Origin: Lentisphaerota bacterium
Lineage (GTDB): Bacteria; Verrucomicrobiota; Lentisphaeria; Victivallales; Victivallaceae
DNA: 64,000 nt
Reading direction: 5' to 3'
NCBI GenBank assembly: GCA_015061815.1
Contig: SUVW01000005.1
Coordinates: 62,001 to 126,000, forward strand
Positions within the stretch are counted from its first letter, which is position 1. Every line of letters begins with the position of its first letter. The notes beneath the pieces were generated by a model. That model worked only from the letters and a program-made list of their open reading frames with translations. It did no database searches and was not told the DNA's origin. This document shows positions 1-64,000 of the stretch, piece after piece. The translations under genes were made by a program, and so were the position numbers.

Positions 1-164
1 TCCGCCAGCTGCTGCAGTACTGTTTTTCTTGCCAATTGTCCCGGTAAAACCAGTATTATTCTGCTGAAATCCGGCAGATGGCTGCCATCTGCCCGTTTGA
101 GCAACTCTTTGGCTATCGCATCGGGCAGCAGATCGCCCGTTCCCAGAAACAACCGCTTTGCCAT
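1..164 (-). CDS. Partial CDS (5' end only), possible PD-(D/E)XK nuclease / AddB-RecB-like helicase-nuclease
   Basis: Minus-strand reading from ATG at 164 gives MAKRLFLGTGDLLPDAIAKELLKRADGSHLPDFSRIILVLPGQLARKTVLQQLAE, running off the window. 'ILVLPGQLARKTVLQQLAE' resembles the N-terminus of AddB-like nucleases. Confidence 0.4.
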   Translation of the reverse strand, partial: MAKRLFLGTGDLLPDAIAKELLKRADGSHLPDFSRIILVLPGQLARKTVLQQLA

Positions 165-177
165 AAGATGGAATGGT

Positions 178-2115
178 TCAGCAGTTGAGTCTGCCGCCGG
201 CTTTTACCAGACGGATGTCATTTTCGGACATGGGGTGAGTGAAAATGATCTCTTTTTCACTGCCGTCACTTTTGCAGAGAACTCCTTTGACCTCGCTGCC
301 GGGGAGTAATTGTTCCGGAAGAGAGATGAATTTCAGAGAATCTTTTTCTTCGATCATGTCATAATCCGTCGGATCCTTGAATATCAGAGGAACTATTCCG
401 AAATTGATCAGATTGGCCCGGTGGATGCGTTCAATTGCCAGTGCCGCAACGACTTTTATCCCCAGATACATCGGACAAATCGCCGCATGCTCTCTGCTTG
501 ACCCCTGACCATAGCTGTCGCGGGCAATTATAATTCCATGCTTTCCGGCATCTCTGACTTCGGAAGCGCGTTGAGCAAATCCGGGTTTGCCCGGTTCGTT
601 GAAGCACTCAAACACCACTTTACTGTAGGCCGGGATATTGCTCCGCAATTTGAGGTGAATTCCGGCGGGCATGATGTGATCGGTGGTGATTTTGTCGCCG
701 ACTTTGATAACAACAACGCCATCGATATTTTCCGGAAGCGGATCATTTGACGGAGGTTCTCCGATGGTTGGCTTGCGGATAATGCCTTTACCGCTTTCAC
801 CTTTCTGGAAATGAGCATCATCGGAAGTATAGAATTCCGGTTCATTTATTTGCGGGAAATCGATCCCGGTATCTCGCGGGTCGATAAATTCTCCGGTGAT
901 CGCGGCGGCGACAGCGGTTTCCGGGCTGACCAGAAATGACTGATCGCCTTTGGTTCCTGATCTGCCGGCGAAATTACGGTTGAAAGTTCTGACGGTGATC
1001 GTATCGTCTGCCGGACTTTGTCCCTGACCGATACAGGGGCCGCAGCCGACTTCCAGAATCCTTGCTCCGGCGGCGACCAGATCACCGAGCATGCCGTTGG
1101 CACAGAGCATTTCCAGCACCGGGCGGCTGCCCGGGGCGATCCCCAAAGTGACATCCGGGTGTATTTTGCGTCCTTTCAATGCGCTGGCGACCAGTGCCAG
1201 ATCCCGGTATCCGCCGTTGGTACAGCTGCCGACAAGCACCTGGCCGACTTTTTTACCGGCAAGTTCTCTGACTGTTTTGATGTTATCCGGACTGGACGGG
1301 CAGGCGGCCAGCGGTTCGAGGGTGTTGAGATCGATCTCTACGACCCGGTCATATTCAGCATTTTCATCAGCGGCCAGTGCTGTGAAATCTTCTTCGCGTT
1401 TCTGACGGCGGAGAAATTCTCTGGTGCGTTCGTCCGACGGGAAAACACTGGTCGTAACTCCCAATTCAGCACCCATATTGGTAATCGTGGCCCGTTGCGG
1501 GACACTCAAATCTGCAACGCCGGGGCCGAAGTATTCAACAATGGAACCGACATTGCCTTTGGTGGTAAGAATGCTCAAAAGTTTCAGAATGACATCTTTT
1601 GCCGCCACCCAGGGACGGAGTTTCCCGGTGAGTTTGATTCCCACGATTTTGGGTGTCGGGATAGTGAAAGGCTGTCCGGCCATTGCCAGAGCAACATCCA
1701 AACCTCCGGCTCCGATGGCGAGCATGCCGATGCCGCCGCCGGTGGGGGTGTGGCTGTCGGAACCGATCATGGTTTTGCCCGGTTTCCCGAATCGTTCCAG
1801 ATGCAGCTGATGGCAAATACCGTTGCCGGGAGGTGAGAAGACGACACCCTTTTCAGCGGCAACAGTTTGCAGATAAAGGTGATCGTTGCGGTTTTCCGGG
1901 CCGTTTTGCATCATGTTGTGATCAACATAGGAAACGGATATTTCGGTAGCAACTTTACCGGTTTTCATTGCTTCAAGTTCCAGATAGGCCATTGTGCCGG
2001 TGGCATCTTGAGTAAGGGTCTGATCGATACGGATAAGTAATTGAGCATCTTTGGCCGGATCTCCGGAAATCAGGTGCTGGCTTATTATTTTTTGAACGAG
2101 TGTACCGTGCGCCAT
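178..2115 (-). CDS. Aconitate hydratase (single-polypeptide aconitase)
   Basis: ORF 178..2148; likely start MAHGTLVQKI at 2115. Motifs MIGSDSHTPTGGGIGMLAIGAGGLDVA, VGSCTNG, GCGPCIGQGQ, DSYGQGSSREHAA. Confidence 0.93.
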   Translation of the reverse strand: MAHGTLVQKIISQHLISGDPAKDAQLLIRIDQTLTQDATGTMAYLELEAMKTGKVATEISVSYVDHNMMQNGPENRNDHLYLQTVAAEKGVVFSPPGNGICHQLHLERFGKPGKTMIGSDSHTPTGGGIGMLAIGAGGLDVALAMAGQPFTIPTPKIVGIKLTGKLRPWVAAKDVILKLLSILTTKGNVGSIVEYFGPGVADLSVPQRATITNMGAELGVTTSVFPSDERTREFLRRQKREEDFTALAADENAEYDRVVEIDLNTLEPLAACPSSPDNIKTVRELAGKKVGQVLVGSCTNGGYRDLALVASALKGRKIHPDVTLGIAPGSRPVLEMLCANGMLGDLVAAGARILEVGCGPCIGQGQSPADDTITVRTFNRNFAGRSGTKGDQSFLVSPETAVAAAITGEFIDPRDTGIDFPQINEPEFYTSDDAHFQKGESGKGIIRKPTIGEPPSNDPLPENIDGVVVIKVGDKITTDHIMPAGIHLKLRSNIPAYSKVVFECFNEPGKPGFAQRASEVRDAGKHGIIIARDSYGQGSSREHAAICPMYLGIKVVAALAIERIHRANLINFGIVPLIFKDPTDYDMIEEKDSLKFISLPEQLLPGSEVKGVLCKSDGSEKEIIFTHPMSENDIRLVKAGGRLNC

Positions 2116-2345
2116 AAAATTTACCTTTCTATAAAATACAATAAACAAAACCGATACTGTTCTACTTATAATATAGCATCATTACGGTCATCTTGCAATT
2201 ATCTCTCTCTTAAAAATTGTTCTTTGCGGTAACCGTCAACTCTTGACATTAATACGTTTTTGTGGTATATTAACTGAAAATTGGTTGATTTATGATCCGG
2301 AGTGTCCGGTCAGACAATATTATAAACAGAAAGAGGGAAGAGCTT

Positions 2346-3197
2346 ATGAAGCACTATCGTATGCAGGATTTGACTGTAAGTGAACTGCAGGAATATCTCA
2401 AGCACAATCAGACCATTATTTTACCGTATGCGTTATGCGAGCAGCATGGATTTCACCTGCCGCTGGATACTGATATCCGCAACGCAGAGTTCTGTTCCAA
2501 GGCTCTGGCTGAAAAACTCGGCTGTATAGTTGCTCCGGTTCTCAATTACACATTCAGCGGCGGCATGCTTGCCGGTACGATCAATGTTAAACCCAATACT
2601 TTTGCCAATCTGGTCGGAGAAATCATTGAATCTCTGGTGCTTCAGGGGTTCCGCAATATCATTATTATTCCGGGACACGGCGGCAGTGAAAGTCTGCTTC
2701 ACCTCAAGGAATCTCTGCGGATTTTGAAGTGGCTCAATCCGGCTCTCAAAGATACTTTGATCCTGTTGACCCAGATTTGGGATTTTTCACCGACCTGGAC
2801 TCACCTTTTTGATACACAGGATTATCATGCTTCAGATGCTGAAACATCTCTTCTGCTCCACTGGAGTCCGGAAGTTGTACGTAAAGACGTGGTTATGGAC
2901 CCGCCGGAAGTTGCCGAAAGATTGCGCAATGATCCGGACAGCTTCCAGTTGCGTGAATCATTCACCGATATGAAACAGGAGATCATCCAGACCAGCCAGC
3001 GCAGCGATGTGAAAGTCGGTGTCATGGGATTCCCGGAACGTGCCTGCGCCGAAACCGGTAAAAAGATCGAAGAAGAGTTTGTCGCCAATGCTGCTCAAGC
3101 GATCCAAAAAGCTATTGCCGTCGCAGATGATGCACGTAAAAGCGGCAAGCGTATCATTCACGAAGATAATGATAAGATGAAGATCCGTTCAGTTTGA
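2346..3197 (+). CDS. Creatininase-family (creatinine amidohydrolase-like) protein
   Basis: Start MKHYRMQDLT after a GGGAAGAG RBS. ILPYALCEQHGFHLPLDTD and IIIPGHGGSE motifs typical of the family. Confidence 0.8.
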   Translation: MKHYRMQDLTVSELQEYLKHNQTIILPYALCEQHGFHLPLDTDIRNAEFCSKALAEKLGCIVAPVLNYTFSGGMLAGTINVKPNTFANLVGEIIESLVLQGFRNIIIIPGHGGSESLLHLKESLRILKWLNPALKDTLILLTQIWDFSPTWTHLFDTQDYHASDAETSLLLHWSPEVVRKDVVMDPPEVAERLRNDPDSFQLRESFTDMKQEIIQTSQRSDVKVGVMGFPERACAETGKKIEEEFVANAAQAIQKAIAVADDARKSGKRIIHEDNDKMKIRSV

Positions 3198-3303
3198 ATT
3201 TCTGAAACTGTCCGGATCATCGCTTCCACCGGGAAATATTGTTTTTGAAAAACATTTTTCCGGAAGCCCGTTCCGGATTCAGAATGAATTTTTTACTTGC
3301 ATT

Positions 3304-3345
3304 AAGTTCATCGGCAGTTGTTGAAGCAGCCGATGAACTTTTTTA
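3304..3345 (+). terminator. Intrinsic terminator-like hairpin
   Basis: AAGTTCATCGGC ... GCCGATGAACTT perfect 12-bp stem followed by a T-run; about 110 bp after the creatininase gene. Confidence 0.65.
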
Positions 3346-3742
3346 TATTGTTGACAGAGTGATGGTTGCAGTACTTCCGGTTCGCCGCCGGAATCAAACT
3401 GGCAATTTTCATCAGAAGATTAAAAAGAACTTGAAAAATATTGTTTTTATGATATATTACCCCCTTGTGTTTTAGCGATCAACACAATGAAAGGAGATCA
3501 TAAAATCTTAAAAAAGCAACTGAAATTTTTTAATTGAAGATTAACAGCGATATCTTCAAGCGATGGAAATACGGGAAAACGCCAAAATCTCATTGAACAC
3601 CATCGGCTTGCAAGGTACGTTTGCGTATATGCGGGCGTGCCCTTGTTTTGTGTGGTGTTCAGGTATTGGCGTACCTCTCGTATTCACAATCAGGGGTACG
3701 TCTTTTTTGTACCCTGAAATAACAAAACATGGAGTACAAAAA

Positions 3743-5728
3743 ATGTCAGATGAGATCAAAGAGTGTCCGTTTTGCGGTGAAGAGATAAAAGCGATTGCAA
3801 AAAAGTGTCGTTTTTGCGGTGAAATGCTTGTAGAGAAAGCAGGGAAGCCTGATACTCTACCGCTTAAAGATAAAATTTCTTTCGCAGGAAGGCAAATCGT
3901 TAACAGAATGACCCAATGGATTGACAAAATATCTTCCGGAGATGAAGCAAAAAAGAAAAAAATCAAATGGGCCTTCGGGGGAGGTGCTGTTATTATTCTG
4001 CTTGTCCTCATTATTGCATTGTGTTCCATCGAAACCGTTGAACATGTTGATTTACCGCCAGGCAGACCGGATCATCAGTTGCTCGAATACACTGAAAAGG
4101 GGGATCTGCGGGCTGTAAAGTTTTTGATAGTAAAACGTGAAGCAAAAGTCAATGGTGCTGTATACAAGCATAGCGGAGAAACTGCCTTGCACATTGCTTT
4201 GCGTAATCAATTTAATGACATCGCCGAATATTTGATCAAAAAAGATGCAGATGTCAATGCAAAAGATGATGCACAAAGAACTCCTTTATTCTATCCGTTG
4301 CAAAACAAAGATTACGGGATGATGGAAATATTGCTTGACAATGAGGCCGAAAAAATCATCGAAGCTGTTTTTTATGCAGTTGATATCAATGATGAAAAAT
4401 TACTTGATTTCTTACTGAAAAATGATTTTCCGGTCAATGTCGCTGATAATAACGGGGATACACCTTTGCATACTGCAGCAAGAAAAAACCTGTCACCTGT
4501 GATAGTTGAGTTGCTGTTGAAAAATAAGGCGAGGAGTGATTCGGTAAATAATAGTGGGTATACCCCTCTTTTACTTGCTCTTGAATGCAACAGTTCACCG
4601 GCAATTGTTAAATTGCTTATAGATGGAGGTTCTGATGTAAACATGGCAGCACCCGATGGCAACCGGCCACTGCATTTGGCGGTTGACGAATTTCCGGAAG
4701 GGCGATTCCGTTCGCGTATCAATTCTCCGGAATATACCAGTTTATTGCTGGCGGCCGAGGCAGATGTCAATGCAAAAAACAAATCGGGCAAAACTGCGCT
4801 GCAGCTGGCTGGAAACAGCAACGTAATTAATCAATTACTGCAATCGGAAGCTCTCGTGATCAGAGATGACAACGACAGCAGAATATTTGATTTACTGATT
4901 TTTAAGAGTAACGGAGCATTCGCCGATGCAAAGCGTGTGAAAGCTCTCGTAAAAGCCGGGGCCAATCCCATGTTTTTCAGCCGCAGACATTTGTGTTCCG
5001 CATTAAATATTGCTGCAAGAAACGGCAATAAGGCCGCTGCGTCGGTGATAATTAAGTATTCTGATTTCGGTGTGGATCAGCCTATGCATGATGAAGGGGC
5101 TGCACGGTATATGGTCGATATGCCGGAATTGGTCAAGGCAATGATTGACAAAGGTAAACATCTGAATGATGATGAAATATATGCTTTGCCTCTTGATCTT
5201 GTTAAATATTATTTGCAGAAAAACATCGGCGGCGGTTTGAATTCTGACGAGCACTTTGCTTTGGAGCGAAAAATCGCCGTACAATATAATTTGGAACGCG
5301 GTTCATGGCAACTCCGGGAATTTTTTACTGAAAACGGATGGAATGAATTGATGGCAAATGCGGTGAAAGATCCGGAATCTGCACGTTATTATCGCGATAT
5401 TGTGAAACGCGAACATCGCAAGAAACTGCAGAATTCACCTGAAGCAAAGAACATCGTTAAGCGGAAAACTGTTGTCGCCGGCAGGATATTGCTGCCTTGT
5501 GAGGGTGAATCACCGGAAGAATATGATAAGCGATTCAATATTATCAACGCTCAATATGAAGAGAATGGAAGTTGTATTTTAAATTATTTTGCCAATGGTG
5601 TCAAGGCTATGGTGATCAAACACCGCAAGTTCCAGATCGATCACGGTATGGAGCCTGACGGTATTGAAGTTAAAGATAAAAATGGGAACATCGAAATCTA
5701 TGCCGAAAGAGTAAAGAACTCCCCGTAA
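3743..5728 (+). CDS. Zinc-ribbon / single-TM / ankyrin-repeat protein
   Basis: From ATG 3743: MSDEIKECPFCGEEIKAIAKKCRFCGEML (two CxxC), TM segment WAFGGGAVIILLVLIIALCSI, then several ankyrin-type repeats (GETALHIALRNQFNDIAEYLIKKDADVNAKD, GDTPLHTAARKNLSPVIVELLLKNKA, GYTPLLLALECNSSPAIVKLLIDGGSDVN). Confidence 0.85.
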   Translation: MSDEIKECPFCGEEIKAIAKKCRFCGEMLVEKAGKPDTLPLKDKISFAGRQIVNRMTQWIDKISSGDEAKKKKIKWAFGGGAVIILLVLIIALCSIETVEHVDLPPGRPDHQLLEYTEKGDLRAVKFLIVKREAKVNGAVYKHSGETALHIALRNQFNDIAEYLIKKDADVNAKDDAQRTPLFYPLQNKDYGMMEILLDNEAEKIIEAVFYAVDINDEKLLDFLLKNDFPVNVADNNGDTPLHTAARKNLSPVIVELLLKNKARSDSVNNSGYTPLLLALECNSSPAIVKLLIDGGSDVNMAAPDGNRPLHLAVDEFPEGRFRSRINSPEYTSLLLAAEADVNAKNKSGKTALQLAGNSNVINQLLQSEALVIRDDNDSRIFDLLIFKSNGAFADAKRVKALVKAGANPMFFSRRHLCSALNIAARNGNKAAASVIIKYSDFGVDQPMHDEGAARYMVDMPELVKAMIDKGKHLNDDEIYALPLDLVKYYLQKNIGGGLNSDEHFALERKIAVQYNLERGSWQLREFFTENGWNELMANAVKDPESARYYRDIVKREHRKKLQNSPEAKNIVKRKTVVAGRILLPCEGESPEEYDKRFNIINAQYEENGSCILNYFANGVKAMVIKHRKFQIDHGMEPDGIEVKDKNGNIEIYAERVKNSP

Positions 5729-5790
5729 GAAAAATGATTTTGAAAATTTCCCTGAAAAACAATGATTGGGGGAGGTCGTAACTTGTTTGT

Positions 5791-5823
5791 GAGCCGCGCA
5801 ATTACGCGGCTCTTTCTTTTTTT
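5791..5823 (+). terminator. Intrinsic terminator
   Basis: GAGCCGCG-CAATTA-CGCGGCTC followed by TTTCTTTTTTTTC, just downstream of the ankyrin gene. Confidence 0.85.
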
Positions 5824-6007
5824 CATTGCATTACCATTATCCGGGTGTATTCTTTGGTGTACTTTTAGTGTACTCATTTTGCTTTGAACAGTCGGAAAAT
5901 AACAGAAAACAAAAAAGAAAAAGTCATTTTCAGGGTACAAAGCATCCTGAAATGTAAAAAAGGTGGTATTACGTTCAAAAAAATCGAAACGGAAAGATAT
6001 TTGAGGA

Positions 6008-6511
6008 AAATGAAAATGGCTCCGGCACTTGGGCTGCCCACGCTTCGCTGCGCACACCGCTTCGCGCTGTCGAACCACCCCTGCGGGGGATTTGGTTATT
6101 TTTTGCTGACACAAAAAATGCAGATTGTTCTCACAATCTGCCGATCCTGCGGTTTGTCGCCATTTTTCATTAAAATGAAAATGGCTCCGGCACCTGGGCT
6201 GCCCACGCTTCGCTGCGCACACCGCTTCGCGCTGTCGAACCACCCTGGCGGGGGATTTGGTTATTTTTTGTTGACACAAAAAATGCAGATTGTTCTCACA
6301 ATCTGCCGATCCTGCGGTTTGTCGCCATTTTTCATTAAAATGAAAATGGCTCCGGCACCTGGGCTGCCCACGCTTCGCTGCGCACACCGCTTCGCGCTGT
6401 CGAACCACCCCTGCGGGGGATTTGGTTATTTTTTGCTGACACAAAAAATGCAGATTGTTCTCACAATCTGCCGATCCTGCGGTTTGTCGCCATTTTTCAT
6501 TAAAATGAAAA
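6008..6511. repeat. 165-bp tandem repeat array (3 units) continuous with the tRNA-Asn 3' end
   Basis: TGGCTCCGGCAC(C/T)TGGGCT recurs at 6017, 6182, 6347 and 6512, an exact 165-bp period; the copy at 6512 is the 3' end of the tRNA gene. Units are nearly identical over their whole length. Confidence 0.95.
6443..6471 (-). terminator. Hairpin terminator downstream of tRNA-Asn; copies also at about 6278-6306 and 6113-6141
   Basis: GCAGATTGTTCTCACAATCTGC (6450-6471) with an A-run on the plus strand (T-run on minus) at 6443-6448; repeated in each 165-bp unit. Confidence 0.75.
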
Positions 6512-6586
6512 TGGCTCCGGCACCTGGGCTCGAACCAGGAACCAAGTGGTTAACAGCCACCTACTCTACCATTGAGCTATGCCGGA
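6512..6586 (-). tRNA. tRNA-Asn(GTT), CCA encoded
   Basis: Minus strand TCCGGCA-TA-GCTC-AATGGTA-GAGT-A-GGTGG-CTGTTAA-CCACT-TGGTT-CCTGG-TTCGAGC-CCAGG-TGCCGGA-G-CCA folds as a full cloverleaf; anticodon GTT. Confidence 0.96.
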
Positions 6587-6795
6587 GCGTTCGTTATGTC
6601 ATATAATATAGCCGCGATTTTTGTTTTGTCAACAGAAAAAATGAAAAAAAAAGCAAAAAAACAGTAAAAAAACGAAAGATATCTGCTTTTTCTGGTAATT
6701 TTTTGAAAATTGATGTATATTATATTTATGATATATTAATCAGATGGCCTTTTTTTGTGAAAAAATCGGCTGAAATGTGATTTTCGGGGGAAAAA

Positions 6796-8457
6796 ATGAA
6801 AATTCACGAAATAAAACAATTTGATCATATCGTGATCGGAAGTGGTTTGGCCGGATTGACCGCAGCTTATCATCTGGCCAAAAGCGGCAGAAAGGTTGCC
6901 GTATTTACCAAAAGAGATATTGATGAATGCAACAGCCGGTTCGCGCAAGGCGGCGTCGCCTGCGTGGTTGATAAACTTGATTCCTTTGATGAGCATGTCG
7001 CCGATACTTTGACTGCCGGAGCCGGAATGTGCGACGAAAAAGCTGTCCGTTCTATTGTTGAGGCCGGCCCGGATGCAGTTCATGAAATAATCTCTCTCGG
7101 AGCCAAATTCACCACCCGGGGAGAGTTGGGACATCAGGATGATCCCGAATCATTCGACCTGGGCCGGGAAGGCGGTCATCATAAGCGGCGGGTGCTTCAT
7201 GCCGGAGATATCACCGGAGCTGAACTGGAAAGGGTCATGGTCGAAACCATCAGAAACAGTGACAACGTTTCTGTGTTTGAATATCATATCGCCATCGATC
7301 TTGTCGTAAGCAAGCGTTTGGGCTTATCCGGCAGCAACCGCTGTTTCGGATGTTACGTCCTGAATACTGTGACCGGGGAAATTTTTACCGCTTTGGCTGC
7401 CACTACCACCATTGCCTGCGGAGGAGCCGGAAAAGTTTATCTCTATACCAGCAATCCGGATGTCGCCTGCGGTTCCGGCGTGGCTATGGCTTACCGGGCC
7501 GGAGCAAAAATCGCCAATATGGAATTTATCCAGTTCCACCCGACCATCTTATATCACCCGACCATCCGTTCCTTTTTGATAAGTGAAGCTTTGCGGGGGG
7601 AGGGGGCCGTTTTGAAGTGCCGGGAAAAACGCGGCGGTGAACCGGTTGAGTTTATGCAGAAATACCATCCCATGCAGAGTCTTGCTCCCCGGGATGTGGT
7701 CGCCAGAGCTATAGATTCGGAAATGAAACGTACAGGAGAAGAGTGCGTCTATCTGGATATCCGGCATTTGAGTGAAGAAACTTTGAAACTCCGGTTCCCG
7801 AATATTTTTGCCCAGTGTCTTGAAGCCGGTATAAATATGGCATGCGATTTGATCCCGGTCGTTCCGGCTGCTCATTTTGTCTGCGGCGGTATAAAAACAG
7901 AAGTCAATGGCAGTTCCAGTATTCAGGGATTGTATGCTGTCGGTGAAGCTGGATGTACCGGACTGCATGGCGCAAACCGTCTGGCCAGCAACAGCTTGCT
8001 CGAAGCAATGGTCGTGCCGCGCGCAATGGCTGCGGATATTGAAGAGAAATTTGGTTCTCTCAAAAATATTTCTCCGGCTATCCATAAGGCGGTGAATTGG
8101 ACAACGGGAAATGCCACTGATTCTGATGAACAGATACTTATTTCTCACAACTGGGATGAGATCCGGCGCTTTATGTGGGATTATGTCGGTATTTACCGGA
8201 CCAATAAACGGCTGGAAAGGGCAAAAAACCGGATAAAGTTGATCCGCAAAGAGATAGAAAAATATTACTGGGATTTTATTGTGACCGCTGATTTGGTCGA
8301 ACTCCGCAATATTGCCACTGTTGCAGAGTTGATTATAGATTGTTCATTGAAGCGCAAAGAGAGCAGAGGATTGCATTACAATGCCGATTATCCTTTCCTT
8401 GATCCGGAACAGGAGTGTGTGGATACTGTCATTCAGCGCGATGTCAGGAGTATGTAA
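6796..8457 (+). CDS. nadB: L-aspartate oxidase
   Basis: IVIGSGLAGLTAAYHLA, SRFAQGGVACV, GREGGHHKRRVLHA, GLYAVGEAGCTGLHGANRLASNSLLEAMV. Confidence 0.95.
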   Translation: MKIHEIKQFDHIVIGSGLAGLTAAYHLAKSGRKVAVFTKRDIDECNSRFAQGGVACVVDKLDSFDEHVADTLTAGAGMCDEKAVRSIVEAGPDAVHEIISLGAKFTTRGELGHQDDPESFDLGREGGHHKRRVLHAGDITGAELERVMVETIRNSDNVSVFEYHIAIDLVVSKRLGLSGSNRCFGCYVLNTVTGEIFTALAATTTIACGGAGKVYLYTSNPDVACGSGVAMAYRAGAKIANMEFIQFHPTILYHPTIRSFLISEALRGEGAVLKCREKRGGEPVEFMQKYHPMQSLAPRDVVARAIDSEMKRTGEECVYLDIRHLSEETLKLRFPNIFAQCLEAGINMACDLIPVVPAAHFVCGGIKTEVNGSSSIQGLYAVGEAGCTGLHGANRLASNSLLEAMVVPRAMAADIEEKFGSLKNISPAIHKAVNWTTGNATDSDEQILISHNWDEIRRFMWDYVGIYRTNKRLERAKNRIKLIRKEIEKYYWDFIVTADLVELRNIATVAELIIDCSLKRKESRGLHYNADYPFLDPEQECVDTVIQRDVRSM

Positions 8458-9761
8458 TGCTATACGATTTTATCATATCTTCCGGTGCATTTGAAGTTGT
8501 GTCTGCGCTTCAGAATGCCGGATTTGAAACTTATATTGTCGGAGGAGCGATCCGCGATCTGCTTTTGCAGAGCAAGCCAAAAGATTTTGATATATCCACT
8601 TCGGCAACTCCGGAAGAGATCCGTCAGGTGTTCGGCCGGCGCAAGGCGCGTATTATCGGGAAACGTTTCAGGTTGACTCATGTGATGATCGGCAAAGAGC
8701 TGTTTGAAGTAAGTACTTTCCGGCGAATGCCTCCGGCGCAATCTGAAAACAGCCGGGATGAAAAGTTCAGTTCCATGCCGGAAAATATGATTTTTTCCGA
8801 TAATTTTTATGGAACTTCCGAAGAGGATGCTTTCCGCAGGGATTTTACCGTAAACGCTCTTTTTTATGATCCGGTGAAAAAGGAATTGATCGACTATACC
8901 GGCATGGGAGTCAAGGATATCGAAGCCAGAGTGGTTCGGGCAATCGGTGATCCGGCTCTGCGTTTTGAAGAAGATCCGGTGCGGATGATCCGGGCCTTGA
9001 AACTGGTGGCACAATTTGATTTTTCACTGGATAGCTTCACCGAAAACGCACTTTTTGCCAAACTGCCGCTGCTTTGTCATGCTTCATCCGGCAGATTGTC
9101 TTTGGAATTGGAAAAAATCCTGAAATCATTTTATTCCGATCGTCATTTTGAAGTATTTTTTGATTACGGATTGTTGAACTATTTTTTACCGGAACTTTCC
9201 GCTGTATGGGGCCTGGAGGAGTGCAAACGGGCATTGGATTTGATCTATGAACGCAATTGCCGGGTTGAAAGCGGCATTTACCGTGACAGTATTTCTCTGG
9301 CTCTGGCGGCATTTGCTCTGCCGTTCGCTGTATCAGAAGCCGGTGATCCGGCGGTGGAATTTTGGGGAAACCGGGATGAAAATGTGACCAATATAATGCA
9401 TTTCTGGGTCAATAAAATATTTTCGCCGCAGATATTGATGGTAAAAGTCCGTGAGGCGGCTGTGCGTATAATGATGATGCAAAGTGTTCTGGAACATGCG
9501 GAGGCTGCAGATATTCCGCAGTTGATGCGTTACAAATCTTATGCACACGCCCGGGAATTGCTGATCATCCGGCACTTGGCCAATGGTGAAGATTGTTCGG
9601 AATTGGAAAAAAAGTTTCCTCCGGGGTGTGACAAAGGAGAATTCCGGCCGGGAAATGCCAAAGTACCGAAAAAGAAGCCGGGCAAAAGCAGATCCCGGGG
9701 ACGCGGATACCGGAAAAAGGGCAGACGCCCGGAGTTGCCGCCGGATTTTTCCGTAGAGTGA
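8457..9761 (+). CDS. pcnB: Poly(A) polymerase / CCA-adding-type nucleotidyltransferase
   Basis: Start overlaps the nadB stop (TAATG). ETYIVGGAIRDLLLQSKPKDFDISTSATPEEI, RDFTVNALFYDP, RFEEDPVRMIRALKLVAQFDF; basic C-terminal tail. Confidence 0.88.
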   Translation: MLYDFIISSGAFEVVSALQNAGFETYIVGGAIRDLLLQSKPKDFDISTSATPEEIRQVFGRRKARIIGKRFRLTHVMIGKELFEVSTFRRMPPAQSENSRDEKFSSMPENMIFSDNFYGTSEEDAFRRDFTVNALFYDPVKKELIDYTGMGVKDIEARVVRAIGDPALRFEEDPVRMIRALKLVAQFDFSLDSFTENALFAKLPLLCHASSGRLSLELEKILKSFYSDRHFEVFFDYGLLNYFLPELSAVWGLEECKRALDLIYERNCRVESGIYRDSISLALAAFALPFAVSEAGDPAVEFWGNRDENVTNIMHFWVNKIFSPQILMVKVREAAVRIMMMQSVLEHAEAADIPQLMRYKSYAHARELLIIRHLANGEDCSELEKKFPPGCDKGEFRPGNAKVPKKKPGKSRSRGRGYRKKGRRPELPPDFSVE

Positions 9762-9870
9762 AATACAGGCAATGACAGAGCCGGTTTCAAAAGTGTTCAA
9801 AAAACTTTTGAAAAGCTTTTACGATTGCCTCTGCAAAATATAGGATCAGGAACGGACGGGACGAAGGCAG

Positions 9871-11157
9871 ATGAAAAATTTTTTTGCTGCAGTAATATTT
9901 GTGTTAAGCGGGATTTTGCCGTTGTCAGGAGAAGTTTTGTACGATGCTTCCGGCCGTCCGGTCCGTTATGCCGGAATTTGCAACTCTTCCCCGGTAAAAG
10001 TCATTGACTGTACGCCAAGCCGGGATGAATTTCGGGGGATTTGGGTGGCTGTTGTGGAAAATATTGATTTCCCGAAGCATAAAAATGCCGCAGCTTTTCA
10101 GCAGAGCTTCCGTACAGTGGTGCGCAATATCCGCAATGCCGGTTTTACCGCGTTGATTTTTCAGATCCGGGCTAATTGCGATGCTTTTTATCCTTCTGCT
10201 TATGCTCCCTGGTCACGCTGGTTGTCGGGTAAGGAGGGAGTCGGTTTGGGGGGATTTGATCCGTTGCGTTTTATGGTGGATGAGTGTCACCGGGCCGGAT
10301 TGGAGTTTCACGCATGGTTCAATCCTTACCGGGTGGCCGGCAAAACGTCTGTGCCGGTGAAAAAATATCTTTCCTCGCTGGCTCCGGGGAATTTCGCCCG
10401 CCGTAATCCGGGGTGCGTTCTGGTGAAAAAGCATCCGGATGGCAATCAGCTTTTTCTTGATCCCGGAATGCCGCAGGTCGTGGAACATATAACGCAGGTG
10501 GTGCGGGAGGTTTTGGAAAAATATCCGGTGGATGCCATTCATTTTGATGATTATTTTTATCCTTATGAAAAACTTGACAAAGAGGATATACAGACATTCC
10601 GCCGTTTCAATCCGCAGAAGTTGAGTTTGGATAATTGGCGCAGAAGCAATACGGAAAAGTTGATCCTGCAGGTGAAATTGACCATTACCCGCCACAATAT
10701 CCTGCGTAAACGCAAGGTGCGTTTCGGGGTAAGCCCTTTTGGTATCTGGGGCAACCGTCAAAGTACTTCTGCCGGTTCTCTGACCAAGGGGAAAGAGAGT
10801 TTTTTTACCTTGTTCGCAGATACCCGGAAATGGGTGAAATTGCACTATGTTGACTACATTGTTCCCCAGATATATTGGCCGTTTGACCATGATGTGGCGG
10901 CGTATGCGGCGTTGACAGACTGGTGGTGTTCGGTGGTTCAGGGAACGAAGGTGAAATTATACATCGGTATCGGGGCGTATAATGGCGGCAAATGGCAGAT
11001 CGATGAATTGAAAAATCAGGTGCGTTACAACCGCATGCGGCGTCAGGTTTCCGGAGCGGCATTTTTTTCGTACCGGTCATTTTTCGGTAAAGAGCGTAAT
11101 CGTGGTGCGCTCCGGCTTTTGGAATTTTTCCGGCAGACGTTGCAGAAAGGACGATAA
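9871..11157 (+). CDS. GHL10/DUF187 (YngK-like) glycoside-hydrolase-like exported protein
   Basis: N-terminal signal-like MKNFFAAVIFVLSGILPLSGE; EFRGIWVAVVENIDFP, QIRANCDAFYPSAYAPWS, GLEFHAWFNPYR. Confidence 0.82.
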   Translation: MKNFFAAVIFVLSGILPLSGEVLYDASGRPVRYAGICNSSPVKVIDCTPSRDEFRGIWVAVVENIDFPKHKNAAAFQQSFRTVVRNIRNAGFTALIFQIRANCDAFYPSAYAPWSRWLSGKEGVGLGGFDPLRFMVDECHRAGLEFHAWFNPYRVAGKTSVPVKKYLSSLAPGNFARRNPGCVLVKKHPDGNQLFLDPGMPQVVEHITQVVREVLEKYPVDAIHFDDYFYPYEKLDKEDIQTFRRFNPQKLSLDNWRRSNTEKLILQVKLTITRHNILRKRKVRFGVSPFGIWGNRQSTSAGSLTKGKESFFTLFADTRKWVKLHYVDYIVPQIYWPFDHDVAAYAALTDWWCSVVQGTKVKLYIGIGAYNGGKWQIDELKNQVRYNRMRRQVSGAAFFSYRSFFGKERNRGALRLLEFFRQTLQKGR

Positions 11158-11162
11158 AAAAG

Positions 11163-12050
11163 ATGCTGGTTCAGTTTGACTGTTATAAGTGTATATTCAA
11201 TCAGATTGTGGAAATGGCGAAATCTTCTTCGGAGGATGACAGAGTCCGTCGCCGGATGCTGCGTGATTTTATCGGGCAGGTGGTGGCGCATGCAGATGAT
11301 TCAACCCCGCCGGAAATGGCTTCGCACTTTTATGATATTTATTGCCGGGAAACCGGAATCGAAGACCCTTTCGCGCAGATAAAGGAGAAATCCACGCAAC
11401 TGGCACGACAGCTGTATGATGAATTTGCCGGACTGGTTAAACAGGCAGATGATCCGTTGGCAATGGCTTTGCGGATCGTTATCGGCGGCAATGTGATCGA
11501 TTTCGGTGCGAATCCGGATTTTCAGCTTTCGCAAGCTGCCGATGCCATCCGGCAGACGATAGATCTGCCGGTGGATGAAACTATGTTGGAACTTTTACGG
11601 GCCAAAGCCGCTGCCGCCGGGACAGTGTTTTATATTCTGGATAATTGCGGCGAAGCGGTTTTAGACCGATTGCTGCTCGAATATTTGGGCGGACCGGATA
11701 AAGTCACTCTCGGCGTGAGGGGTAAACCGATCCTCAATGATATTACTCCGGCAGAATTGGCTGCTTCTGATTTGGCGGATTATCGGGTTATTGATACCGG
11801 TGACCGGGCTCCCGGAGTTTCTTTGCGCCACTCCAGGCCGGAATTTCTGCAAAAACTCTATGCAAGCGATCTGGTTATAGCCAAAGGGCAGGGTAATTTT
11901 GAATCTCTGGGAGATGTGCCGGGGTTGGAGAATTTATTCTTTTTGTTCCGGGTCAAGTGTCCGGTTATTGCGGCGCAGACCCGGGCGGAACCGGGGTCTT
12001 TGCAGATCCGCCGGGGAAAAGCGGCAGAAACGCTTGAAGAAAGCATGTAA
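11163..12050 (+). CDS. DUF89/ARMT1-like damage-control phosphatase family protein
   Basis: CYKCIFNQ, GNVIDFGANPD, FYILDNCGEAVLDRLLLEYL, DLVIAKGQGNFESL. Confidence 0.85.
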   Translation: MLVQFDCYKCIFNQIVEMAKSSSEDDRVRRRMLRDFIGQVVAHADDSTPPEMASHFYDIYCRETGIEDPFAQIKEKSTQLARQLYDEFAGLVKQADDPLAMALRIVIGGNVIDFGANPDFQLSQAADAIRQTIDLPVDETMLELLRAKAAAAGTVFYILDNCGEAVLDRLLLEYLGGPDKVTLGVRGKPILNDITPAELAASDLADYRVIDTGDRAPGVSLRHSRPEFLQKLYASDLVIAKGQGNFESLGDVPGLENLFFLFRVKCPVIAAQTRAEPGSLQIRRGKAAETLEESM

Positions 12051-12110
12051 ATGATGTATATTTATCCGTGAATACGGAAAGATGACTTTTTTATAAAGGA
12101 GAGAGAAAAT

Positions 12111-14156
12111 ATGTCCGGCAAAGGATTTTTGAATGTAACATGTTGGTTGTTGATGTTTTGTGCTGCAACTTTGAATGGAGCGGATGCGGTAGTTGCAGAC
12201 AGCCGGTATACCCAGGGGGATTTCCGGCGAATAACGGCGATGACAGCTAAAATCCTTGATCAGAATCATTATTCGCAAGTAAAAATGACTCCGGAACTTT
12301 CCCGTAAAATATTTGATTTTTATTTTGATGCGCTGGATCCGATGCACATGTTTTTTACCGATGGTGAGATCAAACGTTTTACCATTTACCGGGATTCTCT
12401 GGGAAGTTCTCTCCAGTACGGGGAATATGAATTTGCTTTTCAGATTTATGACCTTTACCGCCGCCGTTATGCGGATTACCGGAAGTTTACCGGAGAGATG
12501 CTGGCGAAAAAGATCGATTTTACCATAGATGAAGAGTTGACGGCCGACCCCGGCAAGCAGCCGCGACCGGAAAACAAACAGGCAATGCATGAATTGTGGC
12601 GCAAGCATATCAAAAACGAATTGCTCACGATCCGTCTGCGTGAACGGGCTGAAGCTGATGAAAAAAGCAAATCCGGCGGCAAAAAAAGTGCGGGCAATGC
12701 CAAAGATCCGGCGAAAGTCATTTTGCAGCGGCAGCGGGATGTCAGCAACAATATCGAAAAACGCGACCGGATCGATATTTTGGGAATACTGCTGGATGCA
12801 ATGGCACGGGCATACGGAGCGCATTCGGATTATCAGGCTCCCAAGTTGAGTGAAGATTTTGAAATACACATGTCACTGTCCTTATCCGGTATCGGCGCAA
12901 CATTGACCAACGAAGACGGTTATGTGAAGATCGTGGAATTGGTTCCCGGCGGTCCGGCCGCTCAATCCGGTAAGTTGAAAGTCAACGACCGTATTGTATC
13001 GCTGACGCAGGAAAATGGTGAATTTATCGATCTTATTGATATGCCGGTAAGCAAAGCAGTGCAGTATATCCGGGGTGAAAAAGGGAGCAAGGTCACGTTG
13101 GATATCCTTTCCGGCAACTCTTCTGCGCCGGTGAAAGTGACGCTTATCCGCGACAAAGTGAATTTGACCGCCGGTGCTGCGAAAGGGGAGATCAAAGAGA
13201 GCAATGGGGCAAAAGTCGGAGTGATCACACTCCCCTCATTTTACATGGATTTTGAAGCAGTGATGCGTGGTGATGCCAATGCACGGCGGGCAAGCAGGGA
13301 TGTTTTGCAAATAATCGAAAAATTCAAAGCGCAGTCAGTGGACAGTATATTGCTTGATTTGCGCGGCAACGGAGGCGGCAGTTTACCGGATGCAGTTGCT
13401 TTGACCGGGTTGTTCTTATCCGGCGGAACGGTGGTTCAGGTAAGTACACTTGCTGGTGTGGAACTGGAAAAAGATCCATCGCCGGAAGTGGCGTATAACG
13501 GCCCTCTGGTGATCCTTACCAGTAAATTATCGGCATCATCGACGGAGATTTTGACCGGGGCACTGCGGGATACCAACCGGGCAGTGGTTGTCGGTGACAG
13601 CCGGACATTCGGCAAGGGGACGGTGTTGCGGGTGGAGTCGCTTGACCGTTACAACAGCTGGTTCCGCAAGCATTTACCGGCAGGTTCACTGACCTTTGAA
13701 ATAGCGATGTTTTTCCGGCCGGGCGGCAGTTCGGTTCAGCAGTTGGGGATATCACCGGATATTCAGCTGCCGTCATTGACCGAGGAGATGAAAGTCGGCG
13801 AAATATTCCTTGACAATCACTTGCCCTGGGATTCGATTGCGCCGGTGACCGGGAAGAAATGGGATACAGAGCTGGATAAAAAAATTGCGGTGTTGAAAAA
13901 GAAATCGGATGCCAGGATCGCGGCTGATCGTGATTATCAGGCATTTATCCGTCAGATAGAATTGTTCCGTTCGGTGCGTGACCGGAAAAGTATATCGCTG
14001 AATGAGAATAAGCGTTATGCTGAATACCGCCGGGAAAAAGAGATTTCCGAGGAGGCCGACCGGCTTTTTACCGAGGGAGACTCCGGAAAAAAGAACAACC
14101 GCGATGTAGTGCTTGAGGAAGCGGTGAATATCGCAGCCGACTTGAGCAGATTGTAA
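12111..14156 (+). CDS. prc: Carboxy-terminal processing protease (tail-specific protease)
   Basis: PDZ-like IGATLTNEDGYVKIVELVPGGPAAQSGKLKVNDRI; S41 core SILLDLRGNGGGSLPDAVALTGLF and LVILTSKLSASSTEILTGALRD; RBS GGAGAG. Confidence 0.93.
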   Translation: MSGKGFLNVTCWLLMFCAATLNGADAVVADSRYTQGDFRRITAMTAKILDQNHYSQVKMTPELSRKIFDFYFDALDPMHMFFTDGEIKRFTIYRDSLGSSLQYGEYEFAFQIYDLYRRRYADYRKFTGEMLAKKIDFTIDEELTADPGKQPRPENKQAMHELWRKHIKNELLTIRLRERAEADEKSKSGGKKSAGNAKDPAKVILQRQRDVSNNIEKRDRIDILGILLDAMARAYGAHSDYQAPKLSEDFEIHMSLSLSGIGATLTNEDGYVKIVELVPGGPAAQSGKLKVNDRIVSLTQENGEFIDLIDMPVSKAVQYIRGEKGSKVTLDILSGNSSAPVKVTLIRDKVNLTAGAAKGEIKESNGAKVGVITLPSFYMDFEAVMRGDANARRASRDVLQIIEKFKAQSVDSILLDLRGNGGGSLPDAVALTGLFLSGGTVVQVSTLAGVELEKDPSPEVAYNGPLVILTSKLSASSTEILTGALRDTNRAVVVGDSRTFGKGTVLRVESLDRYNSWFRKHLPAGSLTFEIAMFFRPGGSSVQQLGISPDIQLPSLTEEMKVGEIFLDNHLPWDSIAPVTGKKWDTELDKKIAVLKKKSDARIAADRDYQAFIRQIELFRSVRDRKSISLNENKRYAEYRREKEISEEADRLFTEGDSGKKNNRDVVLEEAVNIAADLSRL

Positions 14157-14267
14157 AACAGAAATTCCCGGAACAGCCGGGGATGAGAGGATATGCCCGG
14201 CGATGCCCGGCGGTGGATATCGGCCGGAAACTTGTAAAATTCCCGGCCGTGAAGAAGTGGCGGATCA

Positions 14268-15059
14268 TCAGGCCAGTCGGAGGATTCTGGCGGCATTGCC
14301 GCTGAAAATCATCTCCTTTTCAGTCTGCGGGATATCCAGTGCATTGATCGTTTCGATGGCAAAACGCATTTGCATCGGCCCTTGCAGCGGCACATCGGTA
14401 CCGAAGACGATATGTTCAGCTCCGGCCAGCGCATACATCTTTTCCATTACCCCCGGATAAACATACATCAGGAAATGGGCGGTGTCGATGAATACATTGT
14501 CCGGGCAGTCATCCATGATGCTTTCCAGCGAATCCATGTTGGGGAAATATGGATAATTACCGTTCTGAAAAATACCGGCCATGTGAGCCAGTACAAAGTT
14601 GGTATCCGGATGATGCCGAGCAATATCCACTACGGTTCCGGCCGGAGAGAACCCGGTGCCGGGCATACAGGAGACGTGAAAAAGCATCATCGGGGTCTGA
14701 TCGGCGATCGCTTCGACAGCGTTGCGGCAGCTTCTGGAATCCAGAGAGTAGCCGTGATAATCCGGATGGATCTTGACTCCTCTGAATTTGGAATTGCTTT
14801 TGAGAAGCTGCAGATCTTCAGCCGACTCCGGGAATACCGGATCGTACACCACATATCCCAACAGTTTTTCCGTCCGGCGCAGAACTGCATCCAATTCCGC
14901 ATTGCCTTCGCGGACATCGTACATGATGGCGCGGGAGGCGGAAAGACAAATTTTGTCCACTCCGGCCTGACGGCAGTATGATTCCAGAGTTCCGGCATCG
15001 GCCTGCCAGAACGGGGCAAAATTGATGTTGCCCAGATGGCCGTGTATGTCGATGATCAT
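14268..15059 (-). CDS. Amidohydrolase-2 family metal-dependent hydrolase
   Basis: MIIDIHGHLG; GVKIHPDYHGYSLD; VFGTDVPLQGP. Confidence 0.8.
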   Translation of the reverse strand: MIIDIHGHLGNINFAPFWQADAGTLESYCRQAGVDKICLSASRAIMYDVREGNAELDAVLRRTEKLLGYVVYDPVFPESAEDLQLLKSNSKFRGVKIHPDYHGYSLDSRSCRNAVEAIADQTPMMLFHVSCMPGTGFSPAGTVVDIARHHPDTNFVLAHMAGIFQNGNYPYFPNMDSLESIMDDCPDNVFIDTAHFLMYVYPGVMEKMYALAGAEHIVFGTDVPLQGPMQMRFAIETINALDIPQTEKEMIFSGNAARILRLA

Positions 15060-15061
15060 GA

Positions 15062-16225
15062 TTACACCTCAAGGATATTGAGCTGCCGGCCGAAACTTGA
15101 GAGTTCTTCCGCCGGACCGTCGGCGCGTACGATCAATCCGTCTTCCCAGCGGAATCCCATATGGTTACGGTGCAGGAAAACATCTCCCATAAAGGTCATA
15201 TTTTCCTCAAGTACGTAATCGGAAGAGGTTTCCAGAAATGGGAATTCACATTCCATTTGTCCGCATCCGTGTGCCGGACCGTAGAGAATGGCATCGCCGT
15301 AGCCCTGATCGGCAATATAGCCATGAACTTTTCTGGCCACATCTCCGGCCTTGACTCCGGCCCGCATCAGATCGAAATCCATATTCAGGGCATCCAGACC
15401 GACCTGCATAAATTTGCGGATCTCATCCGGACACTTGCCAAGAACCACCGGCCGGCCGATACTGCTGCTGTACCCCTCAACTTTGGCACCGATGCTGAAG
15501 TGGATGATTTCGCCGGTTTGCACCTTTCGCAGAGAAGGACGGCTGATCGCCTGATCGGAATTGGGGCCGGAACAGCACCAGACCGGATATCCGGTGGCTT
15601 CAGCTCCATTGGCGAGCATGGCGGCGGTGGCGATGCCGCACAATTCAGCTTCGGTCATGCCGGGTTTGATATTTTCCAGAACAGCTTTGAAGCCGAGTTC
15701 AGAAATTTTCGCTGATTTACGCAGACATTCGAGTTCCAGCGGAGATTTTTTCATAAATACCGGGCGCAGGATCGCATCGGCATTGACAATATGTTCAATG
15801 CCGTTCAAAGCCTCCGCAATGTTGATCATAATGGAGTAGGGGAACATATGAAAACCGGTGATGCCGAGTTTTTTGACTTCAAACTTTTTCATGATCGTCT
15901 TCCAGTCCGGATGGGAGGAACCGGGGTAATCCGGCTGAGATGATTCCCGGAAATCCATTGTCTGGATGACGGTGGCAAGTTTGGAGCGTGACGAGGCGTA
16001 GGTGAGTGATTCCGGGCCGATGATCAGAGCTGCTTCTCCGCTTCTGGGGATCAGGACTCCGGCGGTTTCAAAGCTGGGCCAGTAATCAGAGAAGTAACGT
16101 ACTCCCGCCGGTTCTGATTCAGTGGAAAACACCAGAAATGCATCCAGATCCGTTCCCGCGAGAACTGCCTGTGCGCGCCGGATGCGGTCATTGAATTCTG
16201 CTTGAGTCAAAATTGATTCACTCAT
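15062..16225 (-). CDS. M24-family (Xaa-Pro aminopeptidase-like) protein
   Basis: N-terminal creatinase-like domain plus M24 fold (KPGMTEAELCGIATAAM..., YGPAHGCGQMECEFP..., ENMTFMGDVFL...MGFRWEDGLIV). Confidence 0.82.
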   Translation of the reverse strand: MSESILTQAEFNDRIRRAQAVLAGTDLDAFLVFSTESEPAGVRYFSDYWPSFETAGVLIPRSGEAALIIGPESLTYASSRSKLATVIQTMDFRESSQPDYPGSSHPDWKTIMKKFEVKKLGITGFHMFPYSIMINIAEALNGIEHIVNADAILRPVFMKKSPLELECLRKSAKISELGFKAVLENIKPGMTEAELCGIATAAMLANGAEATGYPVWCCSGPNSDQAISRPSLRKVQTGEIIHFSIGAKVEGYSSSIGRPVVLGKCPDEIRKFMQVGLDALNMDFDLMRAGVKAGDVARKVHGYIADQGYGDAILYGPAHGCGQMECEFPFLETSSDYVLEENMTFMGDVFLHRNHMGFRWEDGLIVRADGPAEELSSFGRQLNILEV

Positions 16226-16345
16226 AATTTACCTCTCTTTTTGATTTGACGGGATTTCCCGTTTTTTTGATTGACAAAATAAACAGCTTTGTGTATATTA
16301 TACAACGCAAGAGCGCAGAAGTAAATGTAAAAAAGGTGCAAAAAG

Positions 16346-17125
16346 ATGTCAAATATCGCCAGCTCTCTCTTTTCGGTGAAAATATTGAATTGCGGTTTTA
16401 TTCCGGATGTTCCCCGCTGGCAATATCAGAAAGCAAGCATCCCGACATGGCGTTTTTACTGGAATCCGGAACCCGGAGCGTGGGTCTCTTCTCATGCTGA
16501 AGATATCGCCCTGACTCCGGATGTGGCGGTTCTCATTCCGCCGCAAACGCCATTCGCCACCCGTTCGGAACGGGTTTTTGCCCATTTTTATGTTCACTTT
16601 TCGCTGCCGGATATTGCTTCGGCGCGGCGGTTGATCTGGAAACTGCCGGCTCAAAAGATATTGGCACCATGTATTGCCGGAAATCCGGGGGCGTTGACCT
16701 TCCGGCAATTGAATATGGCGGCGGCAGCGGCGGTCAATTCTGCTCTTTTGATGCTGCCGGAGAGTGCCTTGTGTCAGGAGGCGGCTCCGGCGGGAAATGA
16801 TGTTTTCAACAAAGCGATGCAGATCATTGAAAATGATCCGGGATTTTCCTGCAGCTGCGAAGAACTGGCAAAACTCTGTCAGAGCAGTGTCAACACTTTG
16901 CAGCGGCAATTTCTGAAAGCTACCGGGGTAACGGTCAAAAAATGGATACTGAACCGGAAAATGGAATATGCCGCCCAGCTGCTGATCTATCGCGGTTCTT
17001 CGATAAAAGAGTGTGCCGATCAACTTGGATTTGCCGACCGGTATCATTTTTCCAAAGTTTTCAAACTTTACTTTGGCATCACCCCCGCCCAATTTGTCCG
17101 CAGCGGCGGCATACCTCTGCCGTGA
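16346..17125 (+). CDS. AraC-family transcriptional regulator
   Basis: C-terminal double HTH: CEELAKLCQSSVNTLQRQFLKATGVTVKKWILNRKMEYAAQLLIYRGSSIKECADQLGFADRYHFSKVFKLYFGITPAQF. Confidence 0.92.
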   Translation: MSNIASSLFSVKILNCGFIPDVPRWQYQKASIPTWRFYWNPEPGAWVSSHAEDIALTPDVAVLIPPQTPFATRSERVFAHFYVHFSLPDIASARRLIWKLPAQKILAPCIAGNPGALTFRQLNMAAAAAVNSALLMLPESALCQEAAPAGNDVFNKAMQIIENDPGFSCSCEELAKLCQSSVNTLQRQFLKATGVTVKKWILNRKMEYAAQLLIYRGSSIKECADQLGFADRYHFSKVFKLYFGITPAQFVRSGGIPLP

Positions 17126-17128
17126 ATA

Positions 17129-19300
17129 TCAGGTGCCGGAGTCGAAATTAATCCGGTCAACATCTGAAATTATTCCCCGGCTGACGTATGATTCCAGGCA
17201 GTGAGCCATCGTGACCATACCATCTTTCGCAGAACTTTCAATTACCGACATCAATTGATGGGTCTTGTTGTCCCGGATCAATGCCCGAACCGGCATGGTT
17301 CCGGTCATGACCTCATAAGCTCCTATCCGCTTGCCGGGGATATCCCGGCGGGGGATCAGTCTTTGGGCAACTACAGCAAGAATACTGCCGGCAAACTGCT
17401 GCCGTATCTGGCTTTGTTGTCCGGGAGGAAAGGAATCAATGATCCTTTCCACTGTCTGGCAGGTGTTGTTCGCGTGGAGTGTCCCAAGTACCAGATGGCC
17501 GGTTTCCGCCGCTGAAATTGCCGCTTGGATCGTTTCGATATCCCGCAGTTCACCAACCATAATGATATCCGGAGCCTGCCGCATGGCACTGCGCAATCCA
17601 TTGGCAAAACTCAATGTATCTGAACCAAGTTCCCGTTGTTCAATAATGCAGCGGTCATGTTCATAAACATATTCAATAGGATCTTCGATCGTGATGATAT
17701 GTCTGGAATCCCGGTGGTTGACCTGATTTATCAAACTGGCCAGGGTCGTGGATTTACCGCTGCCGGTCGGTCCGGTTATCAGGATCAGACCCTGTTTTTT
17801 TTGCATCAATCCGGTAAGTACCGGCGGCAGATAAATCTCTTCCGGAGTCGGGATCACATCGGAAATCAGACGGCCGACCAGTGCCGCATTGCCGCGTTGA
17901 AAAAAGGCATTCAACCGGAATCTGCGTGCTTTGTTGTCTGACAAATTCACTGTGATGGCAAAATCGATATCCCGCTTTTCTTCAAAAACATTGCGCTGGC
18001 GGCGCGAAAGAACGCTGTAGATCAATCTTTGGACATCTGCCCCGGTCAATGCCGGCAGATCAAGTGAGGCAAATGTACCATTCACCCGCAGCTGCGGCGG
18101 AACTCCAACGGTAAGCAGCAGATCGCTTGCTCCTGCTTTTACGGCGGCTTTCAGCAGATCACGCATATCTATTCGGCTGTTGCGCAGAGAATCCGGCAAT
18201 ATTGTATCAGCCGGGTCGTTTCGGTTGCTGCCAAGGCTCATGCCGCGTTGAAGCAAACGCAACTCATCAGGCGTATCGGTCAACTGCAATGCGGTTTCCG
18301 GTGTAATCATCCGGTGGCGGAGCAATTCGATCAGAGAATTGTTGAATGTCGTCATACCGAAGTGATGGCCGGACTGCATGAGTTTTTCCAATTCATCGAA
18401 GTTCTGCTCTGCGATCTGTTTTTTTACAGAACCTGTGCCAATGAGGATATCCAGCACCGGAACCATTGAACTATTGTCGCTTTTTACCGCCAGGCGCTGG
18501 GCGATGACCGCTTCCAGAGCAAGCGCGATACTTCCGGCGGTTGTCTCCCGCTGCTGTTCCGGGAACATATCCAGAATCCTTTCCACTGCACCGGCTGCAT
18601 CGGATGTGTGCATGGTGGATATGACCAGATGACCGGTCAAAGCTGCCGAAATAGCGGTGGAAACTGTTTCCGCATCGCGGATCTCCCCGATGACGATAAC
18701 ATCCGGATTTTCACGCAAAGCATTGCGGAGAGCTTCCGGAAAACCGCCTTGAGTATTGCTTATTTCCCGTTGGGAGATGAGCGAAAGTTTATCCTGATGG
18801 ATAAATTCGATCGGATCTTCCAAAGTCAGGATGTGCTTATTCATGTGGTTGTTGATATAGTTGATTATCGCACTCATAGTTGTGGATTTACCGCTGCCGG
18901 TGGTTCCGGTGATGATCACCAGGCCCCGTGAAAGAGTGGCGATTTGTGTCATGATCTTTTCCGGCAAACCGAGAGAAACAAATGTGCTGCTGCTGCCATC
19001 CCGGATCGGACGGGCAACCAGACACGGGCCGTTGACAGATTCATAGAAGTTGATCCGGAAACGGTGGCCGGAATGCAGGAAAGAACAATCCATTCCGCCT
19101 GATGCAGAATATTTCTCCTCCGCACCTGCCGACAAGCAGTTTTTGCGGAATTCGCTTATTACTTCCGGTTGGATGGGGGGGATGTTTTCTGCCAGTGAAA
19201 TTGCTCCATTTACTCTGAATCCGGGGGATTTCCCGCTGCTGATAAAGAGGTCAGAAGCATTGAATTTTACTGCGGCATCGAAAAATTTTTTGATACTCAT
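17129..19300 (-). CDS. Tandem PilT-PilT fusion (type IV pilus retraction-type ATPase, two modules)
   Basis: Start MSIKKFFDAAVKFNASDLF at 19300. Two Walker A (GTTGSGKSTT, GPTGSGKSTT), two Walker B/Asp boxes (PDVIVIGEIRD, PDIIMVGELRD), two His boxes (GHLVISTMHT, GHLVLGTLHA), and two N-terminal domains (NASDLFIS, GASDLLLTVG). Confidence 0.95.
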   Translation of the reverse strand: MSIKKFFDAAVKFNASDLFISSGKSPGFRVNGAISLAENIPPIQPEVISEFRKNCLSAGAEEKYSASGGMDCSFLHSGHRFRINFYESVNGPCLVARPIRDGSSSTFVSLGLPEKIMTQIATLSRGLVIITGTTGSGKSTTMSAIINYINNHMNKHILTLEDPIEFIHQDKLSLISQREISNTQGGFPEALRNALRENPDVIVIGEIRDAETVSTAISAALTGHLVISTMHTSDAAGAVERILDMFPEQQRETTAGSIALALEAVIAQRLAVKSDNSSMVPVLDILIGTGSVKKQIAEQNFDELEKLMQSGHHFGMTTFNNSLIELLRHRMITPETALQLTDTPDELRLLQRGMSLGSNRNDPADTILPDSLRNSRIDMRDLLKAAVKAGASDLLLTVGVPPQLRVNGTFASLDLPALTGADVQRLIYSVLSRRQRNVFEEKRDIDFAITVNLSDNKARRFRLNAFFQRGNAALVGRLISDVIPTPEEIYLPPVLTGLMQKKQGLILITGPTGSGKSTTLASLINQVNHRDSRHIITIEDPIEYVYEHDRCIIEQRELGSDTLSFANGLRSAMRQAPDIIMVGELRDIETIQAAISAAETGHLVLGTLHANNTCQTVERIIDSFPPGQQSQIRQQFAGSILAVVAQRLIPRRDIPGKRIGAYEVMTGTMPVRALIRDNKTHQLMSVIESSAKDGMVTMAHCLESYVSRGIISDVDRINFDSGT

Positions 19301-19595
19301 AGTCGTAAACCTTAAATTTATCAATAAAAATATACACAATCGAAATTTAGCATCTTTATAACATTTTTTCAATATCAATAAATAATTTTTTTGATATTAT
19401 TTGTTTTTCATTAATTGTTGGCAAAATCACAGAATTTTTGCTGTCATCCGTTTTTACGGCAATCGTAAGATTTGAGAAATTATCTTTTCTCTTACTTGAA
19501 AAAATCTGTCAACCGCTTATAATTTCTTTGTGAGAGTGCCGGAAAGAGGAGACGGCATGATTTTCTGCATAAATTAATTATTGAGGAGAAAGAAT

Positions 19596-21059
19596 ATGCG
19601 GGAATTTTTCAAAAGTATGTGGCGGAGTGTAGTTGAGAGTAATCTGCCGGGGATCATCGGTGCGATCATCGTATTGATCATCGGTTGGATAATCGCTGTC
19701 TGGATTTCAGGTAAGGCTGCCGCATTAGCCGGGAAGTGTGCGGAAGTTTACCGTAAAGATGATGAAATCCCGGGCGGTGATCCGAAACGGGCGGGAATTA
19801 TTACCGGCAGAGTGGTTTTCTGGTGCGTGATGATTCTGGCTGTTTTGGGATGTATGTCATTGCTCCATCTGGATTATGCCGCTGTTCCGCTGCGGGAATT
19901 CATCACTGCGATAGCGGAATATCTGCCCAATATTGCCGGAGCTTTACTGTTGATGTTTCTGGCAAGGATCACCGGCGGATTGGTCAGAAATTTTGTCCGG
20001 CATTGGCTGGAAAAGCGTAAACAGCCGGATGATTTGGATGGTTCAAATCAGGAAGCTGTTGAAAAAAGGGCCGCATACAGTGCTCAAACTGCTTATGTGC
20101 TGGTTTGGCTTTTCTTTTTACCGGCTATTCTCAATGCATTGAATATTTATGGCATAACAGCTCCGCTGCAGGCAATGTTTGCCGTGATCATGACCTTTTT
20201 GCCGCGAATCATTGCTGCTGTTCTGATCTTTTGGATCGGTTTCTGGGCGGCCGGAATCGTCCGGCGGGCAGTTTCCGGGGCGGCCGTGATGATGCATGTC
20301 AATAAATTCTGCGGCATGTGTGGTTTTGATAAAGAAGGATTTCCTCATGCGGCCGGATTGCTGGGCAATGTGGCGTGGATTTTGATCATCATTCCGGTGA
20401 CAGCGGCAGCATTGACGGCGTTGAATATTGAAGCATTGTCACATTCTGTGACCGGATTTTTGAATATGCTCTTATTTGCGGCCGGGAATATTATCGGCGC
20501 AGTTGTGATCATTGCAGCTGGTGTGATATTGGCCAGAATCGCAAATTCAATTGTCCGGAAACTGGTGTCAGGTTTGGGCGGCGACCGGTTGATGGCAAAA
20601 TTATCCGGCGGACGTGATGATATGCCAAAGTGGGATCTGACGGTAATTTGCGGAAAAGTGGCTGCTGCAGCGGTGATGGTGCTGGTTATTATCGGAGCCT
20701 GTGAAATTTTGCAGCTTTCCGGTCTGGCTGAAGTTGTTCGCAGATTTGCAATTTTCGGCGGGAATTTGATATTGAGCGCGATCGTTATAATTGCCGGGAT
20801 CATGCTCGGAGATTTTATTTGCGGATTTTCCGGACGGGAAAAAGATCATCCATTGAATCATTTTATCCGTCTGGCTCTTGTCGTGTTTGCCGTTGCTCTG
20901 GCTTTGAGCAATTTGAATATCGGCCAAACGATCGTGGAAACTGCATTTGCCATGCTGCTCGGTGCTGTTTGTGTTGCAGCTGCTTTGGCTTTCGGACTCG
21001 GCGGTAGAGAATTTGCCGCCAATATGCTGGATAAATGGTTGAAGAAAAATAAAGAATAA
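19596..21059 (+). CDS. Multi-TM mechanosensitive-channel-like (conserved TM helix) protein
   Basis: RBS GAGGAG 5' of ATG 19596; repeated hydrophobic segments including IVLIIGWIIAVWISG, IAAVLIFWIGFWAAG, FGLGGREFAANML. Confidence 0.75.
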   Translation: MREFFKSMWRSVVESNLPGIIGAIIVLIIGWIIAVWISGKAAALAGKCAEVYRKDDEIPGGDPKRAGIITGRVVFWCVMILAVLGCMSLLHLDYAAVPLREFITAIAEYLPNIAGALLLMFLARITGGLVRNFVRHWLEKRKQPDDLDGSNQEAVEKRAAYSAQTAYVLVWLFFLPAILNALNIYGITAPLQAMFAVIMTFLPRIIAAVLIFWIGFWAAGIVRRAVSGAAVMMHVNKFCGMCGFDKEGFPHAAGLLGNVAWILIIIPVTAAALTALNIEALSHSVTGFLNMLLFAAGNIIGAVVIIAAGVILARIANSIVRKLVSGLGGDRLMAKLSGGRDDMPKWDLTVICGKVAAAAVMVLVIIGACEILQLSGLAEVVRRFAIFGGNLILSAIVIIAGIMLGDFICGFSGREKDHPLNHFIRLALVVFAVALALSNLNIGQTIVETAFAMLLGAVCVAAALAFGLGGREFAANMLDKWLKKNKE

Positions 21060-21067
21060 AAAAATCC

Positions 21068-21102
21068 GCCCTCTGCCGGCAGTATCGTTTCCGGCAGAGG
21101 GC
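21068..21102. terminator. Hairpin between convergent genes
   Basis: GCCCTCTGCCGG-CAGTATCGTTT-CCGGCAGAGGGC; A-run upstream suggests termination of the minus-strand gene. Confidence 0.7.
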
Positions 21103-21112
21103 GCACTGAAAA

Positions 21113-21781
21113 TTATTTGACCAAATCAGTCGTCGGTATCCAGAGTACTTCCGGATCAGCCGCAAGGCGGCGGAGCTTGTCTTCGTAATCAGCCCACAAT
21201 TTCGCATCATCCATCATCTCATAACTGTGTCCCCAGAAGTAGAAGATGCCATCTGTCTTTTTAGCTGTTTCAAATGCCAGCCAGAAGTTCTCATCCTGAA
21301 AGTGGCAGCTGGAATGCAGGATCATCGGATGCTTGAATCCGGAAACCCGATCCGTATATTCGACAGTCCTGCCGTACGCAAAACCGGCTTCCAGAAGCAT
21401 ATCAGCTGTTTCCGGGGTGTATTTGCCGCAGGGCCAGGCAAATCCCGGACACTCTTTCTGGAACATATCCTCCAGAATTTTTTTGGCATCGGCCGCTTCG
21501 GCCAGAAAGACTTTATCATCAACATCCCCGGCGTTGCAGTGACACATGGTGTGTGAAGCAACATCAAATCCGGCATAAACATCTTTGATTTCGTTCCACG
21601 CCAGTTTACCCGGACAATATCCGCTGTCCCGGTAGGTCCAGCCGGTAGTGCGGCGGTTTTTCGCCGAATGCAGAGCCGGATTGAGATTGAATGTGGCTTT
21701 GGCATTGTACTTGCGGCATAATTCGGTAAGTTTGATGTCATTGAGTACGCCATCGTCCCAGCATTGAGCGACTTTTATCAT
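21113..21781 (-). CDS. Polysaccharide deacetylase-family protein
   Basis: QCWDDGVLNDIKLTELCRKYNAKATFNLNP, DVASHTMCHCNA, GFAWPCGKYTPE. Confidence 0.85.
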   Translation of the reverse strand: MIKVAQCWDDGVLNDIKLTELCRKYNAKATFNLNPALHSAKNRRTTGWTYRDSGYCPGKLAWNEIKDVYAGFDVASHTMCHCNAGDVDDKVFLAEAADAKKILEDMFQKECPGFAWPCGKYTPETADMLLEAGFAYGRTVEYTDRVSGFKHPMILHSSCHFQDENFWLAFETAKKTDGIFYFWGHSYEMMDDAKLWADYEDKLRRLAADPEVLWIPTTDLVK

Positions 21782-23268
21782 ATCTCTTTTCTCCTTCCTT
21801 GATTTTGAGTAAGATGATCAACAATTTTTTGAGCCGTTTTTAATCCGATTCCCGGTACTTTGGCCGCAATTTCTGCAGCATCTGCCCGGATTATTCCCGC
21901 CAGTGAACCGAAAGCCCGCAACAATTGGCGTTTTCGTACAGCTCCAATACCGGGAATATCATCCAGAAGTGAAAGCTGTATGCGTTTTTCCCGTAAGTTG
22001 CGATGGTAGGTTATCGCGAACCGGTGTGCTTCGTCACGTACCGATTGGAGCAGACGCAATGCATGATCATGGCGGTCAAGTATGATCGGTTCACTCCGTC
22101 CGGGAATAAATATCTCTTCATTTTTTTCAGCCAGAGCCAACAGCGGCAGCGGTGGTGCGCCCACTGAAATCAGCGCATCAACGGCACTGGAAAGCTGTCC
22201 TTTACCGCCATCGACCATCATCAGATCCGGGAAAGGGCGGTTTTCCGCGATCAATCTGGAAAAATGACGTGAAACAGCTTCTCGCATCATAGCGAAATCA
22301 TCGCTTTGCATTACTGTCTTTATCCGGAATCTTTTGTATGCCTGCCGATCCGGCTTGCCGTTGGTGAATGTCACCATACTGGCAACAGCCAGGGTCCCGA
22401 GGATGTTGGATATGTCAAAGCAGATGATTTTTTCCGGAGGCCCGGGCAATCCCAAGCGTTGTGCCAGCGCACGAACTCCCAGCTCTCCGGGAGGAAAGGG
22501 GAGATCAGGCAGAAACGGATTGGCGAAAATCCGGTTCCTCTGTCCGAAAACGGCGGCGATATTGGCTCCGGCATCCCGGTAGCGGGCCGCCAATTCAAAT
22601 TTTCCTTCAGCGGCGGCCTGTTTCATTTTGGCTTTTACTGCCTCCTGAACCGGAGAAATATCGCCATCCAGAACCGCGAGGGCAGCTTCCAGACGTTGAT
22701 GATATTCACTTTCGCTTACTTTACCGGTGCAGGGGGCGCAGCAGTCTTTGACCAGACGTTTCAGACAGTGCTTACGCGTTTCCAGATCCGGTTCACTGCT
22801 TTTGCATCCGCGTAAACCGAAGTGGGTCAAAAGGAATTCTCTGGTCATTTTCAGTGCCGTACCATGCGGAAACGGGCCGAAGTAACGCGCGTTATCCGGT
22901 TTTTTCAACCGGGCCAGCGAGAGAGTCGGAAATTTTTCCGACATATCAACTTTCAACAGAAGAAAACGCTTGTCATCCCGCATGAGGATATTGTAGTAAG
23001 GAGCATAACTTTTTATCAACTGGGATTCCAGCAAAAGAGCTTCATTTTCGTTGCGTACTACAGTAAAAGACCATTCGTAAATTGAATTTATCAGTGAGCG
23101 TAACTTCGCATCTCCGGTGCGTTTGCGGGATGGTTGGAAGTAGTTTCCAAGCCGCCTCCGCAGATCCCTGGCTTTGCCGACGTAGATGACTTTGCCGAAG
23201 CGGTCGCGGAACATGTATACTCCGGGTTTGGCCGGGATCTCCGAAGGATGGTACTCTTCAAATTTCAC
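21778..23268 (-). CDS. uvrC: Excinuclease ABC subunit C
   Basis: GIY-YIG domain (KPGVYMFRDRFGKVIYVGKARDLRRRL), UVR segment, ICFDISNILGTLAVASMVTF, DLMMVDGGKGQLSSA, C-terminal HhH (LDDIPGIGAVRKRQLLRAFGS, VPGIGLKTAQKI). Confidence 0.95.
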   Translation of the reverse strand: MKFEEYHPSEIPAKPGVYMFRDRFGKVIYVGKARDLRRRLGNYFQPSRKRTGDAKLRSLINSIYEWSFTVVRNENEALLLESQLIKSYAPYYNILMRDDKRFLLLKVDMSEKFPTLSLARLKKPDNARYFGPFPHGTALKMTREFLLTHFGLRGCKSSEPDLETRKHCLKRLVKDCCAPCTGKVSESEYHQRLEAALAVLDGDISPVQEAVKAKMKQAAAEGKFELAARYRDAGANIAAVFGQRNRIFANPFLPDLPFPPGELGVRALAQRLGLPGPPEKIICFDISNILGTLAVASMVTFTNGKPDRQAYKRFRIKTVMQSDDFAMMREAVSRHFSRLIAENRPFPDLMMVDGGKGQLSSAVDALISVGAPPLPLLALAEKNEEIFIPGRSEPIILDRHDHALRLLQSVRDEAHRFAITYHRNLREKRIQLSLLDDIPGIGAVRKRQLLRAFGSLAGIIRADAAEIAAKVPGIGLKTAQKIVDHLTQNQGRRKEI

Positions 23269-23272
23269 AGAT

Positions 23273-24877
23273 TCAGCCTATTTTTATTCCGGTTTCCGCA
23301 TCGACCAGCAAAAATTCTTCATAATGCAGTGACGGATCTGCACGGAAACTTAATTCCGTTTTGTATTTAGTTTCCAGATCATTGAGCAATTCGGCATCTT
23401 CATCACGGAGTCTGGCGAGAATGTCCGGATGCATGAATACTCTCAAGGCAGTGCTTTTATACTTTTTATCCCGCATTACGGCGCTCAATTGCCGCTGTAT
23501 TTCCGCACTCATCGTCAGGGCGGATTTTACCAGGCCGGAACCGTGACAGTATGGGCATGGGTCATAGACTTGATCGAGGATGCTTTCGTGTTCCCGCTGG
23601 CGGGTCATTTCCATAAGTCCGAGTTTGCTCAACGGCAGAACTTTGGTTTTTGCCCGGTCATCTTTGACCAGCTTTTTCATATAACGGTAGAGTTCTTCCC
23701 GGTCAGATGCCGAACGCATATCTATAAAATCAAGTACGACCAGTCCGCCGACATCCCGCAACCGGAGCTGTCGGGCGATCTCTTCGGCGGCCTCCAGATT
23801 GGTTTTCAGGATGAATTCCGGTTGTTCAGCAACTTTTCTTCCGTGTCCGGAGTTTACATCAATGGCGATCAAAGCTTCTGTTTCGTCGATCACGATAGCT
23901 CCGCCGCCGGGCAGTTTTACTTCCCGCTGAAATACATTCTTGATTTGTTCATCAATGTTGTAATAATCAAAAATGGGGGCAGAACCTTTAAAACGGTTGA
24001 CTTTACCGGCCAATTTACTGCCGCCGATACGCTTCAAAGTATCTTTTATATGCTTGTATGCATCCGGATCATCGACGACTATACCATCAATTTCGTCGGT
24101 CATGAAATCTCTTACTGTGCGGTCAAGCAGATTCGGTTCAGTAAATAACCTTGCCGGAGCGATACCGGCAGCTACTCCATTTTCAATTTTCTTCCAGTAA
24201 TCCAGCAAAAGGTCAAGATCCCGTTTGAAAAATGCAGATTTTCTTCCTTCCCCGTTGGTGCGGCAGATCATCCCCATCCCTTCGGGGAGTTCCAATTGTT
24301 CCATTATTTTCCGCAGACGTTCACGTTCGGAGGAGCTTTCTATGCGCGAGGATAATCCGATGTGTTCACTGTAAGGCATCAATACCAGAAAACGTCCGGG
24401 TATGGTGATGTCGGTGGTTACTCTGGCACCTTTGGTGCTGATCGGAGCTTTGACTACCTGAACGAGTATTTCCATACCGGGTTTGAAAATATTCGGGATA
24501 TCTTCGGTCGTGATCTTTTTTTTGCGGCGGGATGCTTCGGCGGAAAGAGGGGAATTTTCCGGGACTTGCCGCTGTTTGCATCTTTTGGTATTTATATCCG
24601 CTTCCTTGTATTCCAAATCGGACCGGTACTGTTCAACCAATTCCGAATTTCCCGGCAGCATCTCTTTGAAGTGTAAAAACGCATTTTTTTTAGCACCGAT
24701 ATCAATAAATGCTGCCTGCAGAGAACAATCCAGATTGATGATCCTGCCGAGGAAAATATCTCCTGCTTTTGGAGCCTCATCATCCCGTTCCAGTTTGTAT
24801 TCTTCCAGCTTGCCGTTGTTGAGCATGGCGAAGCGGCGTTCCAGTTTTTCGCAATTCAGAATGATCTCTTTACTCAT
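23273..24877 (-). CDS. Ribonuclease E/G family protein
   Basis: GDIFLGRIINLDCSLQAAFIDIGAKKNAFLH (S1), IVIDETEALIAIDVNSGHG, GGLVVLDFIDM, CPYCHGSGLVKS Zn-link. Confidence 0.93.
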   Translation of the reverse strand: MSKEIILNCEKLERRFAMLNNGKLEEYKLERDDEAPKAGDIFLGRIINLDCSLQAAFIDIGAKKNAFLHFKEMLPGNSELVEQYRSDLEYKEADINTKRCKQRQVPENSPLSAEASRRKKKITTEDIPNIFKPGMEILVQVVKAPISTKGARVTTDITIPGRFLVLMPYSEHIGLSSRIESSSERERLRKIMEQLELPEGMGMICRTNGEGRKSAFFKRDLDLLLDYWKKIENGVAAGIAPARLFTEPNLLDRTVRDFMTDEIDGIVVDDPDAYKHIKDTLKRIGGSKLAGKVNRFKGSAPIFDYYNIDEQIKNVFQREVKLPGGGAIVIDETEALIAIDVNSGHGRKVAEQPEFILKTNLEAAEEIARQLRLRDVGGLVVLDFIDMRSASDREELYRYMKKLVKDDRAKTKVLPLSKLGLMEMTRQREHESILDQVYDPCPYCHGSGLVKSALTMSAEIQRQLSAVMRDKKYKSTALRVFMHPDILARLRDEDAELLNDLETKYKTELSFRADPSLHYEEFLLVDAETGIKIG

Positions 24878-24882
24878 GATTA

Positions 24883-25851
24883 TCAAATTTCCGCTTCTGT
24901 AATAAATTCCGGCAGTTCGCCGCGCATTCCGTTGCGGAATGCAGATGCACTCATACGTTTGCCTCCGGATGGGATCAATTCAATGATTTCCAAAGCGCGG
25001 CCGTCACCGCAGCCGATGACAAGCCGTCCGGGAAGTTCCGCGCATTGAGCGGGGGCAATATCATATCCGTCAACTATCCGGGCTGAACAAATTGTAAACG
25101 CAGATTCTTTACCGGAAGATGTCCGGAATCCGGCAGATGCTCCCGGCCAGGGGAAGTAGGCTCTGGTCATTGCTTCAATACGTTTGGCCGGTAAATTCCA
25201 ATCGATCACGCCATCACGTTTGGTTATTTTCCGGCATATCGTGACGGCTGCCGGATCCTGGGGGAGCGGTTCGATTTTCTTTTCTGCGATATCCCGCAGG
25301 ATTTGCACCGCATTTTTTGCGGCCAGTTCACCGAGGGTATTTTCCAGAGAATCGGCATATTCGTTTTGTTCCAATTTCATCCGCAACTCCCGGAAGACCG
25401 GCCCGGAATCCAGCCCTCTTTCCATTTGCATGAAACAAACGCCGCTTTCTTCATCGCTATTGAGAATCGCCTGTACGATCGGGGATGCTCCCCGGTAGCG
25501 CGGCAAAAGTGAAGCGTGTACATTGACACAACATACTCGCGGAACTGCCAACAGCGGAGCTTTCAATATTTGCCCGAAAGATACTACGCAGAGCAGATCC
25601 GGAGCCATCGCTGTCAGGCAATCAATAAATTCAGGAGTGTTGACATCGGCAGTACGGATCACATCCAGTTCCAATTCCAGTGCGGCAGCAGCCAGCGGTG
25701 TCGGAGTCAGAATCCGTTTGCGTCCGGCCGGCCGGTCCAATTGGGAAATCACCGCCGCTAAATCGGTTCCCGGAGATTGCGCCAACGCCCGTAAAATCGG
25801 GATGGCGATCGGCCCGGAACCCAGAAAAACGATTTTTAATGGTTTAAGCAC
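24883..25851 (-). CDS. fmt: Methionyl-tRNA formyltransferase
   Basis: KIVFLGSGPIAIPILRAL, VNVHASLLPRYRGASPI, ITKRDGVIDWNLPAKRIEAMTRAYFPWPGA. Confidence 0.94.
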   Translation of the reverse strand: MLKPLKIVFLGSGPIAIPILRALAQSPGTDLAAVISQLDRPAGRKRILTPTPLAAAALELELDVIRTADVNTPEFIDCLTAMAPDLLCVVSFGQILKAPLLAVPRVCCVNVHASLLPRYRGASPIVQAILNSDEESGVCFMQMERGLDSGPVFRELRMKLEQNEYADSLENTLGELAAKNAVQILRDIAEKKIEPLPQDPAAVTICRKITKRDGVIDWNLPAKRIEAMTRAYFPWPGASAGFRTSSGKESAFTICSARIVDGYDIAPAQCAELPGRLVIGCGDGRALEIIELIPSGGKRMSASAFRNGMRGELPEFITEAEI

Positions 25852-25913
25852 TTGAAAAAAACCTTATACACATTCATATTTAATAATACACACATTTATA
25901 ATATAATACAACA

Positions 25914-26432
25914 ATGGTGCAAATTCCAGAAATTATGAAAAATATGAAGCAAATAGTTATAATGTTAGGCGGAAATTTGCCGGGGACCGGGCAGGCGATG
26001 GCAACAGCTGTAGAAAAATTCCGGATGGCAGGCGTGCAGAATATCCGCTGCAGCCGGATAATGATGTCTGCTGCGGAAGATTGTGTGTCGGGGACTCCTG
26101 ATTTTCTGGATATGGCAATGACCGGATCATGGTGCGGTACTCCCGGAGATTTGCTGGCATTATGTCAGCAAATTGAATGTGAAGCCGGACGCCCGGCACA
26201 TCACAGCAGCCGGGAATCCCGGATACTGGATTGCGATATCATCCTTTTTGGTGAAGAGGTCATAGATTCTCCTGATTTGACCATTCCGCATCCGCGTGCG
26301 CATTTGCGGGAATTTGTGCTGCGCCCGCTGGCTGAAATTTCTCCGCAAACATCTTTCCCTGATGGAATGACTGTGCTGGAAAAACTTCACCGGTTGGAAA
26401 CCGGATACAAGCCGGATACAGTGAAACGTTAA
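25914..26432 (+). CDS. folK: 2-amino-4-hydroxy-6-hydroxymethyldihydropteridine diphosphokinase
   Basis: IMLGGNLPGTGQAM, SRESRILDCDIILFGEEVID, IPHPRAHLREFVLRPLAEI. The actual start may be an internal Met. Confidence 0.9.
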   Translation: MVQIPEIMKNMKQIVIMLGGNLPGTGQAMATAVEKFRMAGVQNIRCSRIMMSAAEDCVSGTPDFLDMAMTGSWCGTPGDLLALCQQIECEAGRPAHHSSRESRILDCDIILFGEEVIDSPDLTIPHPRAHLREFVLRPLAEISPQTSFPDGMTVLEKLHRLETGYKPDTVKR

Positions 26433-26438
26433 AAGATT

Positions 26439-27437
26439 TTACCTGTTTGCCAGATTTTGGAAATACCACTGTGCTGTTGACTTCAATCCGCTTCTGATAT
26501 CGTATTCCGGGATATATCCTAAAAGTGAAGCGGCTTTGCTGATATCAGCCAGACTGTGCGGGATATCGCCGGGCCGTTCCGGGGCATAAACCGGCAGGAT
26601 GTTTTCTATTTCCCGGTCGAAAACCGATAACTCTTCCCGGAGATAAGAAAACAGCTCATTCAATGTGGTTTCTTTGCCCCCGGCAATGTTGTAAACCGTA
26701 TTGCATGCCGCCGGATCATCAGCCGTCAGCGCAAGAATATTGGCTTTGACCACATCATCAATAAAGGTGAAATCCCGGCTGAAAGAGCCATCACCATTTA
26801 TGACCGGAGATTGATGTGCGATCAGTGCCGCTGAAAATTTGGGAATGACCGCTGCATACGCCCCGTCCGGGTCCTGCCGTCTGCCGAAAACATTGAAATA
26901 ACGCAGCCCGATGCAGTCGATGCCGTAAATCTGATGGAAATTTGCTGCAAATTGTTCATTCACACTTTTAGTCAGTGCATAGGGGGATAACGGGATGCCG
27001 GTGCGTTTTTCCACTTTGGGAGAATCCTGACAATCGCCGTAAACTGAACTGCTGGAAGCGTAGACAAAACGTTTTATCCGGGAATCAACGGCAGCGTGCA
27101 GCATGTTGACAAATCCGCTGATATTGACACTGGCGGACGTGCCGGGATCTTTTATTGAACGCGGTACACTCCCAAGAGCTGCCTGATGAAGCACAAAATC
27201 TGCTCCGTCAACAACTTTCCGGCAATCATCCGGATTGCGGATATCGCCTTGTGTTAAAGTGAAATTCCGGTGTCCGGAAAAACGTGCAAGATTTTCCCGT
27301 TTTCCGGTGGCAAAATTGTCCAGAACGACAACTTCACAGCCAAGTCGGAGCAGAGTTTCCGTCAGGTTTGAACCGATAAAACCCGCTCCGCCGGTAACGA
27401 CGATCCTGCTGTTTTCCAGAATTTTGGCATCAAACAT
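26439..27437 (-). CDS. NAD-dependent sugar-nucleotide epimerase (WbpP/TviC-like)
   Basis: [64 protein letters not shown]. Confidence 0.85.
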   Translation of the reverse strand: MFDAKILENSRIVVTGGAGFIGSNLTETLLRLGCEVVVLDNFATGKRENLARFSGHRNFTLTQGDIRNPDDCRKVVDGADFVLHQAALGSVPRSIKDPGTSASVNISGFVNMLHAAVDSRIKRFVYASSSSVYGDCQDSPKVEKRTGIPLSPYALTKSVNEQFAANFHQIYGIDCIGLRYFNVFGRRQDPDGAYAAVIPKFSAALIAHQSPVINGDGSFSRDFTFIDDVVKANILALTADDPAACNTVYNIAGGKETTLNELFSYLREELSVFDREIENILPVYAPERPGDIPHSLADISKAASLLGYIPEYDIRSGLKSTAQWYFQNLANR

Positions 27438-27449
27438 ATTCTATTTCCG

Positions 27450-28511
27450 TTATTTTATGCTTCCAAGACGTTCCATCCGGTATTCCCCGTTGAGTACTCT
27501 TGCGCACCATGAATCCTTGTTTTCAAGATACCATTTGACTGTTTTCCCGATCCCCGATTCAAATGACTCCTGCACCTGCCATCCCAGGGTGGCAGAAATC
27601 TTGGATGCATCGATCGCGTAACGCGCATCATGTCCCGGACGATCCGGAACATGTATGATCTGCTCCGCATAACTTTTGCCGTCGCTTCTGGGGGATAAAC
27701 GGTCAAGAAGAGAGCAGATCGTGTTGACAACTTCCAGATTGGTCTTCTCGCTGTTGCCGCCGATATTGTAAGTTTCCCCGGGGATGCCCCGGTCGGAAAC
27801 CAGATAAAGTGCCCGGGCGTGGTCATCGACGTAGAGCCAATCCCGGATCTGGTCGCCTTTGCCGTAAATCGGCAGTTCCATGCCGGAAAGCGCGTGCAGG
27901 ATCATCAGCGGGATCAATTTTTCCGGAAAATGGTACGGCCCGTAATTGTTGGAACAATTGGTGACCAGTACCGGCAGCGCGAATGTTCTGCCCCAGGCCC
28001 GTACCAGATGATCAGCGGAAGCCTTGCTGGCAGAGTAGGGCGAAGAGGGATCATAGGCTGTGGTTTCATGAAAGAATCCTTCTTTACCCAGAGAGCCGTA
28101 AACTTCATCGGTGGAAATATGGTGGAAACGGAAAAGACTTTTTTCCGACTCCGGCAAAGCAGAATAATATTTATTTGCACATTCCAGCAAACAGCCGGTA
28201 CCGACAACATTGGTCATGATAAATTCCATCGGCCCGTCTATCGAACGGTCAACGTGGCTTTCTGCGGCCAGATGCATGACGTTGGTCGGGCGGAAAGAGG
28301 TGAAAATTTCTCTGATCGCCTGCAAGTCGCAAATGTCAGCTTTTTCAAAGCGGAAACGGTCAGAAGCGGAAACTTCAGACAGATTTTCCATATTTCCGGC
28401 GTAAGTGAGTTTATCGACCACACACACTTCATCATTCGTGTGATTGATTATGTATCTGACCAGTGCGGAACCGATAAAACCTGCTCCTCCGGTAACGATG
28501 ATACGTTTCAT
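27450..28511 (-). CDS. rfbB: dTDP-glucose 4,6-dehydratase
   Basis: [84 protein letters not shown]. Confidence 0.94.
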
Positions 28512-28519
28512 TGTAAAAA

Positions 28520-29485
28520 TTACTCCTCTGCTTTGCAAAAATCAGGATCGGTTTTCAACAGATCATCAAAATAAGCGATAGTTTTGGTCAAGCCTTCATG
28601 CAGAGGGGTGACCGGCTGCCAGTTGAGCAGCTTTTTCGCTTTGGAAATATCCGGTTTTCGCTGTTTCGGGTCATCGGCCGGCAGAGGCATCCGGATGATT
28701 TTTGATTTTGAACCGGTAAGTTCGATCACACTTTCTGCCAGCTGCAAAATAGTGAATTCTCCGGGGTTTCCGACGTTGACCGGGCCGGTGACATCATCAT
28801 CAGTGGCCATAAGCTTTATCATCCCGTCGATAAGATCATCCCGGTAACAGAAACTGCGGGTCTGTGAGCCGTCGCCGTAAATCGTGATATCTTTGTTTTG
28901 CAATGCCTGCAGAATGAAGTTGCTTACGACCCGGCCGTCGTGCGGATGCATGCGCGGCCCGTAAGTGTTGAAAATCCTGATGATTTTTGTCCGCAGAGAA
29001 TTCTGCATCCGGTAGCAGTTGAAAAGTGTTTCCGCACAACGCTTTCCCTCATCATAGCAGGAGCGGATGCCGATGGGGTTTACATTGCCCCAGTACTCCT
29101 CCACCTGCGGGTGGATCGCCGGGTCGCCGTATACTTCACTGGTGGATGCCTGCAGAATTTTGGCGTTGAGGCGTTTGGCCAGACCCAGCATATTGATTGC
29201 ACCGTGAACACAGGTTTTCACCGTCTGAACGGGGTCATGCTGATAATGAATGGGGCTGGCAGGGCAGGCAAGATTGTAGATTTCGTCACATTCGATATAG
29301 AGCGGAAAGGTGATATCGTGCCGGATCAACTCAAATTTCGGATCATTCAGCAAGTGATATATGTTGCGTTTGGAACCGGTGAAAAAATTATCCACGCAGA
29401 TCACTTCGTTACCTTTTTCCAGAAGTTTTTCGCACAGCCAGCTGCCGAGGAAGCCGCCGCCGCCGGTTACGAGAATACGTTTCAT
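28520..29485 (-). CDS. UDP-glucuronate decarboxylase (UDP-xylose synthase-type)
   Basis: [80 protein letters not shown]. Confidence 0.93.
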
Positions 29486-29747
29486 TTTCAGAGTATCTCC
29501 CATATACTGTAAATATTATGCTGTCAACTATAAATTACACCGCCATTTGAGAAATTACAAGTATACTTGCCGATAAACCCGCTTTTTCCCGTAATTGCGG
29601 TGTTTTCCGGTAAAAACCGCCGGGAGGTAAGGAAAATATGAAAAAAATTGTTTTTTTTTATATGTTCCGGGGAATTTTCTGTTGAAAAATGTAAAAATAC
29701 AGTCTATAGTATCTCCGGCAGTGTGGAATATTACGGGAGGAACCGCG

Positions 29748-30521
29748 ATGAAGCATTACAGAAAACACTCCTTTACATTGATCGAATTGCTCGCTGTGAT
29801 CGGAATTACAGCACTTTTGATCGGTATTTTTGCTCCGGCATTCAGCCGTTTGATGTCCGGAAACAAGGTCGATCAGATGGCATCAAATTTTAAAACCGGT
29901 ATGGAAGTGGCGCAAGCCAGGGCGATTTCTTCGCGCAAATATGTGGCAATGATCATTCCGACAAACGATAGTGATATCAGTGATGCGAATTTGAAAAAAT
30001 TTGTCAATGGCGGCTACCGTCTGGCTTACGTGAAAAAGGATGGAACTTTCATCAACTGGGTTCCGGGGGCGGCATGGACCAATATGCCGGATGGGGCAAT
30101 GCTGGTGGCTTGTGCGAGACATAAAAACTGGCAGGATGAAACTTCCGGAAAATTTATGCCGCTTTCAAAGGCCGGGATCGAAACCGCCACGACCAAAGCC
30201 GTTTCCGGTTACGAATGTTTGGATGTTATTTATGCCAAAGACTCCAAAGATGCTGATATCAAGGCCCTGGGGACGGCAGATACTGAAGGTTCGTGTGATA
30301 ACTGGCGGGGAATAATATTTACACCTTTTGGCGGATTTGATAACAGCGACACCCCATTGCTGTTGTTTTTTACCGAAGCAAGGATAAATGACGGTCAGTA
30401 TGAATATGCCAATAAGGATAACTTTGTGGTATTGAAGCTCAATCCCATTACCGGCAAGGTTTCTTACCTGCCGATGGAAGACGGCGAAGCAGATAATGCA
30501 GGAGGCAGCGGCGATGAATAA
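29748..30521 (+). CDS. Prepilin-type N-terminal methylation protein, GspH-like (Verru_Chthon cassette D-like)
   Basis: MKHYRKHSFTLIELLAVIGITALLIGIFAPAFSRLM; RBS GGGAGG; first gene of a four-gene cluster. Confidence 0.82.
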   Translation: MKHYRKHSFTLIELLAVIGITALLIGIFAPAFSRLMSGNKVDQMASNFKTGMEVAQARAISSRKYVAMIIPTNDSDISDANLKKFVNGGYRLAYVKKDGTFINWVPGAAWTNMPDGAMLVACARHKNWQDETSGKFMPLSKAGIETATTKAVSGYECLDVIYAKDSKDADIKALGTADTEGSCDNWRGIIFTPFGGFDNSDTPLLLFFTEARINDGQYEYANKDNFVVLKLNPITGKVSYLPMEDGEADNAGGSGDE

Positions 30522-31188
30522 GATCAGAAAATACCGTTTCAATATGGTTGAAATCATGTTGGCGATAGTTATTTTATCGGTTGGAATGGCCAGTGTTTTT
30601 GTTCTCTTTCCGGCGGGATTGAGCAACCACCGCAGTGCAATGGCGGAAAACAGCATTGCGGATATTGCCGAACTGGTGATTTCCCGTATCCGGGCAGAAA
30701 GTGCGTTGTCGGTTAATTCCGATGGTTTTCGCAGTGATGTGACTTTTCCTTTGCGTTCTGCTTTGGAGGTGGGGGGGGCCATCAAAGATCCGGCAACTTC
30801 CTGGGATGACGGATTGAGTGACGATGAACCCTGGACATGGAAAAAAGAAGCTGACGGCTTGTACATGGTGCGGCAGGTTTCCGGACCGAAAGATGATTAT
30901 TATGTGGATTTTTCTGCGGTTGTGGCGGTTTATAAAGAGGAAAGCTCTGAGTTTGGAAAAGAGTTTTTTGTTCCGATAAACTGGGGGGTCGAAAGCAACT
31001 ATACCGCTTTGTCGGATAAAGGGGCTTCCGGTTCAAATCCCGGAGATGTTAAGGCTCTGGATGTGGGAAATTTTATACTGCCGCTGGTCATGGAAATAAG
31101 TTATCCGGCTGATTTGCCGTATGCAGAACGGGAAAAGGCTTATTTCCGGTTTGAGATCTACAATGAACGTTTTGAATTGAAAAAATGA
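30514..31188 (+). CDS. Pseudopilin, GspI-like (Verru_Chthon cassette B-like)
   Basis: MNKIRKYRFNMVEIMLAIVILSVGMASVFVLFPAGLS; overlaps the preceding CDS by 8 bp. Confidence 0.78.
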   Translation: MNKIRKYRFNMVEIMLAIVILSVGMASVFVLFPAGLSNHRSAMAENSIADIAELVISRIRAESALSVNSDGFRSDVTFPLRSALEVGGAIKDPATSWDDGLSDDEPWTWKKEADGLYMVRQVSGPKDDYYVDFSAVVAVYKEESSEFGKEFFVPINWGVESNYTALSDKGASGSNPGDVKALDVGNFILPLVMEISYPADLPYAEREKAYFRFEIYNERFELKK

Positions 31189-31192
31189 AGAG

Positions 31193-32071
31193 GTGGCGAC
31201 CGTGAAAAAATACAGCAGGCAAAACTTCACTTTGATCGAATTGCTGGCGGCAATGGCAGTATTCAGCATATTGCTGGTAGTTTCTTTGCGGCTTTTTTCC
31301 GGAGCGCAGCAGATGTGGCTGCGCAGTGAACAGAAGACCGACACCTTTGCTTCTGCGCGGACGGCGATGGAATTTCTGGCTTCCCGGATGCAGACATTGA
31401 CCTATATTGAGGACAGCTCCTATGCCAATCAGTATCCTTTTGAGATGAATGAAGAATATATATGGTTTGTCAGTAATGTGGCAATGGGCGATGGCAATCA
31501 CTCCCGGCATTTTGTCAAATTCCGTCTGGTCGATCCGGATGGGTCATCGGAACATGCCGGCAAATTGCAAATGATAAAATATACCGGACAGAATGCGAAA
31601 AGCAAAAACTTTTTCGGTCAGCTTTTCCCATCTTACAATGAAACAGCCCGGCGCAACCGGAAAATAAAATCGGTGGATGAAGCTGTTGATCACTTGAACA
31701 ATGTGTTTGAAAAGTTTGATGAAAATGATTTTGAAGATCACCCGACGGTAGATGGAGTGGAAACCAGGGCGGTCGCTGTGGATATCTGTGAAAACGTTAT
31801 CGGTTTGAAGTTCACCCGGTATGTTGCTCTGGAAGATCCGGGTGATCCGAATAACGCATCAAAAAACAAATTGGATGAAACTGCAAAAACCGGAAAAACC
31901 AATGCGGCTCCTTATCTGGTTGAGATCGAGTTGAAAATGCTGGACAGCCGGGAGAGTTTCTTCAAATGGAGAGAGAATAAAGAGGATGCAGACAAAAGGA
32001 ATGATATCTTTCTGGAACATGGCTATACATTCCGCCGGGCAGTACTGCTGGGCAAGAAAGGAAGTGAATGA
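31193..32071 (+). CDS. Pseudopilin, GspJ-like (Verru_Chthon cassette C-like)
   Basis: GTG start (31193 or 31202); KKYSRQNFTLIELLAAMAVFSILLVVSLRLFSGAQQMWLRSEQ. Confidence 0.8.
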   Translation: MATVKKYSRQNFTLIELLAAMAVFSILLVVSLRLFSGAQQMWLRSEQKTDTFASARTAMEFLASRMQTLTYIEDSSYANQYPFEMNEEYIWFVSNVAMGDGNHSRHFVKFRLVDPDGSSEHAGKLQMIKYTGQNAKSKNFFGQLFPSYNETARRNRKIKSVDEAVDHLNNVFEKFDENDFEDHPTVDGVETRAVAVDICENVIGLKFTRYVALEDPGDPNNASKNKLDETAKTGKTNAAPYLVEIELKMLDSRESFFKWRENKEDADKRNDIFLEHGYTFRRAVLLGKKGSE

Positions 32072-35000
32072 TGAAATATACTCCTCAAAAAAATAGTTCC
32101 GAAAGCGGTATGGCTCTGATTTTTGCCGTTGGGCTGCTGGCGTTGCTGCTGATGATCGGTATGGCGTTTGTCGGTAATGCTGTCAATTACCGCAAGGTGG
32201 CGGAAAACAACAGTTCACGCACCCGTTCCCGGATGTTTGCGTTGTCGGCGGTCAGCCGGGCGGCAAGTTCATTGATGGTTTACGCGCATCAATATGCGAA
32301 AAGTGATCCGAATAAAAAATTTCCGGAAAGCTTTGACGGGATCTACAGTTTTGCGGCTTATGACAACAACGGTAATGCAGCATCCGGCGGGGCCAATGAA
32401 TACAATGATGCATTGAAAGGGGCCGATTCCGTTCTTCAGGCTCCGGTAAACAGTTCGGTTATTTCCAATCGGACGGCTGTTAAATTCAATCAGCAGTTTT
32501 CCAATGAGTGGCCGGGAAGATGGGTTTTCTTTACCAACGGGAAAAATGATCTTGTTTCCGGAGAAACTCCCCGCCGTTTGATCGGTAGGGCTGCATGGCA
32601 GGTGATCGGTTCTCCGGCGCAGCTGCTTGCTCCGGTCTTTATGCGAGGACACTTGGAACTGGATAAAGCCGCTAATGCCGGTACAGATGTTTTTGTCCCA
32701 TCGGAAAACCGCTGGGGCAGAGAGATCGATGAAGTTTTTCTCGGTGATTTTTCCGGTGTGTCCGATGCCTGGAATCCGGCACATGTGTTGTTTACCAATG
32801 TTGCAACTCAATTGGAAACGACTGCAAGTACGATGATGGACTATCAGAATATCTATAATGTGACCTCAACGCCCGGAGCCGCTGAAACACAGCGGTGGGT
32901 GGAAAAGTGGTTCATCCCGGATTTTGAAAAAAATAAAACAGTTGCTGATCCATCCCGGATAGCTGCGGAAACCTATGCAGACGGCGGGGATTCATTGTTG
33001 CGGTTCAATATTTCTGAATTGGGCGAATATCATACTCTGGATTGGGATGCCGGCAACACCGGCGAAAAAGGTTGGCGCAAAGCGTATGATGTCAATGATA
33101 ATGCCGACCAATGGTATGCCCGGCTGGGGATCGATACGACTGTCGCCGGTGAAAGCGGTAAGGTCAACAGTTTTGAATCCATCAAACTGCTGACTCAGGA
33201 CAGTCTGTTGTATGAAGGCGGGATCGCCGATGACGGTGAATATGCAAAAGATGGCGATACCAATGGTTTGCCGTTCCTGCGCCGTATCGGAAATGCTGCA
33301 GGCTCATTCGCTGATTTGGGAACTCTGCGTAAACAGATCGCGGCAAATTTCAACGATTACTGTGATGCCGATGGTATACCCACTTCGGATGTTGAGGCCA
33401 AAAAATGGCTTGAGGCTCCGGTCGCCGGTGCCGGTGGGGTATTGACTTACACTCATCCCACTTTTACCGGTAACGAAAAAACTCCGTATCTTTATGAAAT
33501 CGGTGCCCTTTTCAAAATCACCGGGGCCGGAACTGATGGCGAGGCGCAATTGACCTTGGATAACACCGTTTTCCCGGATGCGAATGGCACTTTGATCACC
33601 ACGATCAAAAATAATAACTTTTTGTTGAATATTGCTCCGATGGTCAAATTGGCCAATATTTATCCGTTTGATGCAGATAATGGCGGATATTCTGATATTC
33701 AGGCAATGGTGGATTTCGGTGCGCTTTCAGCCAGAATGAAAATAACTGAAATCAAATTGAAAAATATCAAATTTGAATATGTTGTCAGTGAACAGAAAAC
33801 GGATGCTGCGGGTGATCCGGAAACGGATGCTGCGGGCAATCCGGTTATGGAAGATGTTACGAAAAAGGGAACTGTCGGGGAATTAAAAATTACTTTGAAT
33901 AGTTTTTCTACTGTCGGAACGACTGATCTTTCGGCCTTGAAAGAGAAAATTTTGTCTGCATCATTGAATGATGGGGAATTGACGCATACGGCCGGAAGTG
34001 AGGCGTATGTGGACTTTTCAGGAACTGATTTGGGAAATACCGATGGCGCAAAACCTTACCCATTCAGTTTTGCCAAAGATAAGTGGCAGAAAAATGAGTC
34101 CGGCAAAGTTTCCCTGAAAGCGTATAATTCTAGCGGAGATACTGATATAGCTGAATTGAAAATAGGAGTTGATATTCTGGATAAAGTTGGCTCCGGAAAT
34201 TTGCCGGCTGATTTTGCTTCGGCCAAGGAAGGAAGCAAAAAAATTACCGGCGTGGAAGCGGTGATCGTTGATGAAATCAAGGTGACACATGTTTCGGCAA
34301 ATCCGCAAAGAGCCGTGCTGAGTGCCAAATTGACCAATAAGTTGAATTTGCCGTCCGGCGCGGCTGCCGGTGACAGAATAGGTATAGATTATGCCAAACT
34401 GTCTGGTGCCGGAAGTGCGGCGCGGGAGTGGGATGATGTCAATCAAACATTTACATTCGGCACAGACAAGACGATGGCGATCGCATTGGGAACTTTCCGC
34501 AATTATGACCCCCGGCAGAATCTTAATCCGGATGATTGGACGTTTGAAGGAAAATCCATTGCGGTAGCGAATGCTGCTTCTCCGGAAGAGGTTTACGGAA
34601 CAACTCCGGTTATGGATGTTGCAAGTGGTTTTATCGGCAATCAGAATCAAAGCAGCAGCATGGAATTCAGTCCGCAGAATCCATATACCCCTGCCGATCC
34701 TGACACATTGAGAGTGTGCGATGAAGAACTGGCAGAAGGACCGGCCTATACCGGCAGCGGCAAAGACAAACATATTTCCACCGCCGTCATCCGCAATGCG
34801 CCGATGATGAGTCCCTGGGAGATCGGTTTTATCCATCGCGGAATCAGGTGGCAGACCATAAATATCAAAAATGCCGGATTTACGGAGTTTGCTTCCAATG
34901 AAGATAATTGGGGCAACGCGGGAAGCGCATACCAGGTTGGTGATGGTGCTATCCTTGAGCAGATCAAAATGACCGGGAAGATCCATACTTACGGTAAAAT

Positions 35001-35700
35001 AAATGTCAATCTGCTCCGTCCTGCGGCACCGAATTATGATCCGGCAAGAGATCCGGAAATTTTGGCTGCTCTTTTTCGCAATATCCGTTACGGCGAAGAT
35101 CCGGCAAATTTTATTGTTAATTCCACCCGGGGCAGTAATGGTGAATTCCCGGAAGAAATTACTGCCGGATCGAGTTTGATCGATGAAACAGCGGTGGCTG
35201 ATATCAAAACAAATTTTGCTGCCAATGCCAAAGAGAGTAACTATAGCGGTAAACTCGGTTTTCTGAATTACGGCACGACTTACTCTCTGGAAAATGCTTT
35301 CCATGCGACTATCGGAAGTTCACAAAAGACCGATGCCGCCCAGGAGGAGATCATCGGCAAGACGATCAATCTGATTTGTGCCACCTCCCACACACCTTCG
35401 GTCATCAATATGATGGTCGTTGCGCAAAGTATCAAAGATGTGGCAGGCACGCAGGTGCGGTTGTTTGATCCGGATGATAAAGGGGATTACACTGTCTCCG
35501 GAAGCAATATTAAAATCGAAGACGATGGCGTAGCCACCAAAACTGATTGTAAATACGGTAAATTCGATTATCTGGAACATAACAGTGATCCGGGTAAAAA
35601 TATCTACTTTGATGAGATCACCGGAGAAGTGAAAATGTTTGTCCGGCTTTATATCAACGATAAAGGGAGGATGGTAATCAACCGGATTACCTATCTTTGA
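32068..35700 (+). CDS. Giant GspK/PilX-like protein, 1210 aa (Verru_Chthon cassette A-like)
   Basis: ATGA overlap with the preceding gene; N-terminus ESGMALIFAVGLLALLLMIGMAFVGNAV; the large ectodomain includes RNYDPRQNLNPDDW and APMMSPWEIGFIHRGIRWQTINIK. Confidence 0.75.
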   Translation: MMKYTPQKNSSESGMALIFAVGLLALLLMIGMAFVGNAVNYRKVAENNSSRTRSRMFALSAVSRAASSLMVYAHQYAKSDPNKKFPESFDGIYSFAAYDNNGNAASGGANEYNDALKGADSVLQAPVNSSVISNRTAVKFNQQFSNEWPGRWVFFTNGKNDLVSGETPRRLIGRAAWQVIGSPAQLLAPVFMRGHLELDKAANAGTDVFVPSENRWGREIDEVFLGDFSGVSDAWNPAHVLFTNVATQLETTASTMMDYQNIYNVTSTPGAAETQRWVEKWFIPDFEKNKTVADPSRIAAETYADGGDSLLRFNISELGEYHTLDWDAGNTGEKGWRKAYDVNDNADQWYARLGIDTTVAGESGKVNSFESIKLLTQDSLLYEGGIADDGEYAKDGDTNGLPFLRRIGNAAGSFADLGTLRKQIAANFNDYCDADGIPTSDVEAKKWLEAPVAGAGGVLTYTHPTFTGNEKTPYLYEIGALFKITGAGTDGEAQLTLDNTVFPDANGTLITTIKNNNFLLNIAPMVKLANIYPFDADNGGYSDIQAMVDFGALSARMKITEIKLKNIKFEYVVSEQKTDAAGDPETDAAGNPVMEDVTKKGTVGELKITLNSFSTVGTTDLSALKEKILSASLNDGELTHTAGSEAYVDFSGTDLGNTDGAKPYPFSFAKDKWQKNESGKVSLKAYNSSGDTDIAELKIGVDILDKVGSGNLPADFASAKEGSKKITGVEAVIVDEIKVTHVSANPQRAVLSAKLTNKLNLPSGAAAGDRIGIDYAKLSGAGSAAREWDDVNQTFTFGTDKTMAIALGTFRNYDPRQNLNPDDWTFEGKSIAVANAASPEEVYGTTPVMDVASGFIGNQNQSSSMEFSPQNPYTPADPDTLRVCDEELAEGPAYTGSGKDKHISTAVIRNAPMMSPWEIGFIHRGIRWQTINIKNAGFTEFASNEDNWGNAGSAYQVGDGAILEQIKMTGKIHTYGKINVNLLRPAAPNYDPARDPEILAALFRNIRYGEDPANFIVNSTRGSNGEFPEEITAGSSLIDETAVADIKTNFAANAKESNYSGKLGFLNYGTTYSLENAFHATIGSSQKTDAAQEEIIGKTINLICATSHTPSVINMMVVAQSIKDVAGTQVRLFDPDDKGDYTVSGSNIKIEDDGVATKTDCKYGKFDYLEHNSDPGKNIYFDEITGEVKMFVRLYINDKGRMVINRITYL

Positions 35701-35705
35701 TAAAT

Positions 35706-36341
35706 ATGACAGACGAAATCATCATCCTTGCGGACGGCGAATTTCCCCGCCGTCCGCAATTGCTTGAAATGCTGAAAAGGGCCAAATGTGTGATCTGCTG
35801 TGACGGTGCTGCGGATAAGCTGCTGACTTTCGGCAGGGAACCGGATTGGATCGTCGGCGATCTGGACAGCGTTTCACCGGAAACCCGGAATCGTTTTGCC
35901 GACCGGGCGGTTAAATTTTTTGAACAGGAGACCAACGATCTGGCTAAAAGTTTCCGTTTCTGCCGGGAAAAAGGTTTTACAGTTTCCGCTATTCTTGGTG
36001 CTGCCGGTGCGCGGGAAGATCACTTTTTAGGTAATCTCGGGCAATTTGCTGAAGTTTCCTCTTCCTTTCCCGGTATCCGGCTTTACACGGAAACCGGATA
36101 CTTTTGCTGTTTTGCCGGACAGGGGAGTTTTGAAGCGCCGGCCGGCAGTCAGGTGTCGATCTTTTCTTTCGACCCCCGGGCAGAGTTGAACTCCGCAGGG
36201 TTGAAGTATCCATTGAAAAATTTATCGCTCATGTGGTGGTATTCCGGTACACTTAATGAAGTTTGCGTTTCGCCTTTTACTTTGCAAAGCAGTTCTTCAA
36301 CTCCGATTTTGCTCTTTTTTAAGTATCCGGACTTGAATTAA
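35706..36341 (+). CDS. thiN: Thiamine pyrophosphokinase
   Basis: CVICCDGAADKLLTFGREPDWIVGDLDSVS, QETNDLAKSFRFC, ILGAAGAREDHFLGNL, GLKYPLKNLSL. Confidence 0.93.
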   Translation: MTDEIIILADGEFPRRPQLLEMLKRAKCVICCDGAADKLLTFGREPDWIVGDLDSVSPETRNRFADRAVKFFEQETNDLAKSFRFCREKGFTVSAILGAAGAREDHFLGNLGQFAEVSSSFPGIRLYTETGYFCCFAGQGSFEAPAGSQVSIFSFDPRAELNSAGLKYPLKNLSLMWWYSGTLNEVCVSPFTLQSSSSTPILLFFKYPDLN

Positions 36342-36411
36342 CGCACTTTTTGTTGTATATTAAGAAATATTATGTTTGTTGAGGCAATTTTTTTGAAAGG
36401 GGGTGAATCCT

Positions 36412-36579
36412 ATGCATACCGAAGTCCGCGTCAAAAAAGGTGAGGTCATCGACCGCGCTCTGCGTCGGCTGAAAAAGAAGCTTGACAAAGAGGGAACCCT
36501 CAAAGAACTGCGTAACCGCCGGCACTATGAAAAGCCGAGCGAAATCAAACGCCGCGAAGCCAAACAGCGTCGTCACTGA
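36412..36579 (+). CDS. rpsU: 30S ribosomal protein S21 (absent from the ORF track, 55 aa)
   Basis: [68 protein letters not shown] just upstream. Confidence 0.93.
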
Positions 36580-36590
36580 TCGCAGAAGTA

Positions 36591-36639
36591 AAAAAGGCTG
36601 TTGCCAAACCTTGAAACAAGGTGAGCAACGGCCTTTTTT
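36591..36639 (+). terminator. Intrinsic terminator after rpsU
   Basis: AAAAAGGCTGTTGC ... GCAACGGCCTTTTTT (G-U pairs), with an inner ACCTTGAAACAAGGT hairpin. Confidence 0.85.
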
Positions 36640-36686
36640 GTTTGTTATTGTTCTGTTTACAGTGCTGTATCCGGATTTTTTGTCGA

Positions 36687-39600
36687 TCATTCGGTGAATT
36701 TCAAATTGTTCACCCCGAATTCCACCATGTTATATTCCGGTGTTGACGGCAATCCCGGTACGTCCAGATAATTCGGTTCCAGGAAAAAGCTGGTCGGGCC
36801 TACGCCGAGTGGTTCACCGGCAAGCAGGTGGTGCGGGCCAAGCATATTGCGTAACGAGATGGTCAGTTCCATTTCGATAACATTTATCCCCGGCTGTAAT
36901 TTGCCTTTTACCGGGAATGCGAACGGCTCCCACCATGCTCCACCGCAATCCTGACCGTTGAGCCGGAGTTTCAACGAATTTGCACCCTTGAGATTGCAGG
37001 TGAAAAAGTTTATCTTATCCACCTCATCCGGAGTCAGTGTGAACATGTTTTTCAAAGTGACCGTTCCGGCAAAAAACGGCATTCCGCTGTTGAGCAGATC
37101 ACTGCAGTCAACTGATTCACTGTGCAATGGCGAACCAAGTGCAAAACTGCCGGACAACCGCATCGCATTGCGTTCCAAGCGGCAGCTTTTTCCATCGTGA
37201 CGGACAGAGAAATTTCCGGCTAAATAGATACTTTCAATTTCGGTTTTGAAGGTCAATTTATTTCTTTCTGATTCAAAAACTCTGGCTTTCCGCAGAGTTT
37301 CATAGGTTCCGGGAGCTTGACAGAAGCGCATTTTTGCGGCAATGATATTTTTGCCGGGCCGCAGATTTTCCGGCAAGCGTATCTTTTCAAACGCTTTATC
37401 AAAAAGATAACCGTCTTTTTGCGCAGCAAAATTTTTACCGTTGAGTGAAAAGGTGAATTTTTCCGGAGATTCCACCGCCATGAATACCGGTGCGGAAAAG
37501 TCAAAATCTTCTCCGACAGTGAATTCATATTCCAGTTCCAGATCGCAATCTTTTTCCATCATCAGCAATCTGCTCTGCACATCGACGGCGTTTGCAAATT
37601 GCCACTGCCCGTGATCTGTCCGGAAACGGCAGAAATCAAGAGTTATGATATTTTCCTGCATTTGTGATATCTGCCAGGATTTTTCCGGGAGCAACCGTAT
37701 CGGATCGGCATTTGGGGCAATACGTTGGAATTCCGGTAATTCTCCAATTTCCAAATCATCGGAAACAAACAGCAACAATGCATCTGCCGGAGCAAAACTG
37801 TATTCCAGCGTGATATTGCTGTCATTGACCGAATATTTGGACGGCCGGTAAAATTCACCGTCATACTGATCGATTATCGCCACATGTCTGCCGGTTCGTT
37901 TCAGAGAAATTTCCACTTGAGTTCCGGAATTTTGTGCCGTATTTACCAGATAATAAAATCTTCCGGAACAGCCGGATATTTCAATATCCCGCCACGTACC
38001 GCAGATTTTTGTTGCAGGAATTGAGTTTTCTGTGATCGAAACATTTTTTCCGACGCATTTGGCCGCGTATTGAGCAGCAGCTCTTTCAGAATCAAATCCG
38101 GGCAGAGAGTTGATGAAATCCATATCTCCTGGTGTCGCCGGAATACCGTCAATGGTGAATTCCAGCATCGTTTCAGTATTTTTTACCCGTAAAATAATTC
38201 CGCCGTTTCGGTGAAACTCTTTGAGTAATTTTAATATTTTTGCAGAAATATTGGTCACCTGCGGTATGATCACCAAATTATAAGCACAGTTGCCAATGAT
38301 AAATTTCCCGTTGTCAACCGAACCGCACTCATCGACGATTATTTCATCAGCATAATGGTGCGGAATAAAATTCTGATCCAATTCAGAGGTCATCGTGTCA
38401 GCGGTTTTCTGGAAGATACCGTTATTTAACTGGGCATCATTGCCGGTATAAATTTTCCACAATGAGGAAATCGGATGAATGACCAGAACTTCCGGATGAC
38501 ATTCCCCTTCGGCCAGAAGCATGCCGACCCGTGAAAAATAGTCGTTAAGGATTTTATAGTCTTCCCACCAGGGCTGGTGGTAAAAACTGCTCTGCGGATA
38601 ATCCCGCTTGCGTGAACCGCGCAGAGAATAACTTTGCAAATGCTGACAAAGATAATTTATTCCGTGTGCCATCTGACGTTGATAGATCCAACGCATCCCG
38701 GAGAAGTTGCAGGCCCAGCCGCTGCAGGCGAAACTTTCGGTCATTAATTGTTTCAGACCGTATTGTTCGCCGACTGACCACAACTGTACCGCTGCCAGAT
38801 CCGACGGAGCTACCCGTCCGAGATGGTCGACTCCGGGGAGCGTATAATAACGGTATTGCGGCATCACAGAACCATTGGAACTTATTTGATAACTTAATAC
38901 TTCTTCCAATACGTGATGGCCGGTCAATTCCCAGTTGTGTTCCTGACACCAGGATTTGATCTGCTTCATAAATGCCCGGGAGAAAAGTTCCGAACACAGC
39001 TTCCAGAAGCGCACCCGTGTCCGGGCGCATCCCGGGATATCATGCAGTATCCCCGGCAGACATTCCAACAGATCGCAAGAGTATTTTTTACGATACTCCT
39101 CCTCAAGAACGAACGACCAGACAACGCCATTCCGGGATAACTGCGGTTCATCAGTAAATACTCCGCGCAGATGTTTGAGCAGTTGCGCGGGGAGTTTTTC
39201 ATAGTAATGCTGATGGGTCACCCGGAGAAATTCCGCCACAACTTTGTCGTTGAGGTTGTCCACGTAATATGGATTTACTTCAAAGTAACAACGCAGAACT
39301 TCACGGCATTCTGTATTTTCCGGTAGAGTCCGTCCCAGAAATTTTGTTCCATCCGCAGAATAAAACGCAATAGTATTTTCTTTAGTTGCCGCATCTTTAA
39401 GCGGAAGTTTTTCTGAACGCAGATATTTGGCTTGGTAATCTATGCCAAGAGCATTGACCAATCCTCCCGCAAAGCCGCTGGGCCAGCCGTTTTCATCATA
39501 CAGCCATGCATCCATCCCGAGTTTGCCGGCTTCATCAAGAGAAGCCATGACACACTCCATCCACCTGTCAGATAAGTATACTGTTTCCAAACCGCCTCTG

Positions 39601-39743
39601 GCGTGCATGAAAAATCCGCCAAGTCCTGCTTTGTGCATCAATCTGATTTGGCGGCGCAACTCTTCCGGCTGTAAATCATCATTCCAGCTCCAAAAGGGGG
39701 AGGGGCGGAAATGCATTGGCGGATCGGGGAATCGAATTTTCAT
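36687..39743 (-). CDS. Glycoside hydrolase, GH106-like (alpha-L-rhamnosidase-type) protein
   Basis: FRPSPFWSWNDDLQPEELRRQIRLMHKAGLGGFFMHARGGLETVYLS, DAWLYDENGWPSGFAGG; C-terminal galactose-binding-like region. No obvious signal peptide. Confidence 0.7.
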   Translation of the reverse strand: MKIRFPDPPMHFRPSPFWSWNDDLQPEELRRQIRLMHKAGLGGFFMHARGGLETVYLSDRWMECVMASLDEAGKLGMDAWLYDENGWPSGFAGGLVNALGIDYQAKYLRSEKLPLKDAATKENTIAFYSADGTKFLGRTLPENTECREVLRCYFEVNPYYVDNLNDKVVAEFLRVTHQHYYEKLPAQLLKHLRGVFTDEPQLSRNGVVWSFVLEEEYRKKYSCDLLECLPGILHDIPGCARTRVRFWKLCSELFSRAFMKQIKSWCQEHNWELTGHHVLEEVLSYQISSNGSVMPQYRYYTLPGVDHLGRVAPSDLAAVQLWSVGEQYGLKQLMTESFACSGWACNFSGMRWIYQRQMAHGINYLCQHLQSYSLRGSRKRDYPQSSFYHQPWWEDYKILNDYFSRVGMLLAEGECHPEVLVIHPISSLWKIYTGNDAQLNNGIFQKTADTMTSELDQNFIPHHYADEIIVDECGSVDNGKFIIGNCAYNLVIIPQVTNISAKILKLLKEFHRNGGIILRVKNTETMLEFTIDGIPATPGDMDFINSLPGFDSERAAAQYAAKCVGKNVSITENSIPATKICGTWRDIEISGCSGRFYYLVNTAQNSGTQVEISLKRTGRHVAIIDQYDGEFYRPSKYSVNDSNITLEYSFAPADALLLFVSDDLEIGELPEFQRIAPNADPIRLLPEKSWQISQMQENIITLDFCRFRTDHGQWQFANAVDVQSRLLMMEKDCDLELEYEFTVGEDFDFSAPVFMAVESPEKFTFSLNGKNFAAQKDGYLFDKAFEKIRLPENLRPGKNIIAAKMRFCQAPGTYETLRKARVFESERNKLTFKTEIESIYLAGNFSVRHDGKSCRLERNAMRLSGSFALGSPLHSESVDCSDLLNSGMPFFAGTVTLKNMFTLTPDEVDKINFFTCNLKGANSLKLRLNGQDCGGAWWEPFAFPVKGKLQPGINVIEMELTISLRNMLGPHHLLAGEPLGVGPTSFFLEPNYLDVPGLPSTPEYNMVEFGVNNLKFTE

Positions 39744-39754
39744 GACATTATCCT

Positions 39755-40414
39755 TTATATTGTTTTTCCAACAGTAAATAATCGTTCTCCGGAAAGTCCG
39801 GGAAGATTGAAAACAGAAGTGTTGCTCCAGTGCATCTGCCGGATTTTTTGTAATTCAGCACTCTCTTCGGCAGCCTGTTGAGGAGTTTTATAAAAAATAA
39901 ATCTGCCGCCGGGAACTGTGAACCGGTTGGACTCCCGGAAAATTTTTGGTGACGGGGCAACTGCTCTGGCCGTAACGATATCAAATTTGTTTTGAAATTC
40001 CTTGCGGCAATTCAACTCTGTGGAGCGACCGTGAACAGCATTTAAGTTATGCAGATTCAGCAGTTGGGCCGCAAGAGTTACAAAGGTTATTTTTTTCCCG
40101 ATGGAATCGATCGCATGGATCTGCAGCTGCGGAAAAGCCAAAGCCAAAATCAAACTCGGGAAGCCGGCTCCGCAGCCGATATCGGCAATAACAAGTTTAT
40201 CTTTGCTTATTTCCGGAAAGAAATAGGCGATACTTAAAGAATCTGCGACATGTTTGAAGTAAAAATCTTCGACAGAAGTCAACCTGGTAAGATTAACGTT
40301 GGTGTTGTATTCGGTCAAAAATTTACGCAGAACTTCGCAAGCTGCGGCAAATGAGCCGGTATCTTTGACTCCGCAAGTTCGGACGAAGTCATTAAGTTCA
40401 AGTTTTGTGATCAT
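39755..40414 (-). CDS. rsmG: 16S rRNA (guanine527-N7)-methyltransferase
   Basis: YNTNVNLTRLTSVEDFYFKHVADSL, IADIGCGAGFPSLILALAFP, IVTARAVAPSPKI. Confidence 0.93.
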   Translation of the reverse strand: MITKLELNDFVRTCGVKDTGSFAAACEVLRKFLTEYNTNVNLTRLTSVEDFYFKHVADSLSIAYFFPEISKDKLVIADIGCGAGFPSLILALAFPQLQIHAIDSIGKKITFVTLAAQLLNLHNLNAVHGRSTELNCRKEFQNKFDIVTARAVAPSPKIFRESNRFTVPGGRFIFYKTPQQAAEESAELQKIRQMHWSNTSVFNLPGLSGERLFTVGKTI

Positions 40415-41139
40415 TTGTTTTCTGAAGTATTGTCCGGTTCAAAGGGAATTTCTCCGGCATTCTGCCGCATTTTTTCTCCCTCTCCGGACATTTTTTCAAT
40501 TTCTTGCATAAAGCGGATATTTTCAGCTTCCCGTCTGGCATCTTCTGCTTTGGCTTTTTCTGCAGCAGCCGATGCCGCTTCAAGAGAATCCTGGGTTTTT
40601 TTCTGTTCCAGTTTGGTCAGTTCCTGCACCCTTGTTTCATAATCATCAAGGAATTTTTGCAGTTTATCTGTTTTGTTGGAAGACAGTCCGATTTCTGCTG
40701 TTTCTCTGGCACTGCTCATTGCCGCAGCGGTTCTGGCTCTGGTCATGGCAACAAGATATTTTTGCGCATTTTTAAGCTCTTCCAATTTTATTTTTGACCG
40801 GCGCAGAACATTGTTTTCCGGATAAGTTTTCAAGGCGTTGGTGATCAAAGACAACGCGAGAGATACTTTTCCGGAATCAAGCAATTTCTGGGCGTTGACA
40901 ACCGTTTCATTGCTTTCCTGAATACTGATGAGCGTACTGACATGATTTTGTGACCGGTCAAGGTTGAAGATGTTTTTGCCCTGTCTGACCGCAGCTTCCG
41001 GATCACCGTTTTGTATACTGTCAAAAAAGCGGACAACAAGCGATATCCTCTCCACTGGCGGCGGAGTATGTTTTTCCTGCTTGCAGCCGGTCAAAATCAA
41101 CAAAAATGATGTAATTATAAGTGTAATATATCTGTCCAT
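40411..41139 (-). CDS. Lipoprotein with helical/TPR-like and coiled-coil C-terminus
   Basis: MDRYITLIITSFLLILTGCKQEK lipobox LTGC; charged Ala-rich coiled-coil. Confidence 0.7.
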   Translation of the reverse strand: MDRYITLIITSFLLILTGCKQEKHTPPPVERISLVVRFFDSIQNGDPEAAVRQGKNIFNLDRSQNHVSTLISIQESNETVVNAQKLLDSGKVSLALSLITNALKTYPENNVLRRSKIKLEELKNAQKYLVAMTRARTAAAMSSARETAEIGLSSNKTDKLQKFLDDYETRVQELTKLEQKKTQDSLEAASAAAEKAKAEDARREAENIRFMQEIEKMSGEGEKMRQNAGEIPFEPDNTSENK

Positions 41140-41140
41140 A

Positions 41141-42424
41141 TTATAAGATAATATCAGAAGAGGATTTTTGCAAATTTTCTGCAAGATTTTTTTCATCTGC
41201 AGTAATATTTATTATTTTTCCGGCGGGAAAACTTCCGGCCGGCACGGTTACAGCAAGGTAATTATCGCTCCATCCATGCAGTTTGCCGTTGCTCTCCTGT
41301 TCAAAAATCACCGGTAAAGTTTTCCCGACTTGTGATTCGGCAAAATTGGTTGCTGAAATATTTGCCGCAGCAGTAAGTCGTTTCATCCGTTTTTTTACTG
41401 TTTCAGCCGGGATCTGTCCCGGCATGGCTGCCGCCGGAGTTCCGGGGCGGATCGAGTAGGCAAAGGCGTGGATATTGGCAAATTGCACCTCTTCTGCGAC
41501 AGCCAGCAACCGGATGAAGTCCTCATCGGTTTCCCCGGGGAAGCCAACGATAAAATCGGTGCCGATATGAATATCCGGAACGATTGAACGTATATTTTTT
41601 ACAAAATTGATAAATTGTTCCGCCGTATAATTTCTGCGCATCGCTTTCAGGACCCGGTCGCTGCCATGCTGCATGGAAAGGTGAAGAAAACGGCAGAGCC
41701 GATTGGCCGGTTCGCTCATTAATTCTGCCAACTGCAAATCCCCCGGATGCGGTTCTGTCGAACTCAAACGGATGCGGAACTCACCGGGAAGTGCAGCGAT
41801 CTCCCGGATCAAACCGGATAAATCTTTGCCGTCATCCCGGTAGTTGCAGGTGTTTACTCCGGTAAGCACTATTTCAGGGAAACCCTGTTCAATTGCTTTT
41901 TTGCAGTCTTCGATACATTCGGCAAAGCACCGGGAACGGGAGGCTCCCCGGACATACGGGACAATGCAGTATGAACAAAAATTATTGCATCCTTCCTGGA
42001 TTTTTATAAAAGCCCGGGTACGGAACGGAAAAGAGGAGTGAGCGTTTTCAAGGAAGTTTCCGGATGGTGTTTCCAAACTTTTGCGTCCGCAGGATTTTGC
42101 GTGCGGAAAAAGTTTTTTATCCGGATTGGTCAATATCAAATCGGCACCGCATTCTTTGAGTTTTTCCGGAGAAAGTTCAGCGGCGCATCCGGCAACCGCG
42201 ATGCAGCTTCCCGGATAATTCTTCCGCAGTTTACGGATCTGCTGCCTGCTTTTGCGTTCGGCTTCAGCGGTGACCGCACAACTATTCAGCAGAATCAAAT
42301 CCGGTGAAACGGTAAAATCATCCCGCAGCTCATACCCGGCATTTTGCAACCGGGTAGTAAGCAATGCGGTGTCGGCATGGTTGAGCCGACACCCGAGAGT
42401 AATGATCACCGCTGTTTTATGCAT
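41141..42424 (-). CDS. mtaB: tRNA (N6-L-threonylcarbamoyladenosine(37)-C2)-methylthiotransferase
   Basis: TLGCRLNHADT, KIQEGCNNFCSYCIVPYVRG radical-SAM CxxxCxxC, IGTDFIVGFPGETDEDF. Confidence 0.92.
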   Translation of the reverse strand: MHKTAVIITLGCRLNHADTALLTTRLQNAGYELRDDFTVSPDLILLNSCAVTAEAERKSRQQIRKLRKNYPGSCIAVAGCAAELSPEKLKECGADLILTNPDKKLFPHAKSCGRKSLETPSGNFLENAHSSFPFRTRAFIKIQEGCNNFCSYCIVPYVRGASRSRCFAECIEDCKKAIEQGFPEIVLTGVNTCNYRDDGKDLSGLIREIAALPGEFRIRLSSTEPHPGDLQLAELMSEPANRLCRFLHLSMQHGSDRVLKAMRRNYTAEQFINFVKNIRSIVPDIHIGTDFIVGFPGETDEDFIRLLAVAEEVQFANIHAFAYSIRPGTPAAAMPGQIPAETVKKRMKRLTAAANISATNFAESQVGKTLPVIFEQESNGKLHGWSDNYLAVTVPAGSFPAGKIINITADEKNLAENLQKSSSDIIL

Positions 42425-42432
42425 TGACTGCT

Positions 42433-44460
42433 TCAACGTTTTTTGCGCCAGTCAAGAGCACCGGTCGGGCAGGCGTTGATACATTCGCCGCACTCCCGGC
42501 AACTGTCGGGCAATCCTTGATCAAAGGCGGTGCCAATGCAGCTGGCAAATCCGCGTTTCTGCAAAGAAAGCAGGGACTTATTGACCACTTCTTTGCACAC
42601 TTTTACACAGATGCCGCATTTTATACACTTGCCGCGATCCTGAATGATCGCCGGATGGCGCACGTCGTAACTGGCAGATTGCCGTTGCCCGCTGTAGGCA
42701 TCAACCCGGCATCCGGCTTCGCCGGAAAATTTCCGCAATTTACAGTCGGCCTTATCGGAACAACTGCATTCGATACACCGTTTGCCCTCTTTGGCAATTT
42801 GTCCGGCACTCATGGTCGAACAGACTTCTTTGAATGTAGTTTTTCGCTCTGCCAGCGGGATAAACGTGAGTTTTTCTCGCGGTTCGGCAGAAAGATCATT
42901 CCGGAGAACGACGATTTCATCAAGAGAAAGTTCCTGCCAGTTGCCCCGGGTGACATTTATGGGATTTTCTTCTTCCAGCGGAATATTCAACAGATCTCTG
43001 GCTGCAGCCATTGCTGCCCGTCTGCCGGAAGCCAGAGCTTCAACAACGGTCGCTGCACCGGAAACGCAATCTCCGGCACTGTAAAGTCCATTGCGAACTG
43101 TGACACCGTCTTCCTGAACCTCCACTGTGCCGTAACGGGTTACCGGAATACCGGCCGGAGCGGAGGTCTTCTGACCGATTGCGGCGATGACCGTATCAGC
43201 TTCGATCTCAAAATCACTGCCGGCTTCCGGAACCGGTTTGCGTCTGCCGGAAGCGTCCGGTTCACCAAGAGTCATTTTCTGACAGGTGAGAATCAGTTTG
43301 CCGTTGCGTTTTTCCAATTTTACCGGAGCCGTGAGGAATTGGAATTTTACACCCTCTTCTTTGGCTTCGGCAATTTCGATTTTTTCTGCCGGCATCTCTG
43401 CCTCGCTGCGGCGGTAGATGCAAGTTACCTCCGGAGAGCCGAGTCTGACACTGGTTCTCAAGCAATCCATAGCAGTGTTTCCGCCGCCGACAACCAGAAC
43501 TTTTCCGGGATTAGGTGCAGAGCAATCGTTTTCGATAACATTGCGCAGAAAATCTATGCCGGGCACGGCAAATTCCTCTCCTTCACACCGCATGCCGGAT
43601 GCCTGCCAGCAGCCGATTGCGATAATAACGGCATCGAAGTTTTCTTCCAATTCCGCAAGAGAGAGATTTTCTCCAAGTTTTTTCCCGCAGGAAAAGAAGA
43701 TGTCCATTTTTTCGAAATGGGCGATTTCTTTGTCCAGGAGATTTTTGGGCAGACGGTATTCGGGGATGCCGTAACGGGTCATGCCTCCGGATTTCGGCAT
43801 TTGTTCAAAGATCACCGGTTGGATCCCCCGGAGCCGAAGATAGTAGGCTGCGGCCAATCCGGCCGGACCACCGCCGACAATGGCGGCCTTTTTGCCGGAA
43901 AGTGCCGGAAGCTCTTCCATGTAGGAATCGTAGCACATGTCAGCGGCCAACCGTTTGAATTCATTTATCGCCACCGGTTCTCCATCGATATTGCGGCGGC
44001 ATTGTTTCTCACAAAAACGGGGGCACACTCTGCCGACAGTGATCGGCATGGGGATGCGCTCTTTGATGATTTTCAAAGCATTGAAGAAATCACCATTCGC
44101 TGCTGCCCGGACATATTCTTCCACCGCCGCATGAGCCGGACAGGCGAGGGTGCATGGTGCTTCGCAGTCACCGTTGTGTTCACTCAAAAGCAGATTGAGC
44201 GCGGTTTTCCGCATTTCCAGAACATCCGGGGCAGTTACTTCTATTTCCTGACCTTCTGACGGCATCGCCGAGCATGAAGGCAGAAATTTACCGGTTGTTT
44301 TGTCTTTTACCACACAGACAAAACAACTGGTGGTTTTGCTTATCCGTTTGTCACCGCAAAGTCCGGGAATGTCGATTCCGTTGGCCCGGGCGACATCCAT
44401 AACAGTCTGTCCGGGCTGGGCAGTTACAGATTTGCCGTCAAGGAAAAAATTTATACTCAT
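42433..44460 (-). CDS. GltD/NfnB-like FAD-NAD(P)H oxidoreductase with N-terminal [2Fe-2S] and C-terminal [4Fe-4S] domains (StnA-like candidate)
   Basis: MSINFFLDGKSVTAQPGQTVMDVARANGIDIPGLC...CFVC...C; CEAPCTLACPAHA; AAIVGGGPAGLAAAYYLRLRG; VLVVGGGNTAMDCLRTS; CIKCGICVKVCKEV...CRECGECINACPTGALDW. Confidence 0.88.
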   Translation of the reverse strand: MSINFFLDGKSVTAQPGQTVMDVARANGIDIPGLCGDKRISKTTSCFVCVVKDKTTGKFLPSCSAMPSEGQEIEVTAPDVLEMRKTALNLLLSEHNGDCEAPCTLACPAHAAVEEYVRAAANGDFFNALKIIKERIPMPITVGRVCPRFCEKQCRRNIDGEPVAINEFKRLAADMCYDSYMEELPALSGKKAAIVGGGPAGLAAAYYLRLRGIQPVIFEQMPKSGGMTRYGIPEYRLPKNLLDKEIAHFEKMDIFFSCGKKLGENLSLAELEENFDAVIIAIGCWQASGMRCEGEEFAVPGIDFLRNVIENDCSAPNPGKVLVVGGGNTAMDCLRTSVRLGSPEVTCIYRRSEAEMPAEKIEIAEAKEEGVKFQFLTAPVKLEKRNGKLILTCQKMTLGEPDASGRRKPVPEAGSDFEIEADTVIAAIGQKTSAPAGIPVTRYGTVEVQEDGVTVRNGLYSAGDCVSGAATVVEALASGRRAAMAAARDLLNIPLEEENPINVTRGNWQELSLDEIVVLRNDLSAEPREKLTFIPLAERKTTFKEVCSTMSAGQIAKEGKRCIECSCSDKADCKLRKFSGEAGCRVDAYSGQRQSASYDVRHPAIIQDRGKCIKCGICVKVCKEVVNKSLLSLQKRGFASCIGTAFDQGLPDSCRECGECINACPTGALDWRKKR

Positions 44461-44462
44461 GG

Positions 44463-46175
44463 TCACTGTTCTCCTTTCGCCACGCGGGTGATGGCTTTTT
44501 GGGGGCATACGTCCAGACAGCTGTTGCATCTGGTGCAAAGTGCCGGATCAATAACAAAGTCACTGCTGATCGCATTTACCGGACAGGTTTTGATGCAAAG
44601 TTTGCATTTTACACACTTATCTTTATTCAATGCGACATCGACCAGAGCATTGCATTGCATGGCGCGGCATTTGTGTTCATTCACATGTTCCAGATATTCA
44701 TTGCGGTAGAAGCGGAGGGTGGCAAGTACCGGATTGGGAGCTGTCTGCCCCAGTCCGCAAAGAGAACCGGCTTTGATTTTTCTGCCGAGATCTTCCAACA
44801 AATCAAGATCAGCTTCGCTTCCGTTGCCGTTTACGATTCTTTCAAGGATTTCAAACATCCGGGTCGTACCGACCCGGCAGAAGGTGCATTTCCCGCAACT
44901 TTCCCGGTGGGTGAAGTCAAGGAAGTATCTGGCAGTTTCTACCATACAGCGGTCATTGCCGATGACGATCATACCGCCGGAACCCATGATCGCTCCAAGC
45001 GAGCGCAAAGAATCATAATCCACCGGAGTGTCGAAAAGTTCCACCGGGATACAGCCGCCGGAAGGACCGCCGGTTTGTACTGCTTTGACCCGTTCCCGGT
45101 CGGCTCCGCCAATCTCAAAAACGATCTCATTGAGCGTAGTACCCATCGGGACTTCCACCAGTCCGGGGTACTGCAGATCTCCTGCCAGTGCGAAAAGTTT
45201 AGTTCCGCGTCCACCTTCTGAACCGGTTGCGGCAAAAGCACTGCCTCCTTCGCGAAGGATGACCGGGATGTTTCCGAAAGTTTCCACATTGTTGATCATG
45301 GTCGGTTTGTCCTGATACCCCCGGTCAGTGGGGAAGGGCGGACGGAAACGCGGCATGCCGCGCTGACCTTCCAGGGAGGCGATCAATGCGGTCTCCTCGC
45401 CGCAGACAAATGCACCGGCACCCTCTTTTATGGTGATTTCAACACTCCGGTCACCGAAGACGTTGAGTTTGGCATCATTGATTTGGCCGATGGCGATTTT
45501 CAGATGTTTGATTGCCAGAGGATATTCTGCCCGGCAGTAGATCACCAGACGGCTGGCTCCAGTGGCATAGGCGGCGATCAGCATCCCTTCCAATACCTGA
45601 TGCGGGACACTTTCCATCAGAGAACGATCCATAAATGCTCCCGGATCACCTTCGTCAGCATTGCAGATAACTGTTTTGTCAAAACCGGGTTTGGCCGCCA
45701 GAAAACTCCACTTCATCCCGGTTGGGAAACCGCCGCCGCCGCGACCGCGCAGGCCGGACAATTTGACCTCGTTGACAACCTCTTCTGGGGAGAGGGAAAG
45801 AGCTTTTTTCAATCCTTCATAACCGCCGTTTGCAATATAATCATCCAAATCAGTCGGAACTATTTTCCCTGCCAGAGCGAGGACTTTCAGCAACTCTTTG
45901 GCTTTCCGGGCAGCGGGGATCTCAAAGCGGTTTTCTTCTCCCAGCGAAAGAATGTTCTGAATACTTTTTTCATCGGCTTTGACATTGCTGTACATTACAG
46001 ACGACCCGTCGGATAAGCATGCTTCGACAAGCGGTTCAGCATAACAGTGCCCGATGCATCCGACTTGCAGTATCGGAATGTCAACAGCTTTTTTCAACGC
46101 CTCAAAAACTCCGTCTCCTCCGGCGGCAATACCGCAACTGGCAAGACCGATTTTCAGTTTGACGATTTCTTTCAT
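44463..46175 (-). CDS. NuoF/HydB-like NAD-binding flavoprotein with N-terminal thioredoxin-like and C-terminal 2x[4Fe-4S] domains
   Basis: LRGRGGGGFPTGMKWSF, CNADEGDPGAFMDRSLME, GAGAFVCGEETALIASLEGQRG, CGKCTFCRVGTTRM, CVKCKLCIKTCPVNAI...CTRCNSCLDVCPQKAI. Confidence 0.94.
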   Translation of the reverse strand: MKEIVKLKIGLASCGIAAGGDGVFEALKKAVDIPILQVGCIGHCYAEPLVEACLSDGSSVMYSNVKADEKSIQNILSLGEENRFEIPAARKAKELLKVLALAGKIVPTDLDDYIANGGYEGLKKALSLSPEEVVNEVKLSGLRGRGGGGFPTGMKWSFLAAKPGFDKTVICNADEGDPGAFMDRSLMESVPHQVLEGMLIAAYATGASRLVIYCRAEYPLAIKHLKIAIGQINDAKLNVFGDRSVEITIKEGAGAFVCGEETALIASLEGQRGMPRFRPPFPTDRGYQDKPTMINNVETFGNIPVILREGGSAFAATGSEGGRGTKLFALAGDLQYPGLVEVPMGTTLNEIVFEIGGADRERVKAVQTGGPSGGCIPVELFDTPVDYDSLRSLGAIMGSGGMIVIGNDRCMVETARYFLDFTHRESCGKCTFCRVGTTRMFEILERIVNGNGSEADLDLLEDLGRKIKAGSLCGLGQTAPNPVLATLRFYRNEYLEHVNEHKCRAMQCNALVDVALNKDKCVKCKLCIKTCPVNAISSDFVIDPALCTRCNSCLDVCPQKAITRVAKGEQ

Positions 46176-46633
46176 TTTGCCGCATACTCCTTCAAAATTT
46201 TCATCATCGTTTTGCGGTCAAGTTTACCATGTACTTTGCCGTTTACACTCATTACCGGCGCAAGACTGCAGCAACCCAGACAGGCAACTGTTTCCAGAGA
46301 AAACACTCCATCATCGGCTGTTTCTCCCGGATTGAGTCCCAACTCCTGATGAAGCCACTCGTGGATAAGCGGCGCACCTTTCAGGTGGCAGGCGGTGCCA
46401 TCGCAAACCGATATCCGGTAACGCCCGGGTTTGACCCGTTTGAATTGGGCGTAGAAAGAAACCACACCTTCCACATCGGCTTCCGGTCTTCCAAAATATT
46501 CTGCCGCTGCCCGGATACCATCATCGGAAATATACCCTTCGGTAGATTGCAGCAGCTGCAAACCTTTGATCAAATTTCCCGGCTCACCCGGAATGTTCCG
46601 GAGGAACTCATACTCTTTTTTCATCTCTGACAT
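46172..46633 (-). CDS. NuoE/HydC-like [2Fe-2S] subunit
   Basis: VVSFYAQFKRVKPGRYRISVCDGTACHLKGA, LETVACLGCCSLAPVMSVNGKVHGKL; overlaps the nuoF-like start. Confidence 0.93.
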   Translation of the reverse strand: MSEMKKEYEFLRNIPGEPGNLIKGLQLLQSTEGYISDDGIRAAAEYFGRPEADVEGVVSFYAQFKRVKPGRYRISVCDGTACHLKGAPLIHEWLHQELGLNPGETADDGVFSLETVACLGCCSLAPVMSVNGKVHGKLDRKTMMKILKEYAAK

Positions 46634-46669
46634 CCTTGAAAAATTTATACAAAAAGTTTTATCTATAAT

Positions 46670-47917
46670 TTACATCCGGTTCGATAGTTTGTCAAGTTCC
46701 TTAACATATCTTTTCAGTGCATCCGGAAATGGCGAGAGAACATTTCTTATCACTCCCCTGCATGCAGCAATACACATTCCGTAATTACATACCGGTACTC
46801 CGGCACGACGCGACAACCGCAGCCGGTTGAGAACTGTCCGGCGGTTGAGCATGCAGGAACCGCAATGAATCACCAGCTGGTACTCTGACAGATCATCAGG
46901 ATAGTCCATCCCGGAATTGAAAGAAAAGTGTAATTTTCCGCCGCATTTTTTTTCCAGAAGCTGCGGGATTTGAATTTTGCCGATATCATTGCCTGCGGCA
47001 TGATGGGTGCATCCTTCGGCGATCAGCACTCTGTCTCCGGGGCGGAGGAACTCCACTGCCGCACAACCGGCAGCAAATTCATTGATATCTCCTTTTAATC
47101 TGGACATCAAAATGGAGAATGTGGTCTGGGCGATCGTTTCCGGTGTGGTGGCCAGCATTTTATGGACCACTTGCGAATCGCATACGACCAGAGCCGGAGT
47201 TACTGCCAGTTTACGGTAAATTTCCGGGAATGCATCTTCTCTGGCGACCAGAACCTGACTGTGTCCGTCCAGAATATCTCTTATAGCCATAACTTCCGGC
47301 AGGATCAATCTCCCTTTCGGTGCCTGTGAATCAATCGGTGTCATCAAAACAACCAGAGAGTTTTCTGGAAAGAGATCATGTAGCAGCGGTGGATCAAGAC
47401 GGGATTCCGGCAGTAATTCGAGGAGTTTTCCGGTAAGTTTTTCCAGAAATTCATCCCGGTTTTCCGGATTTGCCGCACAAACCGTTATCCGGGAAGCCGA
47501 TTGGTCATTTTCCTTCTCAAATGACATCATTTGACCGTCAGGAATGTTCAGTATGGTTATCACCGGGATTTTCCGTTCTTCAGCCATCCGGGTTATGAGT
47601 TTTTCCGGTTCGCCCCATACTCCGGGAGCTGATACCAGCAGAATCGCATCGGCCCGGTCTATTGCCTTTACAGTTTTATCCATCCGTTGTGATCCGAGGG
47701 TTGAATCATCATCTATTCCGGCGGTATCCAGTAATACTGCAGCTCCCAGCGGCCGCAATTCCATACTTTTTTCAACTACGTCGGTGGTCGTGCCGCGCTC
47801 CGGGGAGGTGATGGCATGGTTCTGGCCGGAAATCAGATTGAATAAAGTTGATTTTCCGGCATTTACTCTGCCGCATATTGCCAGATGCAGCCGCAGTGAT
47901 TTCGGTGTGGTATCCAT
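46670..47917 (-). CDS. hydF: [FeFe]-hydrogenase H-cluster maturation GTPase
   Basis: HLAICGRVNAGKSTLFNLI, SPERGTTTDVVEKSMEL, LLDTAGIDD, VLIAEGCTHHAAGNDIGKIQIP, HCGSCMLNRR (HydF cysteine/histidine motifs). Confidence 0.94.
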   Translation of the reverse strand: MDTTPKSLRLHLAICGRVNAGKSTLFNLISGQNHAITSPERGTTTDVVEKSMELRPLGAAVLLDTAGIDDDSTLGSQRMDKTVKAIDRADAILLVSAPGVWGEPEKLITRMAEERKIPVITILNIPDGQMMSFEKENDQSASRITVCAANPENRDEFLEKLTGKLLELLPESRLDPPLLHDLFPENSLVVLMTPIDSQAPKGRLILPEVMAIRDILDGHSQVLVAREDAFPEIYRKLAVTPALVVCDSQVVHKMLATTPETIAQTTFSILMSRLKGDINEFAAGCAAVEFLRPGDRVLIAEGCTHHAAGNDIGKIQIPQLLEKKCGGKLHFSFNSGMDYPDDLSEYQLVIHCGSCMLNRRTVLNRLRLSRRAGVPVCNYGMCIAACRGVIRNVLSPFPDALKRYVKELDKLSNRM

Positions 47918-48116
47918 AAAAATTCCTGTACAAAAACATTCTCAAATATAATATATCCTGTCTTTTTAAATCTTGCAAAGAGTAAAATATGGATTTTTTT
48001 TGAAAAAAATATAAAAAAAAGGTGAAAAAATCATTCAACAGTGCTATATTTTCTTGTGAGATGTGGTATTTATTTTGAAATAAATTTTTTTACATGCTTT
48101 TTAGGAGGGCAAAATT

Positions 48117-49361
48117 ATGTCAAAATGTTTTGAATCAGCCAAAGAACGGTACGCCGCGATGGGAGTTGATGTGGAATCGGCAATGGCCAGACTGGATGAT
48201 ATCCCGGTGAGCTTGCATTGCTGGCAGGGGGATGATGTGGCCGGATTTGAAAATTCCGGAACGCTTGACGGCGGTTTGGCTGTTACCGGTAACTATCCCG
48301 GACGGGCCCGCAATGCGGAAGAGCTGCGTTCTGATATCGCTGAAATGCTTAAACTTGTTCCCGGGAAAAAACGGCTCAATCTCCATGCGATTTATGCCGA
48401 AACCAATGGTCGGAAGGTGGAACGCAATGAGTTGACAACTGCTCATTTTGCCAATTGGCTGGAATTTGCCAAAGAGCAGAATATCGGTTTGGATTTCAAC
48501 CCGACCTGTTTTGCGCATCCGCTGGCTGTCAACGGTACATTGACCAGTGCTGATGCCGGTGTCCGTAAATTCTGGATCGAACATGCCATTGCCTGCCGCC
48601 GGATCGCAGCTGATTTCGGAAAGCAGTTGAATAATACCTGTGTGACCAATATCTGGATACCCGACGGTTCCAAAGATACTCCTTTTGACCGTCTGGCTCC
48701 CCGTCAGCGTCTGATGGACTCTCTGGATGAGATTTTTGCTGAAAAGATCGATCCGGAATACAACCTTGATGCGGTGGAATGTAAACTTTTCGGTATCGGC
48801 GCTGAAAGCTGTACTTACGGGTCGCATGAGTTTTACATGGGATATGCTGTCAGCCGGGGTAAACTGCTCTGTCTGGATGCCGGTCATTTCCATCCGACTG
48901 AAGTGATTTCGGATAAAATCTCCAGTGCATTGCTCTATTTGGATGATATTCTGCTCCATGTTTCCCGGGGAGTGCGCTGGGATAGTGACCATGTAGTTTG
49001 CTGGGATGGGGAGTTGCAGGCGATCGCTTCTGAAATCATCCGGCACAATTTTGAAAAACGTGTCCATATCGGGTTGGATTACTTTGATGCATCCATTAAT
49101 CGTCTGGCAGCATGGAGCATCGGTGCGCGCAATATGTACAAAGCTCTGCTCTTTGCTCTGCTGGAGCCGGCAAAACTGTTGGCTGATGCAGAAAATTCCG
49201 GAGATTTGTCGACCCGGTTGATGCTCCTTGAAGAGATCAAAAGCATGCCTTTCGGTGCAATTTGGAAAGAGTATTGTGACCGTAATAATGTTCCTTGCGG
49301 CATGGCGGTTATGGAAAATATCAAGAAGTATGAGCAGACTGTGCTGAGCAAACGTGCCTGA
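48117..49361 (+). CDS. rhaA: L-rhamnose isomerase
   Basis: [83 protein letters not shown]. Confidence 0.95.
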
Positions 49362-49377
49362 ATGGAAAAGATTTATT

Positions 49378-49923
49378 ATGGATATGCAGAATAATATCCG
49401 GGAGATCCTCATCGAATTGGGTGAGGACCCTGAACGCGAAGGGTTGCTGAAGACTCCGGAAAGAGTCGATCGCAGTTTGCGTTTTTTGACCAGAGGCTAT
49501 CACCAGAAGTTGGAAGATGTGGTCAACGGTGCGCTTTTTGAAGCGGAATCCGATGATATGGTCATCGTGCGTGATATTGAATTTTTCAGTATGTGTGAGC
49601 ATCATATGCTGCCGTTTTTCGGGAAATGTCACGTCGGATACATCCCGCAGGGAAAAATCATCGGAGTCAGTAAAATCGCCCGGATAGTTGATATGTTCGC
49701 CAGAAGATTGCAGGTGCAGGAGCGTTTGACCAAAGAGATCGCTCACGCATTGCAGGATATACTGGGGGCCGAAGGAGTCGGAGTGGTTATGGATGCCCGG
49801 CATTTGTGTATGCAGATGCGCGGTGTGGAAAAGCAGAATTCGGTAATGACTACCAGTTCCATGCTTGGCAGTTTCCGGCGGGAACTGGCTACCCGTAATG
49901 AATTTACCCGTTTGATACGATGA
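49378..49923 (+). CDS. folE: GTP cyclohydrolase I
   Basis: [65 protein letters not shown]. Confidence 0.95.
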
Positions 49924-50387
49924 GAGCTTTGATCCAGAGAGTTTCCCGGGCTTCGGTAACTGTCGATGGAGAGTTGACCGGAACTGTCGGCCCGGGATTG
50001 TTGGTTTTTTTGGGCGTCGCGCCGCAGGATGATGGGGAAATCGCCTCGTTTCTGGCAGAGAGATGTGCCACGCTGCGTATTTTTGAAGATGATGCCGGAA
50101 AAATGAACCGTTCTCTGATCGATATCGGCGGCCGAATGCTTGTAGTTTCGCAATTTACTCTTTTTGCCGATACTACTCAAGGCAGACGTCCTTATTTCGG
50201 AAATGCTGCGCCGCCGGAGCTGGCGGATGACCTTTATGAAAAATTCAAGGCAGCGGCTGCCGGATCGGTTCCGGTGGCATGCGGAAAATTCGGGGCGGAT
50301 ATGCAGGTGTCTCTCTGCAATGATGGCCCGGTAACGATCATGCTTGAAGCTGTCCGTAATGATTCCGGACGGATCACGTTGATTTGA
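49920..50387 (+). CDS. dtd: D-aminoacyl-tRNA deacylase
   Basis: [53 protein letters not shown]. Confidence 0.95.
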
Positions 50388-52004
50388 TCATCCTGCCAGA
50401 CAGCCGCATATTGCGGTAAGGATGCCCATTATTATAACCGGAATGATATTCAGCATGATTATTTTACCCTCTTTGCCGGATGCATTTACGGTGGCGCATG
50501 CAGCGATCACACCGCTGATACGGATCATGCTGCCCAATCCCCCTCCGATGTTTTGTAAAGCTACGATCAAGGTCGTGGGGAGTTCCAGCATGGCAGCAGT
50601 GTTATATTGCAGCGGGACAAACAGAATATTTGACACTGTACATGAACCGGTGAAAAATGTTCCGAGTATGCCGATAAACGGTGCGCCGAATGAATATGCT
50701 TTGCCAAAAAGTTTGGCAGCTGCAAAGGCTATACAATCCAGCATACCGGGAACTCCGGAACTGTTGTCGGCCGAAAAGAGCATGATCTGTACGATCGCCA
50801 CACTGGCAGCAATGGCGATTGCGGACAAGCTTATCTGACGGATAGTGCCGGAAAGGATTTTCCATTGTTCTTTGAGCGTTATCCGCCAGCAAATCGAACT
50901 GACAATTGCGATCAGGGAAATCGGTACCAGACCGGGGTTGTTCAATATGTTCCAGGATGAGTTGCTGCCGGGGATATTCAGTATTTCCGGTAATTTTATT
51001 TGAACCAGATTGAAAAAATCTTTGAAACAACTTCCCGGCATCCGTAAAACAATCAGCGTCAGGGCCATTATTGCATAGGGCAGCCATGCTTGAAATGCCG
51101 GTTTGGCCGGTTTGTTATGGATTCCGTTACCTGGAAAATCAGAGTTCTTTTTGTCATCCGGGAAGTTCCATACATATTTAGGAATACATATTTTGGATTT
51201 GATCAGCAAAAGTATTACCGGCAAGCCGACTGCGGCACCGATCATGGATGGCAGCTCCGGACCGAGATAGAGTGCTGTAAGCCGCCAGGGGATGATATAA
51301 GCTGCTGCAGAGAGCAAAGATAACGGAATTATCTCCACTATCGAGCGTAATTTTCGGTGACCGCCGCTGACTGTGATCATAAGAATAATCGCCATCAATG
51401 GTATGACCAAACCCGAAACTCCGGAAATCAGAGTAAATTTATCGATCATTTCTCCGGCAAAAGAATCAATATTGACACCGCTTGCTTCCAACTGGCCGGA
51501 GATGGCACCGGTTGCCGTAATCGTCGGAATGCCAACTGCTCCGAATGGAACCGGCAGCGTGTTGCAGATCAGCGAAGCCGCAACTGCAATCAACGGCGGA
51601 AAGCCCAAACCGGCCAATAACGGAGCCGCCAACGCCGGAGCAGCACCGAATCCGGAGGCTCCTTCGACAAAACCGCTGAAAAGCCACGCAATTACGATCA
51701 ATTGTATCCTGCGGTCACTGCTGATATTGGAAAAAGTCCGGTTGATACTGTCCATCGCTCCTGAATGGCGTAATACATTGAGTAAAAGGACTGCTCCGAA
51801 GATGATAAATATGATATCCAGAGATTTGAATATCCCCAATATTGATGCTGCTGCTGCGGTTTGCCAGGAGGTTTTCCAAAAGCATAATGCAAAGATCGCG
51901 GTCAGCAGCCACGCCAGCGGCATCGCTTTGCCCGGAGAAACTTTGAATTTACACATCAGGATCAGGGCGCAAACAACAGGCAGCAGTGCGGCAAAAACAA
52001 ACAT
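50388..52004 (-). CDS. L-lactate permease-family transporter
   Basis: AWLFSGFVEGASGFGAAPALAAPLLAGLGFPPLIAVAASLICNTLPVPFGAVG; multiple TM; FLGTFFTGSCTVSNILF-like C-terminal motif. Confidence 0.88.
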   Translation of the reverse strand: MFVFAALLPVVCALILMCKFKVSPGKAMPLAWLLTAIFALCFWKTSWQTAAAASILGIFKSLDIIFIIFGAVLLLNVLRHSGAMDSINRTFSNISSDRRIQLIVIAWLFSGFVEGASGFGAAPALAAPLLAGLGFPPLIAVAASLICNTLPVPFGAVGIPTITATGAISGQLEASGVNIDSFAGEMIDKFTLISGVSGLVIPLMAIILMITVSGGHRKLRSIVEIIPLSLLSAAAYIIPWRLTALYLGPELPSMIGAAVGLPVILLLIKSKICIPKYVWNFPDDKKNSDFPGNGIHNKPAKPAFQAWLPYAIMALTLIVLRMPGSCFKDFFNLVQIKLPEILNIPGSNSSWNILNNPGLVPISLIAIVSSICWRITLKEQWKILSGTIRQISLSAIAIAASVAIVQIMLFSADNSSGVPGMLDCIAFAAAKLFGKAYSFGAPFIGILGTFFTGSCTVSNILFVPLQYNTAAMLELPTTLIVALQNIGGGLGSMIRISGVIAACATVNASGKEGKIIMLNIIPVIIMGILTAICGCLAG

Positions 52005-52085
52005 ATTTCAAATAATTATTTTATAAGATTATTGGCCCATTATACGATATTGTCCTATAATATAACGGTGATTCAGGAAAAAATC

Positions 52086-52128
52086 AAGAAAAATACCGCC
52101 GGAATCCAATTGTTTTTGAATCCGGCGG
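52086..52128 (-). terminator. Intrinsic terminator
   Basis: CCGCCGGAATC ... GAATCCGGCGG stem (one mismatch) with a T-rich run on the minus strand (plus: AAGAAAAATA). Confidence 0.75.
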
Positions 52129-52147
52129 CAGATTTGTTGTCAGACGG

Positions 52148-52354
52148 TTATTTTTTATCAGCGGCTTGTTGTTCGACCGCTTCAAGTTGTGCTTTGTCAG
52201 CCAGTGACATGTTTCTTGAAACTGATCCGTTGTCCAGATGGTTGATCACCCGGCGTTCCGGAGATTTGAAAAGATCGATCAAATCTTTGATGCCGCCGTA
52301 ACCGAGCCAGAAAGTGGTTATGAAGGCGATCGTACCGGGAATGACCAGTTTCAC
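52148..52354 (-). CDS. Small single-TM protein, possibly the accessory protein found with sodium:solute symporters
   Basis: MKLVIPGTIAFITTFWLGYGGIKDLIDLFKSPERRVINHLDNGSVSRNMSLADKAQLEAVEQQAADKK (GTG start); followed by a terminator. Confidence 0.5.
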   Translation of the reverse strand: MKLVIPGTIAFITTFWLGYGGIKDLIDLFKSPERRVINHLDNGSVSRNMSLADKAQLEAVEQQAADKK

Positions 52355-52476
52355 AATGAAAAAGCAGGTACTTCACCATGATTCCGGCCGGGGAACAAAC
52401 TGATTCAAGATGAGTACAACCAGAAGTGAGAACAGGAATTAATCGATGAAAGTGAATGTGAGTTTTTCAAATTCTT

Positions 52477-54561
52477 TTATTCATTCGTTTGTAAAAAATC
52501 ATAAATTTTCCGTTGACTTCTGGATTGCAGAGGATTTTTTCCTGCAGGACGGGAATAATTGCCATTTGGCAGCAGCCCCCTTTTCTTATCACGGTCATGA
52601 AGGTGATAATCCAAAATTTTCATGATTTTTCTTTTGATGTTTTTATCCCGGACCGGGAACATCAATTCTATTCTCCGGTCAAGATTGCGCGGCATCCAGT
52701 CTGCACTGGAACAGTACAACTCATCATTTCCGTTGTTGCCGAAGTAAAACACTCTGGAGTGTTCCAAAAAACGGTCAATAATACTGATTATACGGAGATT
52801 TTTCTCTTTTTTTTGTATCCGGCAGCAGCATATACCTCTGACGATCAAATCGATTTTTACCCCGCTGGCAGCAGCCTGATGAATAAGATTGACCAATTCC
52901 GGATCAGAAAAACTGTTCATTTTTGCAATGATCCGTCCTTTGCTGCCAAGCTTTATTTCCCGGGTTATCAGGTGGATCAATTTTCGGCGCAAATCAAATG
53001 GTGCAGTACTGATTGCATTCCATTTTTCCGGCGGTTCGGTACTGCCGCTCAACAAATTGAAAAGCACCGCTGCATCAGCAGTCAATTCCGGATCGCAGCT
53101 CAATAAACTGAAATCTGTGTACAATTCCGCCGTCCGGTCATTATAATTGCCGGTGCCGAAGTGAACATAACTGTGTAAAGCTCCGGCTTCTTTGCGGACG
53201 ATAAGCAGAGCTTTGCAATGAACTTTCAACCCCGGCACACCATAAGCGACATGAGCTCCGGAAAGGTCGAGCAATTCTGCCCACGCAATGTTGTTGCTTT
53301 CATCAAAGCGTGCTTTTAATTCGACCAGAACGGTGACCTGCTTGCCGTTTTCGGCAGCGCGCCTCAAAGCTTTTACCACCGGGGAATTGCCGCTTACCCG
53401 GTAAAGAGTCTGTTTGATAGCTACCACAGCCGGATCCTCGGCGGCCTCTTCCAGCAGCCGGATCAATGGATCAAAACTCTGGTATGGGTGTACCAGAAGA
53501 ATATTTTTTTCGGCAGCGATGGCATCGAATACCAGCGGATATTTGGAAAAAAGTTCCGGAGTCTGCGGGGGCCAAACCGGTTCAAGCAGATCCGGACGAT
53601 TGATTTTATCAATCAATTCAGCATATTGCTTGAGATGTAAAGCTCCGGGCATGCGGTAACAGAATTCGGGTTCAAGTTCCAAAGATGAAGTCAGATATTT
53701 CTGGAGCGCAGTATCACAGTACCCGGTTGAAAACTCCAACCGCACCGGAGCGCGGGAACGGCGTTGACGGAGTTTATTCTGTAAAGCATGCAGCAGATCT
53801 TCGCAGTCATCATTGTCGATGGAATAGTCCATATCTCTGGTTATCCGGAAAAGCTGCATCGCCTGGATTATTCCTCCGGGGAACAGTAATCCGGCATTTT
53901 CGGCGATCAATTCTTCCAGCATGATGAAAGATTTTTCTCCGTTCCGTTTCCCGGGGACAGAGATAAAACGGTCAAATAGTTCCGGAACTTCCACAAAAGC
54001 GGTAAGTTTTTTTTTGCTCTTGGGAAAGAACAGTTTGAGAGCCAACTCGACAGCTCCGGAATTCAACAGAGGAAACGGATGTGATGGATCGACAGCCAGC
54101 GGTGTGAGTGCCGGCATGATCTCCTGTTGAAAAAAAATGGTCATCTGCGCTTGGATATCCCCGGATAAATCCCGGAATTTGCGGATGAAAACACCTTCAG
54201 TTTCCAGTTGCGGTATGATATGGTCGTTCAGCAGGGAATACTGTTTTTTCAGCATGATGGAAATTTTTTTCCGGGCATGCATCAATTGTTGGGATGGAGT
54301 CTTTCCGGCCGGGTCGCATTTGTTTACTCCGGCATGGATCAATTGACGTAATCCGGCAACTCTGACCATGAAAAATTCATCAAGATTACTGCTGAATATC
54401 GCAATGAATTTTAATCTTTCCAGCAAAGGATTCACCGGAAAGCGCGCTTCATCCAGTACCCGGTCATTGAAGTCGAGCCACGATAACTCCCTGTTGATAA
54501 AAAGATCAGGGTCTGAAAAGGTTTTCGAACCAGTTTTTTGCTTCGGGATTGTAGTATTCAT
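52477..54561 (-). CDS. ppk: Polyphosphate kinase 1
   Basis: FINRELSWLDFNDRVLDEA, IFSSNLDEFFMVRVAGL, HPYQSFDPLIRLLEEAAEDPAVVAIKQTLYRVSGNSP, VLVELKARFDESNNI, HVHFGTGNYND-like segment. Confidence 0.95.
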   Translation of the reverse strand: MNTTIPKQKTGSKTFSDPDLFINRELSWLDFNDRVLDEARFPVNPLLERLKFIAIFSSNLDEFFMVRVAGLRQLIHAGVNKCDPAGKTPSQQLMHARKKISIMLKKQYSLLNDHIIPQLETEGVFIRKFRDLSGDIQAQMTIFFQQEIMPALTPLAVDPSHPFPLLNSGAVELALKLFFPKSKKKLTAFVEVPELFDRFISVPGKRNGEKSFIMLEELIAENAGLLFPGGIIQAMQLFRITRDMDYSIDNDDCEDLLHALQNKLRQRRSRAPVRLEFSTGYCDTALQKYLTSSLELEPEFCYRMPGALHLKQYAELIDKINRPDLLEPVWPPQTPELFSKYPLVFDAIAAEKNILLVHPYQSFDPLIRLLEEAAEDPAVVAIKQTLYRVSGNSPVVKALRRAAENGKQVTVLVELKARFDESNNIAWAELLDLSGAHVAYGVPGLKVHCKALLIVRKEAGALHSYVHFGTGNYNDRTAELYTDFSLLSCDPELTADAAVLFNLLSGSTEPPEKWNAISTAPFDLRRKLIHLITREIKLGSKGRIIAKMNSFSDPELVNLIHQAAASGVKIDLIVRGICCCRIQKKEKNLRIISIIDRFLEHSRVFYFGNNGNDELYCSSADWMPRNLDRRIELMFPVRDKNIKRKIMKILDYHLHDRDKKRGLLPNGNYSRPAGKNPLQSRSQRKIYDFLQTNE

Positions 54562-55087
54562 AATTCTTTTTGGCAAACTTGACAATGCCTCTGGCAGTAT
54601 AATTATCAACTCCGATCCGGACTCTGACCCAATCTTTAGATCCATCCTGATAACTTTCCGGGATAAAAGAACCGGCATAACGGTCATCGACCATCATTAC
54701 CACTTCCCGGTTTTTATTTCCTCCGGTCAGCATCATCCATTGGGTTTTTCCCATGCGGTCAATACGGATTTCCAAATCATATATGTCCGGATTTCCCGGA
54801 CGTGGAATCGCCCGGGCCTGCCGGATGCGTTTGCTGCTGAAAAGAGCATTGGTATTGATGCATACAGTATTTTCATGATCGATATTGATCTCTCTTTCCA
54901 ACATGGTTGCGCGCGGATATTTGACAACCTCAAATATGCCGATGTTGAACCGGGTTTCAAATTCATCACTGGAAGGATCTTCAGAAGTATAACTCTCTTC
55001 CAGAGCTTCCCGGAAAATTTCACATCCGGAAAAGAGGAACATGCCGCACGCCAGCAGTGTCAGATAACGCAGTTTTAATGATTTCAT
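54506..55087 (-). CDS. Putative lipoprotein of unknown function
   Basis: MKSLKLRYLTLLACGMFLFSGCEIFRE lipobox; 3' end overlaps the best ppk start by 56 bp. Confidence 0.65.
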   Translation of the reverse strand: MKSLKLRYLTLLACGMFLFSGCEIFREALEESYTSEDPSSDEFETRFNIGIFEVVKYPRATMLEREINIDHENTVCINTNALFSSKRIRQARAIPRPGNPDIYDLEIRIDRMGKTQWMMLTGGNKNREVVMMVDDRYAGSFIPESYQDGSKDWVRVRIGVDNYTARGIVKFAKKNYEYYNPEAKNWFENLFRP

Positions 55088-55200
55088 CAATAAAATCTCC
55101 AAAAAATGTGATTAAAATCCTTTTTGCTTCTTGCGAAGCATTTGATGTTCATGTATATTAACCCCAAAAGCATAAAATTTCCAGTCAAAGTGATAAAAAA

Positions 55201-56046
55201 ATGAGAAAATATTTGGTAATTGGCGATCCGGTGGGGCACAGCAGGTCTCCCGGGATGCAGAATGCGGCATTTGAGGCTGCCGGGTTGGGGCGGCCATACG
55301 GACGGCAGTTGGTTCATCCGGAAGAGTTGGCGGAATTCTTTGAATATGCCCGTGAGAATCTGGCCGGAGTCAATTTGACCGTGCCGCATAAACTGCAGGC
55401 CGCAGAGTTGTCTGATGAATTGACCCCGAGAGCCGAAGCTTGCGGAAGTGTGAATACTTTGATCATTTCCGACCGGAGGATCATAGGAGATTCCACCGAC
55501 GGAATCGGATTGGAAGAAGCGTTGAAATATTGTTTTAACGATACTCTTGCCGGAAAAAGGATAGTTTTCTGCGGGGCGGGCGGCGCGGCCCGGGCTACGG
55601 CAGTTCATCTGGCCGGGTGCGGAGTGCAGGATGTGAGCTTTATCAACCGGACTTTATCCAAAGCGGAGGAACTTTCTGCTCTGTGCCGCACTCTTTATCC
55701 GGACGTTTCCGGCGTTTGTACGACATTTGCTGATGAGAATGACGTTGAGATGCTTTTGGAGTCGGCAGATTACTTGATTCAGGCGACATCAGTAGGTTTG
55801 AAACCTGACGATCCGTCACCATTGGCCGGAAAGTTTTTTCATCCGGGAATGAAAGTGAAAATTTTTGATACGATTTATCATCCGACAGCGTTGCAAAAGA
55901 TTGCCGCTGCCAACGGGATCGCGTGTGTCAACGGTATGGAAATGCTGATCCGGCAGGGGGCGGCCAGCTTTGAGTTGTGGACCGGGGTCAAGCCGGATTT
56001 GTCTGCCATGCGACGCGGATTTGAAGCTGGAGGAGATGGTGCATGA
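55201..56046 (+). CDS. aroE: Shikimate dehydrogenase
   Basis: VIGDPVGHSRSPGMQNAAFEAAGL, VNLTVPHKLQAAEL, SVNTLI, GAGGAARATAVHLAGCG. Confidence 0.94.
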   Translation: MRKYLVIGDPVGHSRSPGMQNAAFEAAGLGRPYGRQLVHPEELAEFFEYARENLAGVNLTVPHKLQAAELSDELTPRAEACGSVNTLIISDRRIIGDSTDGIGLEEALKYCFNDTLAGKRIVFCGAGGAARATAVHLAGCGVQDVSFINRTLSKAEELSALCRTLYPDVSGVCTTFADENDVEMLLESADYLIQATSVGLKPDDPSPLAGKFFHPGMKVKIFDTIYHPTALQKIAAANGIACVNGMEMLIRQGAASFELWTGVKPDLSAMRRGFEAGGDGA

Positions 56047-56918
56047 GCGGATGGGATATTTCATCATGGTACTTTGATTCTCCCAAGGATTGGTTTACTG
56101 TTTGGGGAATGGGGTATCCCGGGGTGTGGATTTTTGTCATTTTCTGGATATTTGCATTCGGGGCATGTATCGGCAGTTTTCTCAATGTTTGTATCTGGCG
56201 GATACCGCGTGGAGAATCTCTTTCCAAAGCTTCCAGCCACTGCACAGTTTGCGGAAATCCGATCCGCTGGTATGATAATATTCCGGTGATCAGTTATCTT
56301 GTTTTGCGCGGCAGATGCCGGGCATGCCGCACTCCGTATTCATCCAGTTATTTCTGGGTGGAACTTATTTGCGGTTTTCTTATCGCGATGACAGTGGTTA
56401 AAACCGGATTATCGGAACAGATACCGGAGCTGATTCCGATGCGGATGTTGATGATATTCTTTGGGATATCCTGTGCCATGACCGATATCCGGTTCAGGGT
56501 GGTTCCGGATAAATTGACATATTCGGGAATGGTCTTCGCATTGATTTTTGCGGTGATTTTTCCGGAAAGTCAAATGACATCCGACCGGTTGCAGGCGTTA
56601 TTGAATGTGCTGACATCGGGAGTGATCCCCGCCGGAGTGCTGGCGGTGTTTGCCCAGTTATGTAAATTGTGCTGCAACCGGGAGGCGATCGGTTGCGGTG
56701 ATATAAAATTCATTGCCTTATGCGGAATGCTGCTGGGGATACCGGGCGCATTTTTTGCGCTGCTTTCCGGTTCGGTTGCCGGTTTGCTCTGGGGCGTGCT
56801 GGTGAAGCGTCAATTGAATGGGGTATTGGCATTTGTGCCATTTATTACTCTGGGTGCATGGGGATGGATTTTCTTTGACCGGCAGATATTGGATATTTTC
56901 AAAATGATATATTGTTAA
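56043..56918 (+). CDS. pilD: Prepilin peptidase / N-methyltransferase (A24)
   Basis: GSFLNVCIWRIPRGES, CxxC pairs CTVCGNPIRWYDNIPVISYLVLRGRCRACRTPYSS, catalytic TDIRFRVVPD and GCGDIKF. Confidence 0.93.
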   Translation: MSGWDISSWYFDSPKDWFTVWGMGYPGVWIFVIFWIFAFGACIGSFLNVCIWRIPRGESLSKASSHCTVCGNPIRWYDNIPVISYLVLRGRCRACRTPYSSSYFWVELICGFLIAMTVVKTGLSEQIPELIPMRMLMIFFGISCAMTDIRFRVVPDKLTYSGMVFALIFAVIFPESQMTSDRLQALLNVLTSGVIPAGVLAVFAQLCKLCCNREAIGCGDIKFIALCGMLLGIPGAFFALLSGSVAGLLWGVLVKRQLNGVLAFVPFITLGAWGWIFFDRQILDIFKMIYC

Positions 56919-56936
56919 GTTATGGAGGATGAAATA

Positions 56937-57431
56937 ATGGCGAATGAAAAGCACACACGGCCGTCATGGGATCAGTATTTTATGGACATCGCTCATGTTG
57001 CAGCGAGCCGGAGCAATTGCAGCCGCCGTCAGGTGGCGGCGGTAGTTGTCCGGGACAGACAAATCATTTCCACCGGCTACAACGGCACACCGCGCGGGAT
57101 AAAGAATTGTTCGGAAGGCGGATGCCCCCGTTGCAATTCCGATGTTCCCAGCGGCGAGGGATTGGGGCAGTGTTTGTGCAGTCATGCTGAAGAAAATGCT
57201 ATTGTTCAGGCGGCATACAATGGCATCAGGTTGAAAGGCGCGACACTTTATACAACATTCAGCCCATGCCTGCTTTGCGCGAAAATGATCATTAATGCAG
57301 GTATCGTTGAAGTTGTTTATCATCAGCATTATACGATAGATGATGTTTCGATGCGTCTGCTGCACGAAGCCGGGGTTGCGGTGCGTTCTGTTGATGAGAG
57401 TGAAAATGGGTGTGATTGCAAAAATCAATAG
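56937..57431 (+). CDS. dCMP/cytidine deaminase family protein (ComEB-like)
   Basis: SRRQVAAVVVRDRQIISTGYNGTPRG, CSHAEENAIVQA, TTFSPCLLCAKMIINAGI. Confidence 0.93.
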   Translation: MANEKHTRPSWDQYFMDIAHVAASRSNCSRRQVAAVVVRDRQIISTGYNGTPRGIKNCSEGGCPRCNSDVPSGEGLGQCLCSHAEENAIVQAAYNGIRLKGATLYTTFSPCLLCAKMIINAGIVEVVYHQHYTIDDVSMRLLHEAGVAVRSVDESENGCDCKNQ

Positions 57432-57444
57432 CACCGATTCATAA

Positions 57445-57493
57445 TAAAAAACGCACTCCAAAAGTTGAATTCAACTTTTGAGTGCGTTTTTTT
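57445..57493. terminator. Bidirectional terminator between convergent genes
   Basis: AAAAAA-ACGCACTC(C)AAAAGTTGAATTCAACTTTTGAGTGCGT-TTTTT, near-perfect long stem. Confidence 0.85.
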
Positions 57494-57527
57494 GCAACAG
57501 TCTGATTTTATGCTGTTTTAACTGCGG

Positions 57528-57686
57528 TCATTCTTCGGTAAAGCTCTCTTTGCCGACGCCGCAAGCCGGGCAATTCCAGGTATCCGGCAAATCTTCAAAC
57601 GCAGTTCCCGGAGCGATGCCGTTATCCGGATCGCCGACTGCGGGATCATAAACATAGCCGCAAACTTCGCATACATACTTTTTCAT
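57528..57686 (-). CDS. Rubredoxin (52 aa, absent from the ORF track)
   Basis: [52 protein letters not shown], two CxxCG rubredoxin knuckles; RBS GAAGGAG. Confidence 0.96.
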
Positions 57687-57820
57687 GATTTTTCTCCTTC
57701 TGACAAAGTATTTTGATCAAAAATTTTTCCTTGCGGCAAAATATCTGCTTCACTTTACCGCACAATCCTAATATATATCTTTTTTGCAAAATTACAAGCA
57801 GAAAACAGTGAAATATCTTT

Positions 57821-59764
57821 TCAGATTTTATTTTCGATTTCGGCGTATGCTTTACGGTTCAATTGCAGTTTATCAATGCATTCCTGCAGATCAGGATGAA
57901 TTTCCTGCATCATATTTCCATCGTAATCGTAGTCGATCCAGCAATCTTCCGAAGAGTTGCCGCAAGTACCTGTCGGGCGCATAAAGTGGAACGCATCATG
58001 CTTGAAAAAAGGTTTGGTTATTTTATCTTTATCTCTGCGCATCATGGATTTCAATTCATCCAAATATTTGGAATATACCTCTTGACAGGAGCAATTATGT
58101 TTTACGCATATTGCCGCCGCCATACCGGCAACTTCACCCAGCATTCCGAGAGTTCGCATGACCCGGACGGAAGAAAATGCGATATGTGACAGGCTTAAAC
58201 AGCGTCCGGCCAGAAAAAGATTTTTCATATCTTTGGCATACATGCAGCGATAGGGGATCGGATATGGTTTAGGCAGAACAAGGTGGTATGCACAGGATTG
58301 GAATGGTTCCTTGAATTTTTCACAGTTGGCCGGATCGGCAAAGTGCAGATCAATGCTCCAGGTGGCACATCCGGTGGCATCCGGATAAACTGTCGAATTG
58401 AGTAAATCGTTTTGAGTAAGGATCAAATCACCCTTGACCCGGTAACTTTCCCGCTTGCCGCCGATTGCAGAAACCCATTCCAAATCCATCTTTTCCCACT
58501 CTTTTTTGCGTTTGGAACGGTTTTTCAGGAACGACCAGTTTGCATAACAGCTCATCAATCCGTAATCCCGGATATATTCGATATCCATGACCTGATCCAG
58601 AAATTGTCCGCATTCCCAATCCCAGCAGCAATCAAAGCGGGGAATGGCATTTTCTTCGTTGAATTCTATTCCCCAGTCGATATCAGGAAAATCGACTTTG
58701 AATTCTTTTTTGCGTGTTTCCCAGAGGACGGAGTGCCCCATTACGGTACGTGCCGGGTGTTCCGGAGCAAGGAATTCGTTGAATTCCCCGCGTCCTTCGC
58801 TGCCGTACATTACTTCGCAACCGCAGCTTCTGGCGATGAATGCATCTCCGGTGGCATCCACGAAAAAGTGTCCCCGCCGGCGGGTTTCTTTTCCGGTTCT
58901 GACCGAACGGGTGATTATTGCGGATATTTTTTCGGGATCATCCGGCAGATGTTCCACCGCGATCACGCACTCATAAAAGAGAAGATTTTGTTTCCGTTTG
59001 AATAGAGCCGCTTTCCGGTCATCCTCAAAAAGTTCTTTATCTTTTTTCATGCCGGGGCTGCCGCAGACCGGACTGATCATCCGGGCAAACCGGCCCAGTT
59101 CCGGATACGGATCATGTCCGGTAACACCGCCGGTCCAAACCCGGATTTCGGAACTGCCGCATCCTCCGGCGACCGGACGATCCTGCAGCACAAGCGTTTT
59201 CAAATTCTCATCTTCAGCGGCAAGTGCGGCGCAAAGACCGGCATAACCGCCGCCGCAGATAAGCAGATCATAAACTTCCGGATCATCCTCTATTACGGTG
59301 TTGCATATTTCCCTGCGGAAAAGCTGCAATTTTTCCGGATGATCCGGCGGGATATCTCCTGGATCATTGGTTATGTAAATTGCGTCACAGCGGCCGTCGA
59401 ACCCGGTCAAATCATGCAGGGCCAACAGATGTTTGCCGCCGTTTAATCTCATTGAACCGCAAAACTGCCAGTTCCACTCCGGGCCGTTGGTTCCCAATTC
59501 GGTGTCAAATGCTTTATCATCGACCAGCAGCTGAAATCTTCCGGCACTGCTGCCGCGTTGCCAAACTGCACTCCAATCCCGGGTGCGGGCAAAGAAATAC
59601 CATGTTCCGTTTTCCGGAAGTTCGATTTCCGTCTTTGCATCTGCTACCGGACGGCCGATGCCGTGTGCAAATATCCAGAAAGAACCCATTGCTTCGCGGC
59701 ATTGAGTTTCGACACTCCAACCGCCGAGATCGTCAAAGGTTTCGCATTCGATGAAAAAGCGCAT
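57821..59764 (-). CDS. FAD-dependent oxidoreductase (FAD_oxidored family) with N-terminal beta-rich domain
   Basis: YDLLICGGGYAGLCAALAAED dinucleotide fold, GHFFVDATGDAFIARSCGCEV, NLFLAGRCLSLSHIAFSSVRVMRTLGMLGEVAGMAAAI. Confidence 0.87.
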   Translation of the reverse strand: MRFFIECETFDDLGGWSVETQCREAMGSFWIFAHGIGRPVADAKTEIELPENGTWYFFARTRDWSAVWQRGSSAGRFQLLVDDKAFDTELGTNGPEWNWQFCGSMRLNGGKHLLALHDLTGFDGRCDAIYITNDPGDIPPDHPEKLQLFRREICNTVIEDDPEVYDLLICGGGYAGLCAALAAEDENLKTLVLQDRPVAGGCGSSEIRVWTGGVTGHDPYPELGRFARMISPVCGSPGMKKDKELFEDDRKAALFKRKQNLLFYECVIAVEHLPDDPEKISAIITRSVRTGKETRRRGHFFVDATGDAFIARSCGCEVMYGSEGRGEFNEFLAPEHPARTVMGHSVLWETRKKEFKVDFPDIDWGIEFNEENAIPRFDCCWDWECGQFLDQVMDIEYIRDYGLMSCYANWSFLKNRSKRKKEWEKMDLEWVSAIGGKRESYRVKGDLILTQNDLLNSTVYPDATGCATWSIDLHFADPANCEKFKEPFQSCAYHLVLPKPYPIPYRCMYAKDMKNLFLAGRCLSLSHIAFSSVRVMRTLGMLGEVAGMAAAICVKHNCSCQEVYSKYLDELKSMMRRDKDKITKPFFKHDAFHFMRPTGTCGNSSEDCWIDYDYDGNMMQEIHPDLQECIDKLQLNRKAYAEIENKI

Positions 59765-59792
59765 GATATTTCCTCAAGAAAATTAAAAGGTT

Positions 59793-60515
59793 TTACATCG
59801 GGCAAATGTCCTGGATCACCGGTTGGATAACCACATCCGGAATTGCCAGATGATCCGGGGTTTCCAGAATTTCTTTTACCAGCACGCCGAGTTCTTCCGG
59901 AGAGGTGCATTTGGCGGCAAGTTCCGGATTTTCCGATGCTCCGGAAATATTGGCAGCATTGTTGAAGTTGGTCTGTCCCCAGCTGGGAGTGAGGCAGGTT
60001 ACCCGGATACCGTACTGGCGCAATTCGGTATATAATCCGTGACTGAATTTTGCCAGTCCGGCTTTGGCGGCGGTATAAATGCTCCAACCGGGCCAGGCGT
60101 AGAGAGCGCAAACGCTGGAAACATTGATGATCGTGCCGGATTTTTTCTTTTCCATGATTTTGGCGGCCCGGGAACATCCGAGGATCGCACCGGTAAGATT
60201 GATGTTGATGGTGGAGATGATATCTTCATCGCGCTGTTGTGAAACGGGAACCAGATTGCCTCCGGCACCGGCATTGTTAACCAGAACATCGATATCATTG
60301 CCCATCGCATCAATTATTTTATCCCAATCCGCACCGCAGGAAACATCGGCACAAACCGCATGGATATTTAATTTTTCAGCGGTTTCGCGCAACTTTTTCT
60401 CATTTCTGCCGGTTATCCAAACTTCTGCTCCGGCTTGAGCCAGAATAGAAGCAATACCTTTGCCATAACCGGAAGATCCTCCGGTCACCAACACTTTTTT
60501 CCCTTTCAGCTGCAT
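59793..60515 (-). CDS. SDR-family oxidoreductase
   Basis: KKVLVTGGSSGYGKGIASIL, VNNAGAGG, NVSSVCALYAWPGWSIYTAAKAGLAKF. Confidence 0.92.
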   Translation of the reverse strand: MQLKGKKVLVTGGSSGYGKGIASILAQAGAEVWITGRNEKKLRETAEKLNIHAVCADVSCGADWDKIIDAMGNDIDVLVNNAGAGGNLVPVSQQRDEDIISTININLTGAILGCSRAAKIMEKKKSGTIINVSSVCALYAWPGWSIYTAAKAGLAKFSHGLYTELRQYGIRVTCLTPSWGQTNFNNAANISGASENPELAAKCTSPEELGVLVKEILETPDHLAIPDVVIQPVIQDICPM

Positions 60516-60529
60516 AAAAAATCCTTTCG

Positions 60530-61300
60530 TTAAAGTGTGAATATTGATTCTGCCGCCTCTTTTAAATACGGAACGGCCGACTGCATTTTCTCTTCTGTAA
60601 GTCGTGATGCCGGACCGCTTATCCACAAAGCCGCCCTGATTTTCCGGGCGGTATCGAAGACCGGTACCGCGACACAGTGGATATCCAAATCTTCTTCTCC
60701 CCGGTCAAATGCGGCTCCGGATTTCCGGATGGAAGCAAATTCTTTGAATAATGCCTGCGCATTTCGGACAGTATATTCTGTGAAGCGGGAAAAAGAGATG
60801 GTTTTCATCAATTCTTCCTGTTGATTTTCCGGCATATTGGCCATGATCGCTTTGGCCGGGGCGGCTGAATGAAGCGGAAAATTGTGGCCGATTTCCAGAA
60901 CAACTTTTACCGGGAAACGGGAAATTTCCTGATGCAGGATCACACCGCGATCTCCATGAATGATCCCCAGCAAAACCGTTTCACCGACTTTGTCGCGCAG
61001 CTTCCGCATGGGGTTTTCTGCAAGGGCGACCAGAGATGTGCTGCCGGCAGCTTGAAATGCCAGACTGCCCAATTTGCCGGTAACCTGAAAACGGCCGTCA
61101 GCGCGGCGGCGGATATAGTTGGCTTCTGCCAAAGTAGTCAACATGCGGAAAAGAGTTGCCGGGGGGATCCCGGTTGATTCCAGCTCACCCGGCAAACATC
61201 CCTCCGGAAAGGAGCAAATGTTTTCTAACAGGCGCAATCCCCGGGCCAGAGCCGGAACGATGTAAGGATTATCACGGTTTTCGATGCTTGCTTTTTTCAT
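60530..61300 (-). CDS. IclR-family transcriptional regulator
   Basis: N-terminal winged HTH (ALARGLRLLENIC...LFRMLTTLAEANYIRR), effector domain (GDRGVILHQEI..., GHNFPLHSAAPAKAIMA, FDRGEEDLDIHCVAVPVFD). Confidence 0.9.
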   Translation of the reverse strand: MKKASIENRDNPYIVPALARGLRLLENICSFPEGCLPGELESTGIPPATLFRMLTTLAEANYIRRRADGRFQVTGKLGSLAFQAAGSTSLVALAENPMRKLRDKVGETVLLGIIHGDRGVILHQEISRFPVKVVLEIGHNFPLHSAAPAKAIMANMPENQQEELMKTISFSRFTEYTVRNAQALFKEFASIRKSGAAFDRGEEDLDIHCVAVPVFDTARKIRAALWISGPASRLTEEKMQSAVPYLKEAAESIFTL

Positions 61301-61383
61301 ATCTGAATTACTGCTCCATTGATCTTGGAAGTATAATATATCATATAAGAAAATTTATTTCAATAGTGAAATGTGTTTTTTTT

Positions 61384-61412
61384 GAAAAAAATCCCGGACA
61401 ACGTTGCGGGAT
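61384..61412 (-). terminator. Intrinsic terminator downstream of the methyltransferase gene
   Basis: Minus strand ATCCCG-CAACGTTGTC-CGGGAT followed by TTTTTT. Confidence 0.6.
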
Positions 61413-61471
61413 AGGCGAAGTTGTTTCGGAACGGGGGCGACAGATCAGATATTGAGGCGGCAAAAGTAATT

Positions 61472-64000
61472 TTATTTATCTTTTGCAGTCAACTCCTGAT
61501 AGCGTTTCATCAAATCAGCAACAATTTCCGGTTCGGTCATGCTTGGAGCATAGCCGTAGGCTTTCATCACCGCTTTATCATTGGCTTGATGGGCCTTGCG
61601 GAGTTCCAGAGGCATGGTGGTTTCATCATAGAGGGCAGCCAAACTGCAATCCGGATGCAATGCCCGTGCGTCCAAAATCGCCTGGGCAGTCTTGCTGATT
61701 TTGTCGGACAAGTCTGACCAGTCTGACCGGTCGGACGACGGCCACGGGAAATTGTTGTAAACGATTGAAGCGGAATAACGATAACTTGTCCCCAAATATC
61801 CACAGGTAAAACGCATCCATGCCATATGTACGGATGACACCAAAAATCCAAAGTGAAAAAGTGTTGCATCAGGTATGGATAAATTTGCATTTCCACATAT
61901 TACATCTGCGGGTTCAAACCCCATTGGAATATAAAGACGTGATCCCCCTGTATGAGCGGGTACTATAATATAGGAAGTTAGCGATTGACGTATTTCCTGA
62001 AATAAACTTGCATGTAAAGCTGAATTTCTTGTTGCCTTTTTACTGCTTGCCATCCTGAAATCATAAACATTTTTTATTCTGTTTTTTATAAAATTTGATT
62101 TATTTATTTCTGCCGGAGATACTCCATTTAGCCATAAACAGAATCGTAATTTATTGTTTATAAACTCATCTGCACCTACAAAACGATGTATATATTTTTC
62201 AATAAAAGGTTCTCTTTCTATTGCTGTATTCTTCTCTTCTTGAGTCAAAAACAAAAAACCTCCATCTGTCGGTTTGCTTCCATACACCATTTCCGGTACA
62301 TCACACAGCGGTTTATTGCGGCTTTCAATAAAAACATCGGGAGCATCGGTCAAATAGGCGTTGATATTACGGACTGGTACAGATTTGTACGGATTTGTAC
62401 GGATAGAAGAACAATTTTCCGTATTTATCCGTACATTTCCGTTCTCATCCGTATTAAAAATCCGCTTGGGCCTGGCATTGTCTGCTGTCGAAAAACCGAT
62501 GATCACACAATGCACATGAGCCTTGATATTCGCCTCGCTGTCCCAGCGGAAAGTGCGGTGGGCAAAATCTATATGTACTCCGAAACGCTCGTACAACGGT
62601 TTCCACACTCCGGCGACCTGCTCGCCTTGCGTAATGCTGTTGGTTGAAACCAATGCAGTTCGGATAGCATTTCCTTGCATCATCTCTGCTGACTTGAAAT
62701 ACCATGCCGCTACATAGTCGATCTTACCGGCAGTTTTGTATGGCTTGCCTTTTTCATCGACATAAATGTTGAGCATATCCGCTTTCTGTTCGGCTGATTG
62801 CAAAGAATATCCTACAAACGGCGGATTGCCCATGATATAGTTGAGTTTTTCTTTGGGGACTACATCGTTCCAGTCGATCCGGAGAGCATTGGCTTCGATG
62901 ATATTGGCGTAAGATTTGAGAGGCAGGAACTCCAAGTCCAAGTCGACGATGTCTTTGGTGGCTTTCATCATCTGGCTTTCGGCGATCCAGAGAGCGGTTT
63001 TGGCTACAGTCACGGCAAAGTCGTTGATTTCAATACCGTAAAACTGCCCGATACTGACTTTTATCACATCGTCAAAGCCCAGTGCGGTCTGGCCTTCGTT
63101 GATCGTTTTGATACACTCGTTTTCCAGTTTACGCAACGAAAGATATGTTTCAGTAAGAAAATTTCCCGAACCGCACGCCGGATCAAGAAAGTTCAAACTG
63201 GCTATCTTGTCCTGAAAAGCAAAAAGTTTTTTGTTGCGGGTGGTAACAGCTTTCAGCGACAGAATTTCTTCCAGTTCCGCTTTCAAATCATCCAGAAACA
63301 GTGGATCGATAACTTTGTGGATGTTTTCGATACTGGTGTAGTGCATCCCTCCGGAGCGGCGGGTTTCCGGGTTGAGGGTGCTTTCAAAGACTGCTCCGAA
63401 GATAGTCGGACTGATTTCCCGCCAGTCAAAGCGGCTGGCTTCCCCTAATAACAACTCTTTGATTTCATTATCAAACTGCGGGATCTCAATATCAGTTTCA
63501 GCAAAAAGTCCACCGTTGACATACGGAAACGCCGCCAGATCATCGTCCAGATACAAAGATTTGCGTTTATCTTGCGGAGTATCCAAAACTTTGAATAAAT
63601 CTATCAATGCCCGCCGGATATCTCTTGCTTCAAACCGGGTAAGATAATCAGAAAAGAGATTTTTAGCTCCTAAAATTCCGGCATCTTCTGCATAAAGACA
63701 GAATACCAGCCGCACGCAGAGCATATTAAGACTTTTGAGCGTACTTTCAGCAGCGGGATCATTGTAATGTTTCTGGATGGCATCGTAGATCTGCCCCACG
63801 ATTTTTCCGGCATCAATGGATAAATCTTTTTCCCGGGCAATGCGTGCTTTGTGCGTATCTGTCAGGAAATTCAAACGGTGATAATCTTTGGGCAAATCAG
63901 CAAGTTTCAGTATTTCCGGCTCATTGTGCGGATGCTCCATGTCGTGAATGTGGAACTCCTGAAAGTTGCAAACCACGATATAACGGGGCTTCTTGGAAAG
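61472..64000 (-). CDS. Class I SAM-dependent DNA (adenine) methyltransferase, MmeI/type IIG-like; 5' end beyond the window
   Basis: LNFLDPACGSGNFLTETYLSLRKLE (motif I), IMGNPPFVGYS (motif IV NPPF), DAPDVFIESRNKPLCDVPEMVYG. The frame stays open to the window edge (SKKPRYIVVCNFQEFHIHD), so the listed GTG start is not the true start. Confidence 0.88.
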   Translation of the reverse strand, partial: LSKKPRYIVVCNFQEFHIHDMEHPHNEPEILKLADLPKDYHRLNFLTDTHKARIAREKDLSIDAGKIVGQIYDAIQKHYNDPAAESTLKSLNMLCVRLVFCLYAEDAGILGAKNLFSDYLTRFEARDIRRALIDLFKVLDTPQDKRKSLYLDDDLAAFPYVNGGLFAETDIEIPQFDNEIKELLLGEASRFDWREISPTIFGAVFESTLNPETRRSGGMHYTSIENIHKVIDPLFLDDLKAELEEILSLKAVTTRNKKLFAFQDKIASLNFLDPACGSGNFLTETYLSLRKLENECIKTINEGQTALGFDDVIKVSIGQFYGIEINDFAVTVAKTALWIAESQMMKATKDIVDLDLEFLPLKSYANIIEANALRIDWNDVVPKEKLNYIMGNPPFVGYSLQSAEQKADMLNIYVDEKGKPYKTAGKIDYVAAWYFKSAEMMQGNAIRTALVSTNSITQGEQVAGVWKPLYERFGVHIDFAHRTFRWDSEANIKAHVHCVIIGFSTADNARPKRIFNTDENGNVRINTENCSSIRTNPYKSVPVRNINAYLTDAPDVFIESRNKPLCDVPEMVYGSKPTDGGFLFLTQEEKNTAIEREPFIEKYIHRFVGADEFINNKLRFCLWLNGVSPAEINKSNFIKNRIKNVYDFRMASSKKATRNSALHASLFQEIRQSLTSYIIVPAHTGGSRLYIPMGFEPADVICGNANLSIPDATLFHFGFLVSSVHMAWMRFTCGYLGTSYRYSASIVYNNFPWPSSDRSDWSDLSDKISKTAQAILDARALHPDCSLAALYDETTMPLELRKAHQANDKAVMKAYGYAPSMTEPEIVADLMKRYQELTAKDK
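61703..61738. repeat. 9-bp x 4 in-frame minisatellite within the methyltransferase gene
   Basis: GTCGGACAA GTCTGACCA GTCTGACCG GTCGGACGA; encodes SDR-SDW-SDL-SDK on the minus strand. Confidence 0.9.
62376..62456. repeat. Period-10 palindromic repeat element inserted in frame in the methyltransferase gene
   Basis: TGTACGGAT at 62386 and 62396; inverted copies TCCGTA at 62418, ATCCGTACA at 62427, ATCCGTA at 62447, around an AGAAGAACAATTT loop. Confidence 0.8.

Follow-up and report, generated by a model that had tools for sequence, protein, structure and literature searches.

The DNA analyzed here, termed the window, is the whole stretch of 64,000 nucleotides that was taken from contig SUVW01000005.1 (assembly GCA_015061815.1) of a gut bacterium of the Lentisphaeria. 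Directly 3' of its tRNA-Asn(GTT) gene, placed on the minus strand by both ARAGORN and Rfam, TRF delineated an array at 6007-6530 with a period of 165 bp, 3.2 copies, 98% matches, 0 indels and a score of 1020. Its features are listed below in the direction of the tRNA gene; R1 is a home-made covariance model of the hairpin module, and its E-values are rough.

6512..6586, minus strand: intact tRNA-Asn(GTT), CCA encoded (ARAGORN; Rfam RF00005, 65.9 bits)
6490..6514, minus strand: AT-rich hairpin CCATTTTCATT / AATGAAAAATGG, pairing the tRNA CCA and the next bases, in every unit (sequence)
6347..6511, minus strand: repeat unit 1, adjoining the tRNA and terminating in a copy of the tRNA-Asn 3' end (TRF, sequence)
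6450..6471, minus strand: terminator-like hairpin of unit 1, GCAGATTGT...ACAATCTGC with a T-run behind it; found again at 6285-6306 and 6120-6141 (sequence)
6403..6427, minus strand: hairpin AACCAAATCCCCCGCAGGGGTGGTT, immediately ahead of module X, unit 1 (sequence)
6361..6404, minus strand: module X (T-loop), unit 1, TTCGAC-hairpin-GTGCGC-AGCGAAGCG-GGGCAGCCC (R1 match G000:C31:68361-68404, E 2e-9)
6347..6365, minus strand: copy of the last 19 bp of tRNA-Asn, unit 1; exact again at 6182-6200, one mismatch at 6017-6035 (sequence)
6182..6346, minus strand: repeat unit 2 (TRF; inter-unit identity 98-100%)
6196..6239, minus strand: module X (T-loop), unit 2 (R1 match)
6017..6181, minus strand: repeat unit 3, distal; its tail retains CCAAG, the residues of the tRNA-Asn allele of other species (TRF, sequence)
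6031..6074, minus strand: module X (T-loop), unit 3 (R1 match)

As described in the initial annotation, the tail of tRNA-Asn recurs at an exact spacing of 165 bp: the 19-bp sequence TGGCTCCGGCACCTGGGCT is exact at 6182 and 6347, and the copy at 6017 reads CACTTGGGCT. Also present in each unit, as had been noted there, are two copies of GCGAAGCG and the hairpin with its T-run in tRNA orientation. Module X of unit 1 splits the T-loop of the tRNA-end copy. In relatives, the hairpin immediately ahead of the module has altered bases and retains its pairing, and the AT-rich hairpin that pairs with the CCA likewise persists with changed bases. Within its own genome the full 165-bp unit occurs at the tRNA-Asn site only, together with one weak partial match on another contig. 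Some 280 bp separate the distal end of the array from the end of a gene for an ankyrin-repeat protein (3563-5728, 721 codons). Further away, at 62368-62453, the window contains short tandem repeats of TACGGATTTG and TTTCCGTACTCATCCGTACA, and repeats of this TACGGA type are found at other loci of the genus as well (L463, L484).

A duplication private to this strain, considered in the initial annotation, was not borne out, as the 165-bp unit used as a DNA query matched 16 of 61 genomes (its own included), nearly all from the same genus. These matches are found behind tRNA-Asn, and behind a tRNA-Tyr gene that closes a Leu-Gly-Tyr cluster there is a related unit. The named public contigs with real matches are Lentisphaerae/Lentisphaeria MAGs (SIG92, RGIG5270). 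With R1, the module was detected in 31 of the 35 genomes of the genus at E<=1, and in 30 of 79 genomes of the family, including two further genera, at E<=0.01. We inspected 104 R1 matches and found a tRNA on the fetched stretch in 82 cases, with the module downstream of the tRNA in 81; by chance about 2 of 104 would be expected near a tRNA (binomial, assuming ~45 tRNAs in 2.5 Mb and meaningful as an order of magnitude only). First copies typically start 110-155 bp past the CCA, with 45 matches at 100-160 bp past the tRNA end, and further tandem copies follow at spacings of 82 to about 220 bp. The remaining 22 matches are without a tRNA, many of them at contig ends. Units were found at Asn, Tyr, Gln, Glu, Ser, Arg, Pro, Leu, Asp and Gly tRNAs and, in another genus, at Lys; the R1 matches at Met and Thr are weak. 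The unit is thus not absent from other tRNA 3' ends, and its presence at about 11 isotypes supports the earlier suggestion of a small repeat family that propagates at such ends. As related units are situated at tRNA ends in the same genome, in other genomes of the genus and in two other genera of the family, the array is not a chance occurrence.

Most of the genomes are draft MAGs in which copy numbers are not reliable, since several arrays reach contig ends. Single units are found in G002, G003 and G017, where copies may have been lost earlier. Behind tRNA-Gly(GCC) of G030 (contig C23, L439) there are at least six copies of an 82-bp type that retain the T-arm and the module and lack the acceptor/CCA part. 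Contig C39 of the window's own genome (L430:32-2146) carries two units of tRNA-Arg(CCG) type about 2 kb apart around an open frame of 563 codons. Contig C60 of G012 (L005 / L099), in the MAG of another species, is near-identical to the array of the window and its flank and is possibly misbinned. The exact pattern GGTTCGACN{4,26}TGCGTGAGC, searched in public genome and viral contigs, proved too loose: nearly all hits were due to chance, the real ones were confined to three Lentisphaeria contigs, and none of the matching viral contigs was recognized as carrying a unit. Matches to GYRTGAGCATCNCNG in G033, G022 and G005 resemble the coding sequence of a prepilin-like N-terminus and were rejected as modules.

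The units measure about 110-200 bp, lie directly 3' of the tRNA gene and share a common layout, a terminator hairpin followed by a partly copied 3' end of the cognate tRNA whose T-loop (TTCGA^A) harbors a hairpin module of 36-70 bp. Read in tRNA sense, the generic order is CCA, T-run, an outer stem around the terminator hairpin, the 5' strand of the T-stem (GGGTT or equivalent), the module, TCGAATCCC, the acceptor 3' strand and CCA, so that in most units the terminator stands between tRNA and module. The alignment of Asn and Tyr units identified a single common module between the halves of the T-loop, GGTTCGA[module]ATCC. In the module, TTCGAC and a variable hairpin are followed by G-Y-G-TGAGC, a second part that has a hairpin in some cases, and GGCA; outside the module the two types have little in common. 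The module occupies the same position in reverse orientation in the units of tRNA-Gln and tRNA-Arg and in some of those of tRNA-Tyr. Since the T-loop sequence TTCGAA is palindromic, either orientation meets the same junction. The Tyr and Lys units, like those of E. coli, have instead a tRNA-end copy in inverted orientation upstream of the module, by which a multi-hairpin structure is closed. Several Asn, Arg and Asp units (L007, L010, L345, L409) have a second palindrome, of the CTTGTCCTCCGGAGC...GGAGG type, inside the acceptor part of the tail copy. An apparent tRNA-Gln copy reaching upstream of the T-loop was dropped, as its CACTTT motif is common to units of other tRNAs.

To our knowledge, the repeats behind the tyrosine tRNA genes of E. 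coli have gone unexplained since the late 1970s, in part because they seemed to be a curiosity of one locus. The initial annotation knew of no named element with the structure of the present array, but these repeats have it. In E. coli K-12, a 178-bp repeat is present in 3.1 copies behind tyrV, with a further copy between tyrT and tyrV; the repeats are represented in Rfam as RtT RNA (RF00391; genes rttR b4425 and tpr b1229), and an ncRNA, RttR/RtT, is annotated over the first unit. In tRNA sense, the E. coli unit has GGGGAAGGAT, an inverted copy of the tRNA end, upstream of GGTTCGAC, which is followed by a hairpin-rich insert and AATCCTTCCCCCACCACCA. As in the Lentisphaeria, the array is tandem and directly 3' of the tRNA, the last 19 bp of the cognate tRNA recur at the end of the unit, the T-loop is interrupted, with the hairpin-rich insert placed between GGTTCGAC and AATCC, and, as in the Tyr and Lys units, the upstream inverted tRNA-end copy closes the unit. 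The sequences differ, however, outside short motifs, most Lentisphaeria units have the module in the other orientation with the terminator ahead of it, and the E. coli copies examined are those at tyrT/tyrV, whereas the Lentisphaeria units occupy about 11 isotypes. The number of RtT copies is variable, with 1-14 BLAST places per genome and a median of 3 in 4713 E. coli genomes. In Salmonella, rtT is listed as a VNTR of 175 bp, of which one of two Paratyphi A strains has a copy less than the other (PMC2658671); apart from this, a search of the open-access literature for rtT/tyrT repeats yielded almost nothing.

A search with RF00391 in seven relatives, including the genome of the window, gave four best scores of 17.8-22 bits against a gathering cut-off of 45 bits, and three of these four matches are located precisely at units of Ser, Tyr and Arg tRNAs. 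The Tyr unit of G012 scored 19.3 bits, likewise below the cut-off, and the array of the window gave no match at E<=5. Like RtT, the Lentisphaeria units lie directly 3' of a tRNA, are often in tandem and have the tRNA 3' end last. As the best RtT matches all remain below the cut-off, even though three of four coincide with units, we describe the latter as similar in build to the tyrT repeats without assigning them to RF00391; this is a likeness of anatomy that does not imply common descent.

A direct comparison of occupied and empty sites was possible for two tRNAs. In G018 the CCA of tRNA-Asn leads straight into TTTTCATTTTAAACGAATTCCCC, and this flank is found in G001 and G012 behind the final tail copy. 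In G028 the CCA of tRNA-Tyr runs into TTTACCTATTCAACCGTCTG and an integrase gene; in G017 and G015 a unit is placed between tRNA-Tyr and the flank equivalent to this integrase leader. At both tRNAs the duplicated block extends from the T-loop through the tRNA end. We consider it likely that the array is the tRNA-Asn member of a genus-wide family of small tRNA-tail repeats that is built like E. coli tyrT (RtT). A site would be founded by an event at the T-loop, an insertion or a duplication, through which the tRNA is rebuilt and its old 3' end is displaced. The intact tRNA is kept and the copy of its 3' end is non-functional. The long identical blocks of tRNA end and unit would then allow recombination to add, remove and homogenize tandem copies, which would explain the three near-identical copies in the window. 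We infer that new sites are founded by insertion, not by step-wise duplication.

The conservation of the hairpins raises the question of whether the units are kept as structured RNAs, with read-through of the tRNA operon giving rise, as in the annotation of E. coli RttR, to a processed trailer whose dose is set by the repeats. When 14 Tyr-type units were fitted to a named four-helix structure, pairing was present in 86% of cells. Both partners have changed in 11 of 26 pairs, which 0 of 500 shuffles reach, and every covariation score falls when the partners are slid. In one helix, changes on both sides affect 7 of 7 pairs. The closing helix, formed by the 5' part of the unit with its tRNA-derived 3' end, is paired in 88% of cells in the Tyr units and is found by folding in the Lys unit, and the module hairpins fold better than shuffled controls in most distinct sequences, with a mean z of -2.5. 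Selection probably maintains the fold, and the unit RNA may have a role. These covarying hairpins, the conservation of the module fold across isotypes and the annotation of RttR/RtT as an ncRNA, also in Rfam, would all fit a structured RNA. Nevertheless, the terminator precedes the module in most units, the tails decay, many tRNAs and several relatives do without a unit, and single-stranded DNA could equally require hairpins, so that the constraint on the fold may act on either RNA or single-stranded DNA. Maintenance as RNA, which would be compatible with the tRNA-tail family, is doubtful.

Duplication and recombination have probably shaped the arrays. A usable tail is present in 79 units, and in 55 of these it best fits the isotype of the neighboring tRNA; overall, the tails have a mean identity of 0.83 to the own tRNA, 0.69 to the best other isotype and 0.47 after shuffling. 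In the other 24 units the tail is too decayed or altered to single out the own tRNA. The Asn tails even track the allele of the tRNA, GCCCAGG tRNAs being followed by GCCC tails and ATCCAAG tRNAs by ATCC tails, and two distal Asn units retain part of the other allele. Read from the sequences, this agreement corresponds to the prediction of concerted evolution between tRNA and array. The identity of Asn units is 0.977 within a genome versus 0.781 between genomes, modules at different anticodons of one isotype in the same genome are 0.89 alike, and modules of different isotypes show a slight difference, with 0.638 in the same genome versus 0.609 in different genomes (permutation p ~0.009). The tRNA tail amplified by recombination, which the initial annotation had envisaged, is supported by this homogenization within genomes. 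An explanation by plain, neutral tandem duplication of the tRNA 3' end and its terminator, with no special element, would draw on the same identity values, on direct repeats of 25-36 bp that favor unequal exchange and on the variable RtT copy number in E. coli and in two Paratyphi A strains (PMC2658671). However, it leaves unexplained how one hairpin module came to lie in the T-loops of the tails of many tRNAs, in both orientations, in many species and in three genera, and it does not account for covarying hairpins. It suits the amplification step and not the origin, and as a full explanation we regard it as unlikely.

The initial annotation had also proposed serial att scars. On this reading, each tail copy would be an old attR of a tyrosine-integrase element and each unit its deleted remains. 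The resemblance to att sites is real, with a direct repeat from within the T-loop to the tRNA end, as in integrase att identity blocks, an intact tRNA that is kept and an old end that is displaced. Moreover, tyrosine integrases of the DUF6538 type are encoded immediately behind tRNA-Tyr and tRNA-Met in members of the genus (L352, L353, L358, L359, L354), each behind a short terminator and several of them intact with 650-700 aa, and displaced tRNA-Tyr ends and truncated integrase genes are found downstream of some Tyr units. Unlike att-bounded elements, however, the units comprise 110-200 bp only, with no integrase gene or remnant of their own, and share one module at about 11 isotypes. The integrase remnants come after the Tyr units and are not part of them, the displaced tRNA ends of the integrase elements themselves (L111 13740, L112 11881) have no module, and the unit stands between tRNA and integrase leader, where a separate later event would have put it. 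A crude motif scan of the window and the array loci found no tyrosine-recombinase signature, and phage records gave no match to the unit. Taken together, serial att scars are very unlikely. In G012, a tRNA-Tyr tail copy and a further, decayed Tyr unit are separated by a 2-kb segment (L112:9850-11881) that contains a hipA-like gene. An artefact of draft assembly, to which the many arrays at contig ends and the possibly misbinned contig C60 of G012 might point, is scarcely conceivable and already refuted for the existence of the array, given the many independent assemblies with species-specific sequences and the same anatomy in the complete genome of E. coli K-12.

Two further types of element were compared with the tRNA-tail repeats. 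REP/BIME sequences and their RAYT share with the units short GC-rich hairpins with a palindromic core, an intergenic location and several copies per genome, but the units are confined to tRNA 3' ends. A RAYT was rejected as the mobilizer, for Y1_Tnp (PF01797) was not found at E<=1e-5 in G000, the genome of the window; it is present in 11 of 35 genomes. Integron attC sites appear not to fit in box order or sequence. Tentatively, the units may exemplify a class of elements, miniature in size, which home to the T-loops of tRNA genes, rebuild the tRNA with a copy of its own 3' end and occur in distant phyla, with E. coli RtT as an isolated member, the Lentisphaeria family as the richest case known and a mobilizer that is neither a tyrosine integrase nor a RAYT.

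With many units per genome and about eleven isotypes, what was an oddity of a single locus in E. coli becomes a widespread kind of tRNA-bound repeat. The occupied and empty sites and the covariation make the founding of sites, the role of the T-loop insert and the action of the hairpins as RNA or DNA accessible to comparison, and they bear on the ways in which insertions at tRNA 3' ends are tolerated and shaped by the tRNA genes themselves.
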